A DNA stretch of 64,000 nucleotides from Rhodovulum kholense (GTDB taxonomy: Bacteria; Pseudomonadota; Alphaproteobacteria; Rhodobacterales; Rhodobacteraceae). Below are positions 1-64,000 of this stretch, piece after piece. How positions within the stretch are numbered: position 1 is the stretch's first letter; every line of letters begins with the position of its first letter. Where the stretch lies: assembly GCF_003053725.1 (NCBI RefSeq), contig NZ_QAYC01000009.1, positions 1 to 64,000 on the forward strand. The letters are read 5' to 3'. A model generated the notes under the pieces. The model did no database searches. It was given only the letters and a program-made list of their open reading frames with translations, and was not told the DNA's origin. Position numbers and translations under genes: made by a program.

Positions 1-908
1 AAATCGCTCCGCAACCGCTCGTAATCCTCCGCGAACCGTTCGTCGATCCGGCTCGTCAGATCGCCGCCAGACAGCGCCTGAAGCGCGCTGGCAAGACCTT
101 CGATCGCTTTCGTCTGGTCCGCCCGGGCCGCTTCGCGCCGCATTTCGGCAGCTCTCATCTGACCCAAATCGCCACGCAGGCTTTCGAGGCTGCGGGCGAG
201 TTCGCCGATTTCGTCGGCACGGTCGGTCATGGGAATTGCATTGTCGAGATCCCCGCGCGCCACGTCCCCCATGGCAGCGCAGAGTGTGCCGAGAGGACGG
301 CCGAGCATGCGGCGCAAAAGTGCCGTGGCCGCAAAAAGCAATCCCAGGAACAGACCCATGGTCACGACCATGCCTGGCGCCGCATTCCGAAAAACGGCTG
401 TTACTGCACCTTGCGCAGTCCAGACAGCCCCCACCGCTCCGACAGTTGCCTGATTGGGTCCGAATTTAACCGGCACGACCTGGACAAGCCTTCCCCTTTG
501 GAAGACGGCTTCCCCTGAGGAAATCGCCTGGAGAGCCATTTCCTGCAACTTGGCGGCGGCTTCTGTATCCCCGGGGCCAGCCTGGGCGATGCTTTCTGCA
601 TCGGCGTTCCAGACGCCGAGCGCCACCGCCTTGTCGCCCGCGCGCTGAAGCTGACCGTTCAGGTCCTCTTCGATGGCTTCGATGTTCTTGAAACGCAGAT
701 GCGGACCCAGATTCGCGGCGCTGCCAACAAGAATCGACTGCAACTCTTCGCCAAGCGCATCGCCGACAATATCCAGCGCGCTTCGCGTGGCGAAAGTGGC
801 CAGGAGGATCGCAACAACGAAGGTCGTCGCCGCGATCAATCCCGAGATTCTGATCAAAATCGAGCGTCTTGGAAGGGACGCCAGGGCGGCGGAAGCTCCG
901 TTCGGCAT
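1..908 (-). CDS. methyl-accepting chemotaxis protein, N-terminal part (cut by window edge)
   Basis: The reading frame opens at an ATG at 908 and runs off the left edge, giving about 302 residues. It starts MPNGASAALASLPRR, then a first membrane segment (about residues 20-43), a periplasmic stretch of about 100 residues, a second membrane segment (about 148-170, rich in GLFLGLLFAAT), and a HAMP domain that includes the GDVARGDLDNAIP and DEIGELARSL signatures. A further HAMP-like unit (ALSGGDLTSRIDERF) follows at the edge. This is the layout of a transmembrane chemoreceptor that would signal through CheW/CheA. The methyl-accepting signalling hairpin is outside the window, so a HAMP-containing kinase cannot be formally excluded. 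The gene follows the secreted protein at 935-1513 by 26 bp, probably in one transcript, next to the flagellar genes. Confidence 0.85.
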   Translation of the reverse strand, partial: MPNGASAALASLPRRSILIRISGLIAATTFVVAILLATFATRSALDIVGDALGEELQSILVGSAANLGPHLRFKNIEAIEEDLNGQLQRAGDKAVALGVWNADAESIAQAGPGDTEAAAKLQEMALQAISSGEAVFQRGRLVQVVPVKFGPNQATVGAVGAVWTAQGAVTAVFRNAAPGMVVTMGLFLGLLFAATALLRRMLGRPLGTLCAAMGDVARGDLDNAIPMTDRADEIGELARSLESLRGDLGQMRAAEMRREAARADQTKAIEGLASALQALSGGDLTSRIDERFAEDYERLRSD

Positions 909-934
909 TGGCGCCACTCCTTTTTCCGGGTTGA

Positions 935-1513
935 TCAGAACAGGGCCGCGCCGTCGACCGCGACGGTCATCGCGCCGATGGGCGCCCCACTGTCCGGGTC
1001 GACGAGGGTGAAGGAAATCTGTGCCTGATAGCGTTGGGTTGACTCATCCAGCTCGATCTCGCCGAAATGGACGGCGTCGGGGCCGACCGAATAGGTCATG
1101 GAGTACTTGTCCTCGTCGCCCTGCCAGTAATCCGAGGTGACACCCGATGTCGCGACGTTGAGGCCGCGCGCATCCATCACGATCACTTCTGTCACCTTGC
1201 CATTCGAGGCATCCACCTGGCTGCGCAGGAACTCGGCCGCCGCATTGTCGGTGACCGCCGAGATCAGATCCGAAGAGCCGCTGTCGAGTTGAGCCCGCCA
1301 AGCCGCATCGAGTTCGTCGATCTTTTCCTGCGAATAGCCGCCGGTGACGGCATTCTGAGCCTCGACCGCCTCGATCACGACCGGCGCCGCGGCCCATGGC
1401 CGGATCGCATTTTCCAGAAAGGCCGCCATCGCAGCGTCGCCATCGGCGGCGGGGGCAGGGGCCGCGAACAGGAGGCCGGCAAGGAGCGGGAAAGAGAAGG
1501 CTGTGCGGATCAT
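935..1513 (-). CDS. secreted PDC/Cache-like sensor domain protein
   Basis: 192 residues. The ATG at 1513 begins a clear signal peptide (MIRTAFSFPLLAGLLFAAPAPA followed by ADG), so I reject a longer in-frame start at 1975 that would run through the upstream terminator. The mature protein contains VIVMDARGLNVATSG followed by SDYWQGDEDKY, and ends in a segment with DPDSGAPIGAMTVAVD. These are typical of the second half of PDC/Cache ligand-binding domains as normally seen inside chemoreceptors. There is no membrane anchor or signalling domain. It lies 26 bp upstream of a chemoreceptor gene on the same strand. My inference is that it is a periplasmic ligand-binding partner of that receptor. The fold assignment rests on motif resemblance only. 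Confidence 0.7.
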   Translation of the reverse strand: MIRTAFSFPLLAGLLFAAPAPAADGDAAMAAFLENAIRPWAAAPVVIEAVEAQNAVTGGYSQEKIDELDAAWRAQLDSGSSDLISAVTDNAAAEFLRSQVDASNGKVTEVIVMDARGLNVATSGVTSDYWQGDEDKYSMTYSVGPDAVHFGEIELDESTQRYQAQISFTLVDPDSGAPIGAMTVAVDGAALF

Positions 1514-1984
1514 GGTATTCCTTTCGCTTCGGCAGCGGCCGGGACCGTCCCGGTTGCTAAAGAAATACGAGAAAAGACCCAACGGCAGCTTAATCGCGAC
1601 ATGTCGACACATCCCACAATTGCGTTTTTCACGTGACCGGCCGGACTGGCCCAATGACGCCCAGGCGGCCTTCAAGCCATTGTTATGGCACCCCCAACAG
1701 GCAAGAACGTCGCAGGGTGAGCGACCAACGCCGAAGGCATTCCCGAGCCACGGGCCAATGCCGGGACTCGTTTGTCCGCCGACCTGGCGTCGGCCATATG
1801 GCAAAAAGGAAAACGACTTCGGGACTGATTCGGAGCCCGGGCTTCGCCCAGATCGGCGGTCCTTTTCATAAGGAATGCAAAGGATGATCGGAGCCCCTGG
1901 GTCGCCCAGAAACCGAAAGGCCCGTTTCCGAGGAAACGGGCCAGGGCAGAAATGAAACGCTTGCAACCGGGACAACGGCGCGGC
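1514..1984. other. intergenic region with no gene
   Basis: A 471 bp gap between the sensor/chemoreceptor pair and fliP, both on the minus strand. It holds the fliP terminator (1919-1942) and must contain the promoter of the sensor gene. I see no convincing -35/-10 or sigma-28 pair. An 8 bp palindrome TGTCGACA lies at 1602-1609, about 90 bp upstream of the sensor start. Open frames here lack coding character. Confidence 0.6.
1919..1942 (-). terminator. terminator after fliP
   Basis: Perfect 11 bp inverted repeat (GGCCCGTTTCC / GGAAACGGGCC) around a 2-base centre, followed on the minus strand by a T-rich tail (TTTCGGTTT). It sits 43 bp past the fliP stop and ends the fliF-fliH-fliN-fliP transcript. 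Confidence 0.85.
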
Positions 1985-2722
1985 TCAGCCGCCCGGGAAG
2001 TACCCCCGCACCAGGGCTTCTGAAATCAGGCTCCAGCCGTCGGCCACGACGAAGAAGGCCAGCTTGAACGGCATCGCCACCACCGCGGGCGGCACCATCA
2101 TCATCCCCATCGACATCAGGATCGCGGCCACCACGAGGTCGATGATCAGGAACGGGAGAAAGATCAGGAACCCGATCTCGAACGCCCTCTGGATCTCGCT
2201 GAGCATGAAGGACGGTACCAGAAGCGACAGCGGCGCATCCGAGATCGCCGCCGTGGGATCTGCCTGCGGCCGAAGCGACAGAAGCCGCTCGTAGGTGTCG
2301 GCATCCGCGCGGCCCGCCATGAAGGTTCGGAACGGATCGAGGATCCGCGGGATCGCATCGTCGATCGGCAGCGTCTCGTTCATCATCGGCACCACACCGG
2401 CCTGCCAGGCCTGGGTGAAGGTCGGCTCCATCACGAAATAGGTCAGGAACATCGCCAGGCTGACAATCAGCATGTTGGGCGGCGACTGTTGCAGCCCGAT
2501 GGCCTGCCGCAACAGAGACAGGACCGTCACGATGAAGGGAAAGCAGGTGAGCATGATCGCCAGGCCGGGCGCCAGGCTGAGCACGGTCACCAGCAGGATC
2601 ATCTGGACCCCGCGCCCGGCCAGCGACCCGCCCTCGCCCAGCGAGATCGAGATTTCCTGCGCCTGGGCCGGCACGGCCAGGGCAAGCAGGATCAGAACGG
2701 CCGGCAGCAGGCGCTTGAGCAT
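1985..2722 (-). CDS. fliP: flagellar type III export gate protein FliP
   Basis: 245 residues, the usual FliP length. FliP forms, with FliQ and FliR, the export gate of the flagellar type III secretion channel in the inner membrane. The protein opens with a cleavable signal peptide (ends PAQAQE) and then carries the conserved hydrophobic segment with TCFPFIVTVLSLLRQAIGLQ and QSPPNMLIVSLAMFLTYF. A periplasmic loop follows, and the C-terminal half has VPSFMLSEIQRAFEIGFLI and the membrane segment with MGMMMVPPAVVAMPFKL. It is the last gene of a leftward fliF-fliH-fliN-fliP unit, 5 bp after fliN. The partners fliQ and fliR are elsewhere in this window. Confidence 0.97.
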   Translation of the reverse strand: MLKRLLPAVLILLALAVPAQAQEISISLGEGGSLAGRGVQMILLVTVLSLAPGLAIMLTCFPFIVTVLSLLRQAIGLQQSPPNMLIVSLAMFLTYFVMEPTFTQAWQAGVVPMMNETLPIDDAIPRILDPFRTFMAGRADADTYERLLSLRPQADPTAAISDAPLSLLVPSFMLSEIQRAFEIGFLIFLPFLIIDLVVAAILMSMGMMMVPPAVVAMPFKLAFFVVADGWSLISEALVRGYFPGG

Positions 2723-2727
2723 AGCGG

Positions 2728-3021
2728 TCAGGCCCCCGAGACGGTGTCGATGATTTCCGTCAGGCGCACGGCGATCTGCCCGGCCTGGGCGCCTTCGACC
2801 TCCTGGAGCTCGCCGCGGGCAATCAGCCGGTCGCCGATATAGAGCTCGACCGGGTCGTCGATCCGGCGGTCGAGCGGCAGCACCCCGCCGCGGTCGATCT
2901 GCAGCAGATCGCGCAGCAGCGGGCGGGCCTTGCCGACCGAAACGGTGATCTCGATCGGAACCTGATCGAGGAACTTTGCACCGAGGCCTTCGCCCGGCGC
3001 GTCGGAAGATGTATCAGCCAT
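2728..3021 (-). CDS. fliN: flagellar motor switch protein FliN
   Basis: 97 residues. FliN builds the lower part of the C-ring with FliM and FliG and controls rotation direction. After about 20 variable residues comes a compact SpoA domain: FLDQVPIEITVSVGKARPLLRDLL, then GGVLPLDR, PVELYIGDRLIARGEL and AVRLTEIID. Its short length matches alphaproteobacterial FliN. Its start overlaps the end of fliH by 8 bp, so the genes are translated together. FliM and FliG are not encoded in this window. Confidence 0.95.
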   Translation of the reverse strand: MADTSSDAPGEGLGAKFLDQVPIEITVSVGKARPLLRDLLQIDRGGVLPLDRRIDDPVELYIGDRLIARGELQEVEGAQAGQIAVRLTEIIDTVSGA

Positions 3022-3616
3022 GGCGGCGTGCCTCCTCTTCGGTGGTCATGAAGTCGTTCAGCGCGCTGCGGATTGCCGCCAGCATGCCATCAATGTCGAT
3101 CTCGCGTTCCCCGGCCCCGCCGCGAAGCAGCGCCTGCCCGGGCCCAAGGGTCGCATCGTCGACGATCTGCAGCGGCAGGCCGGGATCGGCCCCCGCAAGC
3201 TCTTCGAGCGCGTCGCGATTTTCCGGACAGACCCGAAGCTGAAGCGGCGCGTTGGCCTCGGCCTCGGCCAGTTCAAGTGCAATCTCGACGACCTTGCGGG
3301 CGAACCCGTGTCGCGCGAGCTCGGGCAGGACACGCTCGACCATCGCGGTCAGAAGCGGCTCCAGCGCCTCCATCACATGGGTGCGCGCCTCATGATAGCT
3401 GAACGACAGGTCCTGCAGAGTCTTCTCGAAATCCGCGCCGATCCGCGCGCGCGATTCCGCCTCGGCGGCAGTGGCATCGTCCCAACCCGCCCGGTAACCT
3501 TCTTCATAGGCGTCGAGCCGGACCTGCTGGGTGTCCTCGACCGGCAGGTCGGGCTCGCGCTCGACCTTGGGCCTGGCGCCGTGATTAGAGAAATCCTCCA
3601 GCAGCAACCGTGACAT
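3014..3616 (-). CDS. fliH: flagellar export regulator FliH (FliH-like)
   Basis: 200 residues. FliH binds the export ATPase FliI and docks it to the C-ring. The sequence shows an acidic N-terminus, a coiled-coil part (EEGYRAGWDDATAAEAESR, then HEARTHVMEALEPLLTAMVERVLPELA) and a C-terminal FliH-like globular part (LRVCPENRDALEELAG, LLRGGAGEREIDIDG). This order of N-terminal region, coil and C-terminal domain is as in FliH/YscL. I use the ATG at 3616, 8 bp after AGGAG; a GTG at 3619 is an in-frame alternative. The start overlaps the fliF stop, and its position between fliF and fliN supports the call, since fliH sequences diverge strongly. Confidence 0.85.
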   Translation of the reverse strand: MSRLLLEDFSNHGARPKVEREPDLPVEDTQQVRLDAYEEGYRAGWDDATAAEAESRARIGADFEKTLQDLSFSYHEARTHVMEALEPLLTAMVERVLPELARHGFARKVVEIALELAEAEANAPLQLRVCPENRDALEELAGADPGLPLQIVDDATLGPGQALLRGGAGEREIDIDGMLAAIRSALNDFMTTEEEARRHG

Positions 3617-5262
3617 CACGCCTTCTCCTGCCGCTCTTCCATCCAGCCGCGCAGGATCGCAATGGACTCGTCGCGGCGGCTTTCGATCAGATCGCGCAGA
3701 CGGTCGACCGGGCTGTCGCTGCCGCCGCCGAAGCCGTCCATGCCCAGAGGTTCGTCCGAGAAGTCCGACGGATCGATCGAGGCCATGGTCATCGCAGGTA
3801 GCCCGAGATCGCCAGGCAGCCCGCCAAGATCGTCCTGCGGACCGTCGGCCGGATCGATCTCGCCATTGAGCCAGGTCTGGTCGGCGCCTCCGACCGGCGC
3901 GGGCAATCCGGCAACTCCGGCCCTGCCGTTGCTGGCCAGGATGGGACGGACGACGAAGAGACCGAGGATCAGCGCGACCACGGACAGCACCGCCAGCTGG
4001 ATCAGCGTCAGCGGATCGAGCGTGAACTCGCCAAAGAGACTGCTTTGCGGGCCGGTGCCCTCTTCAGCGAGCGGCTGGAAGGGCATCGACTTGATGGTCA
4101 GCGCGTCGCCGCGCTGTTCGTCGAACCCCGCCGCCGAGGCGATCAGTTCGCGCAGCGACTCGAGGTCGGCATCGGGCAGCGGCTGCCAGGTCTCGGTGCC
4201 GTCCGCAGCAGTCGAAGTCACGCCCTCGACCAGAACAGCGATGCTCAGGCGCCGGATCGCGCCCGGCGCGCGCAGGATCTCGCGTTCGGTTTCGGAGACT
4301 TCGTAATTGACCACTTCCTGGGTCTCGGTTTCCTTGTGCTGGGACGACCGGTCCGAGTTCCCCGCACCGTTCGGCAGGTTGCTGGCCACGGTGACCGCGC
4401 CGCCATTGGTGTCGCTGGAGGTGGATTGCCGCTGCTGGTTGTTCTGGCTGATCGCGACACGGCCCTCGGGATCGATGATCCGTTCGCGGATCGACTCGCG
4501 CTGGGTTTCGGTATCGACACTGACCTCGACGATGGAGCGACCGGGTCCGAGCCTCGCGGAAAGCAGACGCTCCAGCCGCCCCTTGAGGATCTCGGCACGG
4601 TCGTCGCCCGCGGCGGCAATACTCGATTCGTCAGCGACAACAGTCCCGGTGGTCCCGTCGATCACCGACACGTCCTCGGGCCTCATGCCCGAGACGCTGG
4701 AGGCCACCAGGTAACGGATCGCCTTCGCCTGGGCCGCGGAAATCGACCCGCCGGACGGGGTCACGGTGACCGCGGCCGAGGGCTGCACGTCGCGGGCGAA
4801 GGGGCGCGCGCTTGGGGTGGCGATATGCACGCGCGCCGTCCGGAACTGAGAATTGCCGGCGATGGTACGCGCGAGTTCGCCTTCCTTGGCGCGCCAGTAT
4901 GCCGCATCGAACATCTGCGATGTCGTGCCAAAGCCCGACAGCCCGTCAAGCAGTTCATAGCCCGCCGATCCGTTGGCCGGCAGCCCGTCGCTGGCCAGTG
5001 TCATCCGCAGCGAGTCGCGCTGGCTGCTGTCGACATAGATGGCCGGCCCCCGCACCTCGTAGGCGACCCCCGTCTGGTCGAGCGCGCGGATCACGTCCCC
5101 TGCGGCCGAAGTATCGAGCCCGGAATATAGCAAGGCCATGCGAGGCGACGTGGCGACGCGCGACAGCGCCAGTACGGCCGCAAACATGGCGACGGTGGCG
5201 ATGACCACGACCAGCCTTCTGCGTGGGCTCAGCCCGGTCCAAACGGACAACAGCTGCTGCAA
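3616..5262 (-). CDS. fliF: flagellar MS-ring protein FliF
   Basis: 548 residues from a TTG codon at 5262 that stands 7 bases after GGGAG. A GTG at 5310 is also in frame but has no spaced ribosome site. FliF forms the MS-ring in the inner membrane, the base on which export gate, C-ring and rod assemble. A first membrane segment (about residues 17-36, RRRLVVVIATVAMFAAVLAL) is followed by the YscJ/FliF ring domains (NGSAGYELLDG, AYWRAKEGELARTI, RVHIATPS), a low-complexity linker (SQNNQQRQSTSSDTNGG), and a second membrane segment near residue 425. The tail ends SPVDRLRDLIESRRDESIAI, the FliG-binding region. It is first in the fliF-fliH-fliN-fliP operon, divergent from fliL. Confidence 0.95.
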   Translation of the reverse strand: MQQLLSVWTGLSPRRRLVVVIATVAMFAAVLALSRVATSPRMALLYSGLDTSAAGDVIRALDQTGVAYEVRGPAIYVDSSQRDSLRMTLASDGLPANGSAGYELLDGLSGFGTTSQMFDAAYWRAKEGELARTIAGNSQFRTARVHIATPSARPFARDVQPSAAVTVTPSGGSISAAQAKAIRYLVASSVSGMRPEDVSVIDGTTGTVVADESSIAAAGDDRAEILKGRLERLLSARLGPGRSIVEVSVDTETQRESIRERIIDPEGRVAISQNNQQRQSTSSDTNGGAVTVASNLPNGAGNSDRSSQHKETETQEVVNYEVSETEREILRAPGAIRRLSIAVLVEGVTSTAADGTETWQPLPDADLESLRELIASAAGFDEQRGDALTIKSMPFQPLAEEGTGPQSSLFGEFTLDPLTLIQLAVLSVVALILGLFVVRPILASNGRAGVAGLPAPVGGADQTWLNGEIDPADGPQDDLGGLPGDLGLPAMTMASIDPSDFSDEPLGMDGFGGGSDSPVDRLRDLIESRRDESIAILRGWMEERQEKA

Positions 5263-5328
5263 CTGAGTTCTCCCATTCCGGGGGGGGCTTCTGCCCCGTT
5301 TCTGCCGCACATCCTTCGCAGGCCCGGC

Positions 5329-5343
5329 TTAACAATCGGTTAG
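5329..5343 (+). promoter_or_regulatory. CtrA-type binding site between fliF and fliL
   Basis: TTAA-N7-TTAG (5329-5332 and 5340-5343) fits the alphaproteobacterial CtrA consensus TTAA-N7-TTAA with one mismatch. It sits in the 126 bp divergent region between fliF and fliL. On the plus strand a TATAGA box follows 12 bp later (5356-5361), a likely -10 for the fliL operon. Control of both operons by CtrA is inferred. Confidence 0.6.
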
Positions 5344-5388
5344 CCCTCATCCGGCTATAGAGGGAGGGACACAGAAGGAGCCCAGGAC

Positions 5389-5898
5389 ATGGCTGCGACC
5401 GATATGGCCGAAGCGGAAGAACCCGCAAAATCCTCAAAGAAGCCCCTTATCATCGGGGTCGCGCTTGCTCTCATCCTGGGAGGCGGGGCTTTCTTTGCGT
5501 TGTATTCGGGCATGATTCTCGGGGGCGATGCCGGGGCCGATGCGGGACATGGCGCTGGCGGAAAAGAGGGCGCCCATGGGGCCGAATCGGCGCCGCTCGA
5601 CGTGGCGTTCGTTCCGATCGAACAGATGATCATCTCGCTCGGGCCCGACGCCCAGAGCCGTCACCTTCGCTTCGAAGCCCAGCTGGAAGTCGGGCCCGCC
5701 TATCAGCAGGAAGTGACGTTGCTGATGCCCCGCGTCCTCGACGTGCTGAACAGCTACCTGAGGGCGGTCGACATGGCCGAGCTCGAAGACCCGACCATGC
5801 TCATTACCCTCCGCGCGCAAATGCTGCGGCGGGTGCAGCTCGTCACCGGCGACGACCGGGTGCGCGATCTGCTTATCACCGAATTCGTGCTGAACTGA
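5389..5898 (+). CDS. fliL: flagellar basal body-associated protein FliL (first copy)
   Basis: 169 residues. FliL is a single-span inner membrane protein that surrounds the stator and stabilises torque generation. The sequence has a cytoplasmic head, a membrane segment (PLIIGVALALILGGGAFFALY, about 22-42), a Gly/Ala/His-rich linker (GADAGHGAGGKEGAHGAE), and the periplasmic FliL domain (AFVPIEQMIISLG, RHLRFEAQLEV, VTLLMPRVLDVLNSYLRAVD, ending LLITEFVLN). AAGGAG lies 8 bp before the ATG. It opens the rightward fliL-DUF6468-like-motE-like-motA operon. A second FliL-family gene lies at 15122-15667. Confidence 0.95.
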   Translation: MAATDMAEAEEPAKSSKKPLIIGVALALILGGGAFFALYSGMILGGDAGADAGHGAGGKEGAHGAESAPLDVAFVPIEQMIISLGPDAQSRHLRFEAQLEVGPAYQQEVTLLMPRVLDVLNSYLRAVDMAELEDPTMLITLRAQMLRRVQLVTGDDRVRDLLITEFVLN

Positions 5899-5908
5899 GG
5901 AGAATCCC

Positions 5909-6370
5909 ATGGCGCTGATCTCGGACATCCTGCTCATTGCCGGGGCACTCGGAGCGACGCTCTATTGCTATGTCCTGGCGAGACGACTGCGGCGTTTAAA
6001 TGACCTGGAAAAGGGCATGGGCGGTGCGATTGCCGTCCTGTCGGCACAGGTCGACGACATGACCAAGGTCCTCAAGGGCGCCCAGTTCTCGGCGAAAAGT
6101 TCGACCGACAGTCTCGAAGGCCTGACCGGCCGCGCCGAAGATGTCGCACGAAGGCTCGAGCTTCTTGTCGCGGCAATGCATGACCTGCCCGACGACGCTG
6201 TCTCCGACGCCACCCGGAAAGCCTCGCAGCCCGCGCCCGCCGCAGAAGCGCCGAGACCGGCCGCCCCCCAGACGGCCGCCCCGAAGCCCGCCGCCCCGGC
6301 TTCGGCCGAGACCGGCGACACCGAACCCACGGTCCTGTTCCGCCGCAACGCACGGGAGGCCGCTGAATGA
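5909..6370 (+). CDS. small flagellar-operon membrane protein (DUF6468-like)
   Basis: 153 residues. One N-terminal membrane segment (DILLIAGALGATLYCYVLA) is followed by RRLRRLNDLEKGMGGAIAVL and a predicted helical stretch in the cytoplasm. The last 55 residues are Pro/Ala-rich (PAPAAEAPRPAAPQTAAPKP). The Arg-rich RRLRRLNDLE motif after a single span matches what I recall of DUF6468 proteins in alphaproteobacterial flagellar operons, but I cannot confirm the family here. It stands 10 bp after fliL and overlaps the next gene by 4 bp (ATGA), so it is part of the stator operon. Function unknown. Confidence 0.75.
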   Translation: MALISDILLIAGALGATLYCYVLARRLRRLNDLEKGMGGAIAVLSAQVDDMTKVLKGAQFSAKSSTDSLEGLTGRAEDVARRLELLVAAMHDLPDDAVSDATRKASQPAPAAEAPRPAAPQTAAPKPAAPASAETGDTEPTVLFRRNAREAAE

Positions 6371-6984
6371 CGAAGTCCTCGCGATCGAAACGGGCCAGCG
6401 GCGCCGTTCTGCCGGTTGTCGCCGGACTGTTTCTGGCCTCCGGCCTGATCCGCTTCGGCGACGGCACCGCGCAGGCCCTGGCGCAGGAATTGCGGGGCAT
6501 GGCCGAACATGCCGCAGCCTCCGACCACGGCGGGGCCGCAGACCATGGGTCCGCGGCCGATCCCTGCCCGCCCCCCGCGGACATTGCGGATCTGCTGAAC
6601 GCTCTGAAGACCCGCGCGGCCGAACTGGACGCGCGCGAAGCCGAGCTCGACGACCGGGCCGCAACGCTGGATATCGCAGGCGAAGAAATATCAAAGCAGA
6701 TGGCATCGCTTCAGGCCGCCGAGGATTCGTTGAAATCGACCCTCGCGCTGGCCGATCAGGCGGCCGAGAACGACGTCGCGCGCCTGACCGCCGTCTACGA
6801 AAGCATGAAGCCCGAGGAGGCATCGGCGCTTTTCGCGCAGATGGACCCGGAATTCGCGGCAGGATTCCTCGGGCGAATGCGTCCCGATCTCGCTGCCGCG
6901 GTGATGTCCGGCCTCGATCCGAACGTCGCCTATTCGATCAGTGTGATCCTGGCGGGACGGAACGCCCGCGCCCCCAAAGAGTAA
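6367..6984 (+). CDS. MotE-like flagellar motor chaperone
   Basis: 205 residues. The protein has an N-terminal membrane segment or uncleaved signal (VLPVVAGLFLASGLIRF), a His/Ala/Gly-rich stretch (EHAAASDHGGAADHGSAAD), a coiled coil (about 75-130) and a C-terminal MgtE-N-like helical domain (VYESMKPEEASALFAQMDPE, FLGRMRPDLAAAVMSGLDP). This is the architecture of MotE, a periplasmic chaperone first described in rhizobia that assists the motor. Its place directly before motA supports the assignment. It starts in a 4 bp ATGA overlap with the preceding gene. Confidence 0.85.
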   Translation: MTKSSRSKRASGAVLPVVAGLFLASGLIRFGDGTAQALAQELRGMAEHAAASDHGGAADHGSAADPCPPPADIADLLNALKTRAAELDAREAELDDRAATLDIAGEEISKQMASLQAAEDSLKSTLALADQAAENDVARLTAVYESMKPEEASALFAQMDPEFAAGFLGRMRPDLAAAVMSGLDPNVAYSISVILAGRNARAPKE

Positions 6985-7048
6985 CCACACCTTGTTAACT
7001 CGGGTCTGAGACTGTCCCGAACAAGGTCAGAGTAGCGGAGCACCATCC

Positions 7049-7918
7049 ATGATTGGTATCGTCGGGATCATTCTCATCTTCGTGATGGTGTTCGGCGGCT
7101 ACGTAATGGCAGGCGGCAAGATGGGCATCATCCTGCATTCGCTGCCCTTCGAGTTCGCGATGATCGGCGGCGCCGCAGCAGGTGCTTTCGTGATCAGCAA
7201 CGACATGGCCGCCATCAAGCACACGATCAAGGATATCGGAAAGGTGTTCAAGGGCCCCCACTGGAAGCCTGACGACTATCGCGATCTGCTGTGCCTGCTG
7301 TTCGAACTGATTCGCGTCGCCCGTCAGAACCCGCTGGAACTGGAAACCCATATCGAGGCGCCTGCCGACTCGGCAATCTTCGGTCGCTATCCCAAGATCG
7401 TGGCCGATCACGAGGCCGTCGATCTGATCTGCGATACGCTCCGTGCCGCCGGGATGAACTACGACGATCCCCATCAGGTGGAGGAAGTCCTTGAAAAACG
7501 CCTTGAGGCGCATCTTCACCACTCGATGCACTCAAGCCACGCCCTGCAGTCCGTTGCCGACGCCCTGCCCGCTCTCGGCATCGTCGCCGCCGTGCTGGGC
7601 GTGATCAAGACCATGGGCTCGATCGATCAGCCCCCGGAAGTGCTGGGCAAAATGATCGGTGGTGCGTTGGTCGGAACGTTTCTGGGCGTGTTCCTCGCCT
7701 ACGGTTTCATGGGGCCGTTCGCGTCCAAGCTGAAGGTCGTGGTCGAGGAAGACGCGCATTTCTATCTGCTGATCCGCGAGGTTCTTGTCGCCAACCTGCA
7801 CAATCACCCGCCGGCGATCTGCATCGAGGTTGGCAGACAGAACACCCCCGGCGGCAGCCGTCCCAGCTTCTCCGAACTGGAAGAGGCCCTCAAGGCCTCG
7901 AAACAGGAGGCGGCATGA
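7049..7918 (+). CDS. motA: flagellar stator protein MotA
   Basis: 289 residues. MotA, with MotB, forms the ion-conducting stator that drives the flagellum. Four hydrophobic spans are visible: residues 1-22 (IGIVGIILIFVMVFGGYVMAGG), 34-51 (EFAMIGGAAAGAFVIS), about 172-192 (ADALPALGIVAAVLGVIKTMG) and about 202-225 (MIGGALVGTFLGVFLAYGFMGP). The conserved PxxLGxxGTVxG-like region is present as PALGIVAAVLGVI. The large cytoplasmic loop lies between spans 2 and 3. The ATG has GGAG 8 bp upstream, and a 64 bp gap separates it from the MotE-like gene. No motB is found in the window. Confidence 0.97.
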   Translation: MIGIVGIILIFVMVFGGYVMAGGKMGIILHSLPFEFAMIGGAAAGAFVISNDMAAIKHTIKDIGKVFKGPHWKPDDYRDLLCLLFELIRVARQNPLELETHIEAPADSAIFGRYPKIVADHEAVDLICDTLRAAGMNYDDPHQVEEVLEKRLEAHLHHSMHSSHALQSVADALPALGIVAAVLGVIKTMGSIDQPPEVLGKMIGGALVGTFLGVFLAYGFMGPFASKLKVVVEEDAHFYLLIREVLVANLHNHPPAICIEVGRQNTPGGSRPSFSELEEALKASKQEAA

Positions 7919-10332
7919 AGGCCCGGCACGTCGTACTTGCCTTGGCCCTGCTTGCAGGGCCGCCGGCGTTCGCCCAGCAGGTCGAGATCCGGTCTGGCGA
8001 GCACCCCGACTATTCGCGCCTCGTGTTCGAAACCGACGCGCCCCAGGCCTGGGCGCTTGGACGCGGACCGGACGGTTATCTGCTGAAATTCGACAATCCC
8101 GGCCTGCGGTTCGACCTGAGCGGCGTCTTCGACCGGATGCCGCGCCAGCGTCTCGCCGACGCGGCACTGGTCGCGCCTGGCCTCGTCTCGCTCCGCGTGG
8201 GTGCAGATGCTCACGTCGAGGCCTTCGAACTGCGCCCGGGGGTTCTCGTGCTCGATTTCCGGACCGGGCCGGCCCCGGACGGCTCTCCGTTCGAAACCGC
8301 ACTTCTGCCTCCCGTTTCAGAGCCGGCCTCTCCCCCGTCCCTGGCGCCGGAACCGCCCCAGTCGGCGGCCCTCCCCGAGCCCGCGGCGCCCCCCGACACC
8401 GAGACTCAAGACGACGACCCCGCGACCGCTGCCACCCCTGCGCCGCCACCGGCCGAACGCACCGATAGCGCGGCTCTGCGCCTTCCGATCGATCTGGAAC
8501 TCAGGTCGCCGCTTTCGTCTTCGACCGGAATCAAGCCTCCGGCGGCGATGGTCGAGAAATTGCTAGAGCCGGAAATCCCGCCCGCCGAAACCGATCCCCG
8601 CGTCGCGATGATGCAGTCGGAACTGATGAAGCAGATCGGGCGTGCCACGGCACAGGGTCTTCTTGAACCCGCGGTCGACATCCCCTCGGTGGAGGAGTCG
8701 CACGCGTCCAATGAACCCCATGGCGATGCGACCACGCCCGACCAGGGCGCCGCGGAGCATGGACAGGCGGAAACGCCCGAGACCGAACATCATGCGCCCT
8801 CCGATTGGCGCAACATGCGGGTCGAAACCAGCATGGATCTCGGGCTGGACTTTCCCTCGGGCGAAGACCCTATCGCAGCCGACGGCACGCGGTGTCTGTC
8901 CGACAGCAAATTCGATCTGAATGGATGGGGCGGGGATCGCACGCCGGGCGAGGTCCTTGCCGAAAAGCGCGCGGCGCTTCTTGACATGCGGGATGCCACA
9001 GATCCGGCGGGTGCCGTTGGCCTTGCCCAAGCCTATATCGCCTTCGGGTTCGGAGCAGAAGCCCGCGCGGTCCTGAACGTGGCCGGGACCGACGCGCCCG
9101 ACGTGCCCTTGCTGCGCGAACTGGCTGCAATTGTGGATAACGGCCAGGCGGATAACCCCGAGTTGTTCGACGGGCAGATGTCCTGCCCAACTCGTGCGGC
9201 GCTCTGGGCGGCGCTGGCAAGGCCCGTACTGGGCGATCTGTCGGATCTCGATCGCACCGCCTTGCTGGAAAGCTTCTCCGAACTTCCGATCCATATCCGC
9301 CGCCATCTCGGTCCGACGCTGGCTGAACGGTTTCTGGCCGCCGGCGATCAGGCGACCGCCCTGCAGATCCGGAATGCAGTGGCGCGTACCGGCGAGAGAG
9401 GGCGCACCGAAGATCTCACCATCGTCGAGGCGCAGATCGAACTTGCCCGCGGCGCCGACGACAAGGCCGACCGCAAGATCGAGGAAGTCGTTTCCTCCGG
9501 AGGCCAGGGCACGGCAGACGCTCTCGCCCTCCAGATCGAAACCGGACTTGGCCGCGGCCAGGTTCCCTCGGTCGATTCGTTAAAGCTCGCTGAATCGCTC
9601 GCCTTCGAGCGCCGCGGGACGGCGAGCGGTACACGACTGCTGACGCTCGCGATCCGGGGCTACGGCGCTCGGGGCGATTTTGAAACAGCTTTCGCCATGC
9701 TGGCCCATCACGGCCTTGAGGCCCAGACGGAACTGGCTTCAGAACTGCTCGAAGAACTCACACAGCGAGGTTCGGACGAAGCCTTCATGCGCGAAGTCTA
9801 TGCCGGCGCGATGACGCTTCCCGATCTTTCCGCCGACTCCGAAGCACGTTTGTCCGTAGCGGATCGGCTGACCAAGACGGGTTTCCCGGACCGCGCGTCC
9901 ACGATCCTTCAGCCCGTGACGCCCAGAGGAACCACACGCGAACGCCTGGTCCGCGCCCGTCTTGCCCTTGCACAGGCGCGCGCAGGAGAAGCCCAGCAGT
10001 ACCTTGCGGGCATCGAAACGGCAGAAGCCGACGAACTGCGCGCCCAGATCGCTCAACGGCAGGGCAATCTTCAGTCGGCGGCCGACTTTCTTGGCGCAGC
10101 GGGTGATTCCGAAGCGCAATCGGCAATGGCCTGGCGCGCGCGCGACTGGACCGGTGTCGAAACCTTCGGGGGGCCGGAAGAACGCGCTTTCGTCCAGACC
10201 CGGCGCGAACAGGAACCTGCGCCGATCTCCGACGAACCGAGCCTCGCGGTCGCCCGCGATGCACTTGGCGCAAGCGAAACAATGCGCGATCGGCTGAAGG
10301 CTCTTCTGGACCGCCCGGCCGCTCGGAACTGA
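7915..10332 (+). CDS. large periplasmic protein of the flagellar cluster (AMIN-like start, helical repeats)
   Basis: 805 residues. A signal peptide (MKARHVVLALALLAGPPAFA) is followed by a beta-rich segment (QVEIRSGEHPDYSRLVFETD, about 22-120) that resembles an AMIN domain. Then comes a Pro/Ala/Glu-rich linker (about 125-190), a His-rich stretch (SNEPHGDATTPDQGAAEHG), and a long alpha-helical, TPR-like region (about 345-800) with repeated ALQIRNAVARTGERG-type helices. It overlaps motA by 4 bp (ATGA). The order motA-large periplasmic protein recalls MotC of rhizobia, but I see no sequence proof and give no symbol. The stop codon lies within a 10 bp tandem repeat. Confidence 0.8.
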   Translation: MKARHVVLALALLAGPPAFAQQVEIRSGEHPDYSRLVFETDAPQAWALGRGPDGYLLKFDNPGLRFDLSGVFDRMPRQRLADAALVAPGLVSLRVGADAHVEAFELRPGVLVLDFRTGPAPDGSPFETALLPPVSEPASPPSLAPEPPQSAALPEPAAPPDTETQDDDPATAATPAPPPAERTDSAALRLPIDLELRSPLSSSTGIKPPAAMVEKLLEPEIPPAETDPRVAMMQSELMKQIGRATAQGLLEPAVDIPSVEESHASNEPHGDATTPDQGAAEHGQAETPETEHHAPSDWRNMRVETSMDLGLDFPSGEDPIAADGTRCLSDSKFDLNGWGGDRTPGEVLAEKRAALLDMRDATDPAGAVGLAQAYIAFGFGAEARAVLNVAGTDAPDVPLLRELAAIVDNGQADNPELFDGQMSCPTRAALWAALARPVLGDLSDLDRTALLESFSELPIHIRRHLGPTLAERFLAAGDQATALQIRNAVARTGERGRTEDLTIVEAQIELARGADDKADRKIEEVVSSGGQGTADALALQIETGLGRGQVPSVDSLKLAESLAFERRGTASGTRLLTLAIRGYGARGDFETAFAMLAHHGLEAQTELASELLEELTQRGSDEAFMREVYAGAMTLPDLSADSEARLSVADRLTKTGFPDRASTILQPVTPRGTTRERLVRARLALAQARAGEAQQYLAGIETAEADELRAQIAQRQGNLQSAADFLGAAGDSEAQSAMAWRARDWTGVETFGGPEERAFVQTRREQEPAPISDEPSLAVARDALGASETMRDRLKALLDRPAARN

Positions 10333-10380
10333 CCGGAACTGACCGGAACTGACCGGAACTGACCGGAACTGACCGGAACT
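10324..10380. repeat. 10 bp tandem repeat array (5.7 copies)
   Basis: Five perfect GACCGGAACT units (10331-10380) preceded by a 7 bp partial copy (10324-10330). The array starts in the last two codons of the 805-residue gene, supplies its stop codon (TGA, 10330-10332), and continues into the spacer. Perfect copies suggest recent slippage expansion. Confidence 0.97.
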
Positions 10381-10823
10381 GGAGCGCAGACATTCAGCCT
10401 TTGTCAATTCCTACCCCATAGGCTGGCTAAAAGTTAGAACGAATTGAGTGGGCCAGAATGGCACATGTTCCTTGGCTGCGCGTGCCAGATGGCCGCGAAA
10501 CAATGACCTGCACCGGACCGTCACAAGCGCGCCGACAGCCGCCTCGACGGGCAATTTTCCTGCAACTGACCGGAGCTGTCCCTGACGGACACCCCGGCCC
10601 AATGCCAGCGCAATTTGCCCCGCATCTTTCTGGCCGGTCCAAGACGAAAGGTCCAGCGAGTGGACCAGGGACCGGCACAAGACGGTGCCGACCCGTTTCC
10701 AGCTTTGAGATCGCAAGCCCCATCACGTCGTCGCAAACGGATCGGCACCGCTCCAAGCCCATGACGTATGGCTTCCGAAAGCCCGGCGATCTGCCGCTTT
10801 TCCGCCCGAAAGGGATCTGACCC
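10333..10823. other. intergenic region before flhA
   Basis: 491 bp. Its start is the tandem repeat array. I find no perfect CtrA site, no sigma-54 pair and no convincing terminator hairpin. A 120-codon open frame (10458-10820) ends 3 bp before flhA but lacks any recognisable domain, so I do not call it. The region must contain the flhA promoter unless transcription reads through from motA. Confidence 0.55.
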
Positions 10824-12911
10824 ATGCCCGGCTTTTCGATTTCCGAGATGTTCCGTCCGACCATCCTGATGGCCCTCGCCCTTATGGCGATCATCGTCAT
10901 GATGGTCCTTCCGATGCCCGCCTGGGTTCTCGACATAGGCCTCGCCGCCTCGTTCTCGATCGCGATCCTGATCTTCACGGTTACGCTTTTCATCGAACGC
11001 CCGCTCGATTTCTCGTCCTTCCCGACGATCCTGCTGGCATCGCTGATGCTGCGGCTGTCGTTGAACGTGTCCTCGACCAAGCTCATCATCGGCCAGGGCC
11101 ACACCGGCACCGGCGCGGCGGGCGACGTGATCGAGGGGTTCGCCATGTTTGTCATGGGCGGCAACGTCTTCCTCGGGCTCGTGGTGTTCGGGGTGCTGAT
11201 GATCGTGAACTTCATCGTCATCACCAAGGGCGCGGGGCGGATGGCCGAGGTCGGAGCGCGCTTCGCCCTTGACGGGATGCCTGGCAAACAGCTTGCCATT
11301 GACAGCGACATGGCCGCCGGCGCCATCGACCATGCCGAAGCCAAGGCGCGCCGCGAACGCGAACAGGCCGAGACAACGTTCTTCGGCTCGCTTGACGGTG
11401 CGTCGAAATTCGTCAAGGGCGACGCGGTGGCCGGCCTGCTGATCACCCTCCTCAACCTGTTGATGGGACTCGCAATCGGCGTGATCATGCATGGAATGCC
11501 GATTGGTCGTGCCTTCGAGACCTACGCCATCCTCACCGTCGGCGACGGCCTCGTCAGCCAGATTCCGGCGGTGATCATCTCGATCGCTGCGGCCCTTCTG
11601 CTGTCGCGGGGCGGCACCACCGGCACTGCCGATTTCGCGGTTTTCAACCAGCTCGGCAAGCATCCGGCGGCGCTCGGCACGGTATCGGTGCTGCTGGGCC
11701 TCTTCGCTCTGGTGCCCGGCCTGCCCTTCGTGCCCTTCATCGCCGGCAGCCTCGTGCTTGGGATCGCGTCCTTCACCCGCTGGCGCGCGATTCAGCGCGA
11801 GGCCGCGAAGGCCGCCAAACCCGAGGTGGCCGAAAAGATGGAACCGGCAAACCGCATGGGCGACCTGCTCGACCTTGACGACATCCACCTGGAATTCGCC
11901 CCCGACCTGGTCGGCATGGTGCTCGATCCGTCGACCGGGATCGAGGCCCGGATCGTCTCGATGCGGCGGCACGTGGCCGAAAGCTACGGATTGATCCTGC
12001 CCGAGATGCGCCTGACCGACAACGGCGCCTTGCCTCCGGGCACATATGTCGTGCGGATCCAGGGGGTTGAGCAGGCCCGGGACCGGCTGCGGCCCGATCA
12101 GGTTCTGGCATTGCAGGCGGGCGATATCGCGCTTCTGCCGCGGGGCGAAGACGTGCGGGAACCGGTCTATGGCGCGCCGGCGCGCTGGGTGTCGGCGGAT
12201 CGACGCGAGGAACTTGCCCTGCAGGGCGTGACAGTCGTCAACGCTTCCGAAGTGCTGGCGACCCATCTTCTGGAAGTCATCAAGAACAACTTCGCACGGC
12301 TCCTGACCAACAAGGCCCTGCGCCAGATCTTCGACGAGTTGAAGAACCTGTCCGATCAGACCCGGGCGCAGGCCAACCGCCGGATGATCGACGATCTGGT
12401 GCCCGACAAGGTTCCGCCGGACCTGCTGCTGGCCGTCCTGAGGCTGCTGCTGGACGAGCGGGTCTCGATCCGCAACATGCCGCTGATCCTCGAAGCCATC
12501 GCCGAGGCCCGTCCAAGCCATGTCGGTGCCGAATCGATCTGCGAACATGTGCGCCGCCGCCTCGGTTTCCAACTGGTGGCCGAACATCGCCGCGAGGATG
12601 GAACCCTGCCGCTTCTGCAACTTTCGCCGGAATGGGAGTCACGCTTTTCGACCTATCAGGTGGGCGGCGAGACCGGGGTGCCCGACGTCGCCCTGCCCCC
12701 CGAAGATTTCAACCGCCTGGCCAGCGCGGTTTCGGAAAAACTGGCCAAGGCGGGCGAGAACGGCATCTTCCCGGTGATCGCCACCTCGGGCCGCCGCCGT
12801 CGTTTCCTGCAGATGGCGCTGTCCGCCAAGGGCATCGCGGCACCGGTCCTGTCCTTCGAGGAAATCGGCACCAATTCGCGCCCGGCGCTGGTCGGCATGG
12901 TCGCGGCATGA
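10824..12911 (+). CDS. flhA: flagellar export protein FlhA
   Basis: 695 residues, the normal FlhA length. FlhA forms the nonameric export-gate ring that binds chaperone-substrate complexes and couples ion flow to export. The N-terminal half has eight hydrophobic spans and the highly conserved FHIPEP-type segment (VGARFALDGMPGKQLAIDSDM, then AKARREREQAETTFFGSLDGASKFVKGDAVAG). The C-terminal half (from about 340) is the cytoplasmic domain with LVGMVLDPSTGIEARIV, the PGTYVVRIQG segment and LIKN-like VIKNNFARLL. AAGGGAT precedes the ATG. It starts the flhA-fliR-flhB-(FliJ-like) operon, each gene overlapping the next. Confidence 0.98.
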   Translation: MPGFSISEMFRPTILMALALMAIIVMMVLPMPAWVLDIGLAASFSIAILIFTVTLFIERPLDFSSFPTILLASLMLRLSLNVSSTKLIIGQGHTGTGAAGDVIEGFAMFVMGGNVFLGLVVFGVLMIVNFIVITKGAGRMAEVGARFALDGMPGKQLAIDSDMAAGAIDHAEAKARREREQAETTFFGSLDGASKFVKGDAVAGLLITLLNLLMGLAIGVIMHGMPIGRAFETYAILTVGDGLVSQIPAVIISIAAALLLSRGGTTGTADFAVFNQLGKHPAALGTVSVLLGLFALVPGLPFVPFIAGSLVLGIASFTRWRAIQREAAKAAKPEVAEKMEPANRMGDLLDLDDIHLEFAPDLVGMVLDPSTGIEARIVSMRRHVAESYGLILPEMRLTDNGALPPGTYVVRIQGVEQARDRLRPDQVLALQAGDIALLPRGEDVREPVYGAPARWVSADRREELALQGVTVVNASEVLATHLLEVIKNNFARLLTNKALRQIFDELKNLSDQTRAQANRRMIDDLVPDKVPPDLLLAVLRLLLDERVSIRNMPLILEAIAEARPSHVGAESICEHVRRRLGFQLVAEHRREDGTLPLLQLSPEWESRFSTYQVGGETGVPDVALPPEDFNRLASAVSEKLAKAGENGIFPVIATSGRRRRFLQMALSAKGIAAPVLSFEEIGTNSRPALVGMVAA

Positions 12912-13678
12912 GCCTCGAACTGGCCCCGGCGCTCGAGATCTGGCGGCCTCTGGCGATCGCGACGTTCCTCGTCTTCCTGAGGGTCGGCGCGATCATGGCC
13001 ATGCTGCCCGCCTTCGGCGAGCGGGCCGTGCCCACCCGGGTGCGACTTGGCCTTGCGCTTGCCTTTACCGCGGTCGTGGCCCCGGCGGTCGCACCGTGGC
13101 TCATCGAGGCGCCGCCCTCGCTGGCGATATCCTTCGCGACCGAGACCGTGATCGGCCTGGCGCTGGGGCTGGTGCTGCGGATGATGATCCTCGCGCTGCA
13201 GATGGCGGGCGAGATCGCCGCGCAAGCCACGTCGCTGTCCCAGATCCTTGGCGCCGCATCGATGGACCCGCAACCGGCCATGGGGCGGCTGATGCTGATG
13301 GCAGGGCTGACGCTTGCGGTGATGTCGGGGCTTCACGTCCGCGCGGCCGAGGCGATGATCCTGTCCTATGACCTGCTGCCCGCGGGCCGGTTTCCCGACG
13401 CGGGCACCCTGGCGGATTGGGGCACCGGCAGCATCGCCAGGGGCTTCGCCCTGGCCGCGACGCTGGCCATGCCCTTCGTCATTGCCTCGCTGATCTATAA
13501 TCTGGCGCTTGGCGTCATCAACAAGGCCATGCCCCAGCTGATGGTCGCCTTCGTCGGCGCCCCGGCTATCACCGCTGGCGGGTTGATCATCTTGCTGCTC
13601 GCGCTGCCGCCGATGCTGACTTTCTGGCAGGATCGGCTGTTGACGGTCTTCGCCGCCCCATTCGGAGCGGGTGGATGA
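12908..13678 (+). CDS. fliR: flagellar export gate protein FliR
   Basis: 256 residues from the ATG at 12908, which overlaps the flhA stop by 4 bp (ATGA). A longer in-frame start inside flhA is rejected for that reason. FliR sits in the FliPQR export gate. The protein is almost wholly hydrophobic with at least six spans and the conserved LRVGAIMAMLPAFGERAVPTRVR, AGEIAAQATSLSQILGAASMDPQ and AMPQLMVAFVGAPAITAGG segments. It overlaps flhB by 4 bp. Confidence 0.97.
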   Translation: MSLELAPALEIWRPLAIATFLVFLRVGAIMAMLPAFGERAVPTRVRLGLALAFTAVVAPAVAPWLIEAPPSLAISFATETVIGLALGLVLRMMILALQMAGEIAAQATSLSQILGAASMDPQPAMGRLMLMAGLTLAVMSGLHVRAAEAMILSYDLLPAGRFPDAGTLADWGTGSIARGFALAATLAMPFVIASLIYNLALGVINKAMPQLMVAFVGAPAITAGGLIILLLALPPMLTFWQDRLLTVFAAPFGAGG

Positions 13679-14754
13679 GCGACGAGGACCCCGGCGACAA
13701 GCAGTTCGAGCCGACACAGAAAAAGCTCGACGACGCACGCCGCAAGGGCGAGATCGCGCGGTCGGTCGATATCAATACCGCCGCGGTCTATGCCGGTTTC
13801 GCCATTACTGCGATGGCTTTGGGCGGCGCCAGCCTGATCCGCATGGGAGAACTCGGCGCGGGCATGATCGGCCAGGCCGACCGCCTGGCCCCAATGCTGC
13901 TTGGAGGTCACGGCACTGCCCCCACGGGTGGACTGATGGCCGAGTTCGGACTCGCCGCCTTGCCCTGGCTCGGGATCCCGGCCATTGCGGCACTCGCGGC
14001 CATCCTTGCGCAGCGCAGCTTCGTCGTCGCGCCCGACAAGCTGATGCCCAAGCTTTCGCGGATCGATCCGATCGAGACCGCCAAGAACAAGTTCGGCCGG
14101 TCCGGGCTTTTCGAGTTTACCAAAAGCACGGTCAAGCTGGCGCTTTATACCGTGCTTCTGGCGCTCTATCTCGGTAAGCACTTCGAAGAGATGCTGGGGA
14201 CGATGTACCTGTCCCCGGCGATGGCTGCGGCCAAGCTCGTACGGATGTCGCTGGAGTTCCTGACCGTGGTGGTCGCCATCGCCGCCGCGATCGGCGCCAT
14301 CGATTACCTTTGGCAGGTCGCCGAGCATCGCCGGCGCCACCGCATGTCGCTTGAGGAATTGAAGGAAGAGCTCAAGCAATCCGAAGGCGACCCCCATATC
14401 AAGCAGCAAAGGCGCCAGCGCGCGGTCGACATCGCGACCAACCGGATGCTGCGCGACGTGGCCGATGCCGATGTCGTGATCGTCAACCCGACCCATTATG
14501 CGGTTGCGCTGAAATGGGACCGAAAAAGCCGTGGCGCCCCGGTCTGTGTCGCCAAGGGAGTGGACGAAATCGCCGCGAAGATCCGCGAGGTTGCGGCCGA
14601 GGCCGGGGTTCCGATGCGGCGCGACCCGCCGACGGCCCGCGCCCTTTATGGCAGCGTCGAGATCGGCGACGAGATCAAACCTGAACATTACAAGGCCGTG
14701 GCCGCAGCGATCCGCTTTGCGGAAGAGATGCGGACCAGGGCGAAGGGGCTGTGA
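13675..14754 (+). CDS. flhB: flagellar export switch protein FlhB
   Basis: 359 residues. FlhB switches export from rod/hook to filament substrates. The N-terminus carries the conserved DKQFEPTQKKLDDARRKGEIA, followed by four membrane segments. The cytoplasmic domain holds the self-cleavage motif NPTH (IVNPTHYAVALKWDR), with the lysine/arginine-rich EHRRRHRMSLEELKEELKQSEGDP region before it. The NPTH site is intact, so autoproteolysis between N and P is expected. It overlaps fliR by 4 bp and shares its stop with the start of the next small gene. Confidence 0.98.
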   Translation: MSDEDPGDKQFEPTQKKLDDARRKGEIARSVDINTAAVYAGFAITAMALGGASLIRMGELGAGMIGQADRLAPMLLGGHGTAPTGGLMAEFGLAALPWLGIPAIAALAAILAQRSFVVAPDKLMPKLSRIDPIETAKNKFGRSGLFEFTKSTVKLALYTVLLALYLGKHFEEMLGTMYLSPAMAAAKLVRMSLEFLTVVVAIAAAIGAIDYLWQVAEHRRRHRMSLEELKEELKQSEGDPHIKQQRRQRAVDIATNRMLRDVADADVVIVNPTHYAVALKWDRKSRGAPVCVAKGVDEIAAKIREVAAEAGVPMRRDPPTARALYGSVEIGDEIKPEHYKAVAAAIRFAEEMRTRAKGL

Positions 14755-15101
14755 TGGCAGAGCGCGACGACCGACCCGAACGCCTGATGCAGATCGGATC
14801 GATTCTGAAGGATGCAGCGCTGGGCCGGCTGCGGATGGCCGCCCAGGACCGCCGCCGGATCGAGGCCGCCATCGAAACGCTGGACGACGAGGCCCGGCGC
14901 GCGGCGGCCGATGACGACATTGCCGTACGAGCCGTCATGGACGGCAGCCGGATGCTTCGACATCAGCAACGACGGACCGCGCTGAATGCCCAGTTGGCCC
15001 GGGCGCGGGCGCAGGAAGCGATATTGATGAAAGAGGCGGCACGGACCTTCGGGCGCGACGAGGCGCTGCGCGGTCTTTTCGACCGGACGCGCCGCCGCTG
15101 A
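14754..15101 (+). CDS. small coiled-coil protein, possible FliJ counterpart
   Basis: 115 residues from the ATG at 14754 (AAGGGG 6 bp upstream; a GTG at 14751 is an alternative). The sequence is charged and helical throughout (SILKDAALGRLRMAAQDRRR, IETLDDEARRAAADD, LNAQLARARAQEAILMKEAAR), as expected for a two-helix coiled coil. No family was recognised. FliJ, the coiled-coil stalk of the export ATPase, normally follows fliI, but here fliI stands alone. This gene, translationally coupled to flhB, has the size and composition to fill that role. That is inference from context. Confidence 0.65.
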   Translation: MAERDDRPERLMQIGSILKDAALGRLRMAAQDRRRIEAAIETLDDEARRAAADDDIAVRAVMDGSRMLRHQQRRTALNAQLARARAQEAILMKEAARTFGRDEALRGLFDRTRRR

Positions 15102-15121
15102 GGCGCGTCCGTCATGCGCGC

Positions 15122-15667
15122 TCAGGCGTCCTGGCGCACCAGATCTGTAATCAGGATATCGGAGACGATCCGGCCAAGCACGCTTTGCGACGCTTCCAGA
15201 AGCGCCCGGCGCAGCAGAGTGAGATTGCCACTTTCGGTGAAGGCGCCATCGAAACCGCCGGCATTGGCGTGATCGAACAGGACCTGCAGAAAGGCATCGC
15301 GCAACCGGGGCTCTCGCTCGAAGACGAATTCGCTGCTTCCCGAAGGAACTTCGAGGCTGATCGACATCACGACCAGCGCCGCCACCTTACCCGACCGGAT
15401 GACCGGAACGACGAACTGGTTGCTCAGCTTGGCATATTCGGGTCCTGCCGACTCGTCGTCGCCCGACGCGCCATGTCCGGCGGTCGAGGATGCAGCATCG
15501 CCATGAGCTTCGGCGGCCGACGCATGCGCGCCGTCCCCCGGAGCACCTTCGGCCGCGGTGTGATCGGTTTCAGCCGGAGGGGGGGGCGCAGGTTTCAACA
15601 GGAACCCTGCCCCGCCTCCGACTGCGAGACCGACGACCGCGATGATGACTGGTAGAAGCTTGCCCAT
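15122..15667 (-). CDS. second FliL-family protein
   Basis: 181 residues. One N-terminal span (LLPVIIAVVGLAVGGGAGFLL), a long His/Ala/Gly-rich linker (about 30-70, e.g. GDGAHASAAEAHGDAASSTAGHG), and a periplasmic FliL-type domain (NQFVVPVIRSGKVAALVVMSISLEV, EPRLRDAFLQVLFDHANAGGF, ending IVSDILITDLVRQ). The domain is diverged from the FliL at 5389. It is the last gene of the leftward flgB-to-flgH block, 8 bp after flgH. This placement with the P/L-ring genes rather than the stator genes suggests a separate role near the rod or bushing. The role is not known. Confidence 0.88.
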   Translation of the reverse strand: MGKLLPVIIAVVGLAVGGGAGFLLKPAPPPPAETDHTAAEGAPGDGAHASAAEAHGDAASSTAGHGASGDDESAGPEYAKLSNQFVVPVIRSGKVAALVVMSISLEVPSGSSEFVFEREPRLRDAFLQVLFDHANAGGFDGAFTESGNLTLLRRALLEASQSVLGRIVSDILITDLVRQDA

Positions 15668-15675
15668 TTCAGGTC

Positions 15676-16413
15676 TCAGAATGGCAGCACGATATCGGCA
15701 ATCTGATGGCCGATACGGGGCTGTTGCACGTCCATGATCTGACCGCGGCCGCCATAAGAGATCCGGGCCGCCGCAATCTTGTCATAGGTGATCTCGTTCT
15801 GGCGCGAGATGTCCTCGGGCCGGACATAGCCGCTGACCAGAAGCTCGCGCATCTCGAAGTTGACCCGGACCTCCTGCGAGCCCTCGATCTTCATGACGCC
15901 GTTATTCAGCACGTCAGTGACAGTGGCCGCGATCCTGAGCGTCAGCTTTTCCTTGCGCTTGACCGACCCGTCGCCGCTGTGGCTTGAACTGGAATCCGCC
16001 TCGACGGCGTTGTCCATGGTGACCCCATCAGGCAGCGCCTTGTTGATCCGCTGCGGAATGCCCAGCATCTGCGGGATGCCCATCGAGGTTGCACCGCTGC
16101 GGCTGCGTGAGGTGCTGTTCGAGATTTCGGCCTTTTCGTCGATCTCGATCACCACGGTCAGGATGTCGCCGCGGCGCCCGGCCCGGTGATCGCCCAGAAG
16201 CGACTGACGGCCATGGGACCAGAGCGACGAGCTTTCCAGCGGGCTGCGCCGCTCGACCTGCATCGGCAGCGTCTCGCCATCGGTCATCGCATAATAGGCG
16301 TTGGAGCCCTCGACCGGCTTGAAGGACGGGGGACGCCCCACCTCCTTCAGCCGGTCGCACGCGGCCGGAACAAGCAGCGCCGTGGCGCAAAGGGCAATGA
16401 CAAGGGGTCTCAT
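15676..16413 (-). CDS. flgH: flagellar L-ring lipoprotein FlgH
   Basis: 245 residues. FlgH assembles the L-ring in the outer membrane, the outer bushing of the rod. It begins with a lipoprotein signal (MRPLVIALCATALLVPAACDR) with the acylated Cys at residue 19. The conserved core follows: SLWSHGRQSLLGDHRAGRRGDILTVVIEI, then KLTLRIAATVTDVLNNGVMKIEGSQEVRVNFE and VSGYVRPEDISRQNEI, ending GRGQIMDVQQPRIGHQ. It lies 15 bp after flgA. The usual partner flgI (P-ring) is not in the window. Confidence 0.97.
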   Translation of the reverse strand: MRPLVIALCATALLVPAACDRLKEVGRPPSFKPVEGSNAYYAMTDGETLPMQVERRSPLESSSLWSHGRQSLLGDHRAGRRGDILTVVIEIDEKAEISNSTSRSRSGATSMGIPQMLGIPQRINKALPDGVTMDNAVEADSSSSHSGDGSVKRKEKLTLRIAATVTDVLNNGVMKIEGSQEVRVNFEMRELLVSGYVRPEDISRQNEITYDKIAAARISYGGRGQIMDVQQPRIGHQIADIVLPF

Positions 16414-16428
16414 GGACGGAAAGGCTCC

Positions 16429-16866
16429 TCAGGGTTTCATGCTGGCGCCAACGACCACACTGCCGTCGGGCGCGACAAATCCGGTGACGGTATTGCGCGA
16501 GGCGAGGTTCATCACCCGCAGCGCATCGCCCACCCCGGCGCGGTCGAGCGCCCGGGCATCAGCGGCGATGACAAGTCCCCCGCTCTGGAAGCGCAGGGTC
16601 ACGATCTGGTTGCGCTCGATGATCGCCGGCGGACCGACATCAGTGACGCGGATCGGGCGTCCCGCATAAAGATTGACGCGCGCTTCCTGACCGATGGCTT
16701 CTTCGGGTGCGATCAGCGTCCCCACGACATCGCCTTCGATGACGGCGACATCGCCCGGGCCGAGGATCGTCTGCCCCCGCACCGACCGGGTCGCAACCAG
16801 GATGTCGGCACCTGCGGGCACCGGCAACCCGGCGGCCAGGGCAGCAAGGAGGGCAAGCGTTCGCAT
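16429..16866 (-). CDS. flgA: P-ring assembly chaperone FlgA
   Basis: 145 residues. FlgA is a periplasmic chaperone for P-ring (FlgI) assembly. A signal peptide (MRTLALLAALAAGLPVPAGA) precedes a short SAF-type domain: VATRSVRGQTILGPGDVAVIEGDV, then GQEARVNLYAGRPIRVTDVGPPAIIERNQIVTLRF, and GDALRVMNLASRNTVTGFV. It is a minimal FlgA lacking the extra N-terminal domain of enteric proteins, as is common in alphaproteobacteria. It overlaps flgG by an ATGA. Confidence 0.95.
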   Translation of the reverse strand: MRTLALLAALAAGLPVPAGADILVATRSVRGQTILGPGDVAVIEGDVVGTLIAPEEAIGQEARVNLYAGRPIRVTDVGPPAIIERNQIVTLRFQSGGLVIAADARALDRAGVGDALRVMNLASRNTVTGFVAPDGSVVVGASMKP

Positions 16867-17651
16867 CAGCGCACCTGTGTCGTCGCGCTCATCATCTGGT
16901 CGGCGGCGGTGATGACCTTGGCGTTCAACTCGTAGCCGCGCTGGGCTTCGATCAGTTCGGTGATCTCGCGCACCGCATCGACCGAACTGTCCTCGAGGTA
17001 TCCCTGGCGCAGGGTGCCAAAACCGTCCACGCCGGCTGTGCCCACGATCGGCGCGCCCGAGGCCTCGGTCTCGACGAAGAGGTTCGATCCGATGGCCTCG
17101 AGCCCCTTGTCGTTGGAGAACATGGTCAGGTTGAACTGGCCCAGAAGCTGCGCCGCGACCTGACCGTCGAAATACGCGTAGACCTCGCCTTCGGAGTTGA
17201 TCGACAGGCTGCGGGCATCGTCGGGAATGGTGATGCCCGGAACCACCGTATAGCCGTCCGAGGTGACGATCAGCCCGTCGCCGGTGCGCTTGAGCGCACC
17301 GTCCCGGGTATAGGCGGACTGGCCCGACGGCAACGTCACCTCAAGATAGCCGCGGCCGTCGACGGCCAGATCGAGGTCGCCATTGGTCTGCGACAGCGAC
17401 CCCTGCGACAGAATCACCGACACTGACGCCGGACGCACGCCAAGCCCCAGCTGCACGCCGGTCGGCAACACCGTGCCGTCGTTGGCATTGATGGTCCCGG
17501 GACGGGTCGCCTGCTGGTAGTGAAGATCGGCGAAATCGGCGCGGCGGGCGTTGTAGCCCGTCGTGCTCATGTTCGCGAGGTTGTTCGAGATGACCTCGAC
17601 CCGCATCTGCTGGGCCGACATACCGGTGGCGGCGATCTGGAGGGCGCGCAT
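16866..17651 (-). CDS. flgG: distal rod protein FlgG
   Basis: 261 residues, the standard FlgG length, from the ATG at 17651 (MRALQIAATGMSAQQMRVEV). A longer frame to 17744 is not needed. FlgG forms the distal rod. The N-terminal D0 helix ends with VISNNLANMSTTGYNARRADF, the central part has DLAVDGRGYLEV, SAYTRDGALKRTGDG and EGEVYAYFDGQ, and the C-terminal D0 helix ends ELIEAQRGYELNAKVITAADQ. It lies between flgF and flgA. Residues about 92-222 are strikingly similar to the insert in the DUF1217 protein at 21276-22640. Confidence 0.98.
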   Translation of the reverse strand: MRALQIAATGMSAQQMRVEVISNNLANMSTTGYNARRADFADLHYQQATRPGTINANDGTVLPTGVQLGLGVRPASVSVILSQGSLSQTNGDLDLAVDGRGYLEVTLPSGQSAYTRDGALKRTGDGLIVTSDGYTVVPGITIPDDARSLSINSEGEVYAYFDGQVAAQLLGQFNLTMFSNDKGLEAIGSNLFVETEASGAPIVGTAGVDGFGTLRQGYLEDSSVDAVREITELIEAQRGYELNAKVITAADQMMSATTQVR

Positions 17652-17670
17652 GGGATTCGTCCTTTCTGAA

Positions 17671-18393
17671 TCAGCTGCTGGACCCGAGGGTCCGGATGAC
17701 GTCGCGGACGCGCTCGTCCTCGCGTTCAAGGAATTTCTGGCCAAGCTCGTAGGCGTGCTGGACCTCGATCATCCGGGTAATCTCGGTCACCGGCTGAACG
17801 TTCGACTGTTCGACATAGCCCTGCAGGATGCTGGTATCTTCCACCGGCTGGGGCGCCCCGCCCGGATCGAAAAGCGTCCCGGCGACATGGGTCATCGCGT
17901 TCGGATCGGCGGGAAGATAGATGCCGATCTGGGTCAGGGGGGTGCCGTCTGCACTGACTGTTCCATCGGCGGAAACCGCGAACGAGGCCGCATCCGGCGG
18001 CGCGAAGACCGGGGTGCCGCCGGCATCGAGCAGCGCGTAGCCGTCGGGCGACACCAGGTTGCCGGCCGCATCGGGCGTGAAGCTTCCGGCGCGCGTCAGG
18101 CGCTGGCCCTGGGGCGTGTTGAGCAGGAAAAACCCTTCGCCTTCGATGGCGAAATCGAAGGTGCCTCCGGTCTGCGTCAGCGGCGCCTGTCCCAGATCGG
18201 TGACGCGCACATTGGCCTCGGCCATCGACAGGGACCCGCCCGGCCCGTCGACATCGGCGATGTATTCCGAAAAGATCAGCCCCTCGCGGCGATAGCCGAT
18301 CGTCGAGCTGTTGGCGATGTTGTTGGCGATGCTCTGCATCTCGCGCATCAGGCCCGATTGTCGGGTGAGCGTGACGTAGCCGGTGCTGTCCAT
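17671..18393 (-). CDS. flgF: proximal rod protein FlgF
   Basis: 240 residues. FlgF forms the proximal rod next to FlgG. The N-terminal motif (QSGLMREMQSIANNIANSST, then GYRREGLIF) and central FDFAIEGEGFFLLNTPQGQRLTRAG are diagnostic. The C-terminal D0 helix reads VTEITRMIEVQHAYELGQKFLE. It is 19 bp upstream of flgG and 3 bp downstream of fliQ in the same leftward block. Confidence 0.97.
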   Translation of the reverse strand: MDSTGYVTLTRQSGLMREMQSIANNIANSSTIGYRREGLIFSEYIADVDGPGGSLSMAEANVRVTDLGQAPLTQTGGTFDFAIEGEGFFLLNTPQGQRLTRAGSFTPDAAGNLVSPDGYALLDAGGTPVFAPPDAASFAVSADGTVSADGTPLTQIGIYLPADPNAMTHVAGTLFDPGGAPQPVEDTSILQGYVEQSNVQPVTEITRMIEVQHAYELGQKFLEREDERVRDVIRTLGSSS

Positions 18394-18396
18394 CGG

Positions 18397-18663
18397 TCAG
18401 ATCCCCGCGATCATGGGGACGATCCGGTCGGTGAAGAACCCGATCAGCGTTTCGGTCATGAACGCCATCGAGACCCAGAACACGATCAGGATCGCCGCAA
18501 GTTTGGGTACGAAGGTGAGCGTCATCTCCTGTACCGAGGTCAGGGCCTGAAACAGGCCGATCGCCACGCCGGTCACCAGCGCGGCCGTCAGAATCGGCAT
18601 CGAGATCACCACAGAGATCCAGAGGCCCTGACGCAGGGTGTCGTAGAAGATGAGCTCATTCAT
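18397..18663 (-). CDS. fliQ: flagellar export gate protein FliQ
   Basis: 88 residues, the standard size. FliQ packs around FliP in the export gate. Two hydrophobic hairpin segments are present (GLWISVVISMPILTAALVTGVAIGLFQALT and LTFVPKLAAILIVFWVSMAFM), linked by SVQEMT, which is the typical FliQ signature (ALTSVQEMTLTFVPK). It sits 4 bp after fliE and 3 bp before flgF. Separation from fliP and fliR in this genome is unusual for enteric bacteria but common in this family. Confidence 0.97.
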   Translation of the reverse strand: MNELIFYDTLRQGLWISVVISMPILTAALVTGVAIGLFQALTSVQEMTLTFVPKLAAILIVFWVSMAFMTETLIGFFTDRIVPMIAGI

Positions 18664-18667
18664 GGCG

Positions 18668-18958
18668 CTAGACCGGCATCCTCAGGATTTCCTGATAGGC
18701 CTCGACGACCTTGTCGCGGATCGTCACCGCGGTCTCGATCGCCAGTTCGGTCTGCGCCAGCGCCTGCACGAGAGCATGCGGATCGGCGCCGCCGGTCATC
18801 GACGACATCGCGGTCTGTTCGGCGTTCCGGATCGTGTCCGAAAGCCCCTGGGCCGCCGATGCGAAGGTATTCTCGGCGCTGTCTTCGGCATGCTGGGGTT
18901 GGGTGGCCGGGCGCGCCGTGGCGTAACCAAGGGCGGCGGCGCTGGATTTCATGTCCAT
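18668..18958 (-). CDS. fliE: MS-ring/rod junction protein FliE
   Basis: 96 residues. FliE connects the MS-ring and the export gate to the rod. The N-terminal third is low in complexity. The conserved C-terminal half reads TGGADPHALVQALAQTELAIETAVTIRDKVVEAYQEILRMPV, in which the helical AYQEILRMPV ending is the FliE signature. It follows flgC by 11 bp and precedes fliQ by 4 bp. Confidence 0.95.
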   Translation of the reverse strand: MDMKSSAAALGYATARPATQPQHAEDSAENTFASAAQGLSDTIRNAEQTAMSSMTGGADPHALVQALAQTELAIETAVTIRDKVVEAYQEILRMPV

Positions 18959-18969
18959 CTCCGTCTCTC

Positions 18970-19362
18970 CTATCGGCGCAACAGGTCGAGCAGGCCGCGG
19001 GACATCTGCCGCGCCTGGTCGAACATTTTCAGGTTCGCCTCGTAACTGCGCTGCGCCTCGCGCGCGTCGGCGATCTCGACAACCAGATCCACATTGGACC
19101 CGCTATAGTTGCCCTCGGCATCGGCCAAAGGATGCGACGGGTCATGGATCATGCTCAGATCCGACTGATCGAGCGTCACCCGGCCGGTCTGCACCTCGCC
19201 GGTGGGACCGTCCGAAGTCAGCTGGGTCTCGAAGGTTGTCAGTTTGCGGCGATAGCCGGGCGTGTCGGCGTTGGCGATGTTCTCGGACACCAGCCGAAGC
19301 CGCGTCGCCTGGGCTTTCAGCCCGCTGGCCGAAAGGCCGAAACTCTGGCTAAGATCGTTCAT
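18970..19362 (-). CDS. flgC: proximal rod protein FlgC
   Basis: 130 residues. FlgC forms part of the proximal rod with FlgB and FlgF. The N-terminus carries SQSFGLSASGLKAQATRLRLVSENIANADTPGYRRKL, the rod motif, and the C-terminus carries VEIADAREAQRSYEANLKMFDQARQM, its D0 helix. It is 21 bp downstream of flgB and 11 bp upstream of fliE. Confidence 0.97.
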   Translation of the reverse strand: MNDLSQSFGLSASGLKAQATRLRLVSENIANADTPGYRRKLTTFETQLTSDGPTGEVQTGRVTLDQSDLSMIHDPSHPLADAEGNYSGSNVDLVVEIADAREAQRSYEANLKMFDQARQMSRGLLDLLRR

Positions 19363-19383
19363 CTCAGGCTCCTACCATTCTGG

Positions 19384-19773
19384 TCATCGTTGCCGCCCGA
19401 GACTGGTTCTCAGGATCCCGAGCGAGCTTCGGTACACGGCCAGCGCGAGTTCGTGCTGGCGCTTTGTCTCGACCGCCTTCAGCATCTGATCCTCGACCGA
19501 GACGGTGTTGCCGTTCGGCTCTTCCGGATCGGACGCGTCAGCGCGCTGTGGGGCATAGGCGGTCTCGCTCCCGGCCAGATGGCCGGGGCGCGTGGCACGC
19601 ATGCGCGCGCCCGTGTCGGACCTGCGATAGGTCTTGGCAAAATCCGCGACATCCTGCGCCTGATAGCCAGGCGTGTCGGAGTTCGCGATATTTCGCGCTA
19701 TGACGGTCTGGCGCGTTCCGGCATGTTCAGCCAGCCCGGACGCCATCCGGAAGATTTCAAGCTTCTCGAACAT
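19384..19773 (-). CDS. flgB: proximal rod protein FlgB
   Basis: 129 residues. FlgB is the rod subunit nearest to FliE. The motif RQTVIARNIANSDTPGYQAQDV near residue 22 and the C-terminal KAVETKRQHELALAVYRSSL are typical. It is the first gene of the leftward block flgB-flgC-fliE-fliQ-flgF-flgG-flgA-flgH-fliL2, divergent from fliI across an 84 bp gap that must hold both promoters. Confidence 0.96.
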   Translation of the reverse strand: MFEKLEIFRMASGLAEHAGTRQTVIARNIANSDTPGYQAQDVADFAKTYRRSDTGARMRATRPGHLAGSETAYAPQRADASDPEEPNGNTVSVEDQMLKAVETKRQHELALAVYRSSLGILRTSLGRQR

Positions 19774-19857
19774 CGGGGTTTCTCCCTCGGTCTCAAACGA
19801 TGCTTAAGCTTGATTCCTTTAGAAACCGTAAGTCATGATCGCTTCGGGAGAATCTTC

Positions 19858-21219
19858 ATGCCGCAGAACCCGTTCTCATCGCTGATCGCCCGCATTTCCG
19901 CCCTGACTCCGGTGCGGACGGTGGGGCGAGTCGTGGCCGCGGGCAGCGGGACCGTCACGGTGGCGGGCCTCTCCGACAGCGCGGGGCTTGGCGATCTGGT
20001 CGAGATCCGGCATGGCCGCGGCCCCCGGCGACGCGGCGAGGTTCTGGCGCTGGCCGAAGGCACCGTCACGGTGCTGCCCGACGGCACGCCCGAGGGTCTG
20101 TCGGTCGGCGACCGGGCGGTGCTTCTGGGACCGGGCGAAATCGCGCCGCACAGCTCCTGGCTGGGCCGGGTCGTCGATCCGTTCGGCCAGCCGCTTGACG
20201 GTCGGCCGCTGATGCCCGGTCCCACGCCGCGCCCGCTGCGCGCCGCACCGCCGCCCGCGACCGAACGCCGTCCGCTTGGCGGACGCCTCGGGACCGGGCT
20301 TGCCGCATTCGATACCCTGCTGCCGATCGTGCGCGGACAGCGGATCGGGCTGTTCGCGGGATCGGGCGTAGGCAAGTCGTCGCTCCTGTCGAAATTCGCG
20401 CGCGGGGTCGAGGCCGACATGGCCGTCATCGCCCTTGTGGGCGAACGCGGGCGCGAGGTGGGCGAGTTCGTCAGCCAAGTCCTGGGGCCGGACGGCATGG
20501 CGCGTGCCGTTGTCGTGGCCGCGACCTCGGACCAGTCGCCGATGGTGCGCCGCCGCGCGGCCTGGGCGGCGATGGCGGTCGCCGAGCATTTCCGCGATCA
20601 GGGCAACCACGTTCTCTTTCTGGCCGACTCGGTGACCCGCTTTGCCGAGGCCCATCGCGAGCTGGCGCTTGCGGCCCAAGAACCGGCCGCGCTTCGCGGC
20701 TATCCGCCCTCCACCGCCCAGGCGATCATGTCCCTTGCCGAACGCGCCGGTCCCGGGGTCGCGGGCAGCGGCGACATCACCGCGGTGTTCTCGGTCCTCG
20801 TTGCCGGGTCGGACATGGAAGAACCCGTGGCGGACATTCTGCGCGGGGTTCTGGACGGGCATATCGTCCTCGACCGCCGCATCGCAGAGCGCGGAAGGTT
20901 CCCGGCGATCGATCTGCTTCGGTCTGTCTCGCGCAGTCTGCCGCGGGCGGCGACCGGAGAAGAAAACGCGCTGATCGCACGGGCGCGCCGGATGCTGGGC
21001 GCCTATGATCGGGCCGAGATGATGATCCAGGCCGGGCTTTATGCCGCCGGATCCGACCCGGAAATCGACGCAGCCATCGCGGTCTGGCCCGCGCTTGATG
21101 CGTTCCTGTCCGAAGACGCTCCTGGCGGCGTCGCCGAGAGCTTTGCGCGCCTTGCCGGAATTCTCGAAACCGCAAAGCCCGCGCCGGTCAAACCGGGGCT
21201 TCGCACGATCCGGGGCTGA
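19858..21219 (+). CDS. fliI: flagellar export ATPase FliI
   Basis: 453 residues from the ATG at 19858 (GGGAG 7 bp upstream). A far longer in-frame open frame extends back to 17563 but only mirrors flgG/flgF. FliI is the hexameric ATPase that energises unloading of export substrates. The Walker A motif GLFAGSGVGKSSLLSKF lies near residue 165, followed by VGERGREVGEFV, VVVAATSDQSPMVRRRAAWAAMAVAEHFRDQG, the Walker B VLFLADSVTRFAEAHRE and PSTAQAIMSLAERAG. All catalytic motifs are intact. fliI is alone on this strand; no fliJ follows. Confidence 0.98.
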   Translation: MPQNPFSSLIARISALTPVRTVGRVVAAGSGTVTVAGLSDSAGLGDLVEIRHGRGPRRRGEVLALAEGTVTVLPDGTPEGLSVGDRAVLLGPGEIAPHSSWLGRVVDPFGQPLDGRPLMPGPTPRPLRAAPPPATERRPLGGRLGTGLAAFDTLLPIVRGQRIGLFAGSGVGKSSLLSKFARGVEADMAVIALVGERGREVGEFVSQVLGPDGMARAVVVAATSDQSPMVRRRAAWAAMAVAEHFRDQGNHVLFLADSVTRFAEAHRELALAAQEPAALRGYPPSTAQAIMSLAERAGPGVAGSGDITAVFSVLVAGSDMEEPVADILRGVLDGHIVLDRRIAERGRFPAIDLLRSVSRSLPRAATGEENALIARARRMLGAYDRAEMMIQAGLYAAGSDPEIDAAIAVWPALDAFLSEDAPGGVAESFARLAGILETAKPAPVKPGLRTIRG

Positions 21220-21238
21220 GCGCGCCCACCGAGCCGGA

Positions 21239-21254
21239 GCGGGACCGATCCCGC
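21239..21254. terminator. stem-loop between convergent fliI and DUF1217 gene
   Basis: GCGGGA / TCCCGC with a CCGA loop in the 56 bp space between the two convergent stops. It could end transcription from both sides. There is no T-run, so the call is tentative. Confidence 0.45.
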
Positions 21255-21275
21255 CCCGGAAATTGGAGTACGCAA

Positions 21276-22640
21276 TCAGCCGCCCAGAAGCCTCAGCGCG
21301 ATCTGCCCTGAACTGAACCCGGCACCGGTATCGGCGTCGGACCTGATCATGTACATCTTGATGAGCTTCTCGCGCATCTCGTCGCCCGAGAATTGCGAGA
21401 CACTGGTATCGCCGAACATCGCCTTGGCCTTGGCCTTGTAGACATCGAGCTGCCGGTCAAGATCGAGCGAAGCGAAGGAGTTGGGCAGGCCGAAAGCCGT
21501 ATCGAAGACCGACCGCATCGGCCCTGACCCCATGATCGAGAACCACTTGGCGTCCTCCGATATGTCGTCGGCGGCAAGCGTGACGAGTTCCCGGTCGATA
21601 TTGAGCGCCAGGCGCATGCCCTCGTCCTGTTCGCCAACCGCGAGCTCGAAGCTGCGGGTCAGAAAGGCCGCAGTGATCATTTCGGTATCGAAGACTTCCT
21701 GCGCCTCGACGGCCTCGCCCCGCTTGAAACTGCCGAACCCGTCCTCAAGCGCAGGCCCCGAGATCGGATAGCCCGACCCTTCGGTGACAACGAAGTAGGC
21801 CGTCTCACGATCGACGGGCGGGGCATCCACATCTTCAACCGCGTCCGCTTCTTCGGCCCCAAGCACGGCAAGGGCTTCTTCAGCCTTTTCATCGGAGAAA
21901 TTGGTCAGGATGAGACGACCGAGCAGAAGGCCCTGCCCACCCCCTTCGAAGTGGCCATAGACCTCGCCCTTGTCATTCACAGTGACGGTCTCGACAAAGT
22001 CAGGAATGGTGATACCAGAGAAGGCCGTTTCTTCCTCGTCGGTATCGGTGTCGGTCTCCTCACCGGTTTCGGTCTCAGCGGCTGCGACAGGCAACAGGCC
22101 GACGTCGCGGGAGGAGGCGACAGTGTAGCCCTCGGCGGTGACGATCCGGCCGTCTGCGTCGCGCTGCAGGCTGGCATTTCGGGTATAGGCGACTTCGCCG
22201 GAAGGCGTCATGACCGCGAGATATCCCGCGCCCTCGATCTTCAGGCTCAAATCATTGGCAAAGTCCTTCTCGGTCGCCACAGCGGAAGCATCCGCAGAGA
22301 CGAAGCTGAAGGCCTTCGCGAAATTGTAGTAGCTCTTGTCGGACAGCTTGTTGGCCAGTGACTTATCATCGTCGATGCCCTCGGTCAGGACCTTCTTGAT
22401 GAAGTACCTGTTGCCGATGTCATCCTGCAGCCCAAAAGCCCCAAGCGCCACCTTAAGCAGCCGATAGTCTGACACCAGATCGTCCGCCGACGTCACCTTG
22501 CCGATGTTCTTGGCAAAGTAGTCGAGTTCCTTCTGTGTCGTCTGGCTCTTGTTGAAAGCTTCCTGCTGGCGCTCCATCGTGCGTTCGAGGAAGCGCCAGC
22601 CGGCATAACCCGTCAGAGGGAGAACCGGCTGGAAACTCAT
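21276..22640 (-). CDS. DUF1217 flagellar protein with an inserted FlgG-like domain
   Basis: 454 residues. Residues 14-118 (RFLERTMERQQEAFNKSQTT, LLKVALGAFGLQDD, RYFIKKVLTEGIDD) and about 316-436 (MITAAFLTRSFELAVGEQDE, FDTAFGLPNSFASLDLDRQL) form a split DUF1217 domain, a family found in alphaproteobacterial flagellar clusters. Between them, residues about 129-312 match the central domain of FlgG (16866-17651) step by step: GAGYLAVMTPSGEVAYTRNA against GRGYLEVTLPSGQSAYTRDG, GRIVTAEGYTV against GLIVTSDGYTV, GITIPD and KGEVYGHFEG against GITIPD and EGEVYAYFDG, and DGFGSFKRG against DGFGTLRQG. An acidic loop (188-205) interrupts the insert. No FlgG D0 helices are present. It overlaps flbT by 4 bp. 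The role is unknown, possibly an extracellular rod/hook/filament component or regulator. Confidence 0.88.
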   Translation of the reverse strand: MSFQPVLPLTGYAGWRFLERTMERQQEAFNKSQTTQKELDYFAKNIGKVTSADDLVSDYRLLKVALGAFGLQDDIGNRYFIKKVLTEGIDDDKSLANKLSDKSYYNFAKAFSFVSADASAVATEKDFANDLSLKIEGAGYLAVMTPSGEVAYTRNASLQRDADGRIVTAEGYTVASSRDVGLLPVAAAETETGEETDTDTDEEETAFSGITIPDFVETVTVNDKGEVYGHFEGGGQGLLLGRLILTNFSDEKAEEALAVLGAEEADAVEDVDAPPVDRETAYFVVTEGSGYPISGPALEDGFGSFKRGEAVEAQEVFDTEMITAAFLTRSFELAVGEQDEGMRLALNIDRELVTLAADDISEDAKWFSIMGSGPMRSVFDTAFGLPNSFASLDLDRQLDVYKAKAKAMFGDTSVSQFSGDEMREKLIKMYMIRSDADTGAGFSSGQIALRLLGG

Positions 22641-23047
22641 TGGTCCCGAAGCCCCGCAAGAAGACGCTCTTCGCGCGGAAGAAGGCCGCGCAATGCCTTG
22701 AGCGCCTGGTAGTACTGATCCTGCAGGACAGCATCGGTGGCCGCGGCAAGCTGCGCCCTACTGTCCGGATCGGTCAACGCCTGGCTCAGTTGTTCGATCC
22801 CGCGCATAAGTTGCGGGCGCGCCTCGGTCGGGGTCGAGTCGCCCGAAAGCACGAGTTGGGCCACGTAGCACACCCGGCGGACCGGCGTGTTGACCTCTTC
22901 GGGATGGATCGCGTCGCGCAGACGCAGGATGTTGGCGTTCGGGGTCTTGATCGACAGCCGGGTGCGCCGGTCGCCGTTCTCGATCACCGCGCCGTTCACC
23001 AGCACGCGTTCTTTGGGACCGAGTTTAAGGACGAGACCGCCACTCAT
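22637..23047 (-). CDS. flbT: flagellin regulator FlbT
   Basis: 136 residues. FlbT acts after transcription on flagellin mRNA; in Caulobacter it binds the fljK leader and promotes its decay. The sequence has VLKLGPKERVLVNGAVIENGDRRTRL, then DAIHPEEVNTPVRRVCYVAQLVLSGD and ALKALRGLLPREERLL, all typical. Its start overlaps flaF by 4 bp and its end overlaps the DUF1217 gene by 4 bp, so the three are one translational unit downstream of flagellin. Confidence 0.95.
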   Translation of the reverse strand: MSGGLVLKLGPKERVLVNGAVIENGDRRTRLSIKTPNANILRLRDAIHPEEVNTPVRRVCYVAQLVLSGDSTPTEARPQLMRGIEQLSQALTDPDSRAQLAAATDAVLQDQYYQALKALRGLLPREERLLAGLRDQ

Positions 23048-23424
23048 GACACACGCTCCCGTTCGGCGAGTCCGCGCATGATGGCCGTGTTGATCTCGAT
23101 CAGCGCCGTCGGCTTGGCACGGCCGGCAAGCACCTCATCGGTGTGACGATCGGTGAATTCGTAAAGGTAGAAGATGCGGGCCCTGAGATCGGCGGGCAGC
23201 GCATTGTCCTTGTCGGCGACGTCGATCGCGAGGGTCCGCCAAAGCTTGCGGTTCCTGTGCAGGGCGGCGGCAAGGGCGGGAAAGGCGCGCCGTCCGGCGT
23301 CTTGAGCCTGCTTGATCTGCGAGGTGATCCTGACGAAGGCAGCGTATTCGGTGGCGCGGGGACTGCGGGTCTTGTTCTGGTTCGGGGCCGAATAGGCCGA
23401 TTGGGCCATCTGGAGTGCGTTCAC
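23044..23424 (-). CDS. flaF: flagellin regulator FlaF
   Basis: 126 residues from a GTG at 23424 that stands 5-6 bases after GGAAGGAC. An ATG at 23439 is also in frame but has no usable ribosome site. FlaF is needed for flagellin synthesis or secretion in alphaproteobacteria and acts against FlbT. The N-terminus NALQMAQSAYS, TEYAAFVRITSQIKQAQ and the C-terminal ADLRARIFYLYEFTDRHTDEVLAG match the family. It lies 80 bp downstream of fliC, after a hairpin. Confidence 0.93.
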   Translation of the reverse strand: MNALQMAQSAYSAPNQNKTRSPRATEYAAFVRITSQIKQAQDAGRRAFPALAAALHRNRKLWRTLAIDVADKDNALPADLRARIFYLYEFTDRHTDEVLAGRAKPTALIEINTAIMRGLAERERVS

Positions 23425-23471
23425 GTTCTGTCCTTCCATTCCTATCGTAGCTTTCAGCTCTCAGGCGGAGA

Positions 23472-23497
23472 AGGCCGGGGCACTTTGGCCCCGGCCT
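23472..23497 (-). terminator. hairpin after flagellin gene
   Basis: Ten-base-pair stem (AGGCCGGGGC / GCCCCGGCCT) with a 6-base loop, 8 bp past the fliC stop and before flaF. It can act as a (partial) terminator or as a 3' stabiliser that lets fliC mRNA exceed flaF-flbT mRNA. The T-tract is poor. Confidence 0.65.
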
Positions 23498-23504
23498 GCC
23501 GTCC

Positions 23505-24707
23505 TTAACGGAAGAGCGACAGAAGGTTCTGCGGCGCCTGGTTGGCGATCGACAGAGCCTGGGTGCCCAGCTGCTGCTGCACCTGCAGCGCCTGGAGGCG
23601 GGCCGAAGCTTCCTCCATGTCGGCGTCGACGAGGGCGCCGATACCGGTTTTCAGGGCGTCGGTCAGGTTCGACAGGAAGTCCGACTGGGTTTCCAGACGG
23701 GATTCCGCCGCACCGAAGGCCGCGGCAGCGTCGATCGAGGCGTTGATCATCGTCTCGATATCGGCCAGCGCGGTCCCGCCGGTGATGCTGAAGCCGTTCA
23801 GGCCGGCCAGGGCGCCAGCGCCGTCGGCGCGCACGCGAACCGTCATGTTGATGTCGTCGGCACCTTGGTTGTCGACAACCAATTCACCGGCGGCGTTCAC
23901 CGGGTCGTAAAGTGCGGTGACACCGGTGATGCCGGCCGCGTTGATCAGATCGCGCAGGTTCGACAGCGCGATCTCGTTCGCATCGTTGCCAGCAGCCACG
24001 TCATCGGCGGTCACGGTGTAGCTGAAATTCTGATCGCCCAGCGTCACTGTGATGGTTTCGTCCTGGGCCACGGCCGACAGGCCGAAGGACTCCCCGGCAC
24101 CGGAGGCGATGGACACGGCACCGTCGTTGTTGTTGCCAACGACGACGAGGTTCGTACCGGAAGTGGTACCGGCGGCCAGCTGGCCGGCGGCGGTCGCGGC
24201 GGCCGCGGTGTTCAGGTTCTGGGCATCGATCGTGATCGTGTTCGCGGTCACGCTGCTGCCGCTGCGGTCGATCGAGCCGACCACCGAGGTGCCGGTGCCC
24301 GAGTTGATCAGGTTGACGCCGTTGAACTGCGCGGCGCTGATCGTGGATTCGACCAGGCTGATCAGTTCGTCGGTTTCGTTCTGCAGCTTGGTGGTGCTGG
24401 CGGTCGCGTCGCGGGACGCGATGACTTTGGTCTTGATGTCCTTCAGCAGGTCGGTGATGGTTTCGGTCGCGGTCCGCGCCACGCCGACCATCGCCTGACC
24501 GGTCGCAAGGCTGTCCGAGACGGCGTCGAAGCCCGCCACGTCGCTTTCCATGACCTTCGAGATGGCCCAGACGGCCGAGTTGTCCTTGGCCGAGCCGACG
24601 GACTTGCCGGTGGAGATTTCCGACTGGGTTTTTTCGAGGCTGGAGTTGATGCCGCGGAGGGTCTGGAGCGCGACCATCGCGCTGGAGTTCGTCAGAATGC
24701 TGGACAT
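23505..24707 (-). CDS. fliC: flagellin
   Basis: 400 residues from the ATG at 24707 (MSSILTNSSAMVALQTLRG). The filament subunit has conserved N-terminal D0/D1 helices (SLEKTQSEISTGKSVGSAKD, AISKVMESDVAGFDAVSDSL, VGVARTATETITDLL), a variable centre of about 200 residues rich in Ala, Gly, Thr and Asn, and a C-terminal D1/D0 (RLETQSDFLSNLTDALKTGI, ALVDADMEEASARLQALQVQ, ending ANQAPQNLLSLFR). The start at 24746 is rejected because flagellin begins MSS. A CtrA-type site lies 154 bp upstream. flaF and flbT follow. Confidence 0.98.
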   Translation of the reverse strand: MSSILTNSSAMVALQTLRGINSSLEKTQSEISTGKSVGSAKDNSAVWAISKVMESDVAGFDAVSDSLATGQAMVGVARTATETITDLLKDIKTKVIASRDATASTTKLQNETDELISLVESTISAAQFNGVNLINSGTGTSVVGSIDRSGSSVTANTITIDAQNLNTAAAATAAGQLAAGTTSGTNLVVVGNNNDGAVSIASGAGESFGLSAVAQDETITVTLGDQNFSYTVTADDVAAGNDANEIALSNLRDLINAAGITGVTALYDPVNAAGELVVDNQGADDINMTVRVRADGAGALAGLNGFSITGGTALADIETMINASIDAAAAFGAAESRLETQSDFLSNLTDALKTGIGALVDADMEEASARLQALQVQQQLGTQALSIANQAPQNLLSLFR

Positions 24708-24860
24708 GGGTATGGTCCTTCCAAGTACAAGGCGCTTTGCGCCCAAGGGGTTAAGCCGCGGATAAGCGGCAATTGAAGGCGTTCTGACCCATACGGCTGC
24801 GGAGTTTCCCCGTGCCGTGCCACCCGTCTCAGGGCGCGCCCCGAACCTTTCAGCCCGGGG

Positions 24861-24875
24861 TTAAGGGACGACTAA
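24861..24875 (-). promoter_or_regulatory. CtrA-type binding site upstream of flagellin
   Basis: Read on the minus strand, TTAG-N7-TTAA followed by CC, one mismatch from the TTAA-N7-TTAA CtrA consensus. It is centred about 160 bp upstream of the fliC start, in a 209 bp gap. It supports placing flagellin under the same regulator as the fliF/fliL operons. Confidence 0.6.
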
Positions 24876-24916
24876 CTGGGGAAGGTTGTAATCGTCGGAT
24901 TTGGCTAAAATAGGGC

Positions 24917-25255
24917 TCAGGCGCGGCGCGTGAGCGCCGAAGGCGTGGCACCGATACGGGTGCGCTCGCCGCGCTGCGTATAGGTATCCAGCGCCGCCGC
25001 CGGTTCGCGCAGCCGCTTCAGCGAAGCACGGGCCGAGTCCAGCCCCTTTTCGACCGCCGCCAGCAGGCGATCGTTACGCCGCGCCTTGCTGCGCAGCCTG
25101 TCCAGCGCGTCGCGGTCGGCCTCGGAAGGCATCTGCAACCGGGCGACCAGTTGCTCCTTCTCGTCGGTCAATGCGCGCAGGGCCGTGAAGTCGCTCTGCC
25201 GGAGCGCCTGGTACTCGCGCTCGAGAAGGTCGGCGATCGTGTCAATCGAGGTCAT
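24917..25255 (-). CDS. FlgN-like flagellar export chaperone
   Basis: 112 residues from the ATG at 25255. It is helical throughout (TIADLLEREYQALRQSDFTALRALTDEKEQLVARL, DALDRLRSKARRNDRLLAAVEKGLDSA). The pattern of an N-terminal long helix with ADLLEREYQALRQGD-like and EKEQL motifs fits the FlgN chaperone family for hook-associated proteins FlgK and FlgL. The frame can be extended to 25630 only by running across the upstream gene. It overlaps the FlgJ-like gene by 14 bp. Assignment is by motif and neighbourhood; flgK and flgL are not in the window. Confidence 0.75.
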   Translation of the reverse strand: MTSIDTIADLLEREYQALRQSDFTALRALTDEKEQLVARLQMPSEADRDALDRLRSKARRNDRLLAAVEKGLDSARASLKRLREPAAALDTYTQRGERTRIGATPSALTRRA

Positions 25256-25550
25256 CCATCCGCTCCTTGAGTGATTCGAAGATGCTTTCGGCAAGGCCGA
25301 TACCTCCCGCGCGCGCCATTTCCGTGGCCTGAGCGTCGCGGAGGAAAGAGTTGAACTGGGATTCGCCGATGCCGCCACTGAACGCACCGCTGGACAATTC
25401 GCCGGAAAGATCGCCCAGACCGGCCGATTCGAGCATCTCGGACAGGAACTGGGCCTCGAGCTTCTCGGCCGCGGCACGGAGTTGGGCCAGACGGGTTTCG
25501 CGATCGGTGGCGCCGCTCGCACCGGGAGGAGGAAGGGCGGAAGGCAGCAT
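25242..25550 (-). CDS. rod-binding protein, FlgJ N-terminal type
   Basis: 102 residues. It contains AQLRAAAEKLEAQFLSEMLESAGLG and FSGGIGESQFNSFLRDAQATEMARAGGIGLAESIFESL, which match the rod-capping N-terminal domain of FlgJ (Rod-binding). There is no muramidase domain, as is usual in alphaproteobacteria, where a separate lytic enzyme opens the peptidoglycan. It overlaps the FlgN-like gene by 14 bp. The spacer to divergent fliK is 116 bp. Confidence 0.88.
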   Translation of the reverse strand: MLPSALPPPGASGATDRETRLAQLRAAAEKLEAQFLSEMLESAGLGDLSGELSSGAFSGGIGESQFNSFLRDAQATEMARAGGIGLAESIFESLKERMDDLD

Positions 25551-25666
25551 GGCGGAACTCCTAAACTGCGAGTCGTTTTTTCCGTTATTGGGGGAATTCG
25601 GTAAAGGACCGGTAACCGATCCCGGTCCAATCTGCGGCCAACTCCGACAGAAGTCTGGCGATACGC

Positions 25667-27394
25667 ATGCAGGTTCCTTTCCCTTTCGACACGCTCGGCC
25701 CCTCCGGGCCTTCCCGATTCGACACCCCGGGCCCCTCCCGGCCTTCCGACATGGAGGGTGCGGATTTCCGGTCGGTCTTCGACGAGTCGACGCCCCCGGA
25801 CCGGACCGAGGCGCCCGCCCGGGCCCCGGCCAGGGACAAAGCGTCGGATGCAGCCGCGCGACGCGACGGCCCGACCTCGGCCGCCGAGGACACCGCTTCA
25901 GCCAAGACTGACCCGGCAGAGACCGCCGAAGCCCCCGAAGCCGGGACCACGGGCAAAGAAGCGCCGAAATCCGAAGCGGAGACAGACACCGACAGCGACG
26001 GCCCGGCTGCGTCCGAGATCACGTCCAAGGATGAAGCGCTGGATCCTGCAGTCGCTGTCCCCTTGGCCGCGCCACCGCCGGCGGCCTCCACGGCGGTCGC
26101 CGCGGCGACCGCCCCCGGGGCCGAGCCGGCCGCGATCGGAGCCGTCGGGGCGACGCGCGCTGCCGCGGCCGAAACCGTCCTTCCCTCCGAGCCTGCAGGA
26201 CCGGCGCCTGCGACGGTTCCCCCGCCGGGTGGCGCCGTTTCGGCAAACGAACCCTCCACGCCAGCCTCGCCCCTGCCCCGGGCGGCGACAGAGGCCACGA
26301 CAGCACCCGCCGTGCCGGGAGATGTCGCCCCGGGCGGCAAAGACCCGAAGGTCGGCGAGACCGCCGCCAACGAGGCCGCCGCACAATCGGCGGCCAGGGC
26401 AACCGGCAGGCCGCAGCCGACCCCGGCCGACCAGAACACACCGCCGGTCGCGGCTGAAGGCGTCCGACCTGAAACGGGTTCGGCGGCCGCGTCGCAAATC
26501 GAAAGCCCGAAATCCGAGCTTCGGACGGGCAAAGGAACTGAGACCGCATCGGCCTCTTCCCCCGAGCCCCTTCAGGCGAAAGCAACGCCAGCGCCGCAGC
26601 AGCCCCAGGCCGCCGCCGATCCCGCCACCCAGACCGCCCGCGACACCTTGCAGGGGCAGGCTGCGGCGGCTGTGGTTCAGACCAGTGCGGCCTCGGCCTC
26701 CGACGGCAGATCCGGCGGGCGTGGCGACCATCGAGGCCGCGACTCGCTCCGACAGGAGGCCGCTGCCCCCGCCACGGGACAGCAGACGGCCACCGCTCCG
26801 ATCGCGCAGGCCCAGCCGGATGGCGCGGCCGCGACGCTATCGGCGGGCGCGGGCTCCGATGGGTCGGCTGTTGCCGACGGCGCCCGCGCCGATCCCACCG
26901 CGGCAACCGAGGCCGGCTTTTCGGATCGCGCCGGGTCCGACCCGGCGCGGACTTCCGAAGCCGCACGCTCTGCCTCCACCCCTCCCCAACTGGCCGATGC
27001 ACCGCGCACGGCGATGCGCCAGATGGCCGAATCGCTTCACCGCGCGGCTGACGGATCGGTCCATCTGACACTCAGCCCGGAAGAGCTTGGCCGTGTGCGG
27101 CTGACCCTGACCCCGGGCGATCATGGCATCACTGTCAGCATTCTCGCCGATCGTGGCGATACGCTCGACCTGATGCGTCGCCATGGCGACATGCTGACCA
27201 GCGCGATGCGGGATCTCGGCTATGGCGAGGTCATCCTCGATTTCGCCGGGCAGCAGCGCGGCTCTCAGGGGCAGGCGCGCGGCTTTGCCGCCGCAGGGCT
27301 CACTCCGGGCGACGACGGGGCCGACACCGGCCCCCTTGCCACGAACAGTACCTCTGCCCGCACGTCGGGCGGCGGTCTAGATCTTCGTCTTTGA
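25667..27394 (+). CDS. fliK: flagellar hook-length control protein FliK
   Basis: 575 residues. FliK measures hook length and triggers the FlhB switch. The first about 430 residues are low complexity, dominated by Ala, Pro, Thr, Glu and Ser, as expected for the extended ruler part. The C-terminal 120 residues form the Flg_hook domain (MRQMAESLHRAADGSVHLTL, SPEELGRVRLTLTPGDHGIT, LMRRHGDMLTSAMRDLGYGE). Many long open frames overlap this GC-rich repeat-like stretch on both strands and are shadows. flgD follows 12 bp later. Confidence 0.93.
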   Translation: MQVPFPFDTLGPSGPSRFDTPGPSRPSDMEGADFRSVFDESTPPDRTEAPARAPARDKASDAAARRDGPTSAAEDTASAKTDPAETAEAPEAGTTGKEAPKSEAETDTDSDGPAASEITSKDEALDPAVAVPLAAPPPAASTAVAAATAPGAEPAAIGAVGATRAAAAETVLPSEPAGPAPATVPPPGGAVSANEPSTPASPLPRAATEATTAPAVPGDVAPGGKDPKVGETAANEAAAQSAARATGRPQPTPADQNTPPVAAEGVRPETGSAAASQIESPKSELRTGKGTETASASSPEPLQAKATPAPQQPQAAADPATQTARDTLQGQAAAAVVQTSAASASDGRSGGRGDHRGRDSLRQEAAAPATGQQTATAPIAQAQPDGAAATLSAGAGSDGSAVADGARADPTAATEAGFSDRAGSDPARTSEAARSASTPPQLADAPRTAMRQMAESLHRAADGSVHLTLSPEELGRVRLTLTPGDHGITVSILADRGDTLDLMRRHGDMLTSAMRDLGYGEVILDFAGQQRGSQGQARGFAAAGLTPGDDGADTGPLATNSTSARTSGGGLDLRL

Positions 27395-27406
27395 AGGAAA
27401 TTTTCC

Positions 27407-28072
27407 ATGGTTGACAGCGTCTCCTCCGCCGCCAGCGCCGCCACGAACTCGTCCTCTGCCTCGACCAGCGGCAACTCGAAGACGATGATCAGCAGCGACT
27501 TCGAAACCTTCCTGCGCATGCTGACCACGCAACTCGAGAATCAGGACCCCCTGAACCCGATGGAATCGTCGGATTATGCGCTGCAGATTGCGACCTTTTC
27601 GGGGGTCGAACAGCAGGTGCAGACCAACGAATTGCTCAAGGCCCTCTCGGCCAATCTGGGCGGCGGCGGCCTGTCCCAATACGGATCCTGGGTCGGAATG
27701 GAAGGCCAGGCCGCTGTTCCCGCGAACTATGACGGAGTGACGCCCGTCACGGTTTTCCCGGAGATCGACAAGGACGCTTCGACTGCCACGCTTGTGGTGC
27801 GCGATGATACCGGCGCCATCGTGCAGTCCGAGCCCATCCCCCCCGACACCAAGACCATACTCTGGTCCGGCGGCGAGGACCACGAGGCAGGGCTCTACGA
27901 TTTCATCGTGGAAAGCTATGCCGAGGATGGCAGCAAACTTTCGGAGGCCCAGGCTCGGATCTATGCCCAGATTGCGGAAGTCCGCACCGACGAGGGTCAG
28001 ATCAGCATCGTCTTCGACAGCGGCACCATCGTCAAGGCGTCGGAGGTTTCGGCACTGCGCGATCCGGTCTGA
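27407..28072 (+). CDS. flgD: hook cap/scaffold protein FlgD
   Basis: 221 residues. FlgD caps the growing hook. The N-terminal export region is Ser/Ala-rich, followed by the diagnostic FETFLRMLTTQLENQDPLNPMESSDYALQIATFSGVEQQVQTNELL. The C-terminal half (about 85-221) is beta-rich (VGMEGQAAVPANYDGVTPV, LVVRDDTGAIVQSE, HEAGLYDFIVESYAEDGSKL), typical of the FlgD Ig/tudor hybrid. It lies 12 bp after fliK; the hook gene flgE is not in the window. Confidence 0.97.
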   Translation: MVDSVSSAASAATNSSSASTSGNSKTMISSDFETFLRMLTTQLENQDPLNPMESSDYALQIATFSGVEQQVQTNELLKALSANLGGGGLSQYGSWVGMEGQAAVPANYDGVTPVTVFPEIDKDASTATLVVRDDTGAIVQSEPIPPDTKTILWSGGEDHEAGLYDFIVESYAEDGSKLSEAQARIYAQIAEVRTDEGQISIVFDSGTIVKASEVSALRDPV

Positions 28073-28080
28073 CCGTCGCG

Positions 28081-28104
28081 CAGGCGGCCCTCACGGGCCG
28101 CCTG
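28081..28104. terminator. bidirectional terminator between flgD and ubiB
   Basis: Perfect 10 bp stem (CAGGCGGCCC / GGGCCGCCTG) with a TCAC loop, in the 39 bp between the convergent flgD and ubiB stops. It marks the right-hand end of the flagellar cluster. Confidence 0.8.
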
Positions 28105-28111
28105 ACGGGTT

Positions 28112-29644
28112 TCAGGACAGCAGCAGGGCCAATCCGGCGCCGATCCAGGTCAGCGCGGCGCCGGCGCCCATCCATAGCAGTGGCTGCAGCCAAGGACGCA
28201 ACGGCCGCACGGGCTCGGACTGCGACTGGCGGATCAGCGCGGATTCGGCCAGTTCCGGCAGCCGAGGCCCGAAACGGGACAGCACCCGAACGGTGCGGCT
28301 GAGATCGCGAACCACCGCCTTCGGCCCGATATTTTCCTTGATGTATTCCTCGACGATCGGCCGCGCGACTTCCCAGATGTTGATCGACGGGTTGAGCGAA
28401 CGCGCCACGCCCTCGACCACGACCATGGTCCGCTGCAGCAGAATCAGTTCAGTCCGAGTCGCCATGCCGAACCGCTCGGTCACTTCGAAGAGATAGGCCA
28501 GAAGCTTCGCCATCGAGATGTGGGTCGCGTCCATGCCGAAAATCGGCTCGCCGACCGACCGCAGCGCCTGGGCGAATTCGTCGATCTCGCGGTCGGCAGG
28601 GACGTAGCCCGCCTCGAAATGCACCTCGGCCACCCGGCGGTAATCGCGGCGGATGAACCCGTACAGGATCTCGGCATAGACCCGGCGCGTATATTCGTCG
28701 ATCCGGCCCATGATGCCGAAATCGAAGCACTGGATGTCGCCGTTCGCACCGACCTTCATGTTGCCCTGGTGCATGTCGGCATGGAAATAGCCGTCGCGCA
28801 GCGCATGGCGCAGGAACATCGACAGCACCCGCTCGCCGATGGCGCGGCGGTCGTGCCCGGCGGCATCCAGCGCGGCGTTGTCGCCGATCGGCACGCCCTC
28901 GCACCAGGCCATGGTCATGACCCGCTTCGAGGACAGAGGCCAGATCACCCGCGGCACGGTGAAGCCCGCATCGTTTTCGGTATTGGCGAGGAACTCGGCC
29001 GCCTGGGCGGTCTCGATCCGCAGGTCCAGCTCACCCGTCACCACCCCGTCGAAATGGGCGATCACATCGGTCGGACGCAGCCGACGCGAGAACGGCGCCA
29101 GCAGTTCGATGGTCGAGGCGGCGAAATAGAAAGCGTCGATATCCTTGCGGAAATTCCGTTCCACCCCGGGCCGCAGCACCTTGACCGCCACCAGCTCGCC
29201 GGTCCGGGCGACGCGCGCGCGATGGACCTGGGCAATCGAGGCCGCGGCGATCGGCTCGGAGAATTCCGAGAACAGCTCGTCGGCGGGCTGGCCCAGCTCC
29301 TGGGCGACGGTTTCCTTGGCAATTTCGGTCGGGAAGGGCGGCAGCTTGTCCTGCAGAACCCGCAGCTGCACCGCCAGCTCGTCGCCCACCACATCGGGCC
29401 GGGTCGAGAGGATCTGGCCGAACTTGATATAGGCCGGCCCCAGCGCAGTGATCGCCCGGGTCGCGGGCGGCAAAGCCGGATCGCCCTTCTCACCCAGCAC
29501 CTTGAACGGCCAGCCCATAACCCGCGCCGCAGCGCGGACGCTGGCGGGCGCGCCCAGTTGCTCCAGCACGAAGCGGTTCGCGCCGGTGCGTTCCATGGTG
29601 GCCAGTGTCTGCACCAGCCGCCAGATATTGTGAGGCCCGCGCAC
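28112..29644 (-). CDS. ubiB: ubiquinone biosynthesis kinase-like protein UbiB
   Basis: 510 residues, starting at a GTG (29644) immediately after the ubiE stop. UbiB is an atypical kinase-fold ATPase of the ABC1/ADCK family required for ubiquinone synthesis and located at the inner membrane. It shows the KxGQ-type motif (PAYIKFGQILSTRPD), AAASIAQVHRA, the VAVKVLRPG lysine motif, DGYFHADMHQGNMKV, and CFDFGIMGRID with the metal-binding DFG. The C-terminus has two hydrophobic segments (WLQPLLWMGAGAALTWIGAGLALLL), the usual anchor. With ubiE it forms a two-gene operon. Confidence 0.97.
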   Translation of the reverse strand: MRGPHNIWRLVQTLATMERTGANRFVLEQLGAPASVRAAARVMGWPFKVLGEKGDPALPPATRAITALGPAYIKFGQILSTRPDVVGDELAVQLRVLQDKLPPFPTEIAKETVAQELGQPADELFSEFSEPIAAASIAQVHRARVARTGELVAVKVLRPGVERNFRKDIDAFYFAASTIELLAPFSRRLRPTDVIAHFDGVVTGELDLRIETAQAAEFLANTENDAGFTVPRVIWPLSSKRVMTMAWCEGVPIGDNAALDAAGHDRRAIGERVLSMFLRHALRDGYFHADMHQGNMKVGANGDIQCFDFGIMGRIDEYTRRVYAEILYGFIRRDYRRVAEVHFEAGYVPADREIDEFAQALRSVGEPIFGMDATHISMAKLLAYLFEVTERFGMATRTELILLQRTMVVVEGVARSLNPSINIWEVARPIVEEYIKENIGPKAVVRDLSRTVRVLSRFGPRLPELAESALIRQSQSEPVRPLRPWLQPLLWMGAGAALTWIGAGLALLLS

Positions 29645-30397
29645 CTAGATCTTCCAGCCCGAATGCAGTGCCGCGATGCCCATCGACAGGTTGCGATACT
29701 TCACCTGCTCGAACCCGGCGGTGCGGATCATCCCGGCGAAGGTTTCCTGATCGGGGAACTTGCGGATCGATTCCACCAGATACTGATAGCTGTCGCGGTC
29801 ATTGACCACGAACTGGCCCAGCGGCGGGATCACGTTGAAGGAATAGCGGTCATAGGCCCATTGCAGCAGCGGGTTCGGCATCTGGCTGAATTCAAGGATC
29901 ATCATCCGCCCGCCGGGTTTCAGCACCCGGTAGGCCTCGTTCAGAGCGTCCTGAATACGGGTGATGTTCCGGGTACCGAAGGAATTGGTGAAGACATCGA
30001 AGCTGTTATCGGCGAAGGGCAGCGCCATGCCGTCGCCCACCACCCAGTCGAGACTGGCAGCAAGGTTGTCGGCCTCGGCGCGCTTGCGGCCCTCGACCAG
30101 CATCGATTCCGTCATGTCGCAGACCACCGCCGTCGCGCCGGGCGCGCGGCCAAGAAAGCGGAAGGCGATGTCGCCGGTGCCGCCCGCCACGTCCAGCAGA
30201 CGCTGATGCGGCTGCGGCGCGAGCCAGTCCATCATCGCGTCCTTCCAGACCCGGTGGATGCCGCCCGACATCAGGTCGTTCATCAGGTCGTAGCGCGAGG
30301 CAACGCGGGTGAAGACCCCGTGCACAAGGCCTGCCTTCTCTTCCTCGGCGACGGTCTGGAACCCGAAATGGGTGGTTTTCTGGGCACTCTCGGTCAT
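29645..30397 (-). CDS. ubiE: demethylmenaquinone/2-methoxy-6-polyprenyl-1,4-benzoquinol methyltransferase UbiE
   Basis: 250 residues from the ATG at 30397. A longer frame to 30868 is antisense to mutM and rejected. UbiE is the SAM-dependent C-methyltransferase of ubiquinone synthesis. Motif I reads [17 protein letters not shown], followed by [39 protein letters not shown] and [16 protein letters not shown]. The N-terminal [39 protein letters not shown] is the family signature. It is adjacent to ubiB and divergent from mutM (85 bp gap). Confidence 0.98.
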
Positions 30398-30482
30398 GGG
30401 GCCTTGCCGTTCATTTGTCCGGCCCTTCTTATAGGGCGCTCTGCGGGGACTACAATCCGTTCCGCCATGAAGTGAAGGTCCG

Positions 30483-31334
30483 ATGCCGGAATTGCCAGAG
30501 GTAGAGACAGTGCGTCGCGGCCTGGCCCCCGTGCTGGAAGGTCGCACCATCTTCGCCGCGCGCCTCAACCGCCCCGACCTGCGCTGGCCCCTGCCCGAGC
30601 GCATGGCCGAGCGGCTGACAGGGGCGCGGGTGCTGCGGCTCGGGCGGCGGTCCAAATACCTTCTGGCCGAGCTTTCGACCGGCGAGACTCTGATCGTGCA
30701 TCTGGGCATGTCGGGCCGGATCCTGGTGTCGGGCGTCGCGCTGGGCCATTTCGTCCATGACCATCCGGCGCCGCAAAAGCACGACCATGTGGTGTTCGAG
30801 ATCGAGGGCGGCGCGCGGATCACCTTTAACGACCCCCGCCGCTTCGGCGCCATGGACCTGACCGCCACCGACGCGCTGGACCGTCACCGGCTGCTGGCGG
30901 GCCTCGGCCCCGAACCGCTGGGCAACGGCTTTCACGAGCTTTACCTGACCGGGCGGCTCGGCGGGCGGCAGACCCCTATCAAGGCCGCGCTGCTCGATCA
31001 GCGCGTGGTCGCGGGGCTTGGCAATATCTATGTCTGCGAGGCGCTGCACCGGGCCGGGATCTCGCCCTTGCGCCAGGCGGGCCGGATTGCCGCAGCCCGG
31101 CTGGCAACTCTGGTTCCGGCGATCCGGACGGTGCTGACGGAGGCCATCGAGGCCGGCGGGTCGAGCCTTCGGGACTATCGTCAGGCCGATGGCGAACTGG
31201 GCTACTTCCAGCACAATTTCCGCGTCTATGGACGCGAGGGCAAGCCCTGCCCCACCCCCGGATGCCCCGGCACCATTCGCCGAGTCGTCCAGTCGGGGCG
31301 GTCGACATTCTACTGTCCGCAATGCCAAAGATAG
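30483..31334 (+). CDS. mutM: formamidopyrimidine-DNA glycosylase MutM
   Basis: 283 residues. MutM removes 8-oxoguanine and formamidopyrimidine from DNA and cuts the backbone. The catalytic N-terminus [13 protein letters not shown] is intact (Pro after Met as nucleophile). H2TH signatures follow ([26 protein letters not shown]), and the C-terminus carries a Cys4 zinc finger ([28 protein letters not shown]). Its position divergent to ubiE and upstream of crotonase, rpsT and dnaA is a conserved arrangement in this family as far as I know. Confidence 0.98.
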
Positions 31335-31345
31335 CTTGATCGCAG

Positions 31346-31370
31346 GCCCGAGACTGTTAAGGACTCGGGC
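31346..31370 (+). terminator. stem-loop after mutM
   Basis: GCCCGAG / CTCGGGC with an 11-base loop, 11 bp past the mutM stop and before the crotonase gene. No T-run; a weak or partial terminator at best. Confidence 0.35.
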
Positions 31371-31396
31371 TCGAACCGAACGGAGGCCGACAGTCC

Positions 31397-32173
31397 ATGG
31401 CTTACAAGACGCTGATCGTCGAGATCGAGGACCACGTAGCGCTGGTCCGCCTGAACCGGCCCGAGGCGCTGAACGCGCTGAACGGCGAGCTGATGGGCGA
31501 GCTGGCCGACGCGGTAAGCGAGGCCAATGCCAATGAAAAGGTCCGCTGCATCGTCCTGACCGGGTCCGAGAAGGCCTTCGCCGCCGGTGCCGACGTCCGG
31601 GAGATGAGCGAGAAGAGCTTCGTCGACGTCTTCGCGGGCGACCTCTTCACCCCCGAGACGGAACGCCTGCTGGCCTGCCGCAAGCCGATCATCGCGGCCG
31701 TGGCGGGCTATGCGCTGGGCGGCGGCTGCGAACTGGCGATGATGTGCGACTTCATCATTGCCGCGGACACCGCGAAATTCGGCCAGCCGGAAATCAATCT
31801 CGGCGTCGTTGCCGGGATCGGCGGCACCCAGCGCCTGACCCGCGCCGTCGGCAAGTCGAAGGCGATGGACATGCACCTCACGGGCCGCTTCATGGATGCC
31901 GAGGAGGCCGAGCGCGCGGGGCTCGTCAGCCGCGTCGTGCCCGCCAAGAAGCTGATCGAAGAGGCGATGGCGGCGGCCCAGAAGATTGCCGAGAAATCGG
32001 CGCTGACCACGATGGCGGTCAAGGAATGCGTCAACCGCAGCTTCGAGACCACCCTGCGCGAAGGGCTGCTGTTCGAGCGGCGGATGTTCCACATGATGTT
32101 CGCGACCGAAGACCGGGCCGAGGGCATGCAGGCCTTCGTCGAAAAGCGCGAGCCCCAGTTCCGCGACAAGTGA
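31397..32173 (+). CDS. enoyl-CoA hydratase (crotonase family)
   Basis: 258 residues, standard for a single-domain enoyl-CoA hydratase that adds water to trans-2-enoyl-CoA in fatty acid or short-chain acyl-CoA breakdown. The oxyanion-hole segments are [10 protein letters not shown] and [20 protein letters not shown]. The two catalytic glutamates are in [11 protein letters not shown] and in [18 protein letters not shown]. The protein ends with [10 protein letters not shown], as in FadB/PaaF-type short-chain hydratases. The exact substrate cannot be told. CGGAGG is 8 bp before the ATG. The gene lies between mutM and rpsT. Confidence 0.93.
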
Positions 32174-32355
32174 CGCGCCGCCCCGGGGCTGCGCATTTTC
32201 CGGTTTCCTTTTGCGGCAAGCTCGACTATAAGCCGCGCCTTACATGCGCGTGAGGCCCGCTTTGGCCGGAATCAGCCGGTGGCATCAAAACCCGGCCGGG
32301 GACTCGTTGCGCGAGAGATTTTGACCACGAGACCCGGAAAAGGGAAAAGGACCAC

Positions 32356-32622
32356 ATGGCCAATTCGCCCCAAGCCAAGAAGCGCGCCCGTCAGAACGAG
32401 CGCCGCTATGCCGTGAACAAGGCGCGCCGCTCGCGCATCCGCACCTACCTGCGGAAGGTCGAAGAGGCGATCGCCTCGGGCGATCAGGAGGCCGCTGCGG
32501 CCGCCCTTCGCCAGGCCCAGCCCGAGCTGATGCGCGGCGTCACGAAGGGCGTCGTTCACAAGAACACGGCGGCTCGGAAAATGTCGCGGCTGGCCTCGCG
32601 GGTGAAGGCGCTGAACGCCTGA
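32356..32622 (+). CDS. rpsT: 30S ribosomal protein S20
   Basis: 88 residues. It contains the typical [38 protein letters not shown] start and [24 protein letters not shown] end of S20, a helical bundle that binds the 5' domain of 16S rRNA. The 182 bp upstream region, which starts after the crotonase gene, holds an AT-poor promoter that I cannot define. A GC hairpin follows the gene. Confidence 0.98.
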
Positions 32623-33211
32623 TCCGGGGCTGATTCCGCCATAAAAACAAGGGCTCCGAAGGGCGCGGTCGCAAGGCTGCGCCCTTCGCCATTTGGGCCC
32701 CCTCCCCGGCCCTTATGGGCCTGCGGCAACACGCTCCGGATTCGTTCCGCGCATGCTCGCCGTCAAGGTCGAAGTTCTGTTGCACCCCTCACGACGCCCG
32801 GTCTACCGTCTGTGGGCGATTCACATCGACTTGGGGGGGCATGACGCGGAAAGACCCGCGCCACGATCTGCTTTTTTATCCGGCCAGAGCCGGCGGGAGA
32901 GACGATCGAGGGGGGCTTGCCGGACAGGGCGTATATTCAGGGGATGCGCTCTGACCGAACGCTGCTGCGAGCCTGACGGAGCCTGGCTCTGTCCGTAGGG
33001 TTTTGTGTCATGTCCAAAGGACCGTGATAGGCAAAGCGACTTGGGGACACCCGGGCGCCGCGATGGCGGAGTCCGGCAACGGAAGTGTCGCTTTTGCCGA
33101 AAGGGTCTTCTCCCGTTTCGATGCGCACCGGGGTTCCGACGGCCGCTCCATGACGGAGCGTCTCTCGGGCTGTCCGGTTTTGCGGGATCGGCTAAGAGCG
33201 GGCAAGAGAAG
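32623..33211. other. rpsT-dnaA intergenic region
   Basis: 589 bp. It contains the rpsT terminator hairpin and the dnaA promoter/leader. I looked for an origin: no TTATCCACA DnaA boxes are present, only a weak TGTGGGCGA-type match near 32811-32819, and no AT-rich unwinding element, so I do not call oriC. A TATATT with GCG before it (32931-32936) is a possible dnaA -10. Overlapping short frames have no recognisable product. Confidence 0.55.
32658..32687 (+). terminator. terminator after rpsT
   Basis: Nine base-pair stem GAAGGGCGC / GCGCCCTTC with a 12-base loop, 35 bp past the rpsT stop. The T-tail is short. It separates rpsT from dnaA. Confidence 0.6.
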
Positions 33212-34567
33212 ATGACAGACGACACCTGGGGACGCATTCGAGATGATCTGGAGAAATCGATCGGCAAGAACAACTTCGTAACCTGGATCGCTCCTTTGGA
33301 ATTCCGCGCCCTCGAAGACGGGGTGGCGCGGTTCGGTGTGCCCACCAGCTTTGTCGGCGACTGGGTCAATCGCAACTTCGGCGACAAGATCCTCGAACAT
33401 CTCACCCGCAGCGGTGTCGATGTGGACCGGCTGGAATTCGCGGTCGCGGCCCAGAAACCGGCAGAGCCCGCGCCTGCGGCGCAACCGCGCCGCGCCGTGG
33501 CGGCCGAGCCGCGCGACGAGGGCGACATGCCCGGCGCGCCGCTCGACTCGCGCTTCACCTTCGACAGCTTCGTCACCGGCAAGCCGAACGAACTGGCCCA
33601 TGCCGCCGCGCGCCGCGTGGCCGAGGGCGGCCCGGTCGCGTTCAACCCGCTCTTCCTGTACGGTGGCGTGGGCCTCGGCAAGACCCACCTGATGCATGCC
33701 ATCGCCTGGGATCTGCTGCAGCGGGCACCGGAAAAGAAGGTGGTCTACCTGTCGGCCGAACAGTTCATGTACCGCTTCGTGCAGGCGCTGCGCGAACGCG
33801 ACATGATGGGCTTCAAGTCGCTGTTCCGCTCGGTCGACGTGCTGATGGTCGATGACGTCCAGTTCATCGCCGGCAAGGACAGCACCCAGGAAGAGTTCTT
33901 CCACACCTTCAACGCGCTGGTCGATCAGAACAAGCAGATCGTTATTTCGGCCGACCGCGCGCCGGGCGAGATCAAGGATCTGGAAGACCGGATCCGCAGC
34001 CGCCTGCAATGCGGGCTGGTCGTGGACCTGCACCCGACCGACTACGAACTGCGCCTCGGCATCCTGCAGCAGAAGGTCGAGCTGTACCGGATTCAGTATC
34101 CGGGTCTGGTCATCGCGGGCGGCGTGCTGGAATTCCTCGCCCACCGGATCACCACCAACGTCCGTGTGCTGGAAGGCGCCCTGACCCGGCTCTTTGCCTT
34201 CGCTTCGCTGGTTGGCAAGGAGATCACGCTGGATCTTGCCCAGGACTGTCTGGCCGACATCCTGCGCGCCTCGGACCGCAAGGTCACCATCGAGGAGATC
34301 CAGCGCAAGGTCAGCGAGCATTACAACATGCGGCTCAGCGACATGGTCGGCCCCAAGCGGCACCGCACCATCGCCCGTCCGCGCCAGATCGCGATGTACC
34401 TGTCCAAGCAGCTGACCCAGCGCAGCCTGCCCGAAATCGGGCGCCGCTTCGGCGGGCGCGACCACACCACGGTCATGCATGCGGTCAAGCGCATCGAGGA
34501 GCTGCGCGGAAAGGACAGCCAGATCGAAGAGGATCTGGAGCTTTTGCGCCGCATGCTGGAGGCCTGA
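33212..34567 (+). CDS. dnaA: chromosomal replication initiator DnaA
   Basis: 451 residues from the ATG at 33212 (MTDDTWGRIRDDLEKSIGKN). A longer frame from 33005 has no DnaA-like sequence in its extra part. DnaA opens oriC and loads the helicase. Domain I (WGRIRDDLEK) is followed by a Pro/Ala-rich linker, the AAA+ domain with Walker A LYGGVGLGKTHLMHA and Walker B VDVLMVDDVQFIAGKDSTQEEF, a sensor region (DRIRSRLQCGLVVDL) and the C-terminal HTH (RHRTIARPRQIAMYLSKQLT, GGRDHTTVMHAVKRI). It starts the dnaA-dnaN-recF-gyrB region. Confidence 0.98.
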   Translation: MTDDTWGRIRDDLEKSIGKNNFVTWIAPLEFRALEDGVARFGVPTSFVGDWVNRNFGDKILEHLTRSGVDVDRLEFAVAAQKPAEPAPAAQPRRAVAAEPRDEGDMPGAPLDSRFTFDSFVTGKPNELAHAAARRVAEGGPVAFNPLFLYGGVGLGKTHLMHAIAWDLLQRAPEKKVVYLSAEQFMYRFVQALRERDMMGFKSLFRSVDVLMVDDVQFIAGKDSTQEEFFHTFNALVDQNKQIVISADRAPGEIKDLEDRIRSRLQCGLVVDLHPTDYELRLGILQQKVELYRIQYPGLVIAGGVLEFLAHRITTNVRVLEGALTRLFAFASLVGKEITLDLAQDCLADILRASDRKVTIEEIQRKVSEHYNMRLSDMVGPKRHRTIARPRQIAMYLSKQLTQRSLPEIGRRFGGRDHTTVMHAVKRIEELRGKDSQIEEDLELLRRMLEA

Positions 34568-34642
34568 TCGGCCCCGGCCCAGGGGGCCCCTTGACGCCCT
34601 TGTGAAAGTCTCGGACAGTCCAACAAAACGCTTGAGCGGGGG

Positions 34643-34664
34643 GGCGAAACCGTTAGGGTTCGCC
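34643..34664 (+). other. stem-loop in the dnaN leader
   Basis: GGCGAAACC / GGGTTCGCC (one mismatch) with a GTTA loop, 26 bp before the dnaN start. There is no T-run. It may be a weak terminator after dnaA or a leader structure. A possible dnaN promoter is TTGAGC-N16-TAGGGT (34633-34660), which overlaps it. Confidence 0.35.
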
Positions 34665-34690
34665 TCCCGGGCGCAAGAGGAGCGAGGGGC

Positions 34691-35809
34691 ATGAAATTCA
34701 GCATCGAACGCGGCACACTTCTCAAGGCGGTGGGCCAGGCGCAATCGGTGGTCGAGCGGCGCAACACCATTCCGATCCTCGCCAACGTCCTGATCGAAGC
34801 CGAGGGGGCAAGCGTCAGCTTCCGCGCCACCGATCTCGATATCGAGGTCGTGGACAAGGCCCCGGCGACGGTCGAACGCGCGGGCGCGACCACCGTGCCT
34901 GCCGTCACGCTGCACGAAATCGTCCGCAAGCTGCCCGACGGCGCGCTGGTCGAGCTGTCGGATGACGGCACCTCGGGGCGACTGACGGTCAATGCCGGCA
35001 AGTCGCATTTCAATCTGGCGACGCTGCCGCGCGAAGATTTCCCGGTGATGGCCTCGTCGGAATACAGTTCGAACTTTACCGCCAAGGCCCCCGTGCTGCG
35101 GCGGCTGTTCGACAAGTCGAAATTCGCGATCTCGACCGAAGAGACGCGCTATTATCTGAACGGCGTCTACATGCATGTGGCGACCGGCGAGGACGGACAG
35201 GCGCTGCGCTGCGTCGCGACCGACGGCCACAGGCTGGCACGGATCGACGCGGCCCTGCCCGACGGGGCCGAGACCATGCCCGGCGTGATCGTGCCGCGCA
35301 AGACCGTGGGCGAGTTGCGCAAGCTGCTGGACGATGACGACATCGACATCGCGGTCTCGGTCAGCGAAACCAAGGTGCGCTTTGCAACGCCCGAGATCAC
35401 CCTGACCTCGAAGGTCATCGACGGCACCTTCCCGGATTACTCGCGGGTGATCCCGATGAACAATGCCCGGCGGCTCGAGGTCGACGCGGCCGAATTCGCC
35501 CAGGCGGTCGACCGGGTGGCAACGGTCAGTTCCGAACGCTCGCGCGCGGTCAAGCTGGCGCTGGAAGAAGACCGGCTGACGCTGTCGGTCACCTCGCCCG
35601 ACAGCGGCGCGGCCGAGGAAGAACTGGCCGTGGCCTATGGCGACGAACGGCTCGAGATCGGGTTCAACGCGAAATACCTGCTGGAAATTGCCGGTCAGGT
35701 CGATCGCGAGAATGCCGTCTTCCTGTTCAACTCGTCCGGCGATCCGACCCTGATGCGCGAGGGTGACGATGCCTCGGCGGTCTATGTCGTGATGCCGATG
35801 CGGGTCTGA
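34691..35809 (+). CDS. dnaN: DNA polymerase III beta subunit (sliding clamp)
   Basis: 372 residues. The beta clamp tethers DNA polymerase III to DNA. Three repeated domains are visible: MKFSIERGTLLKAVGQAQSVVERRNTIPILANVLIEA opens domain I, FAISTEETRYYLNGVYMHV lies in domain II, and AVKLALEEDRLTLSVTSPDSGAAEEEL with FNAKYLLEIAGQVDRENAVFLF is in domain III. It ends with AVYVVMPMRV, the usual clamp C-terminus. AGAGGAGCGAGGGGC precedes the ATG. A hairpin separates it from recF. Confidence 0.98.
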   Translation: MKFSIERGTLLKAVGQAQSVVERRNTIPILANVLIEAEGASVSFRATDLDIEVVDKAPATVERAGATTVPAVTLHEIVRKLPDGALVELSDDGTSGRLTVNAGKSHFNLATLPREDFPVMASSEYSSNFTAKAPVLRRLFDKSKFAISTEETRYYLNGVYMHVATGEDGQALRCVATDGHRLARIDAALPDGAETMPGVIVPRKTVGELRKLLDDDDIDIAVSVSETKVRFATPEITLTSKVIDGTFPDYSRVIPMNNARRLEVDAAEFAQAVDRVATVSSERSRAVKLALEEDRLTLSVTSPDSGAAEEELAVAYGDERLEIGFNAKYLLEIAGQVDRENAVFLFNSSGDPTLMREGDDASAVYVVMPMRV

Positions 35810-35829
35810 GACCCGGTGAGCGATGCGGG

Positions 35830-35847
35830 GCCCGGCGGACGCCGGGC
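35830..35847 (+). terminator. hairpin after dnaN
   Basis: GCCCGGC / GCCGGGC with a GGAC loop, 20 bp past the dnaN stop and 42 bp before recF. A TATTTTCG tail follows about 16 bases later. Likely partial termination. Confidence 0.5.
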
Positions 35848-35889
35848 GGCCTGCGGCGCTGGTATTTTCGCCAAGAAGAAGGGCCAGCC

Positions 35890-37002
35890 GTGCCCGGGCT
35901 CTCGCTGACAGAGCTGACCCTTTCGCAGTTCCGCTCGCATGAGCGGGCGCGGCTTGCGCTTGACCGGCGGCCGGTCGCCGTCTTTGGCGCGAACGGGGCG
36001 GGCAAGACCAACCTTCTGGAAGCGGTATCGCTGATGTCGCCCGGCCGGGGCCTGCGCCGGGCCGGGGCCGAGGATCTGGCACGGGCACCGGGACAGCTGG
36101 GCTGGAAGGTCGGGGCGGTGCTGGCCGGGCCTGTTTCGATCCACGAGATCGAGACCTGGGCCGAACCGGGCGGCACGCGACAGGTGCGGCTCGACGGCAA
36201 GGCGGCGGCGCAGGTGGCCTTGGCACGCATCGCGCGGGTCTTGTGGCTGGTGCCGTCGATGGATCGGCTCTGGATCGAGGGGGCCGAGGGGCGGCGGCGG
36301 TTTCTGGACAGGATCGCGCTGAGTTTCGAACCCGGCCATGCCGAAGCGGCGCTGGCCTATGAAAAGGCGATGCGCGAACGCAACCGCCTGCTGAAGGACG
36401 AGGTGCGCGACCCGCATTGGTTCGGTGCGCTCGAAGCGCAGATGGCCGAGGCCGGGGCGGTGCTGGGTGCAAACCGGCGGGCGGCGCTGGCCCGGCTCGA
36501 CGCCGCGCAGGCCGAGGCCGAAACCGCCTTTCCCGCCGCCGCGCTGGCACTGGCGGGTCCCGAAGGCGCCGACCCAGAAGACCCCGAAGCCCTGGCCGGG
36601 GCGCTGGCCGCGGGTCGGGGCCGCGACATGGCGGCGGGGCGGACGCTGGCCGGGCCGCACCGCGCCGATCTCGAGGCGATCTTCACCGCCAAGGGGGTCG
36701 CGGCGCGGCACTGTTCGACAGGCGAGCAGAAGGCGTTGCTGATCGCCCTGATCCTTGCCAATGCGCGGGCGCTGGCGCAGGATTTCGGGGCGCCGCCGCT
36801 CTTGTTGTTGGACGAGGTGGCGGCGCATCTGGATGCCAGTCGGCGGGCCGCACTTTTCGACGAAATCTGCGCCCTGGGGGCTCAGGCCTGGATGACCGGC
36901 ACCGGGGCCGACCTGTTTTCCGAACTGGGAGACCGGGCGCAGTATCTTGAGGTGGCCGAAACCGGCGGCACCAGCCGGATCGACAGGAGGGACAGCCCGT
37001 GA
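35890..37002 (+). CDS. recF: recombination protein RecF
   Basis: 370 residues from a GTG at 35890. RecF is an SMC-like ATPase that helps load RecA at gaps. The Walker A VFGANGAGKTNLLEAVSLMSPGRGLR, the signature GPHRADLEAIF region, AARHCSTGEQKALLIALILA (ABC signature STGEQK) and Walker B PPLLLLDEVAAHLDASRR are intact. The central region is Ala-rich and of high GC. It overlaps the downstream VOC gene by 4 bp (GTGA). Confidence 0.96.
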   Translation: MPGLSLTELTLSQFRSHERARLALDRRPVAVFGANGAGKTNLLEAVSLMSPGRGLRRAGAEDLARAPGQLGWKVGAVLAGPVSIHEIETWAEPGGTRQVRLDGKAAAQVALARIARVLWLVPSMDRLWIEGAEGRRRFLDRIALSFEPGHAEAALAYEKAMRERNRLLKDEVRDPHWFGALEAQMAEAGAVLGANRRAALARLDAAQAEAETAFPAAALALAGPEGADPEDPEALAGALAAGRGRDMAAGRTLAGPHRADLEAIFTAKGVAARHCSTGEQKALLIALILANARALAQDFGAPPLLLLDEVAAHLDASRRAALFDEICALGAQAWMTGTGADLFSELGDRAQYLEVAETGGTSRIDRRDSP

Positions 37003-37439
37003 CCCCGCAGCGCATCACCCTGATCACGCTGGGCGTGGACGATCTTGACCGCGCCCGCGCGTTCTACGAGGCGCTCGGGTGGCGGCCCGCCGAGGCCGAA
37101 GCGGGGATCGTGGTCTTTCAGCTCGACGGGATGGCACTGGGGCTCTTCGGGCGGGCGGCGCTGGCTGCCGATCAGGGGCGCCCCGAGGCGGAGCTGGGCA
37201 CCGGGGCGATGACGCTGGCGCAGAACTTTCCCGACCGCGCCGGGGTCAATGCTGCCTGGGAGGCCGCGCTTTCGGCCGGGGCCCGGCCGATGAAACCGCC
37301 CCAGGAAGTCTTCTGGGGCGGCTATTCGGGCTATTTTGCCGACCCCGACGGGCATGTCTGGGAGCTGGCGCACAACCCGTTCTGGCCGCTCGATGCCAAG
37401 GGGCGGCTGACCGTGCCCCGCTCCCCGCCCGCATCATGA
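36999..37439 (+). CDS. VOC (glyoxalase/bleomycin-resistance fold) protein
   Basis: 146 residues from a GTG at 36999 with GGAGG 8 bp upstream. It has the paired beta-alpha-beta-beta-beta layout of the vicinal oxygen chelate fold: ITLITLGVDDLDRARAFYEAL with GIVVFQLDGMALGLF in the first half, and WEAALSAGARPMKPPQEVFWGGYSGYFADPDGHVWELAHNP in the second. The DPDGHVWELAHN ending is typical of lactoylglutathione lyase-like proteins without a proven substrate. Coupled to recF and to the next gene by 4 bp overlaps; the function is not known. Confidence 0.85.
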   Translation: MTPQRITLITLGVDDLDRARAFYEALGWRPAEAEAGIVVFQLDGMALGLFGRAALAADQGRPEAELGTGAMTLAQNFPDRAGVNAAWEAALSAGARPMKPPQEVFWGGYSGYFADPDGHVWELAHNPFWPLDAKGRLTVPRSPPAS

Positions 37440-38056
37440 CCGCCAGCGCCGCCGACCTGGCGCTTTACGCGGGCGCGGTGCTGATCCTCTTTTTGACGCC
37501 GGGGCCGGTCTGGCTGGCGCTGACCGCGCGGGCGCTGTCGGGCGGGTTCGCCGCCGCCTGGCCGCTGGCGGCGGGCGTGATGGTGGGCGACGCACTTTGG
37601 CCGCCGCTTGCCATCTTCGGGCTGGGCTGGGCGGTGTCGGTCTTCGGAGGGCTGCTCGCGATCCTGCGGCTTCTGGCCTCGGCACTGTTCCTGACCATGG
37701 GGCTCATGCTGATCCTTCAGGCCGGGCGCGGCATCGCCGCTGACAGCCGCCTGACCCGGCCCGGCCGGATCGCGGGCTTTCTGGCGGGGATGGCCGCGAT
37801 CCTCGGCAATCCGAAGGCGATCCTGTTCTACATGGGCGTGCTGCCGGGTTTCTTCGATATCGACCGCCTGCGGGGCCCCGACATTGCCGCCATCGTGGCG
37901 ATCTCGGTGCTGGTACCGTTTCTCGGAAACCTGACGCTTGCGCTTTTCATCGACCGCGCGCGGCGGCTACTGGAAGAGCCCCGGACGCTGCGGCGGGTCA
38001 ACCAGATCGCGGGCGGCATGCTGATCGCGGTGGGGCTGGTCATTCCCTTCGCCTGA
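37436..38056 (+). CDS. LysE/RhtB family amino acid exporter
   Basis: 206 residues from the ATG at 37436, which overlaps the VOC stop (ATGA). A longer frame from 37079 runs through the VOC gene and is rejected. It shows about six hydrophobic segments and the family signature LFLTPGPVWLALTARALSGGFAAAWPLAAGVMVGD, later GFLAGMAAILGNPKAILFYMGVLPGFFD. Such proteins export amino acids or related small solutes. Substrate unknown. It ends 9 bp before the gyrB promoter region. Confidence 0.9.
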   Translation: MTASAADLALYAGAVLILFLTPGPVWLALTARALSGGFAAAWPLAAGVMVGDALWPPLAIFGLGWAVSVFGGLLAILRLLASALFLTMGLMLILQAGRGIAADSRLTRPGRIAGFLAGMAAILGNPKAILFYMGVLPGFFDIDRLRGPDIAAIVAISVLVPFLGNLTLALFIDRARRLLEEPRTLRRVNQIAGGMLIAVGLVIPFA

Positions 38057-40552
<2,496 letters not shown>

Positions 40553-40559
40553 GGCCGTT

Positions 40560-41998
40560 GCGACCGGACCCGGGGTCCCAGCCAGGCCAGTTGGTGAAGG
40601 CGTCGGGATTGGCGACGTCGCCGCCACGCCCTGACAGGTCAACGTCCGCCCGCCCGACAGGGTGCGGGCGACGGGCCCCTCGTCGGGAACCATCAGCCGC
40701 ATCGTCCCGTCCGGCCCGCCCGAGAAGGTCCCGGTCGCGGTGACACGCTCGGTTTCGGCCTTCGGCCAGGTGGTGTGCATCTCGAACCGGACGGTGACCG
40801 CCTCACAGCCGGACGACGCGCGCGCGCCGATATTCCAGAACTCCACATCGGCTCTGATCGACCCGCAGGAGTCCTGAGCGAAAAAGCGCGCCGTGACCTT
40901 CTGGACCCGAAACGCCCCGCCCCGGGGGCGGCGCGGACGCGGGCACGCGCGGCCTTTTCGCCCCGCTGGCGGTCGCGCTCGGCCCGGGCGACCATCCCTG
41001 CGGCATCCTCGCGCGTCCGCGGCGACTGGTGCCGCCGCCTTTCGGCCGCATCCGCATCCCAAAGCACCAGCCGGTCATTGGCGGCATTGTCGGCCAGCAT
41101 CTGATTAAAGTGCCCGCGGTCGATCTCTCCGTCGCGCAGCCGCGCGTCGCGGGACGAAAGCTCGACCGGCAGCGTCGCAAGCGGCCGCGGCGTCCAGGCC
41201 GCTTACGCCCCGCTGGTTCGTCGCGAGTTCGCCGTGGAGCGCGTTCAAGCCCGGCCGGGCCATCACGGCGTCCTGCGCGGGGCTCTCGGTCAGCGCGGCC
41301 GGCCCGCGACCGGGTCCAGAGCATCGCTGCCGCCATCGCCAGCGCGCCGAACTGTCCTCGTCATAGCCGCCCCAGTCCCAGCCCCAGCCCGGCGCCTCGG
41401 CCCCGGGTGCCCCCCCGGCCGACGGCGGCCAGCGTCCGCGCCCCGTTCAGCCCGATGGCCAGCGGCACCGCCAGCCCCATGGCCTCCCACCCGGCGCGCC
41501 CGGCACCATCTCGACCGCCTCGACGGTCTCGGCCCCGGCCGACCAGCGGACCGGCAGCGCGGTATCGGCAAAGGGCTCGTAAAACGCCAAGACCGGCGCT
41601 GGACTGTCTGGCCCATGCACCGACGAGACCAAGCCCGAGATCGCCTCGGACAGGGTGTCGGCATCGCCTTCGGGGTCAAAGATCAGCGCGATCTGGGCCA
41701 GTTCGGCGCGGGCGGCGTCGCTGCCCCGGTTGGCCATCGCCTCGAAAAGCGCGCGCGCCGCAAGGGACCGGGAGGCCTCGGTCCGACCCAGCGCCTCGCG
41801 GGGGTCGAGCGCGGTGGCAGGCGGGGCCGGAGCGCTCGGTCTGTCCGGCTCGATGCCGTCGGCCAGTCGGGTTAAGCGGCGCCCCTCACGCTGCCCTGTC
41901 AACAGCACCGCTTCTTTTGCAATTGCCGCCCCCCTGGCGGCACCGGGCGAAACGTTGCGGCATTTCGGCTGGACCGGACCGAGCCGCCGCCGCATCAT
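40560..41998 (-). pseudogene. remnant of a membrane-associated protein gene, several frameshifts
   Basis: No single frame spans this stretch, but coherent protein-like pieces continue from frame to frame on the minus strand. In order: ALGRTEASRSLAARALFEAM and EGDADTLSEAISGLVSSVHG (41998 to about 41500); then a segment with EAMGLAVPLAIGLNGARTLA and GWGWDWGGYDEDS (about 41500-41370); then LTESPAQDAVMARPGLNALH (about 41300-41220); then LADNAANDRLVLWDADAAER (about 41100-41030); then KVTARFFAQDSCGSIRADVE, WNIGARASSGCEAVTVRFEM and GGPDGTMRLMVPDEGP (about 40900-40630); and finally NPDAFTNWPGWDPGSGR (about 40610-40565). At least five shifts are needed. The family was not recognised. Sequencing errors in G/C runs are an alternative explanation, but the neighbouring genes are intact. 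Confidence 0.6.
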
Positions 41999-42032
41999 GG
42001 GGGCAACGCCGTTCGGGCAGGAGGGGCCGGAC

Positions 42033-43259
42033 GTGTCCTATCTGCGATCCGACTGGCTGGCCGATCTGGATTTTCTCGAAGAGACGATCACACTTTGGTG
42101 GGCCGGCCGCGACCGTCATGCCGATTCTGACGGCGCCAACCCGGCGGCCGTCTTTTCGGTGCTGCGCACAGTCGACCCCGCAGGCGATCTCTGGGCCGGG
42201 GCGCGGGCGCTTCGCGACGGGCTCTGGGCGCTGGGCGATTGTCACCTGAGACTGGCCCCCAGCGTGATGGGGGCCGAGACCGGCTGGCTGTCGGGTCTGG
42301 TTTTCGCCCCCACCCCCGAGGGCCCGGTGCTTCTCTGGGCCGATCCTGCGATTTCGGCCTATCGGGCGGCCTCTGTCGGCGATCTCCTGACCGCCATCGA
42401 CGGCGTCCCGGCCGAAAAGGTTCTGGCGTCCCTCCGGCTGCGCCCCGGCTCGACGCCCCGGCAGAGGTACCTTTTTGCCCTGCAAAGCCTCTCGCACCGC
42501 GACTGCCTGCCGGGCGAGTCCCCCCTGCCCCGACGCCTGAGCCTGACCGATGCCCGCAGACGCGATCTGACGTTTGCGCCCGACTGGCGCGTGCAGGACC
42601 CCGCCGCCCCGCCGCCGCCTGCCGTACGCGCCCGGCGGATTGACGACCGGACCGGGCTGATCGCGATGCGCAGCTTCGCCTGCCGCGACCGGACGGGTCA
42701 GATCAGCGATGCCGAGATGGCGCGCCAGCTCGACGCCGCCTTTGCCGGGCTTGCGGGCTGCGACCGGCTGGTGATCGACCTGCGCGGCAATGGCGGCGGG
42801 CGCGACGAACAGGCCCGCATGCTGGCAGCAAGGCTGACCGGCGCGCCGCTGGTCTGGATGCGTCACGCCCATCCCGCCCCTTATGGCGGACAGCTCGGGC
42901 GGTTCGAGGATCTGATCCTCGCGCCCACAGCCACGCCCCAGCCCGCCCGGCTCCGGCTGCTGATCGACGCGGGCACCGCCTCGACCGCCGAGATCTGTGT
43001 GGCAGCCCTTGCCGCCCTGCCCGGCACGGTTCTTGTCGGCAGCCCAAGCGGCGGCGCCGTGGGCGATCCGGTCGAGTTCCGCCTGCCGCGGTCGCTTCTG
43101 GGGGTCTTCGTGCCCGTGGCCCGCTATGCGCGGCCCGGCACCGAGGCGCCGATCGAGGGCGCGGGGCTGGTCCCCGACATCGAGGCCGCGCCCGGGGCCT
43201 TCGATCTGCGCGAGGGCCGCGATCCGGTTCTGGACGCGGCGCTCGCCTCATTCGACTGA
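42033..43259 (+). CDS. S41 family (tail-specific type) peptidase
   Basis: 408 residues from a GTG at 42033 with AGGAGG 8 bp upstream; an ATG at 41997 is in frame but poorly spaced. There is no signal peptide from this start. After an N-terminal region with a PDZ-like VGDLLTAIDGVPAEKVLASL, the C-terminal S41 domain contains DRLVIDLRGNGGGRDEQARML and LLIDAGTASTAEICVAALAA, in which the Ser of TASTAE is the expected nucleophile, and then VGSPSGGAVGDPVEFRLP. It is convergent with the (Cys-Gly-Thr) repeat gene, 9 bp apart. It may process that protein, but the opposite strand means the link is not operonic. Confidence 0.85.
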   Translation: MSYLRSDWLADLDFLEETITLWWAGRDRHADSDGANPAAVFSVLRTVDPAGDLWAGARALRDGLWALGDCHLRLAPSVMGAETGWLSGLVFAPTPEGPVLLWADPAISAYRAASVGDLLTAIDGVPAEKVLASLRLRPGSTPRQRYLFALQSLSHRDCLPGESPLPRRLSLTDARRRDLTFAPDWRVQDPAAPPPPAVRARRIDDRTGLIAMRSFACRDRTGQISDAEMARQLDAAFAGLAGCDRLVIDLRGNGGGRDEQARMLAARLTGAPLVWMRHAHPAPYGGQLGRFEDLILAPTATPQPARLRLLIDAGTASTAEICVAALAALPGTVLVGSPSGGAVGDPVEFRLPRSLLGVFVPVARYARPGTEAPIEGAGLVPDIEAAPGAFDLREGRDPVLDAALASFD

Positions 43260-43268
43260 TCCGCGCCG

Positions 43269-43682
43269 CTATTTCTGCCGGCGATTGGCCAGCGTCAGGA
43301 TCATCGAGTTCATCTTCTCCATGTCGGAATGGAGCCGCAACAGATCGACCTGCGGCTTGGGCAGCAGCACCCCAAGCTCGCGGGCGATATTGATCGGAAT
43401 GTCGTCGGTCAGCGCCGCCGTCCCGCACGTGCCGCAGGTGCCACAGGTCCCGCAGGTCCCGCAGGTGCCGCAACTGGCGAGCACGTCCCATTCCTCGATC
43501 CGTTGCCCGGGTTTGAGGATCACTTCGATCTCGCTCAGATCCACCTGGGGCGGCTCGGCGCGGATGGTCTTGATCATCGCCTCCGCCAGCTCCTGCTGGA
43601 GCGCGTTGCGGAGCTTCTTCTTCTGCTCCTCGGGTAACTGCTCTGCAGTCACCTTCTTGAAGCCCTGGACTTCGTCAGCCAT
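43269..43682 (-). CDS. small protein with six Cys-Gly-Thr repeats, candidate modified peptide precursor
   Basis: 137 residues. Residues 1-70 are charged and helical (PEEQKKKLRNALQQELAEAM, then PPQVDLSEIEVILKPGQRIEEWDVLAS). Residues 71-88 are (Cys-Gly-Thr) repeated six times without error, and residues 89-137 are AALTDDIPINIARELGVLLP followed by a helical tail ending NRRQK. The six cysteines are the only ones in the protein. The gene overlaps the Fe-S aldo/keto reductase gene by 8 bp and is the last of a unit with a radical SAM/SPASM enzyme, so it is most likely their substrate. The cysteine block is in the middle rather than at the C-terminus, unlike most ribosomal peptide natural products. 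A metal-binding or cofactor-carrying peptide is the alternative. No family recognised. Confidence 0.8.
   Translation of the reverse strand: MADEVQGFKKVTAEQLPEEQKKKLRNALQQELAEAMIKTIRAEPPQVDLSEIEVILKPGQRIEEWDVLASCGTCGTCGTCGTCGTCGTAALTDDIPINIARELGVLLPKPQVDLLRLHSDMEKMNSMILTLANRRQK
43419..43472 (-). repeat. six 9 bp units coding for Cys-Gly-Thr
   Basis: 54 bp encoding (Cys-Gly-Thr)6. The units differ only at synonymous positions (TGC/TGT, GGC/GGG, ACC/ACG), which indicates selection to keep the peptide repeat and not very recent slippage. Confidence 0.95.
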
Positions 43683-44832
43683 GCGTATTTTCCTCCTCTG
43701 TCTGTCTGGAACCGGCTGGACGGGTGGCTTGGGTCAACCGCACATGCGCAAGCTGCAGCAGGCGGGCGATATCGAAATCCTCGGGGCAGACCTCGGCGCA
43801 TTTTCCGCAGCGCGCACAGGCCGAGGCATCGGGCTGCATCCGGGCATATTTGAACCGCGCGATCCCGGTCATGCCGAAGAAGCGGTCCTGATCGAGCAGG
43901 CGAAACACCTTGGGGATCTCGATCCCCTCGGGGCAGACGTCCAGACAGGCGGCACAGCGGGTGCATTCGCCGGGAGAGGCCGCCGCCACCCGGGCCTCGA
44001 GCGTCCGGCAGGCCTCGGGGTCCGGCCCGACGCCGATCCCGGCGGCGAGGTTCCGGCGCAGTTCGGTCCGGTTGGCCATGCCAAGCACGGCGGTCGCGAT
44101 GCCGGGCTGCATCAGTGCATAGCGGATCGCCCCCGACAGCGTGTCCTGCCCCGTGGCGGGATCGGCCAGAAACCCGAGCCGGGGGGCGCCATGCTTCATC
44201 TCGCCGCCCGCCAGCACCTTCATCACCACGACGCCCACGCCGTTGGCGCGCGCCGCCGGCAACAGCCGGTCGCGATAGTCGGAAATGGGCGAGCCGAACA
44301 CCGTCTCGCGGCCAAGCACGTTGAAGGGAAACATCACCACATCGAAGGCGCGCTCCTCGATGGCGCGCAGGATGACCTCGGTCGGGGCATGGAACGAGGC
44401 GCCGGTGGCGCGCACCAGACCCGCCGTCCGGGCCGCGACCGCCACATCGCAGAACCCGCCCAGATCGGTGCAAAGCTCATACTCGCGCATGGTCTCGACC
44501 ATGTGCGTCATCCAGAGGTCGATATGGTCCCGGCCCATGGTCCGAAGCGAGGTCTGCAGATCGCGCAGGCAATGCGGCCCGCCCCGCGCGCCGGTCTTGG
44601 TGGCGATGGTCAGCCCGTCGCGCACGCGGGGCGGCAGATGGGCGATCACCGCCTCGCCGTTCACGTAGCTGCGGGCGGTGTCGTAATAGGTGATGCCGCA
44701 GTCATAGGCCTCTTCCAGAAGCCCGGCCCAGTCGGCCGCGGCCCCATGGCGGAACGGGCTCGACCCGATCCCCATCGCCGAGACCTCGATCCCGGTCTTG
44801 CCCAGCGGGCGTCTGTCGAGAGCCAGCGCCAT
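43675..44832 (-). CDS. aldo/keto reductase with two C-terminal 4Fe-4S motifs
   Basis: 385 residues from the ATG at 44832, 4 bp after the radical SAM stop. The AKR barrel starts RRPLGKTGIEVSAMGIGSSP and contains the catalytic tyrosine region YYDTARSYVNGE, the lysine in TIATKTG and the His of WMTHMVETM. The C-terminus adds two ferredoxin-like cysteine sets, ECTRCAACLDVCPEGIEI and ACARCGKCAEVCPEDFDI, each Cx2Cx2Cx3CP, enough for two 4Fe-4S clusters. Such AKR-ferredoxin proteins are a known subgroup with mostly unknown substrates. Between a SPASM enzyme and the Cys-rich protein it could supply or remove electrons during peptide maturation, or reduce a product. The role is inferred. Confidence 0.92.
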   Translation of the reverse strand: MALALDRRPLGKTGIEVSAMGIGSSPFRHGAAADWAGLLEEAYDCGITYYDTARSYVNGEAVIAHLPPRVRDGLTIATKTGARGGPHCLRDLQTSLRTMGRDHIDLWMTHMVETMREYELCTDLGGFCDVAVAARTAGLVRATGASFHAPTEVILRAIEERAFDVVMFPFNVLGRETVFGSPISDYRDRLLPAARANGVGVVVMKVLAGGEMKHGAPRLGFLADPATGQDTLSGAIRYALMQPGIATAVLGMANRTELRRNLAAGIGVGPDPEACRTLEARVAAASPGECTRCAACLDVCPEGIEIPKVFRLLDQDRFFGMTGIARFKYARMQPDASACARCGKCAEVCPEDFDIARLLQLAHVRLTQATRPAGSRQTEEENTHG

Positions 44833-44836
44833 GGCC

Positions 44837-46252
44837 TCAGGCCTCGACGGCCCGGGCCGCGACGCTGCGGATCTGGTCGATCCGGACGATGGCCGCCTCG
44901 ACCAGCGCATGTTTCATCCGGCAATAATGCGGAAGCGGGTCGTCCGAACCGTGCCCGGTCTGCGACTGATGCAGGCAACCGCCGCCGCAAAGATACCGCG
45001 CCCAGCAGTCCCGGCAGACCGGGCGGTCGTCGACCATGGTCAGGAAGCGGCTGTCAAGCTCGGTCGGCCCCCTGTTCTCGGCGATGTTGGAATAGGGATC
45101 GCGATAGATCCGCTGGCATTCGTAGATGTTGCCATCGGGCGCCACCGTCACCTCGGACACGCCCGCGCCGCAGCCATAAACCACGCGCTGCTGGCGCAGG
45201 ATCTTGAGGATCGTGCCCTTCATTTCGTCGGGCAGGCCGGTCCAGGTCTCGAAGGCGCGGCCAAGATAGCGGTCGTAATGGGCCAGGAATTCTTCCCAGT
45301 CGGCCTCGTCGAACTGCGCCTCGCGGGCGTCGGTCGCCACCACCTCGAACGAGACCCTCTCGCCGCCCAGCGCGCTCAGCCCGCGGGTCACGGCATCGGG
45401 GTCCTTGTTGGCCCGGGTCAGCACCGCGCGCAGGTTGAAATCCGCCCCCTTCTCGGCCAGCCTTTTGATATTGGGCAGGATCGCGGGCATGGTCGGACGG
45501 CCGTTCTTGAAGGTCCGGAACCGGTCATGGGTGCGGCGGTCGCCATCGACGCTGACCTGCACCGTCACCCCGTGATCGACCAGAAAGCCCACCCTCTCTT
45601 CGTTCAGCAGCGTGCCGTTGGTGATCAGGTACTTGCTCAGGTCCTTGCCCTCGCGCGCGGCCCAGGCGTCGATCCGCTCGACGACATGGGTCAGCACCTC
45701 CCAGTTCAGCAGCGGCTCGCCGCCGTAAAGCTGCACATGCGCCTTCGGCCCTTCCTGATGGCGGAAGAACCAGTCCAGAACCTCGTCGGCCCGGTCGCGG
45801 GTCATGACGTTGGGCTTCTGGTAGATCGGCACGTCCTTTTCGAAGCAGTAGCTGCACCCCATGTTGCAGCCGCCCGCCAACATCAGGACGAGGTTCTTGA
45901 AGGGCGGCCGGCCGGGCCTCGGCACCGGCTCGCAGGACAACTCGCCCGCCACCAGCATCTCGAGGAAGCGCAGGTAATGGGCGCGGATCTCGGCCTCGGG
46001 CACCTCGCCCGCCAGATCCTCGACGATCCCGGGCAAGCTCAGCCGCGCCGCGCGCTCGAGAACCAGCGCCGCCGCCCGGTCGAGCTTGAAGATCGCGTAG
46101 GACCGGCAATCGAAGGCATAGTGCTGGCCGTCGCGGGCAAAGACATGCACCTCGACCGGCATCAGGTAGTCTGTCTGGGAAAGCGGCGTGGCAGAGGGGG
46201 TCTTGTGGCTTTCGCCTGCGGACGCGGGCGCAGTCGTGGCGGTAACGGGCAT
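44837..46252 (-). CDS. radical SAM/SPASM peptide maturase
   Basis: 471 residues from the ATG at 46252 (GAGG 6 bp upstream); a start at 46300 is less likely. An N-terminal recognition-like part (PVEVHVFARDGQHYAFDCRS) is followed by the radical SAM core with the cluster motif GGCNMGCSYCFEKD (Cx3Cx2C), YGGEPLLNW and the SAM-binding VQVSVDGD. The C-terminal SPASM region has YGCGAG, DGNIYECQR and CRDCWARYLCGGGCLHQ, then HYCRMKH, giving enough cysteines for one or two auxiliary clusters. This is the architecture of enzymes that form thioether or C-C bonds in peptides (for example SCIFF maturases). The likely substrate is the (Cys-Gly-Thr)6 protein two genes downstream. A strong promoter and an inverted repeat lie upstream. 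Confidence 0.93.
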   Translation of the reverse strand: MPVTATTAPASAGESHKTPSATPLSQTDYLMPVEVHVFARDGQHYAFDCRSYAIFKLDRAAALVLERAARLSLPGIVEDLAGEVPEAEIRAHYLRFLEMLVAGELSCEPVPRPGRPPFKNLVLMLAGGCNMGCSYCFEKDVPIYQKPNVMTRDRADEVLDWFFRHQEGPKAHVQLYGGEPLLNWEVLTHVVERIDAWAAREGKDLSKYLITNGTLLNEERVGFLVDHGVTVQVSVDGDRRTHDRFRTFKNGRPTMPAILPNIKRLAEKGADFNLRAVLTRANKDPDAVTRGLSALGGERVSFEVVATDAREAQFDEADWEEFLAHYDRYLGRAFETWTGLPDEMKGTILKILRQQRVVYGCGAGVSEVTVAPDGNIYECQRIYRDPYSNIAENRGPTELDSRFLTMVDDRPVCRDCWARYLCGGGCLHQSQTGHGSDDPLPHYCRMKHALVEAAIVRIDQIRSVAARAVEA

Positions 46253-46356
46253 CGCACACCTCGGGGTCAATGACTTTCGGGAACAAACGCCACTCGGCAC
46301 GCACTGCCAGGCTCGGCAAACGCAGAGGACAGAAACAAATTGCCTTTAATTTCATT

Positions 46357-46385
46357 ATTATGCGTGGCACTTGACGCTAAGTCAA
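46357..46385 (-). promoter_or_regulatory. promoter of the radical SAM-AKR-peptide unit
   Basis: On the minus strand TTGACT (46385-46380), exactly 17 bp spacer, CATAAT (46362-46357). It is one of the best sigma-70-type promoters in the window, in an AT-rich patch that stands out against the surrounding GC. It overlaps the larC stop codon, so the maturation genes can be transcribed apart from the lar genes. Confidence 0.7.
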
Positions 46386-46386
46386 G
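46370..46386. promoter_or_regulatory. operator-like inverted repeat over the -35 element
   Basis: CTTGAC-N5-GTCAAG, a perfect 6 bp inverted repeat covering the -35 box of the radical SAM promoter and the end of larC. The 5 bp spacer does not fit FNR/CRP (N4/N6). The binding protein is unknown; repression is the likely mode because of the overlap. Confidence 0.5.
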
Positions 46387-47167
46387 ATGACTCGCTGTCG
46401 GGCCCGGCGGGATCGTGCGGCCGGTGTTTCGCGGGGGCCGGGACCGCATCGCCCAGCGCGAAAAGCGCGCCGTTCGGCACCCCCGGCAGCACCCGCCCGC
46501 CATAGATCCGGGCGGTCTGTCGAATCACCATTTCGGGCCAGTCGCCGAAGACGAAACCGGCTGCGCGCAGGAAGGCGATGGCGGTCGGGGTCACGGTCTC
46601 GCCGATCGAGGCAAGGCCGCAGACCGGCACCCCGCGCAGAAGCTCCTGCACCGCAGGCGCGGGCGTCGGCAACAGGCCATGGGCACAGCGGACCGTCCCG
46701 TCGCACAGCGGCAGAGGGCTGCAGACCAGCCGGTCAGGCGCGATCCGGACCAGAAGCTCGGCCGCGAGGCAGGTGTCGAGGATCGAATCGAGCGCGCCGA
46801 CCTCGTGAAACGCGATCTTCCCGGGCGGGCAGCCATGAACCGCCCCCTCGGCCTCGGCCAGAAGCGTGAAGGCCCGCGCCGCGACCGCCTTCGCCGGGGT
46901 CGCGAGACGGCTCGCCTCGATCAACGCCAGGATGTCGCCCAGATGGCGATGGGCATGTTCATGCGGCAGCCGGACCCGCGCCTGCCAGCCCGAGATGCCC
47001 TGCAAGGCATGCGGCCGGATCTCGACCGCGCCGTGCGGCAGCGGCAGACCGGTCGCGGCCAGAACCGAGCCGATATCGGCCGCCTGACCCGCCATCACCG
47101 CCAGCCCCGCCAGCAGCATGTCGCCGCTCAGCCCCGAAGGCGTCCGGATCACCAGAACCCCGCTCAC
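46382..47167 (-). CDS. larC: LarC-type nickel insertion protein, short form (N-terminal part only)
   Basis: 261 residues from a GTG at 47167 that overlaps the larB stop (GTGA). LarC inserts nickel into the pincer nucleotide. The sequence has the family pattern: PSGLSGDMLLAGLAVMAG, HAHRHLGDILALIEASRL, AARAFTLLAEAEGAVHGCPP, IAFHEVGALDSILDTCLAAE, then LPTPAPAVQELLRGVPV and GETVTPTAIAFLR. LarC is usually about 400 residues. This one stops after the first domain and lacks the C-terminal (LarC2) part, and no second fragment follows within the 129 bp before the radical SAM gene. The C-terminus is a short Pro/His/Ser tail. Confidence 0.88.
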   Translation of the reverse strand: MSGVLVIRTPSGLSGDMLLAGLAVMAGQAADIGSVLAATGLPLPHGAVEIRPHALQGISGWQARVRLPHEHAHRHLGDILALIEASRLATPAKAVAARAFTLLAEAEGAVHGCPPGKIAFHEVGALDSILDTCLAAELLVRIAPDRLVCSPLPLCDGTVRCAHGLLPTPAPAVQELLRGVPVCGLASIGETVTPTAIAFLRAAGFVFGDWPEMVIRQTARIYGGRVLPGVPNGALFALGDAVPAPAKHRPHDPAGPDSESS

Positions 47168-47799
47168 CGTGCCCGTGCCTCAAGGATCCGAAGCACCGCC
47201 GAGGCCGCGCCGAAGCCGTTGTCGATATTGCACACCAGCACCCCCTGGGCGCAGCTGGCCAGCATCGCGTTCAGCGCCGTGCGCCCGCCCTCTGCCGCGC
47301 CATAGCCGACCGAGGTCGGCACCCCGATCACCGGCACGCCCACCAGCCCGCCGATCACCGACACCAGCGCCCCGTCCATGCCCGCCACCACGACCACCGC
47401 ATCGCTGTCGCGGATGCTCTCGATCTGTTCCTCCAGCCGCCAGAGCCCGGCCACGCCGATATCGGCGATCAGGTCCGGCGAAAGCCCGCCGAAGCGGAGC
47501 GTGCGCAGCGCCTCCAGCGCCACCGGCAGGTCGCCGGTGCCCGCCGTCACCACCCGCACCCTACCCGTCCGCGCAGGCAGACAGCCATTGACGATGGCGG
47601 TGCGCGAGGCCGGGTCGTAATCCTTGGGCGGGGCGGCAAGCGCGGCATGACGCTCGGGCGCCAGCCGGGTCAGAAGCGTGGGCCGGCCCTGCAGCGCCCC
47701 GAGGATCGCGTCGAGATCGGCCAGCGCCTTGCCCTCGCAGAGGATCGCCTCGGGCTGGCCGATCCGGCGCGGCCGGTCGTGATCGAGCCGCACCCTCAT
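47164..47799 (-). CDS. larB: LarB, pyridinium dicarboxylate nucleotide synthase (nickel-pincer pathway)
   Basis: 211 residues. LarB carboxylates and cleaves nicotinate adenine dinucleotide to give pyridinium-3,5-biscarboxylate mononucleotide. The N-terminus (EAILCEGKALADLDAILGAL) precedes a PurE-like C-terminal half with VVTAGTGDLPVALEALRTLRFGG, DIGVAGLWRL, DAVVVVAGMDGALVSVIGGL and VPVIGVPTSVGYGAAEGGRTAL. The PurE-like substrate loop TSVGYGA is intact. The start overlaps the larE stop by ATGA. Confidence 0.95.
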   Translation of the reverse strand: MRVRLDHDRPRRIGQPEAILCEGKALADLDAILGALQGRPTLLTRLAPERHAALAAPPKDYDPASRTAIVNGCLPARTGRVRVVTAGTGDLPVALEALRTLRFGGLSPDLIADIGVAGLWRLEEQIESIRDSDAVVVVAGMDGALVSVIGGLVGVPVIGVPTSVGYGAAEGGRTALNAMLASCAQGVLVCNIDNGFGAASAVLRILEARAR

Positions 47800-48623
47800 C
47801 GCGCCCCGCGAAACGCCCGGCCCGGCGCATAGGGCCGCGGATCGAGCCTCAGCTCACGGATGCCCGGGTCGATGGCGCGAGCCTCGGCGGCAACACAGGC
47901 GATCAGCCCGGGACCGATCCGCGCGCCCTCGCCCGCCTCGACCTCGATCAGCATCAGATCCCCCCGGCGGCGGCAGCGCAGCACCGAAAGCCCCGTTTCG
48001 GCCCGCAGCCGGTCCTCGGCCCGCTCGACCGCGCGCAGCCGTTCGGGCGTGACCGCAAGCCCGGTGTACAGTCGGCTGGCCAGGCAGGGCGAGGCGGGCA
48101 GATCGGCGAAGGAAAGCCCCAGCGCACGCGCCATGCCGCGGATGCGCGCCTTGTCGATCCCCGCCTCGACATAGGGGTGCCGCACCCCCAGCGCCTCGGC
48201 GGCGCGCAAGCCTGGGCGATACTCGCCCAGATCGTCGGCATTGGTGCCCGAAAGGATCGCGACCGGCCCGTCGACGGCGGCCGTCACCTGCCGCAAGGTG
48301 GAATAAAGCCGCTGCTTGCAGAAGAAACAGCGGTCGACCGGGTTGGCCAGATAGTCGGGATCGGAAAACTCGCCCGCATCGACCAGATCCAGCGCCCAGC
48401 CCTCGGCCCCGGCCTGTGCGCGGACCCGGGCGGTGGCGGCGGCGGGTACGGCGGGGCTGACGGCATGCACGATGCGCGTGGCTTTGGGCGCCTGCCGATG
48501 GGCAAGCGTGGCCAGAAGCAGGCTGTCGATGCCGCCGCTGCAGGCCACCGCCCGCAAGGGCAGTCCTGCCAGCACGGCGCTAAGCCGCTCAGGCAAAGCG
48601 GGCTGCGGGGCCGGGCCGGGCAT
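47796..48623 (-). CDS. larE: LarE, sulfur transferase of the nickel-pincer pathway
   Basis: 275 residues. LarE is a PP-loop ATP pyrophosphatase that swaps the two carboxylates for thiocarboxylates, in some species using its own cysteine as sulfur donor. The PP-loop reads VACSGGIDSLLLATLAH. PVDRCFFCKQRLYSTLRQV follows, with CFFCK as the cysteine motif (the LarE donor cysteine region), and then ILSGTNADDLGEYRPG and PASPCLASRLYTGL. With Cys at the usual positions it could be either sacrificial or cluster-bound type. Its start overlaps nadD by 35 bp. Confidence 0.95.
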   Translation of the reverse strand: MPGPAPQPALPERLSAVLAGLPLRAVACSGGIDSLLLATLAHRQAPKATRIVHAVSPAVPAAATARVRAQAGAEGWALDLVDAGEFSDPDYLANPVDRCFFCKQRLYSTLRQVTAAVDGPVAILSGTNADDLGEYRPGLRAAEALGVRHPYVEAGIDKARIRGMARALGLSFADLPASPCLASRLYTGLAVTPERLRAVERAEDRLRAETGLSVLRCRRRGDLMLIEVEAGEGARIGPGLIACVAAEARAIDPGIRELRLDPRPYAPGRAFRGAR

Positions 48624-49194
48624 AGGGCTGCTCTGTCATCAGATAAGAGATCACCGCCGAGGGGCAGAGCCCGTCAAGCGGTCCGCCCGCCGCCAGACGC
48701 GCGCGGATCTGGGTCGACGAGAGGTCGGGCAAGGGTCCGCCAAGCCGCTCGACCCAGGGCGGCGCCGCGTCGAGCGGATGACCGGGCCGGTCCAGCGCAA
48801 CGATACGCGCAGAGGCCCGGATCGCGTCGATACCGTGCCAGCGCGGCAACAGGGCCAGCTTGTCGCTGCCGATCAGCAGAACGATGTCAGTGCCCGCCGG
48901 AAGCGTCCTGTGAAACAGCGCCAGGGTATCGACGGCAAAGGGCGAAGCGCCAGGGCGGCATTCGGCATCGCTGACCTCAAGCCAGGGACGGCCCTCGCAC
49001 AGCAGCCGCAGCATCGCAAGCCGATGCGCCGCCGAGGCGACGGCCTGCGCCTTGGGGCCGGGCCGCGTGGCGGTCGAGCCTGCGGGGATCAAGATGACGC
49101 GGTCCAGGTCAAGCGCCTGCCGGGCCAGCACCGCCGCCGCCAGATGCCCCTCGTGAACCGGATCGAAGCTTCCGCCGAACAAAGCGACGCGCAC
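48589..49194 (-). CDS. nadD: nicotinate mononucleotide adenylyltransferase (NadD family)
   Basis: 201 residues. NadD makes nicotinate adenine dinucleotide from NaMN and ATP. It begins ALFGGSFDPVHEGHLAAAVLA, with the nucleotidyl-transferase signature GSFDPxHxGH, and carries LIGSDKLALLPRWHGID, ARIVALDRPGHPLD and the C-terminal LSSTQIRARLAAGG motif. The product is the substrate of LarB, encoded two genes downstream. It may be the only nadD or a dedicated second copy; the sequence cannot decide. First gene of the leftward nadD-larE-larB-larC unit. Confidence 0.93.
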   Translation of the reverse strand: MRVALFGGSFDPVHEGHLAAAVLARQALDLDRVILIPAGSTATRPGPKAQAVASAAHRLAMLRLLCEGRPWLEVSDAECRPGASPFAVDTLALFHRTLPAGTDIVLLIGSDKLALLPRWHGIDAIRASARIVALDRPGHPLDAAPPWVERLGGPLPDLSSTQIRARLAAGGPLDGLCPSAVISYLMTEQPYARPGPAARFA

Positions 49195-49244
49195 CGCACC
49201 CTCCCCACCGAAAGCCCGTCTTCCGCTGGCTCATGGTAGCAGAG

Positions 49245-49266
49245 GCGGGGCGTCCTGTCGCCCCGC
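49245..49266 (-). terminator. stem-loop after ggpS
   Basis: GCGGGGCG / CGCCCCGC with a 6-base loop in the 97 bp between ggpS and nadD. It is T-poor but separates the two leftward units; the nadD promoter must lie here or transcription reads through. Confidence 0.55.
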
Positions 49267-49291
49267 AAGGTTCCGCTGCGTCAGGAAAAGA

Positions 49292-50794
49292 TCACGCGGC
49301 GGGCAAGGCGGCCGCGCCCAGCGTCGGACCGGACAGCGCCTCCATCTGATGGTTGGCCCAGAACCGGACGTCGTGGCGATGCACCACATCGCGAAGCGCC
49401 GCCATGCGGTCGCGGCGTTCGGCCGTCGGCATGTCCAGCGCCTGGGCGATGGCGCTGTCCATCGAGCGGTGCGAGAACGGGTTGGTCAGCAGCGCCGCCC
49501 CCATCTCGACCGCGGCGCCGGCGAATTCCGACAAGACCAGCACCCCGTCGCCATCGACCCGCGCGGCGCAGAATTCCTTGCAGACCAGGTTCATCCCGTC
49601 GGCAAGCGGCGTGATCCAGGCGACATCGGCGGCGCGGTAATAGGCCACCAGATCCTCGAACGGGATCGCGCGCGAAATCAGAACGATGGGTTGCCAGTCG
49701 AGGCTGCCGAAACGGCCGTTGATCCGCCCCGCCATCTGTTCCAGCTCGTTCTGGATATTCTCGTAGACGGTCATGTTGCGGTTCGCGGGCACCGAGACAT
49801 GCATCAGCCGGATCTTGCCGCGCAGATCGGGCTGGGCCTCCAGCAGGCGTTCATAGCTCAGCAGCTGGTCGATCCCGCCCTTGGTGTAATCGGTGCGCCC
49901 GACCGACAGCAGAAGCTTGGCGCCGCCCATTTCCGCGCGGATCTCTTCCGCACGGCGGGCGGTTTCCTCGCGCCGCGCGACCGCGTCGATGTAATCGGCA
50001 TCGACCCCGACGGGCGAGGCCTGCACCGCCACCCGCCGGTCTTCATAGACCAGTTCGGTCGGCACGCTGCGTTCGGAAAGCGCGGTCACTTCGGCGGCGA
50101 ATTCGGGCTCGACCTTCTGGCGCGCCGTCACCTCGACATCGAGAAGGCTGCGCGCGGCCGAGACGAAATTCGCCACATAGCGCGGGATGTGAAAGCCCAC
50201 CACGTCGCAGGCCAGCAGGCTTTGCAGGATCTCCTTGCGCCAGGGCAGCACGTTGAACGTGTCGGCCGCCGGAAACGGCGTGTGGTGGAAGAAGCTGATC
50301 TTCACGTCGGGGCGCAGGGTCCGCAGATAGCCAGGCACCAGCCACAGATTGTAGTCATGTACCCAGACCACCGCGCCCTCGGCGGCCTCGGCGGCGGCGG
50401 CCTCGGCGAAGGCCCAGTTCACCTCGCGAAAGGTCGGCCAGTCGACGGGGTCGTAATTGTAGCGCTCCTTGAAGGAATGCAGGATCGGCCAGAAGGCCTC
50501 TTTCGAGGTGACGTGATAAAAGCTGCTGACCTGTTCGGCCGTCAGCGGCAGCCGCGAGACCGTGTACTTGCCGAAAGCGTCGTCGACCTCGATCACCCGC
50601 TCGAAATCGGGATTGGCCGGGTCTTCGGCCTGTTTCCAGGCGATCCAGGCGCCTTTCTCGAACCGACCGAAGAAGCTTTTCAGGGTCGGCACGATGCCGT
50701 TCGGGCTCTTGTTCTCTCGCAGGACGATCTTTCCGTCTTCCTCCACCTCCTCGTAGGGCTGGCGGTGATAGACGATGACAAGATCCGATGGCAT
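49292..50794 (-). CDS. ggpS: glucosylglycerol-phosphate synthase
   Basis: 500 residues. GgpS joins ADP-glucose and glycerol-3-phosphate to form the phosphate of the compatible solute glucosylglycerol. The family is close to trehalose-6-phosphate synthase (OtsA), but the N-terminus YHRQPYEEVEEDGKIVLRENK followed by SPNGIVPTLKSFFGRFEKGAW and LTAEQVSSFYHVTSKEAFWPI matches the cyanobacterial GgpS as I remember it and not OtsA. WVHDYNLWLVPGYL, FHHTPFPAADTFNVLPWR, VGFHIPRYVANF, LSVGRTDYTKGG and DGMNLVCKEFCA are the GT20 active-site blocks. The presence of gpsA and a HAD phosphatase in the same operon agrees with glycerol-3-phosphate as acceptor. It is 3 bp after the phosphatase gene. Confidence 0.9.
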   Translation of the reverse strand: MPSDLVIVYHRQPYEEVEEDGKIVLRENKSPNGIVPTLKSFFGRFEKGAWIAWKQAEDPANPDFERVIEVDDAFGKYTVSRLPLTAEQVSSFYHVTSKEAFWPILHSFKERYNYDPVDWPTFREVNWAFAEAAAAEAAEGAVVWVHDYNLWLVPGYLRTLRPDVKISFFHHTPFPAADTFNVLPWRKEILQSLLACDVVGFHIPRYVANFVSAARSLLDVEVTARQKVEPEFAAEVTALSERSVPTELVYEDRRVAVQASPVGVDADYIDAVARREETARRAEEIRAEMGGAKLLLSVGRTDYTKGGIDQLLSYERLLEAQPDLRGKIRLMHVSVPANRNMTVYENIQNELEQMAGRINGRFGSLDWQPIVLISRAIPFEDLVAYYRAADVAWITPLADGMNLVCKEFCAARVDGDGVLVLSEFAGAAVEMGAALLTNPFSHRSMDSAIAQALDMPTAERRDRMAALRDVVHRHDVRFWANHQMEALSGPTLGAAALPAA

Positions 50795-50797
50795 GGG

Positions 50798-51580
50798 TCA
50801 GGCTCCTTTGGGCAAAGTGTGAAGATCGAAAGCGGCGATGGCCTCCATGATGCCTGCGGCGCCATGCGCCCGGGCGATGTGCAGATGGTCGAGGTCGCGG
50901 ACCCGCTCGACCAGGGCGGGTTCGGAATTGCCGACGGCAACGGCGTTGAGACCGCATTCCAGCATCGACAGGTCGTTCAGCGTATCGCCCGCGGCCAGCA
51001 CCCGGCCCTCGGGGATGGCCAGATGCGCGACCAGCCGGCGCAGGGACGGCCCCTTGGACACGCCCTTGGGCAGCACGTCGAAATAGCAGTCGGCCGAGAT
51101 CAGCCAGTCGAGCCCCATCGCCTCGACCTTCGCCTCGGCCGAAGGGTCGTAGGTCTCGGGGTCCATGTCGAAGCTGACGCGGTAGCGGAACTCGGTGGGT
51201 TGCAGCGTCAGCCCCGGATGGCCGTCAAGCGCCGCGCGCACACGCGCGCCGCTGTCATCCCAGCGCCGCGAGATATCCTCTTCCAGCGCCGGGATCGGCC
51301 GGATCGCCTCGCCGGGATGAACCTCGGCAATCGAGGTACCGACATCGCCGACCACGTATTCGGGCCAGGGCAGGCCGTTCTCGGCGCACATCTCCATGAT
51401 GAATTCCGGGTCGCGCCCGGTGACGAAGATCAGTCCCACGCTGGCGCGGTTGGCCTCGATCCAGTCGTAAAGGCGTTGCCGCTCGGCCTCGGTCCCGCCA
51501 AGGAAGGTGCCGTCCAGATCGGTTGCCAGCACGAAGCGGCGGTCCGACAGCGGCGGATGGGGGGCGGTGGCAAGGTTCAT
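50798..51580 (-). CDS. HAD-IIB sugar phosphatase, probable glucosylglycerol-phosphate phosphatase
   Basis: 260 residues from the ATG at 51580 (overlapping the gpsA stop). The HAD motifs are I, FVLATDLDGTFLGG; II, LIFVTGRDPEFI; III, the Lys in PKGVSKGPSLRRL; and IV, VLAAGDTLNDLSMLECG. The cap is of the C2B (sucrose-phosphatase-like) type. Between gpsA and ggpS its expected substrate is glucosylglycerol-phosphate; trehalose-6-phosphate or another sugar phosphate is possible. A very long frame from 52864 overlaps gpsA in another frame and is rejected. Confidence 0.88.
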   Translation of the reverse strand: MNLATAPHPPLSDRRFVLATDLDGTFLGGTEAERQRLYDWIEANRASVGLIFVTGRDPEFIMEMCAENGLPWPEYVVGDVGTSIAEVHPGEAIRPIPALEEDISRRWDDSGARVRAALDGHPGLTLQPTEFRYRVSFDMDPETYDPSAEAKVEAMGLDWLISADCYFDVLPKGVSKGPSLRRLVAHLAIPEGRVLAAGDTLNDLSMLECGLNAVAVGNSEPALVERVRDLDHLHIARAHGAAGIMEAIAAFDLHTLPKGA

Positions 51581-52701
51581 GAGGACACTCCGAAAGGCAG
51601 GGGAACGGTCGGGGCGGGATGGTCGAGCGACAGCGTCAGGGCGCGCGGCTCGGCCTCGATCGGCCGGGTCCAGAGCGCCGAGAAGCTGCGCTCGAGATCG
51701 GCCCCCTCGTGCAGCACGGCATTGACCGTCTCGCAGATCGGCATCGGCACCTCGATCTGCCGTGCCAGATCGATGACCGAGCGGGCATTGACCTCGCCCT
51801 CGACCACGACCGGGCGGCCGCCGAAACAATCGGCGCGCGCGATGCCCTCGCCAAGCTGGGTGCCCAGCGCCATGTTGCGCGAGGTGGTCGAGGAACAGGT
51901 CAGCGTCAGATCGCCCGCGCCCGACAGCCCGGTCACGGTCTCGCGCTGCCCGCCCAGGGCCTCGGCCAGCGCCTTCATCTCGTCGACGCCGCGGGCAATC
52001 AGGGCCGCGCGGGTGTTTTCGGCAAAGCCCGCGCCCGACATCATCCCGCAGGCGATGGCGATCACGTTCTTGACCGCGCCGCCGACCTCGACGCCCACCA
52101 GATCGTCCGAGACATAGGGCCGGAAGCCGTGGCCCCCGACCGACATCGCCATCCGCGCCGCCGCGCTGGACTGGGGCGCCAGCCGGTCGGCATAGGTGAA
52201 GGGAAAGGCCACGGTCGCCGCGGTCGGGTGGCCCAGCGCGGTCTCGCGCGCGAAGGTCGGCCCCGAAATCGCGCCGATCGGATGGCCCGGCAATTCCTGC
52301 GCCGCGACCTCGGACAGAAGAAGCCCCGATCCAAGCTCGATCCCCTTGGCGCAAAGCGCAATCGGGATGCCCGGCGGCATATGCGGCGCCGCGGCCCGGC
52401 ACATCTCGCGCAGCGTCGCCGACGGCGTGACCATCAGCACCGCCTCGGCCCCGTCCAACGCCTCGGCCAGCGAGGCGGTCGCGTGCAACGTCTCGCCCAG
52501 CTCGATGCCCGGCAGATATTGCGAATTCCGGCCGGTGGCGGCGATCTCCTGCGCCAGCGCCGGGCGCCGCGCCCAAAGCCGCACTGCACGACCGTTGCGG
52601 GACAGTACGCGCGCCAGCGCCGTGCCCCAGGACCCGGCGCCCAGCACGGCGACCGTCCCGAACGGAGAGGATTGCCGGTCCCCGGATGCGATGTCTTTCA
52701 T
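51577..52701 (-). CDS. gpsA: NAD(P)-dependent glycerol-3-phosphate dehydrogenase
   Basis: 374 residues, about 40 longer than usual because of an N-terminal and a C-terminal extension (LTLSLDHPAPTVPLPFGVSS). It reduces dihydroxyacetone phosphate to glycerol-3-phosphate. The Rossmann motif VAVLGAGSWGTALARVLS, the catalytic region IALCAKGIELGSG, VGVEVGGAVKNVIAIACG (with the catalytic Lys) and GLSGAGDLTLTCSSTTSRN are all present. It is first in the gpsA-phosphatase-ggpS operon, where it would feed the acceptor to GgpS. It may be a dedicated second copy beside a phospholipid-synthesis gpsA elsewhere. Confidence 0.94.
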   Translation of the reverse strand: MKDIASGDRQSSPFGTVAVLGAGSWGTALARVLSRNGRAVRLWARRPALAQEIAATGRNSQYLPGIELGETLHATASLAEALDGAEAVLMVTPSATLREMCRAAAPHMPPGIPIALCAKGIELGSGLLLSEVAAQELPGHPIGAISGPTFARETALGHPTAATVAFPFTYADRLAPQSSAAARMAMSVGGHGFRPYVSDDLVGVEVGGAVKNVIAIACGMMSGAGFAENTRAALIARGVDEMKALAEALGGQRETVTGLSGAGDLTLTCSSTTSRNMALGTQLGEGIARADCFGGRPVVVEGEVNARSVIDLARQIEVPMPICETVNAVLHEGADLERSFSALWTRPIEAEPRALTLSLDHPAPTVPLPFGVSS

Positions 52702-53179
52702 GTCTGGTCGGACTCCCTGCCATCTGTCGGAAGGACGGGCCCGGGAAAGCGTTGAAAGCCGCCTCCGGGCCGGCCCGCGGTACGCCTGCGCGCGGCCGCC
52801 CTATCGATGCCGTTGCGATACGGGAAGGATACGGGCCGCAAGCGCGGCGATACGCGCCAGCCAAAGCTATGCCGTTACTTCGTCAAATCAAGCATTCGCC
52901 GCACCGCAGCATCAATGCGAAGCGAAATCGAGGGCGCCCTTCTTCGTTCTGCTCACGAAATATGCACCGCGACCGGTTTTTGCGCCCTTCGGCCAGTCCA
53001 GTCGGGTCTGCAGTTCTGGAAGGCAAAATCCGTAGATTTCGGCGGGAGGCGAGCCACCTGTCCCTTGGCCTCGCCGCCCTTCCGCCCGCCGCGCGACCGC
53101 CGAAGGCCAGCATCGGTGGACCTTCATTCGCCCCACGAACCATTCCGAATGCTAAGCATTTTTGACCCGTCAGGCCGTT
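52702..53179. other. intergenic region between gpsA and lrgB
   Basis: 478 bp with no convincing gene. Both neighbours are read leftward. A candidate gpsA promoter lies at 52864-52891. Short open frames on both strands have no coding character. An AT-rich patch (ATTCCGAATGCTAAGCATTT, 53143-53162) with a GCTAAGC-like dyad lies near the lrgB end. Confidence 0.5.
52864..52891 (-). promoter_or_regulatory. candidate promoter of the gpsA operon
   Basis: TTGATT, 16 bp spacer, TAGCTT on the minus strand, about 165 bp upstream of gpsA in an otherwise GC-rich gap. Only moderate agreement with consensus. Confidence 0.3.
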
Positions 53180-53902
53180 TCATCCGGCGGCCAACCGGGC
53201 GGCCGAGACCAGCAGCGGCGCGAGGCAGACATTCAGCAGACCGACCAGCACCATGACGAGTCCCGCAACCGAGCCCTCGACCGGACCGATCTGATGCGCC
53301 CGGGCGGTGCCCGCGCCATGGGCAGCAACCCCCAGAAGCGCGCCCCGCGCCAGGGCCGAGCGCACCGGCAGCCAGGCCAGCACCACATCGCCCAGCGCCG
53401 CGCCCAGCACACCGGTCATCACCACGAAGACGGCCGTCAGATCGGGCAACCCGCCGATATCGGCCGAAACCTCCATCGCGAAGGGCGTGCTGATCGACCG
53501 GGGCAGAAGGCTCAGCCGCAAGCTTTCGTCCAGCCCGAACAGGCTTGCCAGCCCCCAGCTGACCGCCACCGCCGTCGCGCTGCCCGCGACCATGCCGACC
53601 AGCAGCACCGGCCAATAGCGCCGGATCAGCGCGCGCTGTTCGTAGATCGGCACCGCGAAAGCCACGGTCGCCGGGCCCAGCATCAGCATCAGCCAGCCCG
53701 CGCCGCGGATATAGTCGCGATAGCTTTCATGCAGCGCCAGCACCGCGATCATCAACAGCGCGGGCGCCACCGCCAGCGGCATCAGCCACCAGCGCGACCA
53801 GCGCCGGTAGACCCGTTTGGCCAGCAGATAGAACCCCACCGTCAGCGCCGTCCAGCCGGCGACCGGCAGAAGCTGCTCAGTCCAGTGCAGAAGGCTGTCC
53901 AT
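53180..53902 (-). CDS. lrgB: LrgB/CidB family membrane protein
   Basis: 240 residues, strongly hydrophobic with about seven spans. The LrgB core is clear: LGPATVAFAVPIYEQRALIRRYWP, LLPRSISTPFAMEVSADIGGLPDLTAVFVVMTGVLGA and LGVAAHGAGTARAHQIGPVEGS. LrgB acts with LrgA in holin-like control of murein hydrolases or, as more recently proposed, in export or uptake of small metabolites such as pyruvate or glycolate. It overlaps lrgA by 26 bp. Confidence 0.93.
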   Translation of the reverse strand: MDSLLHWTEQLLPVAGWTALTVGFYLLAKRVYRRWSRWWLMPLAVAPALLMIAVLALHESYRDYIRGAGWLMLMLGPATVAFAVPIYEQRALIRRYWPVLLVGMVAGSATAVAVSWGLASLFGLDESLRLSLLPRSISTPFAMEVSADIGGLPDLTAVFVVMTGVLGAALGDVVLAWLPVRSALARGALLGVAAHGAGTARAHQIGPVEGSVAGLVMVLVGLLNVCLAPLLVSAARLAAG

Positions 53903-54299
53903 GCCCCCCGATCCCCCAGCGGCAGCACAGCTCGACCGTCAATGCGGTGACCGCCATGACCGCAAGCGTACCCAGAACGATGATCAGCAGGATCTGAAGC
54001 CCCAGAAGTCCCAGGAATTCGCGGTGGTTCAGCACCGCCAGAACGGCCGGCACGAAGAAAAGCAGCATCTCGGCCAGGAACCAGTTCGCGCCCCGCCGCA
54101 GCGTGCCCGCCCGCACCAGTCCCGAGCCCAGCAGCGCCAGCGCCGCCGCCATCCCGACCAACCCGCCCGGAAGCGGCAGCCCGGTCAGCCGCACCACCGC
54201 CTCGCCGGCCAGCCAGAAGCCGACCAGAAGGCCGATCTGCACCAGGCGGCTCCGGCGCAGGGCGATGCGAAGCTGTCGGGCAAGGGCATGGGCGGTCAC
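53877..54299 (-). CDS. lrgA: LrgA/CidA family membrane protein
   Basis: 140 residues from a GTG at 54299 with AGGAG 8 bp upstream. An ATG at 54365 is in frame but would read through the promoter region. About four spans, with the family pattern LVQIGLLVGFWLAGEAVVRLTGLPLPGGLVGMAAALALL and FLAEMLLFFVPAVLAVLNHREFLG. It is the holin-like partner of LrgB. A LysR regulator lies divergently 114 bp away. Confidence 0.9.
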   Translation of the reverse strand: MTAHALARQLRIALRRSRLVQIGLLVGFWLAGEAVVRLTGLPLPGGLVGMAAALALLGSGLVRAGTLRRGANWFLAEMLLFFVPAVLAVLNHREFLGLLGLQILLIIVLGTLAVMAVTALTVELCCRWGIGGHGQPSALD

Positions 54300-54383
54300 G
54301 ATCTCTACTCCTGAAGACGCGCGGGAAACGTCCCGCAAGGGGTTCATGTGGGCAAGATGCCGCATTCTTCAAATGACTTGTTT

Positions 54384-54398
54384 GACTGACCCTCAGTC
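54384..54398. promoter_or_regulatory. inverted repeat between lrgA and the LysR gene
   Basis: GACTG-N5-CAGTC, flanked by T and G, in the divergent spacer 15 bp before the LysR ATG. It resembles the T-N11-A dyads of LysR-type regulators and is a plausible site for autoregulation and lrgAB control. Confidence 0.5.
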
Positions 54399-54413
54399 GT
54401 TATCGGAATAGGC

Positions 54414-55295
54414 ATGGAGTTCAGGACGCTCAGGGTCTTTGTCGAGGTCGTGCGCGCAGGCGGGTTCTCGGCCGCGGCCGGGCGCGTGCATGCAACCCAG
54501 TCGACGATCAGCAAGGCGGTGCGCCAGCTTGAGGACGAGATCGGGGTGCCGCTGCTCAATCGCGGCCCGGCAGGCGTCACCCTCACCGCCGCGGGCCGGA
54601 TCGTGTTCCAGCGCGGCCAGGCCCTGCTGGCCGACCGCGACACGCTGATGACCGAGCTGCAGGAACTGGCCGGGCTCAGGCGTGGCCTGCTGCGTATCGG
54701 GCTGCCGCCGATCGGGTCGAGCGAACTTTTCGCGCCGGTCTTCACGCTTTACCGCCAGCGCTATCCCGGGGTCGACATCACGCTGGTCGAACATGGCAGC
54801 GACCGGCTCGAAGAACTGCTGCGGGCCAGCGAGATCGACCTGGCCGCCTCGCTTCTGCCGGTGTCGGACGAATTCGACTGGCGCCCGGTGCATCGCGACC
54901 CGCTGGTCGCGCTGATGGCCCCCGACGCGCCGCTGGCGCAAAGCCCGGGGCCGATCACGCTCTCCGATCTGCGCGCCATGCCCTTCATCCTCTTCGACAG
55001 CGGCTTCGCGTTGAACCGGATCATCCGCGCCGCCTGCACCCGGCATGGGTTCGAGCCCGAGGTGACCGCGCGGTCGAGCCAGATCGACTTCATCATCCGG
55101 CTCGCGGCCGCCGGGCTGGGCGTGGCCTTCCTGCCCCGGCTGATCGCCCGGGCGCGGGTGCATGTGCCGGTGGCGCAGGTGCCGCTGGACGAACCCTCGA
55201 CCGACTGGGTGATGGCCACGCTCTGGCGGCGCGGCGCCTATCTGCCCCAGGCCGCCCGCGCCTGGCTCGAGATCGCAGCCAGCCGCCCCGACTAG
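54414..55295 (+). CDS. LysR-type transcriptional regulator
   Basis: 293 residues. The N-terminal HTH is typical ([51 protein letters not shown]), followed by a linker helix and the two-lobed effector domain ([55 protein letters not shown]). It is divergent from lrgAB, which is the normal target arrangement. The effector is unknown. It ends 58 bp before dnaE2 on the same strand. Confidence 0.95.
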
Positions 55296-55322
55296 CCGGG
55301 GGGCGAAGCGGACTCCCGAAAA

Positions 55323-55337
55323 GAACAAAACGGGAAT
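55323..55337 (+). promoter_or_regulatory. LexA (SOS) box of dnaE2
   Basis: GAAC-N7-GAAT, one mismatch from the alphaproteobacterial LexA site GAAC-N7-GAAC (read as GTTC-N7-GTTC on the other strand). It lies 16 bp before the dnaE2 start. dnaE2 is a known LexA target in this class. Confidence 0.65.
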
Positions 55338-55353
55338 ATACTCCCGACTCGCC

Positions 55354-58215
55354 ATGTTCGCCGAACTCGACGCCACCTCGAATTTCACCTTCCTCACCGG
55401 GGCCTCGCATCCCGAGGAATACATGGCGCGCGCCGCCGAGCTGGGGCTTGCGGCGCTGGCCATCGCCGACGAGAACACGGTGGCGGGCATCGTCCGCGCC
55501 CATGTCGCCGCGCGCGAGATTGCCCGGGCCGCAGGCCGGGGCGAGGCCGCGCCCAAGGCCCTGCCCCGACTGCTCCCGGCCACGCGGCTGGTGCTGACCG
55601 ACGGGCTCAGCCTCACCTTGCTGCCGCGCGACCGCGCCGCCTGGGGGCGGCTCTGCCGGATGCTCTCGGCCGGACGGCTCCGGGCCGCCAAGGGCGCCTG
55701 CCGGCTCGGCCTCGACGACCTCATGGACTGGGGCGATGGCGCCGAACTCCTGCTCCACCCGCCACAGGCGCCACGCCTGCAGGGCGGCGCGGTCGCATGG
55801 CGGCCACAGGCGGACCGGCTGACGCGCCGCTTCCCCGGCGCCGTCGCGCTCGCGATGGCCCCGGCCTATGACGGCGACGACGCCGCCCGCTTCGACCGGC
55901 TTGCCGCGCTCGCCGCAGATCTGGGGCTCGACCCCGTCGCCACCGCCAGTCCGATCCTGCATCACGGCCGCCGCCGCAGGCTGGCCGATGTGCTGACCGC
56001 GATCCGGACCGGCACCCGGGTCGACGCGCTGGGCCGGGCAGCACTCGCCAATGCCGAATGCCGCCTGCGCAGCGAACCCGAGATGCTGCGGCTCTTCCGC
56101 GGCCACGAGGCCGCCGTCCACCGCGCGGGCGAGATTGCCGGGCGCTGCGGCTTCTCGCTCGACGAGCTGCGCTACGAGTACCCCTCGGAATGCAGCGATG
56201 GCGAAACCGCCCCCCGGCGCCTCGCCCGGCTGGCCGAGGCCGGGCTGGCCTGGCGCTATCCGCAGGGCGCGCCCAATCGGGTCCGGGCGATGATGGATCA
56301 CGAACTCGCGCTGATCGGCAAGCTCGGCTACGAACCCTACTTCCTCACCGTCAACGAAATCGTGGCCTTCGCCCGCAGCCGCGGCATCCTCTGCCAGGGC
56401 CGCGGCTCGGCCGCCAATTCAGTCACCTGCTACGCGCTCGGCATCACCTCTGTCTCGCCCGAGATCGGCACCATGGTCTTCGAACGCTTCGTCTCCGAGG
56501 CCCGCGACGAGCCCCCCGACATCGACGTCGATTTCGAACACGAGCGCCGCGAAGAGGTGATCCAGCATATCTACGGCCGCTACGGCCGCCACCGCGCCGG
56601 GCTTTGCGCCACCGTCATCCATTACCGCGGCAAACGCGCGATCCGCGAGGTCGGTCGCGCCATGGGGCTCAGCGAGGACACGCTGGCCGCCCTCTCCAGC
56701 CAGGTCTGGGGCTGGGGCTCGGGCCGGATCGCGCCCGAGCGACTGACCGAGATCGGGCTCGACCCCGCCGACCCGCGGCTCCGCCGCACCCTCGAGCTGA
56801 TCGAGGAAATCCAGGGCTTTCCGCGCCACCTCTCGCAGCATGTCGGCGGCTTCGTCATCACCGAAGGCCGGCTTGACGAGCTGGTGCCGATCGAGAACGC
56901 CACCATGGAAGGCCGCACCGTCATCTGCTGGGACAAGGACGATATCGACGCGCTGGGCATTCTCAAGGTCGACGTGCTGGCGCTGGGGATGCTGACCTGC
57001 CTGCGCAAGGCCTTCGACCTGATCGACGGCCACCATGGCCGGCGCTTCGACCTCGCCACCCTGCCCGCCGAGGACCCGGCCACCTATGACATGCTCTGCA
57101 AGGCCGACAGCCTTGGCGTGTTTCAGGTCGAAAGCCGGGCGCAGATGAACTTTCTGCCCCGGATGCGGCCGCGCAGCTTCTACGATCTGGTGATCCAGGT
57201 CGCGATCATCCGGCCCGGGCCGATCCAGGGCGATATGGTCCACCCCTATCTGCGGCGCCGCAACCGCGAGGAAGAGGTGCGCTTTCCCTCGGACGCGCTG
57301 GGCCAGGTTCTGGGCAAGACCCTGGGCGTGCCGCTGTTCCAGGAACAGGCGATGCAGATCGCGATCCTCGGCGCGGGCTTCTCGCCCGAAGAGGCCGACC
57401 GGCTGCGCCGTTCGCTCGCCACCTTCAAGAAGCACGGCAATGTCAGCGCGTTCCGCGACCGGTTCCTGGCCGGAATGGCGGCGAACGGCTATGAGGCCGA
57501 GTTCGCCGAACGCTGCTTTTCCCAGATCGAGGGCTTCGGCAGCTACGGCTTTCCCGAAAGCCATGCCGCCAGCTTCGCGCTTCTGGTCTATGCCTCGGCC
57601 TGGATCAAGCGCCACCACCCGGCGGTCTTTGCCTGCGCGCTGCTGAATTCCCAGCCGATGGGGTTCTACGCCCCCGCCCAGATCGTGCGCGACGCCCGCG
57701 CGCATGGGGTCGAGCTGCGCCCGGTCTGCGTCAATGCCAGCCGCTGGGACAACGCGCTGGAACCCGACGGCCGTGGCGGGCTGGCGCTGCGGCTGGGCTT
57801 TCGCCAGGTGCGCGGCCTGCCCGAGGACGAGGCCGCCTGGATCGCGGCCGCGCGCGGCAACGGCTATGCCTCGGTCGAGGATCTCTGGCGCCGGGCCGGG
57901 CTTGGCCCCGGGCTGCTGACGGTACTGGCCGAGGCCGACGCCTTCGCCGCGCTGGGGCTCGGCCGACGCGAGGCGCTGTGGGCGGCCCGGGCGCTGGGCG
58001 GCCCCGAACGCGTCGCCGCCCCCCTGCCGCTTTTCGCCCGCGACCTCGACGGCGAAGGCCGCGCCGAACCCGCCGTCGCCCTGCCCGCCATGACCGAGGG
58101 CGAGGAGATCGTCGAGGACTACCTGGCCCTCCACCTGACGCTGCGCGCCCATCCGGTTGCGCTGCTGAGAAAGCGGCTGACGCCGCCCCATTCCCTTGCT
58201 AGGCTTCCCTTGTGA
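55354..58215 (+). CDS. dnaE2: error-prone DNA polymerase DnaE2, C-terminally truncated
   Basis: 953 residues; family members usually have about 1050-1100. DnaE2 (ImuC) is the catalytic subunit of the SOS mutasome with ImuB. The PHP domain ([24 protein letters not shown]), the palm with [20 protein letters not shown] and [15 protein letters not shown], and the fingers ([39 protein letters not shown]) are present and the catalytic aspartates are intact. The protein stops about 15 residues after the [10 protein letters not shown] motif, so the OB-fold and C-terminal tail are missing. The last dozen residues ([12 protein letters not shown]) do not look native. No imuA or imuB is adjacent. Function may be impaired. 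Confidence 0.9.
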
Positions 58216-58268
58216 TTGTACCGGTCGGGGCAAGCTCGCCCACGATGGCCGTGGACCGAGGGCGAATG

Positions 58269-59342
58269 ATGCAGACAGCGCGACCGCGGGCGGTACGGAC
58301 GGCCCGCCCCACTTCCGCCAGGACAGCCCCGACGCAAAGCCGGATGCAGGCCCCGCCCGATACGGCGCTCGACAGCCTCACCGAAACCGCAGACCGAAGC
58401 ACCCCCGTCCGGGCCCTGGTCGCGCTTCAACGCCTTGCCGCCGCCCCGGCCGCCAGCCCCGCGCCCATTCAGCGGCTGCTGGACACCGGCAACAGTTTCG
58501 ACATCTTCAAGACCGAGATCCGCGGACGGAACCCCAAGCAGAACAAGGACCTCGATACGGCGCTGCGCCAGCTTTACACGGCCGCCAAGGACGCAAAGGT
58601 CACGATCCCCTATGACTGGCTGGTGGGCCAGGCCAAGCAGGCCGGAAACTCTGCAAAGGCAGTTCGCGGCCTGATCTCGGGGCTCGAGGAACGGGCCGCC
58701 AGCATGCGCGACAGCGACCTCTCGGGCGATCGCGGCCACATGATGGGCCGCCATCTGACGGTGGACCGCGAATTTCAGGAAGACCGGTTGCGAAGAACGC
58801 CCAATCTCGATCAGGTCACGCGGCTCGACCCCAGAACCTACGAAGTCCAGAAATACCAGAACTATGTCGACCACCTGCGCAAGCATGTCCTGGACGACAT
58901 CCGCCAGATCATGAAAGACACCGCCAAGACCGTCGGCAACCGTATGGAAGACGAGGAGTTTCAGGCGCTCACCAATAACGGCGCCCGCCAGACCTACCTG
59001 CGCGAATTTGTCGGAAGTCTCGATAACACGGTCGATACCGACGTCTACATGCTCGACGTCACCATCACCCTGCGCGTCACGAACAACCCCGCCGTGATCG
59101 GTCTCAAATGGGAGCCGAGCGTCGAGTCGGTCGACACCTTCTCGAAGATCATCACCGCGCGCGATCCCAAGGAGGAGCACTCTGCCGACAAGTACATCGA
59201 ATACGACGCGCACGAGACCGTCACGATGTACTGGGGCAGCAACGCCCCAGCCCTGGAGGGGATCGCACTGGGCACGTCTGCGGACACGCTGCAGGGCCTG
59301 GTGCAAAGCCTCGATCTTCCGATGGGCGTCACGCAGTTCTAG
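58269..59342 (+). CDS. putative secreted toxin or eCIS-type cargo protein
   Basis: 357 residues from the ATG at 58269 (GAGGG 6 bp upstream); GTG 58212, ATG 58245 and ATG 58266 are in frame. The N-terminal 70 residues are disordered, ending in PVRALVALQRLAAAPAASPA and PIQRLLD. Such repeated ALQ/PIQR motifs are seen near DUF4157-type contractile-injection cargo. The middle holds SGDRGHMMGRHLTVD (about 152-166) followed by NLDQVTRLDP, which recalls the DRGH motif of beta-beta-alpha-metal (NUC1-type) nucleases. The last 100 residues are beta-rich (DVYMLDVTITLRVTN). Its codon use is less GC-driven than that of its neighbours. It abuts the truncated dnaE2. No immunity gene is evident. Function is inferred only. 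Confidence 0.6.
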   Translation: MQTARPRAVRTARPTSARTAPTQSRMQAPPDTALDSLTETADRSTPVRALVALQRLAAAPAASPAPIQRLLDTGNSFDIFKTEIRGRNPKQNKDLDTALRQLYTAAKDAKVTIPYDWLVGQAKQAGNSAKAVRGLISGLEERAASMRDSDLSGDRGHMMGRHLTVDREFQEDRLRRTPNLDQVTRLDPRTYEVQKYQNYVDHLRKHVLDDIRQIMKDTAKTVGNRMEDEEFQALTNNGARQTYLREFVGSLDNTVDTDVYMLDVTITLRVTNNPAVIGLKWEPSVESVDTFSKIITARDPKEEHSADKYIEYDAHETVTMYWGSNAPALEGIALGTSADTLQGLVQSLDLPMGVTQF

Positions 59343-59364
59343 GCGCGTCCCGGACCCGGCGGCC

Positions 59365-60711
59365 TTATCTCAGCCGCCGCAGTACCGCCATGCTGGCATA
59401 GCCGTCGGGGATCAGCCCGACCGCGCTTTGATAGGCCCGAAGCGCCGAGACCGTGTCAGGCCCGATCCGTCCGTCGACACCATTGGTGTCGAAGCCTGCG
59501 CGGGTCAGACGCTCCTGCAACTCCTTGCGCTCGGCCGAGGCCAGCGCCCGGTCGTCGCGCGGCCAGGCGCCCCGGATCGGCCCGCCCCCCTTCAGCCGGT
59601 CGGCCAGATGCCCGACCCCGATCACATAGGCATCGGCGGGGTTGTAGCGTTCGATCACGCGGAAATTGTCGAAGACCATGAAGGCCGCGCCCCGCGCGCC
59701 CGCAGGCAGCAGGATCGCCGCACGGCCATAGTCGCGCACCGCCCGACCGCCCATGTCGCGCACCCCAAGACGCGCCCAGTCCGAGGGCATCCGCTTGACC
59801 GAGCGGTCGGCCAGCCGGTGATCGAAGCCCCGCGGCAGCTGCACCTCGACGCCCCAGGGTTGCCCCTTGGTCCAGCCGAAATGCGCCAGATAGGCCGCGG
59901 TCGAGGCCAGCGCGTCGGTCGGATCGTCCGACCAGATGTCGCGCCGCCCGTCGCCCGTGAAATCGACCGCATGCGCGAGGTAAGAGCTTGGCATGAACTG
60001 GGTATGGCCCATCGCCCCCGCCCAGCTTCCGGTCATGTGCCGGGCATCGGTATCGCCCGCCTGAATGATCTTCAGCGCATCGACCAGCTGGGTCTCGAAG
60101 AACGCGGCGCGGCGGCCGTCATAGGCCAGCGTCGCCAGCGAATCTACGATCGGCGCCGAGCCGCGATAGCTGCCGTAAGAGGTCTCCATGCCCCAGATGG
60201 CGGCCACGATCTCCTTGTCGACGCCATAGCGCGCCTCGATCCGGGTCAGCACCGCGCCGTATTGCGCCAGCGCCGCGCGGCCGTTCTGCACCCGGGTCTC
60301 GGACACCGCGCTGTCGAGATAGTCCCAGATCGGCTTGACGAATTCCGACTGGTTGCGGTCGCGCCGGATCACGTCGGCCTGGAAGGTCACGCCCTCGAAG
60401 GCCCGGTCGAAGACGCCGGGCGCGATGCCCTGCGCCAGCGCACGGCCGCGAAAACCCGCGATCCAGCCCGGAAAGCCCCGCGCCTCGTCGGCGATGGTGT
60501 CGGGTGCGACGGCTTCGGCCAGGGCAGCGGCGACGGCAGGGCGCAGGTCAGGGCGGGTTTCGGGGCGCAGGCTCCGGCTCATTTCCGGCGTCTCCGGACG
60601 GGGCAAGGGCCGGGGCGCGCGGTCGAGAACCGCATCCGCGGGACTGCCCAGGACAAGGGCAACCCCAAGGGCAACCCCGAGGCCGGGGGCCAAGGATCTG
60701 TGTCGGGTCAT
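59365..60711 (-). CDS. lytic murein transglycosylase (MltB-like) with a peptidoglycan-binding domain
   Basis: 448 residues with a signal peptide (ending GSPADAV). The SLT_2-type catalytic domain has FPGWIAGFRGRALAQGIAPGVFDRAFEGV, YGVDKEIVAAIWGMETSYGSYRGSAPIVDSLATLAYDGRR (catalytic Glu in GMETSYG) and GSWAGAMGHTQFMPSSYLAHAVDFTGDGRRDIW. The C-terminal 65 residues (LQERLTRAGFDTNGVDGRIGPDTVSALRAYQS) form a PG_binding_1 domain. The enzyme cleaves glycan strands in the periplasm. A candidate promoter lies 31 bp upstream. Confidence 0.95.
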   Translation of the reverse strand: MTRHRSLAPGLGVALGVALVLGSPADAVLDRAPRPLPRPETPEMSRSLRPETRPDLRPAVAAALAEAVAPDTIADEARGFPGWIAGFRGRALAQGIAPGVFDRAFEGVTFQADVIRRDRNQSEFVKPIWDYLDSAVSETRVQNGRAALAQYGAVLTRIEARYGVDKEIVAAIWGMETSYGSYRGSAPIVDSLATLAYDGRRAAFFETQLVDALKIIQAGDTDARHMTGSWAGAMGHTQFMPSSYLAHAVDFTGDGRRDIWSDDPTDALASTAAYLAHFGWTKGQPWGVEVQLPRGFDHRLADRSVKRMPSDWARLGVRDMGGRAVRDYGRAAILLPAGARGAAFMVFDNFRVIERYNPADAYVIGVGHLADRLKGGGPIRGAWPRDDRALASAERKELQERLTRAGFDTNGVDGRIGPDTVSALRAYQSAVGLIPDGYASMAVLRRLR

Positions 60712-60741
60712 CTGCTCGCACCTTTTGTCAGGCTTTGAGCC

Positions 60742-60769
60742 AGTGTAGCGCAGGTCCGTTCAACCGCAA
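60742..60769 (-). promoter_or_regulatory. candidate promoter of the transglycosylase gene
   Basis: TTGCGG, 16 bp spacer, TACACT on the minus strand, in the 117 bp gap after rnr. Weak-to-moderate consensus match. Confidence 0.35.
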
Positions 60770-60828
60770 AGCGGGGTTTCGGGGGCGGCTTTCGCCCAGC
60801 CGGTCGCAGGCGCCGGACCGCGCATCGC

Positions 60829-63084
60829 TCAGCGGCGGGTCCGCTTGACCTTGCGCTTGACCTTGTCGGATTTCGCCTTGGCGCCCACCACCTTGCGCCG
60901 CACCGGCTTGCCGCGCCCGCGCACGGCACCGCGCGGCACCGCCCGGTCCTCGATCGACAGAAGCTCGAAGGTCAGCCCGCCTGTTACCGGCACTGCCTCG
61001 GCAAGCCGCACCGTCACCCGCTGGCCGATGCCGATCACCAGCCCGCTATTGGACCCCATCAGGGTCTGGGCGTCGCGGTCGTGGTGGAAATACTCGTTCC
61101 CGAGCTCGCGGATCGGAATGAGCCCGTCCGCCCCGGTCTCGTCGAGAGAGACGAAGACACCGAACCGGGCGATTCCCGAGATCCGGCCGCCAAATTCGTT
61201 GCCCACCCGTTCCGACAGATAGGCCGCAAGGTAGCGGTCGGTGGTGTCGCGCTCGGCCGCCATCGAGCGCCGCTCGGTCTCGCTGATATGCTTGGCCGTT
61301 GCTTCCAGTTCGTCCACATCCTCGGGACTGAGCCCGTCCTTGCCCCAGCCATGGGCCGAGATCAGCGCCCGGTGCACGATCAGATCGGCATAGCGCCGGA
61401 TCGGCGAGGTGAAATGGGCATAGGATTTCAGCGCCAGACCGAAATGGCCGAAATTCTCGGGGAAGTAATAGGCCTGGGTCATCGAGCGCAGCGTCGAGAG
61501 GTTGATCAGCTCGGAAAACTCGGTCCCCATCGCCTGATCAAGCAGGTCGTTCAGCTGGCGGGTATGCAGCACCTGCCCCTTGGCCAGCGTGAAGCCCGAG
61601 GCGCCCGCCACCTCGCGCAGCGCATCGAGCTTTTCGGGGCTCGGCTCTTCATGGACCCGGAACAGAAGCGGGCGTTGCAGCCGGGTGAGTTCCTCGGCGG
61701 CGGCGACATTGGCCAGCACCATGAATTCCTCGATCAGCCGGTGCGCATCCAGCCGGTCGCGGAACTTCACCGAGGCCACCTTGCCCTCGTCGGACAGTTC
61801 GATCCGGCGCTCGGGCAGGTCTAGATCCAGCGGCTGGCGCGCCTCGCGGGCCCGGATCAGCGCTCGATAGGCGGCGTAAAGCGGGTGGATCACCTCCTCG
61901 AGCAAGGGCGCGATGCGCTCCGAGGGCGTGCCATCCTCGGCCGCCTGCACCTCCTCATAGGCGAAGGCCCCGGCCGATTGCATCAGCCCGCGGGTGAACC
62001 GGTGCGACAGCTTGTGGCCCGAGGCGTCGATCTTCATCCGGACCGCCATGCAGGCGCGCGGCACGCCCTCATGCAGCGAACACAGATCGCCCGACAGCCG
62101 GTCGGGCAGCATCGGCACCACCCGGTCGGGGAAATAGGTCGAATTGCCCCGCCGCCGCGCCTCGCGGTCAAGCCGCGAGCCCGGGGGCACGTAATGGGCG
62201 ACATCGGCGATGGCGACCCAAAGGACATGGCCGCCCGGATTGGCCGGGTCGTCATCGGGTATTGCCAGCACCGCGTCGTCGCGGTCGCGCGCGTCCGCGG
62301 GGTCGATGGTAACCAGCGGCAGTGCCCGCAGATCCTCGCGGTTGCCCAGCCCCGCGGGCTTGGCGCGGTCGGCCTCGGCGATCACCTCGTCGGGGAAGTC
62401 GTCGGGGATGCCATGCTGATGGATCGCGATCAGGCTGACCGCCTTCGGCGCGGTCGGGTCGCCCAGCCGCTCGACGATGCGGGCGCGCGGCAGGCCCATG
62501 CGGCCGCGCGGCCCCGCCAGTTCGGCCTCGACCAGTTCGCCATCCTTCGCGCCATGGGTCAGGCTGGCGGCGACCGTCCATTCCTTGTCGGCGCCCTTGT
62601 CGATGGGCACGATCCGCCCGCCCTCGGTCGCCTTGCGGAAGATCCCGAGGATGCGTTTCGGGTTCGAGCCGATCTTGCGGATCAGCCGCGCCTCGTACTG
62701 GTGATCCTCGGCGCGGACCTCCTGCAGCTTGGCAAGGATCCGGTCGCCCTCGCCCAGCGCGGCGTCGCTTTGCCGGGGCAGGTACAGCACCTTCGGCGCC
62801 GCGCCCTCGCCATGCCATTCCAGCGGCCGGGCAAAAAGATCGCCATCGGCATTGGGCGCGAGGATCGAGAGAACGGTCACCGGCGGCAGCTTTTCGGGGT
62901 CGCGGTAGGTGCGTTTGCGCTTTTCCAGATGGCCCTCGTCTTCAAGCTCCTTCAGCAGGCGCTTGAGGTCGATCCGGTCGGCCCCCTTCAGCCCGAACGC
63001 CTTGGCGATGTCGCGCTTGTTGGTCTGGCCGGGATGGGCGGCGATCCAGTCGAGGATCTCGGTCTTGGCGGGGATGCGGGTCAT
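60829..63084 (-). CDS. rnr: ribonuclease R
   Basis: 751 residues, normal RNase R length. RNase R is a processive 3'-to-5' exoribonuclease that degrades structured RNA. An N-terminal winged helix (KTEILDWIAAHPGQTNKRDIAKAFGLKGADRIDLKRLLKEL) and cold-shock domains are followed by the RNB catalytic domain (VTIDPADARDRDDAVLAI with the metal-binding aspartates, RRGNSTYFPDRVVPMLPDRLSGDLCSL, AYYFPENFGHFGLALKSYAHFTSPIRRYADLIVHR) and an S1 domain (GRISGIARFGVFVSLDETGADGLI). The basic tail RKVVGAKAKSDKVKRKVKR is typical. It lies 66 bp downstream of dapE on the same strand. Confidence 0.97.
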   Translation of the reverse strand: MTRIPAKTEILDWIAAHPGQTNKRDIAKAFGLKGADRIDLKRLLKELEDEGHLEKRKRTYRDPEKLPPVTVLSILAPNADGDLFARPLEWHGEGAAPKVLYLPRQSDAALGEGDRILAKLQEVRAEDHQYEARLIRKIGSNPKRILGIFRKATEGGRIVPIDKGADKEWTVAASLTHGAKDGELVEAELAGPRGRMGLPRARIVERLGDPTAPKAVSLIAIHQHGIPDDFPDEVIAEADRAKPAGLGNREDLRALPLVTIDPADARDRDDAVLAIPDDDPANPGGHVLWVAIADVAHYVPPGSRLDREARRRGNSTYFPDRVVPMLPDRLSGDLCSLHEGVPRACMAVRMKIDASGHKLSHRFTRGLMQSAGAFAYEEVQAAEDGTPSERIAPLLEEVIHPLYAAYRALIRAREARQPLDLDLPERRIELSDEGKVASVKFRDRLDAHRLIEEFMVLANVAAAEELTRLQRPLLFRVHEEPSPEKLDALREVAGASGFTLAKGQVLHTRQLNDLLDQAMGTEFSELINLSTLRSMTQAYYFPENFGHFGLALKSYAHFTSPIRRYADLIVHRALISAHGWGKDGLSPEDVDELEATAKHISETERRSMAAERDTTDRYLAAYLSERVGNEFGGRISGIARFGVFVSLDETGADGLIPIRELGNEYFHHDRDAQTLMGSNSGLVIGIGQRVTVRLAEAVPVTGGLTFELLSIEDRAVPRGAVRGRGKPVRRKVVGAKAKSDKVKRKVKRTRR

Positions 63085-63150
63085 GGCCGAGACCTAGCAC
63101 GCGGCCCCTTCGCCGTCAGCCGGAAAGCGCGGGCGCGTCGGCGAAACGGA

Positions 63151-64000
63151 TCAGCCGAAATAGCCGCTCAGGATGCGCGTGTAGATCCGCTTCAGCTCGT
63201 CGATCTGGGCGGTCTCGACCCGTTCGTCGACCTGATGCATGGTCTTGCCGACCAGCCCGAATTCGACCACCGGGCACAGATCCTTGACGAAGCGCGCATC
63301 CGACGTGCCGCCCGAGGTCGACAGCTCGGGCTGCCGCCCGGTCTCGGCCTCGACCGCATCGGCCACCAGCGCCGACAGCGGGCCCGGGGGCGTGACGAAG
63401 CTCTCGCCCGAGACCTTGATTTCCATCCCGATCTCGATGCCGGTCTCTTCGGTGACCCGGGCGGCCTCGGCGGCCATCCAGTCGGCCAGGCTCTCCGAGC
63501 TGTGCGCCTCGTTGAAGCGGATGTTGACGGTGGCCCGGCACTGGCCCGGAATGACATTGGTCGCCGGATTGCCGGTATCGAAGGTGGTCACGGCCAGCGT
63601 AGAGGGGTCGAAATGCCGGGTGCCCTGATCGAGACTGTAGGCATCAAGCCGCTGCACCAGCCGCGCCAGCGCCGGGATCGGGTTGCGGGCGCGCTGCGGA
63701 TAGGCGGAATGGCCCTGCACGCCGCGCGCGGTGAAATAAGCCGTCATCGACCCGCGCCGCCCGATCTTCATCATGTCGCCCATGGCCTCGCGGCAGGTGG
63801 GCTCGCCGACCAGACAGACCGCCATATGCTCGCCCTCGGTCTGCATCCAGTCCAGCAATGCGATGGTGCCATCGGTCGCGTCGCCCTCCTCGTCGCCGGT
63901 CAGGGTCAGCACGATGGCGCCATCGGGCGGGGTGTCGGTCACGAAGTCGATGGCGGCGGCGACGAAGGCCGCGACGCCCGACTTCATGTCGGTGGCGCCC
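63151..64000 (-). CDS. dapE: succinyl-diaminopimelate desuccinylase, C-terminal part (cut by window edge)
   Basis: About 283 codons to the right-hand edge; the N-terminus is outside. DapE hydrolyses N-succinyl-LL-diaminopimelate in lysine and peptidoglycan precursor synthesis. The visible part begins [19 protein letters not shown] (metal ligand Asp), then has [14 protein letters not shown] with the catalytic Glu pair, [38 protein letters not shown] of the dimerisation domain, [16 protein letters not shown], and near the end [15 protein letters not shown] and [18 protein letters not shown], with the last metal ligand His. All M20 motifs are intact. Confidence 0.96.

Follow-up and report, generated by a model that had tools for sequence, protein, structure and literature searches.

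A row of genes in the window analyzed here (the whole stretch of 64,000 nucleotides at positions 1 to 64,000 of Rhodovulum kholense contig NZ_QAYC01000009.1) raises the question of what a nickel-pincer nucleotide pathway does beside a set of genes that looks devoted to peptide modification. NadD, LarE, LarB and LarC are encoded there together with a radical SAM/SPASM protein, an aldo/keto reductase (AKR) and a Cys-Gly-Thr (CGT) repeat protein, and LarA, the lactate racemase apoprotein, is missing from the row. The first-pass annotation had read the seven genes as one joined system. Their identities, order, minus-strand orientation and span were all borne out by the open reading frames and by NCBIfam and Pfam matches (Table 1), with curated NCBIfam cut-offs as the basis of the NadD, LarE, LarB and LarC1 assignments.

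Table 1. Features of the gyrB-otsA interval, in coordinates of the window.
Feature	Position	Strand	Basis
nadD, second genome copy	48589..49194	-	TIGR00482 133.8 bits (cut-off 112.45)
larE, PP-loop sulfur transferase, CXXC-C (iron-sulfur) type	47796..48623	-	TIGR00268 232 bits (cut-off 150)
larB	47164..47799	-	NF033503 231.3 bits (cut-off 175); 52/53 conserved columns kept
larC, LarC1 half only, 261 aa	46382..47167	-	TIGR00299 153.9 bits (cut-off 90)
Sigma-70-like promoter, larC/radical SAM gap	46357..46385	-	consensus match; similar site in sister
Radical SAM/SPASM protein, weak PqqD-like N-terminus	44840..46252	-	Radical_SAM over Pfam cut-off
AKR, C-terminal ferredoxin domains	43675..44832	-	Aldo_ket_red and several 4Fe-4S models (Pfam)
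CGT repeat protein, proposed precursor	43269..43682	-	six C-G-T units; conserved N-terminal part
S41 family peptidase, convergent with CGT gene, within island	42033..43259	+	PF03572 E 5e-21
Island, gyrB-otsA interval	40553..49243	.	empty site in two other Rhodovulum genomes

Reading by eye, with the sequence of a sister species in agreement, put the likely start of the radical SAM gene at 46252 and that of the AKR gene at 44832; longer ORFs run from 46300 and 44910, respectively. The AKR and CGT genes overlap at the stop of the former and the start of the latter, which lies downstream of AGGAGG. The S41 peptidase gene, absent from the original list of seven, is a further member of the island, and an 89% identical copy is present in the island of the sister.

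The interval was then compared among Rhodovulum genomes. In two of them (G301 and G307), the aligned gyrB and otsA are separated by 184 and 204 bp, against an island of about 8.7 kb here; four other fetched genomes aligned on the otsA side alone and give no junction information, and 8 of the 16 had no otsA match. No direct repeat joining both ends of the island was found. A phylogenetic profile, one of the checks proposed at the outset, placed the radical SAM protein in 2 of the 16 Rhodovulum genomes and LarC in the same two, namely, the source genome and the sister, its contig being the counterpart of the one in Rhodovulum visakhapatnamense JA181 (L011). Because the two carriers are close sisters, this co-occurrence counts as a single event. 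Between the two species, dN/dS was 0.03 for the CGT gene, 0.11 for both the radical SAM and AKR genes, 0.13 for larE and 0.15 for larB, with the highest values of the seven at larC (0.245) and nadD (0.226, over 196 of 201 codons); nadD, larE, larB and larC are open in both species at a dS of 0.22 to 0.26. These data indicated that the genes are under purifying selection between the two species, and none looks like a pseudogene.

As to transcription, the only sigma-70-like site in 43000-49400 is TTGACT-17-CATAAT, running from 46385 to 46357 (0.3 sites expected), and the sister carries TTGACT-17-GATAAT at the same place. Since this site falls between larC and the radical SAM gene, the row probably forms two operons, although read-through from larC past the consensus match is possible.

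We refer to the radical SAM, AKR and CGT genes as module 1 and to nadD, larE, larB and larC as module 2. The radical SAM protein of module 1 matches TIGR04064 best among NCBIfam models, at 193.3 bits versus a cut-off of 518.7. Of its 80 matches, the top 25 include many SPASM peptide maturases, and each of the 25 is under cut-off; the same was true of the top 25 of 74 matches for a homologue from Nocardioides. Its nearest families are the nif11, PapB, QHNDH and SCIFF maturases (E 6e-57 to 7e-48), and it has a PDB relative in 5wgg (E 1e-32). The PqqD-like N terminus is a weak match (PF05402, E 0.0035, 18.1 bits, cut-off 23.4). In the three homologues compared, the CX3CX2C motif (C129, C133 and C136) is invariant along with seven further cysteines, which we take to be of SPASM type; in three AKR homologues, D51, Y56, K79 and H110 are invariant and presumably catalytic. 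The CGT protein had no NCBIfam, Pfam or PHROGs match with an E value under 0.04. The four precursors compared have a common N-terminal part containing L-x-P-G-Q and W, followed by a variable Cys-X-Thr array, an arrangement in which the two parts look as leader and core would. The CGT protein would be the substrate of the maturase.

To what extent module 1 exists outside Rhodovulum was examined by a radical SAM scan of an 84,980-species collection, which rests on six short peptides and may miss moderately diverged relatives. It returned 23 loci, i.e., R. visakhapatnamense at 96% identity, Nocardioides sp. URHA0032 at 59% and 21 others at 32% or less. The Nocardioides locus also encodes an AKR (62% identical) and a tandem pair of CGT homologues (45% and 41% identical, with 6 and 10 core cysteines); neither lar nor nadD matches were found in a 21-kb stretch, and the S41 peptidase has no match in the locus. 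In that genome, larB and a full-length larC are on contig C10, a LarA homologue is on C14 and module 1 is on C13; a search reaching 15 kb around larC gave no LarE match, nor did the 21 kb with module 1. Among the other 21 scan loci, some of them short, at least four Cys-every-third units were seen in L021 and L033 only, both right after a stop codon and chance-like. Two independent occurrences of module 1 were found.

In other collections, no further copy of module 1 came to light. For the radical SAM protein, the source family gave 9 of 295 genomes at E≤1e-30 including the source genome, with the other eight at 28 to 32% identity; the class gave 1 of 385 at 1e-40, the source genome only, and the Nocardioides family 1 of 294 at 1e-60, URHA0032 itself only. 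Plasmid matches comprised nine radical SAM records at 33% or less and one AKR record at 31.6%, with no CGT protein when the low-complexity filter was on; on viral contigs, there were three radical SAM loci at 28 to 29% and no CGT protein.

Turning to module 2, we searched for LarA with profile PF09861. The source genome (G000; 4.46 Mb, 99.94% complete) gave no match, and neither did that of the sister (G309), in keeping with the initial reading that LarA is missing and in answer to the proposed check for a homologue elsewhere in the genome. The same search was positive in 2 of 14 control genomes, Thermotoga maritima and M. acetivorans, and it reached divergent homologues in relatives down to 21 bits, which speaks against a hidden LarA; a very divergent one could still lie in either genome. 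The island nadD is not the sole copy in the source genome, as a second one, about 31% identical, resides on contig C3.

Of 295 genomes sampled from the family, 9 have LarC, and in all eight besides the source genome larC has a LarA homologue no more than 6 kb away. Seven of these LarA homologues score over cut-off and the one in G175 below it (21.2 bits), and that of G013 is split into two frames. No nadD match was obtained in the fetched stretches of the eight relatives (in L057, larC was the sole match). Independent inheritance of the lar genes and the radical SAM unit, with LarA beside the lar genes in relatives, had been named as evidence against a joined system, and both parts of it were seen in relatives: module 1 occurs without adjacent lar genes in Nocardioides and LarA is close to larC in 8/8 cases, but the lar proteins of these relatives are only 33 to 57% identical to those of the window, and the lar set of the window was never seen apart from module 1. 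Among plasmid records, none reaches 60% identity to LarC (97 records) or LarB (100 records).

We noticed that the LarC protein of the window covers only positions 1 to 229 of the 375 in PF01969 (Ni_insertion), as does that of the sister, whereas LarC in 4/4 comparison genomes extends to positions 333 to 374. A LarC2 part was sought elsewhere in both genomes and not found; a second weak match in the source genome (11.4 bits, internal stops) was considered as a split-off LarC2 and rejected, since it aligns to LarC1 positions. In the phylum set, 51 of 398 genomes matched the LarC of the window, with open frames of 265 aa in the source genome, 176 aa in G1047 and 392 to 583 aa in the other 49, lengths that are upper bounds, for the frame of the sister is 506 aa and yet its LarC has 261 aa from the same start. 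Over residues 1 to 236, with the tail outside the LarC1 part left out, 27 of 34 columns conserved in 38 other LarC sequences are kept, the changes being F18L, A21G, G155C, G196A, G219A, G221I and R235L. LarB keeps 52 of 53 columns conserved in 25 others, and LarE keeps 49 of 53 columns conserved in eight others, with SGGIDS, C99, C102 and C180 intact. The CTP site of the enzyme is carried by LarC2. Use of CTP by LarC is described in PMC11796402, and a CXXC-C iron-sulfur type in PMC9283937 for T. maritima LarE. The early pincer steps look intact and the last step unusual. The initial gene assignments are supported; what that reading missed is that LarC2 was not found and conserved LarC1 residues are changed, which puts the standard nickel-pincer nucleotide as product in doubt.

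We reasoned that the acquired island consists of two co-inherited, separable modules and a protease, and that the modules need not act on each other, a reading to which we assign a probability of roughly 0.55. Module 1 alone in Nocardioides, the promoter-like site between the modules and the empty site in two relatives all argue for it, as do the conserved residues kept in LarB and LarE and the purifying selection on the genes, and the nearest maturase families and 5wgg point to the RiPP-type character of module 1. Accepting two separable modules, module 1 would be a RiPP-type modification operon. Its maturase would recognize the repeat protein by the conserved N-terminal part, with the PqqD-like domain as the probable contact, and would modify the Cys-X-Thr repeats; thioether cross-links are the most likely outcome, by analogy to ranthipeptide-type relatives. 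A redox reaction on the product may fall to the AKR, and trimming to the S41 peptidase. Module 2 (NadD2, LarB, LarE and LarC1) would follow the known pathway through NaAD, P2CMN and P2TMN and then give nickel-pincer nucleotide by a LarC2-free route, or a related nucleotide, with no LarA as user. Counting against separable modules are the shared island, the lack of any other LarA, the dedicated nadD and the presence of LarC in 3/3 module 1 genomes; moreover, of the two independent module 1 occurrences found, just one is unlinked.

The same observations favor the alternative closest to the initial proposal, in which the island is one system. Here NadD2, LarB, LarE and LarC1 would make a nickel-pincer or thiocarboxylated pyridinium nucleotide, and either the AKR or the Cys-X-Thr protein would bind it or carry it as an attached group and so form a hydride-transfer or metal centre that does not depend on LarA. 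We hold this alternative to be possible but less likely. It draws on one island with one strand, on the failure to find LarA, on the extra nadD, on joint presence in two Rhodovulum genomes out of 16 and on LarC in all three module 1 genomes (a count whose weight would depend on how common LarC is in the Nocardioides family), and according to PMC11796402 the user protein in LarA-less genomes is not known. Against it, module 1 in Nocardioides has no lar genes nearby, with larB-larC and LarA on other contigs, and a promoter-like site separates the modules. The initial interpretation is partly supported. A functional link between the modules is plausible, if on the unlikely side, and is the weakest part of the mechanism. 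In a more specific form, LarC1 acting without LarC2 would produce a variant pincer nucleotide or a bis-thiocarboxylate pyridinium nucleotide, with the Cys-X-Thr protein, once modified by the radical SAM enzyme, as its carrier or the Fe-S AKR as its binding partner. This would be a LarA-independent use of the pathway, and we regard it as rather doubtful. That the lar genes are a relic, with LarA lost, LarC2 next and the remainder decaying beside an unrelated RiPP operon, would fit the LarC2 not found, the 7 of 34 changed LarC1 columns and the top dN/dS values of larC and nadD, but is improbable given four genes open in both species at dN/dS values of 0.13 to 0.25 and the conserved columns kept by LarB and LarE.

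With two separable modules as the preferred reading, we compared the island with known systems. As in the nickel-pincer pathway that serves LarA racemases, LarB, LarE and LarC1 score over curated cut-offs and NadD adjoins them; unlike the canonical system, where a LarA homologue is present, the island has its own nadD and neither LarA nor LarC2 was found. According to PMC11796402, about 15% of the genomes analyzed there, many of them cyanobacterial, have larB, larE and larC but no larA, and the user protein is unidentified. The island resembles these, as described there, in having pathway genes without LarA and differs in that its set adjoins a RiPP-type operon and has LarC1 only. Likewise, the maturase shares radical SAM and SPASM-type cysteines with the nif11, PapB, QHNDH and SCIFF enzymes but is far under their cut-offs, and its partners are a protein with Cys at every third position and a ferredoxin-bearing AKR. 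LarA-less lar genes are thus already known, whereas in the open-licence literature, searched mostly by title, neither a LarC1-only enzyme nor the operon beside it was found described.

Taken together, if the cofactor user is inherited along with the pathway, the island leaves four candidate proteins for it, in two sister species, and its LarC1-only protein raises the question of whether nickel insertion is possible without LarC2. The operon of radical SAM protein, Fe-S AKR and Cys-X-Thr protein looks like an unannotated RiPP-type class common to an alphaproteobacterium and an actinobacterium.

Two Cys-X-Thr precursors, the proposed substrates of the radical SAM maturase, are arranged in tandem in Nocardioides sp. 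URHA0032 (locus L012), the second of which mixes CGT and CAT units. Immediately behind them, Tad/type IV secretion ATPase-like and TadB/TadC-like ORFs were read by eye. In G013, another genome of the family, the LarA homologue adjoining larC is divided between two open frames, a possible frameshift.

Between gyrB and the S41 peptidase gene of the island, minus-strand frames hold broken-up protein-like pieces, and the corresponding stretch in the sister genome, a close relative with the same island, is ~0.9 kb shorter. The stretch in the window may be a decayed gene.

Coordinates of the features described
Feature	Coordinates
Tandem precursors	L012:12530-13392
Tad-like ORFs	L012:13557-16600
Split LarA homologue	G013:C1:3474725-3475335 (in L055)
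Stretch lying between gyrB and S41 peptidase genes	window 40553-41900
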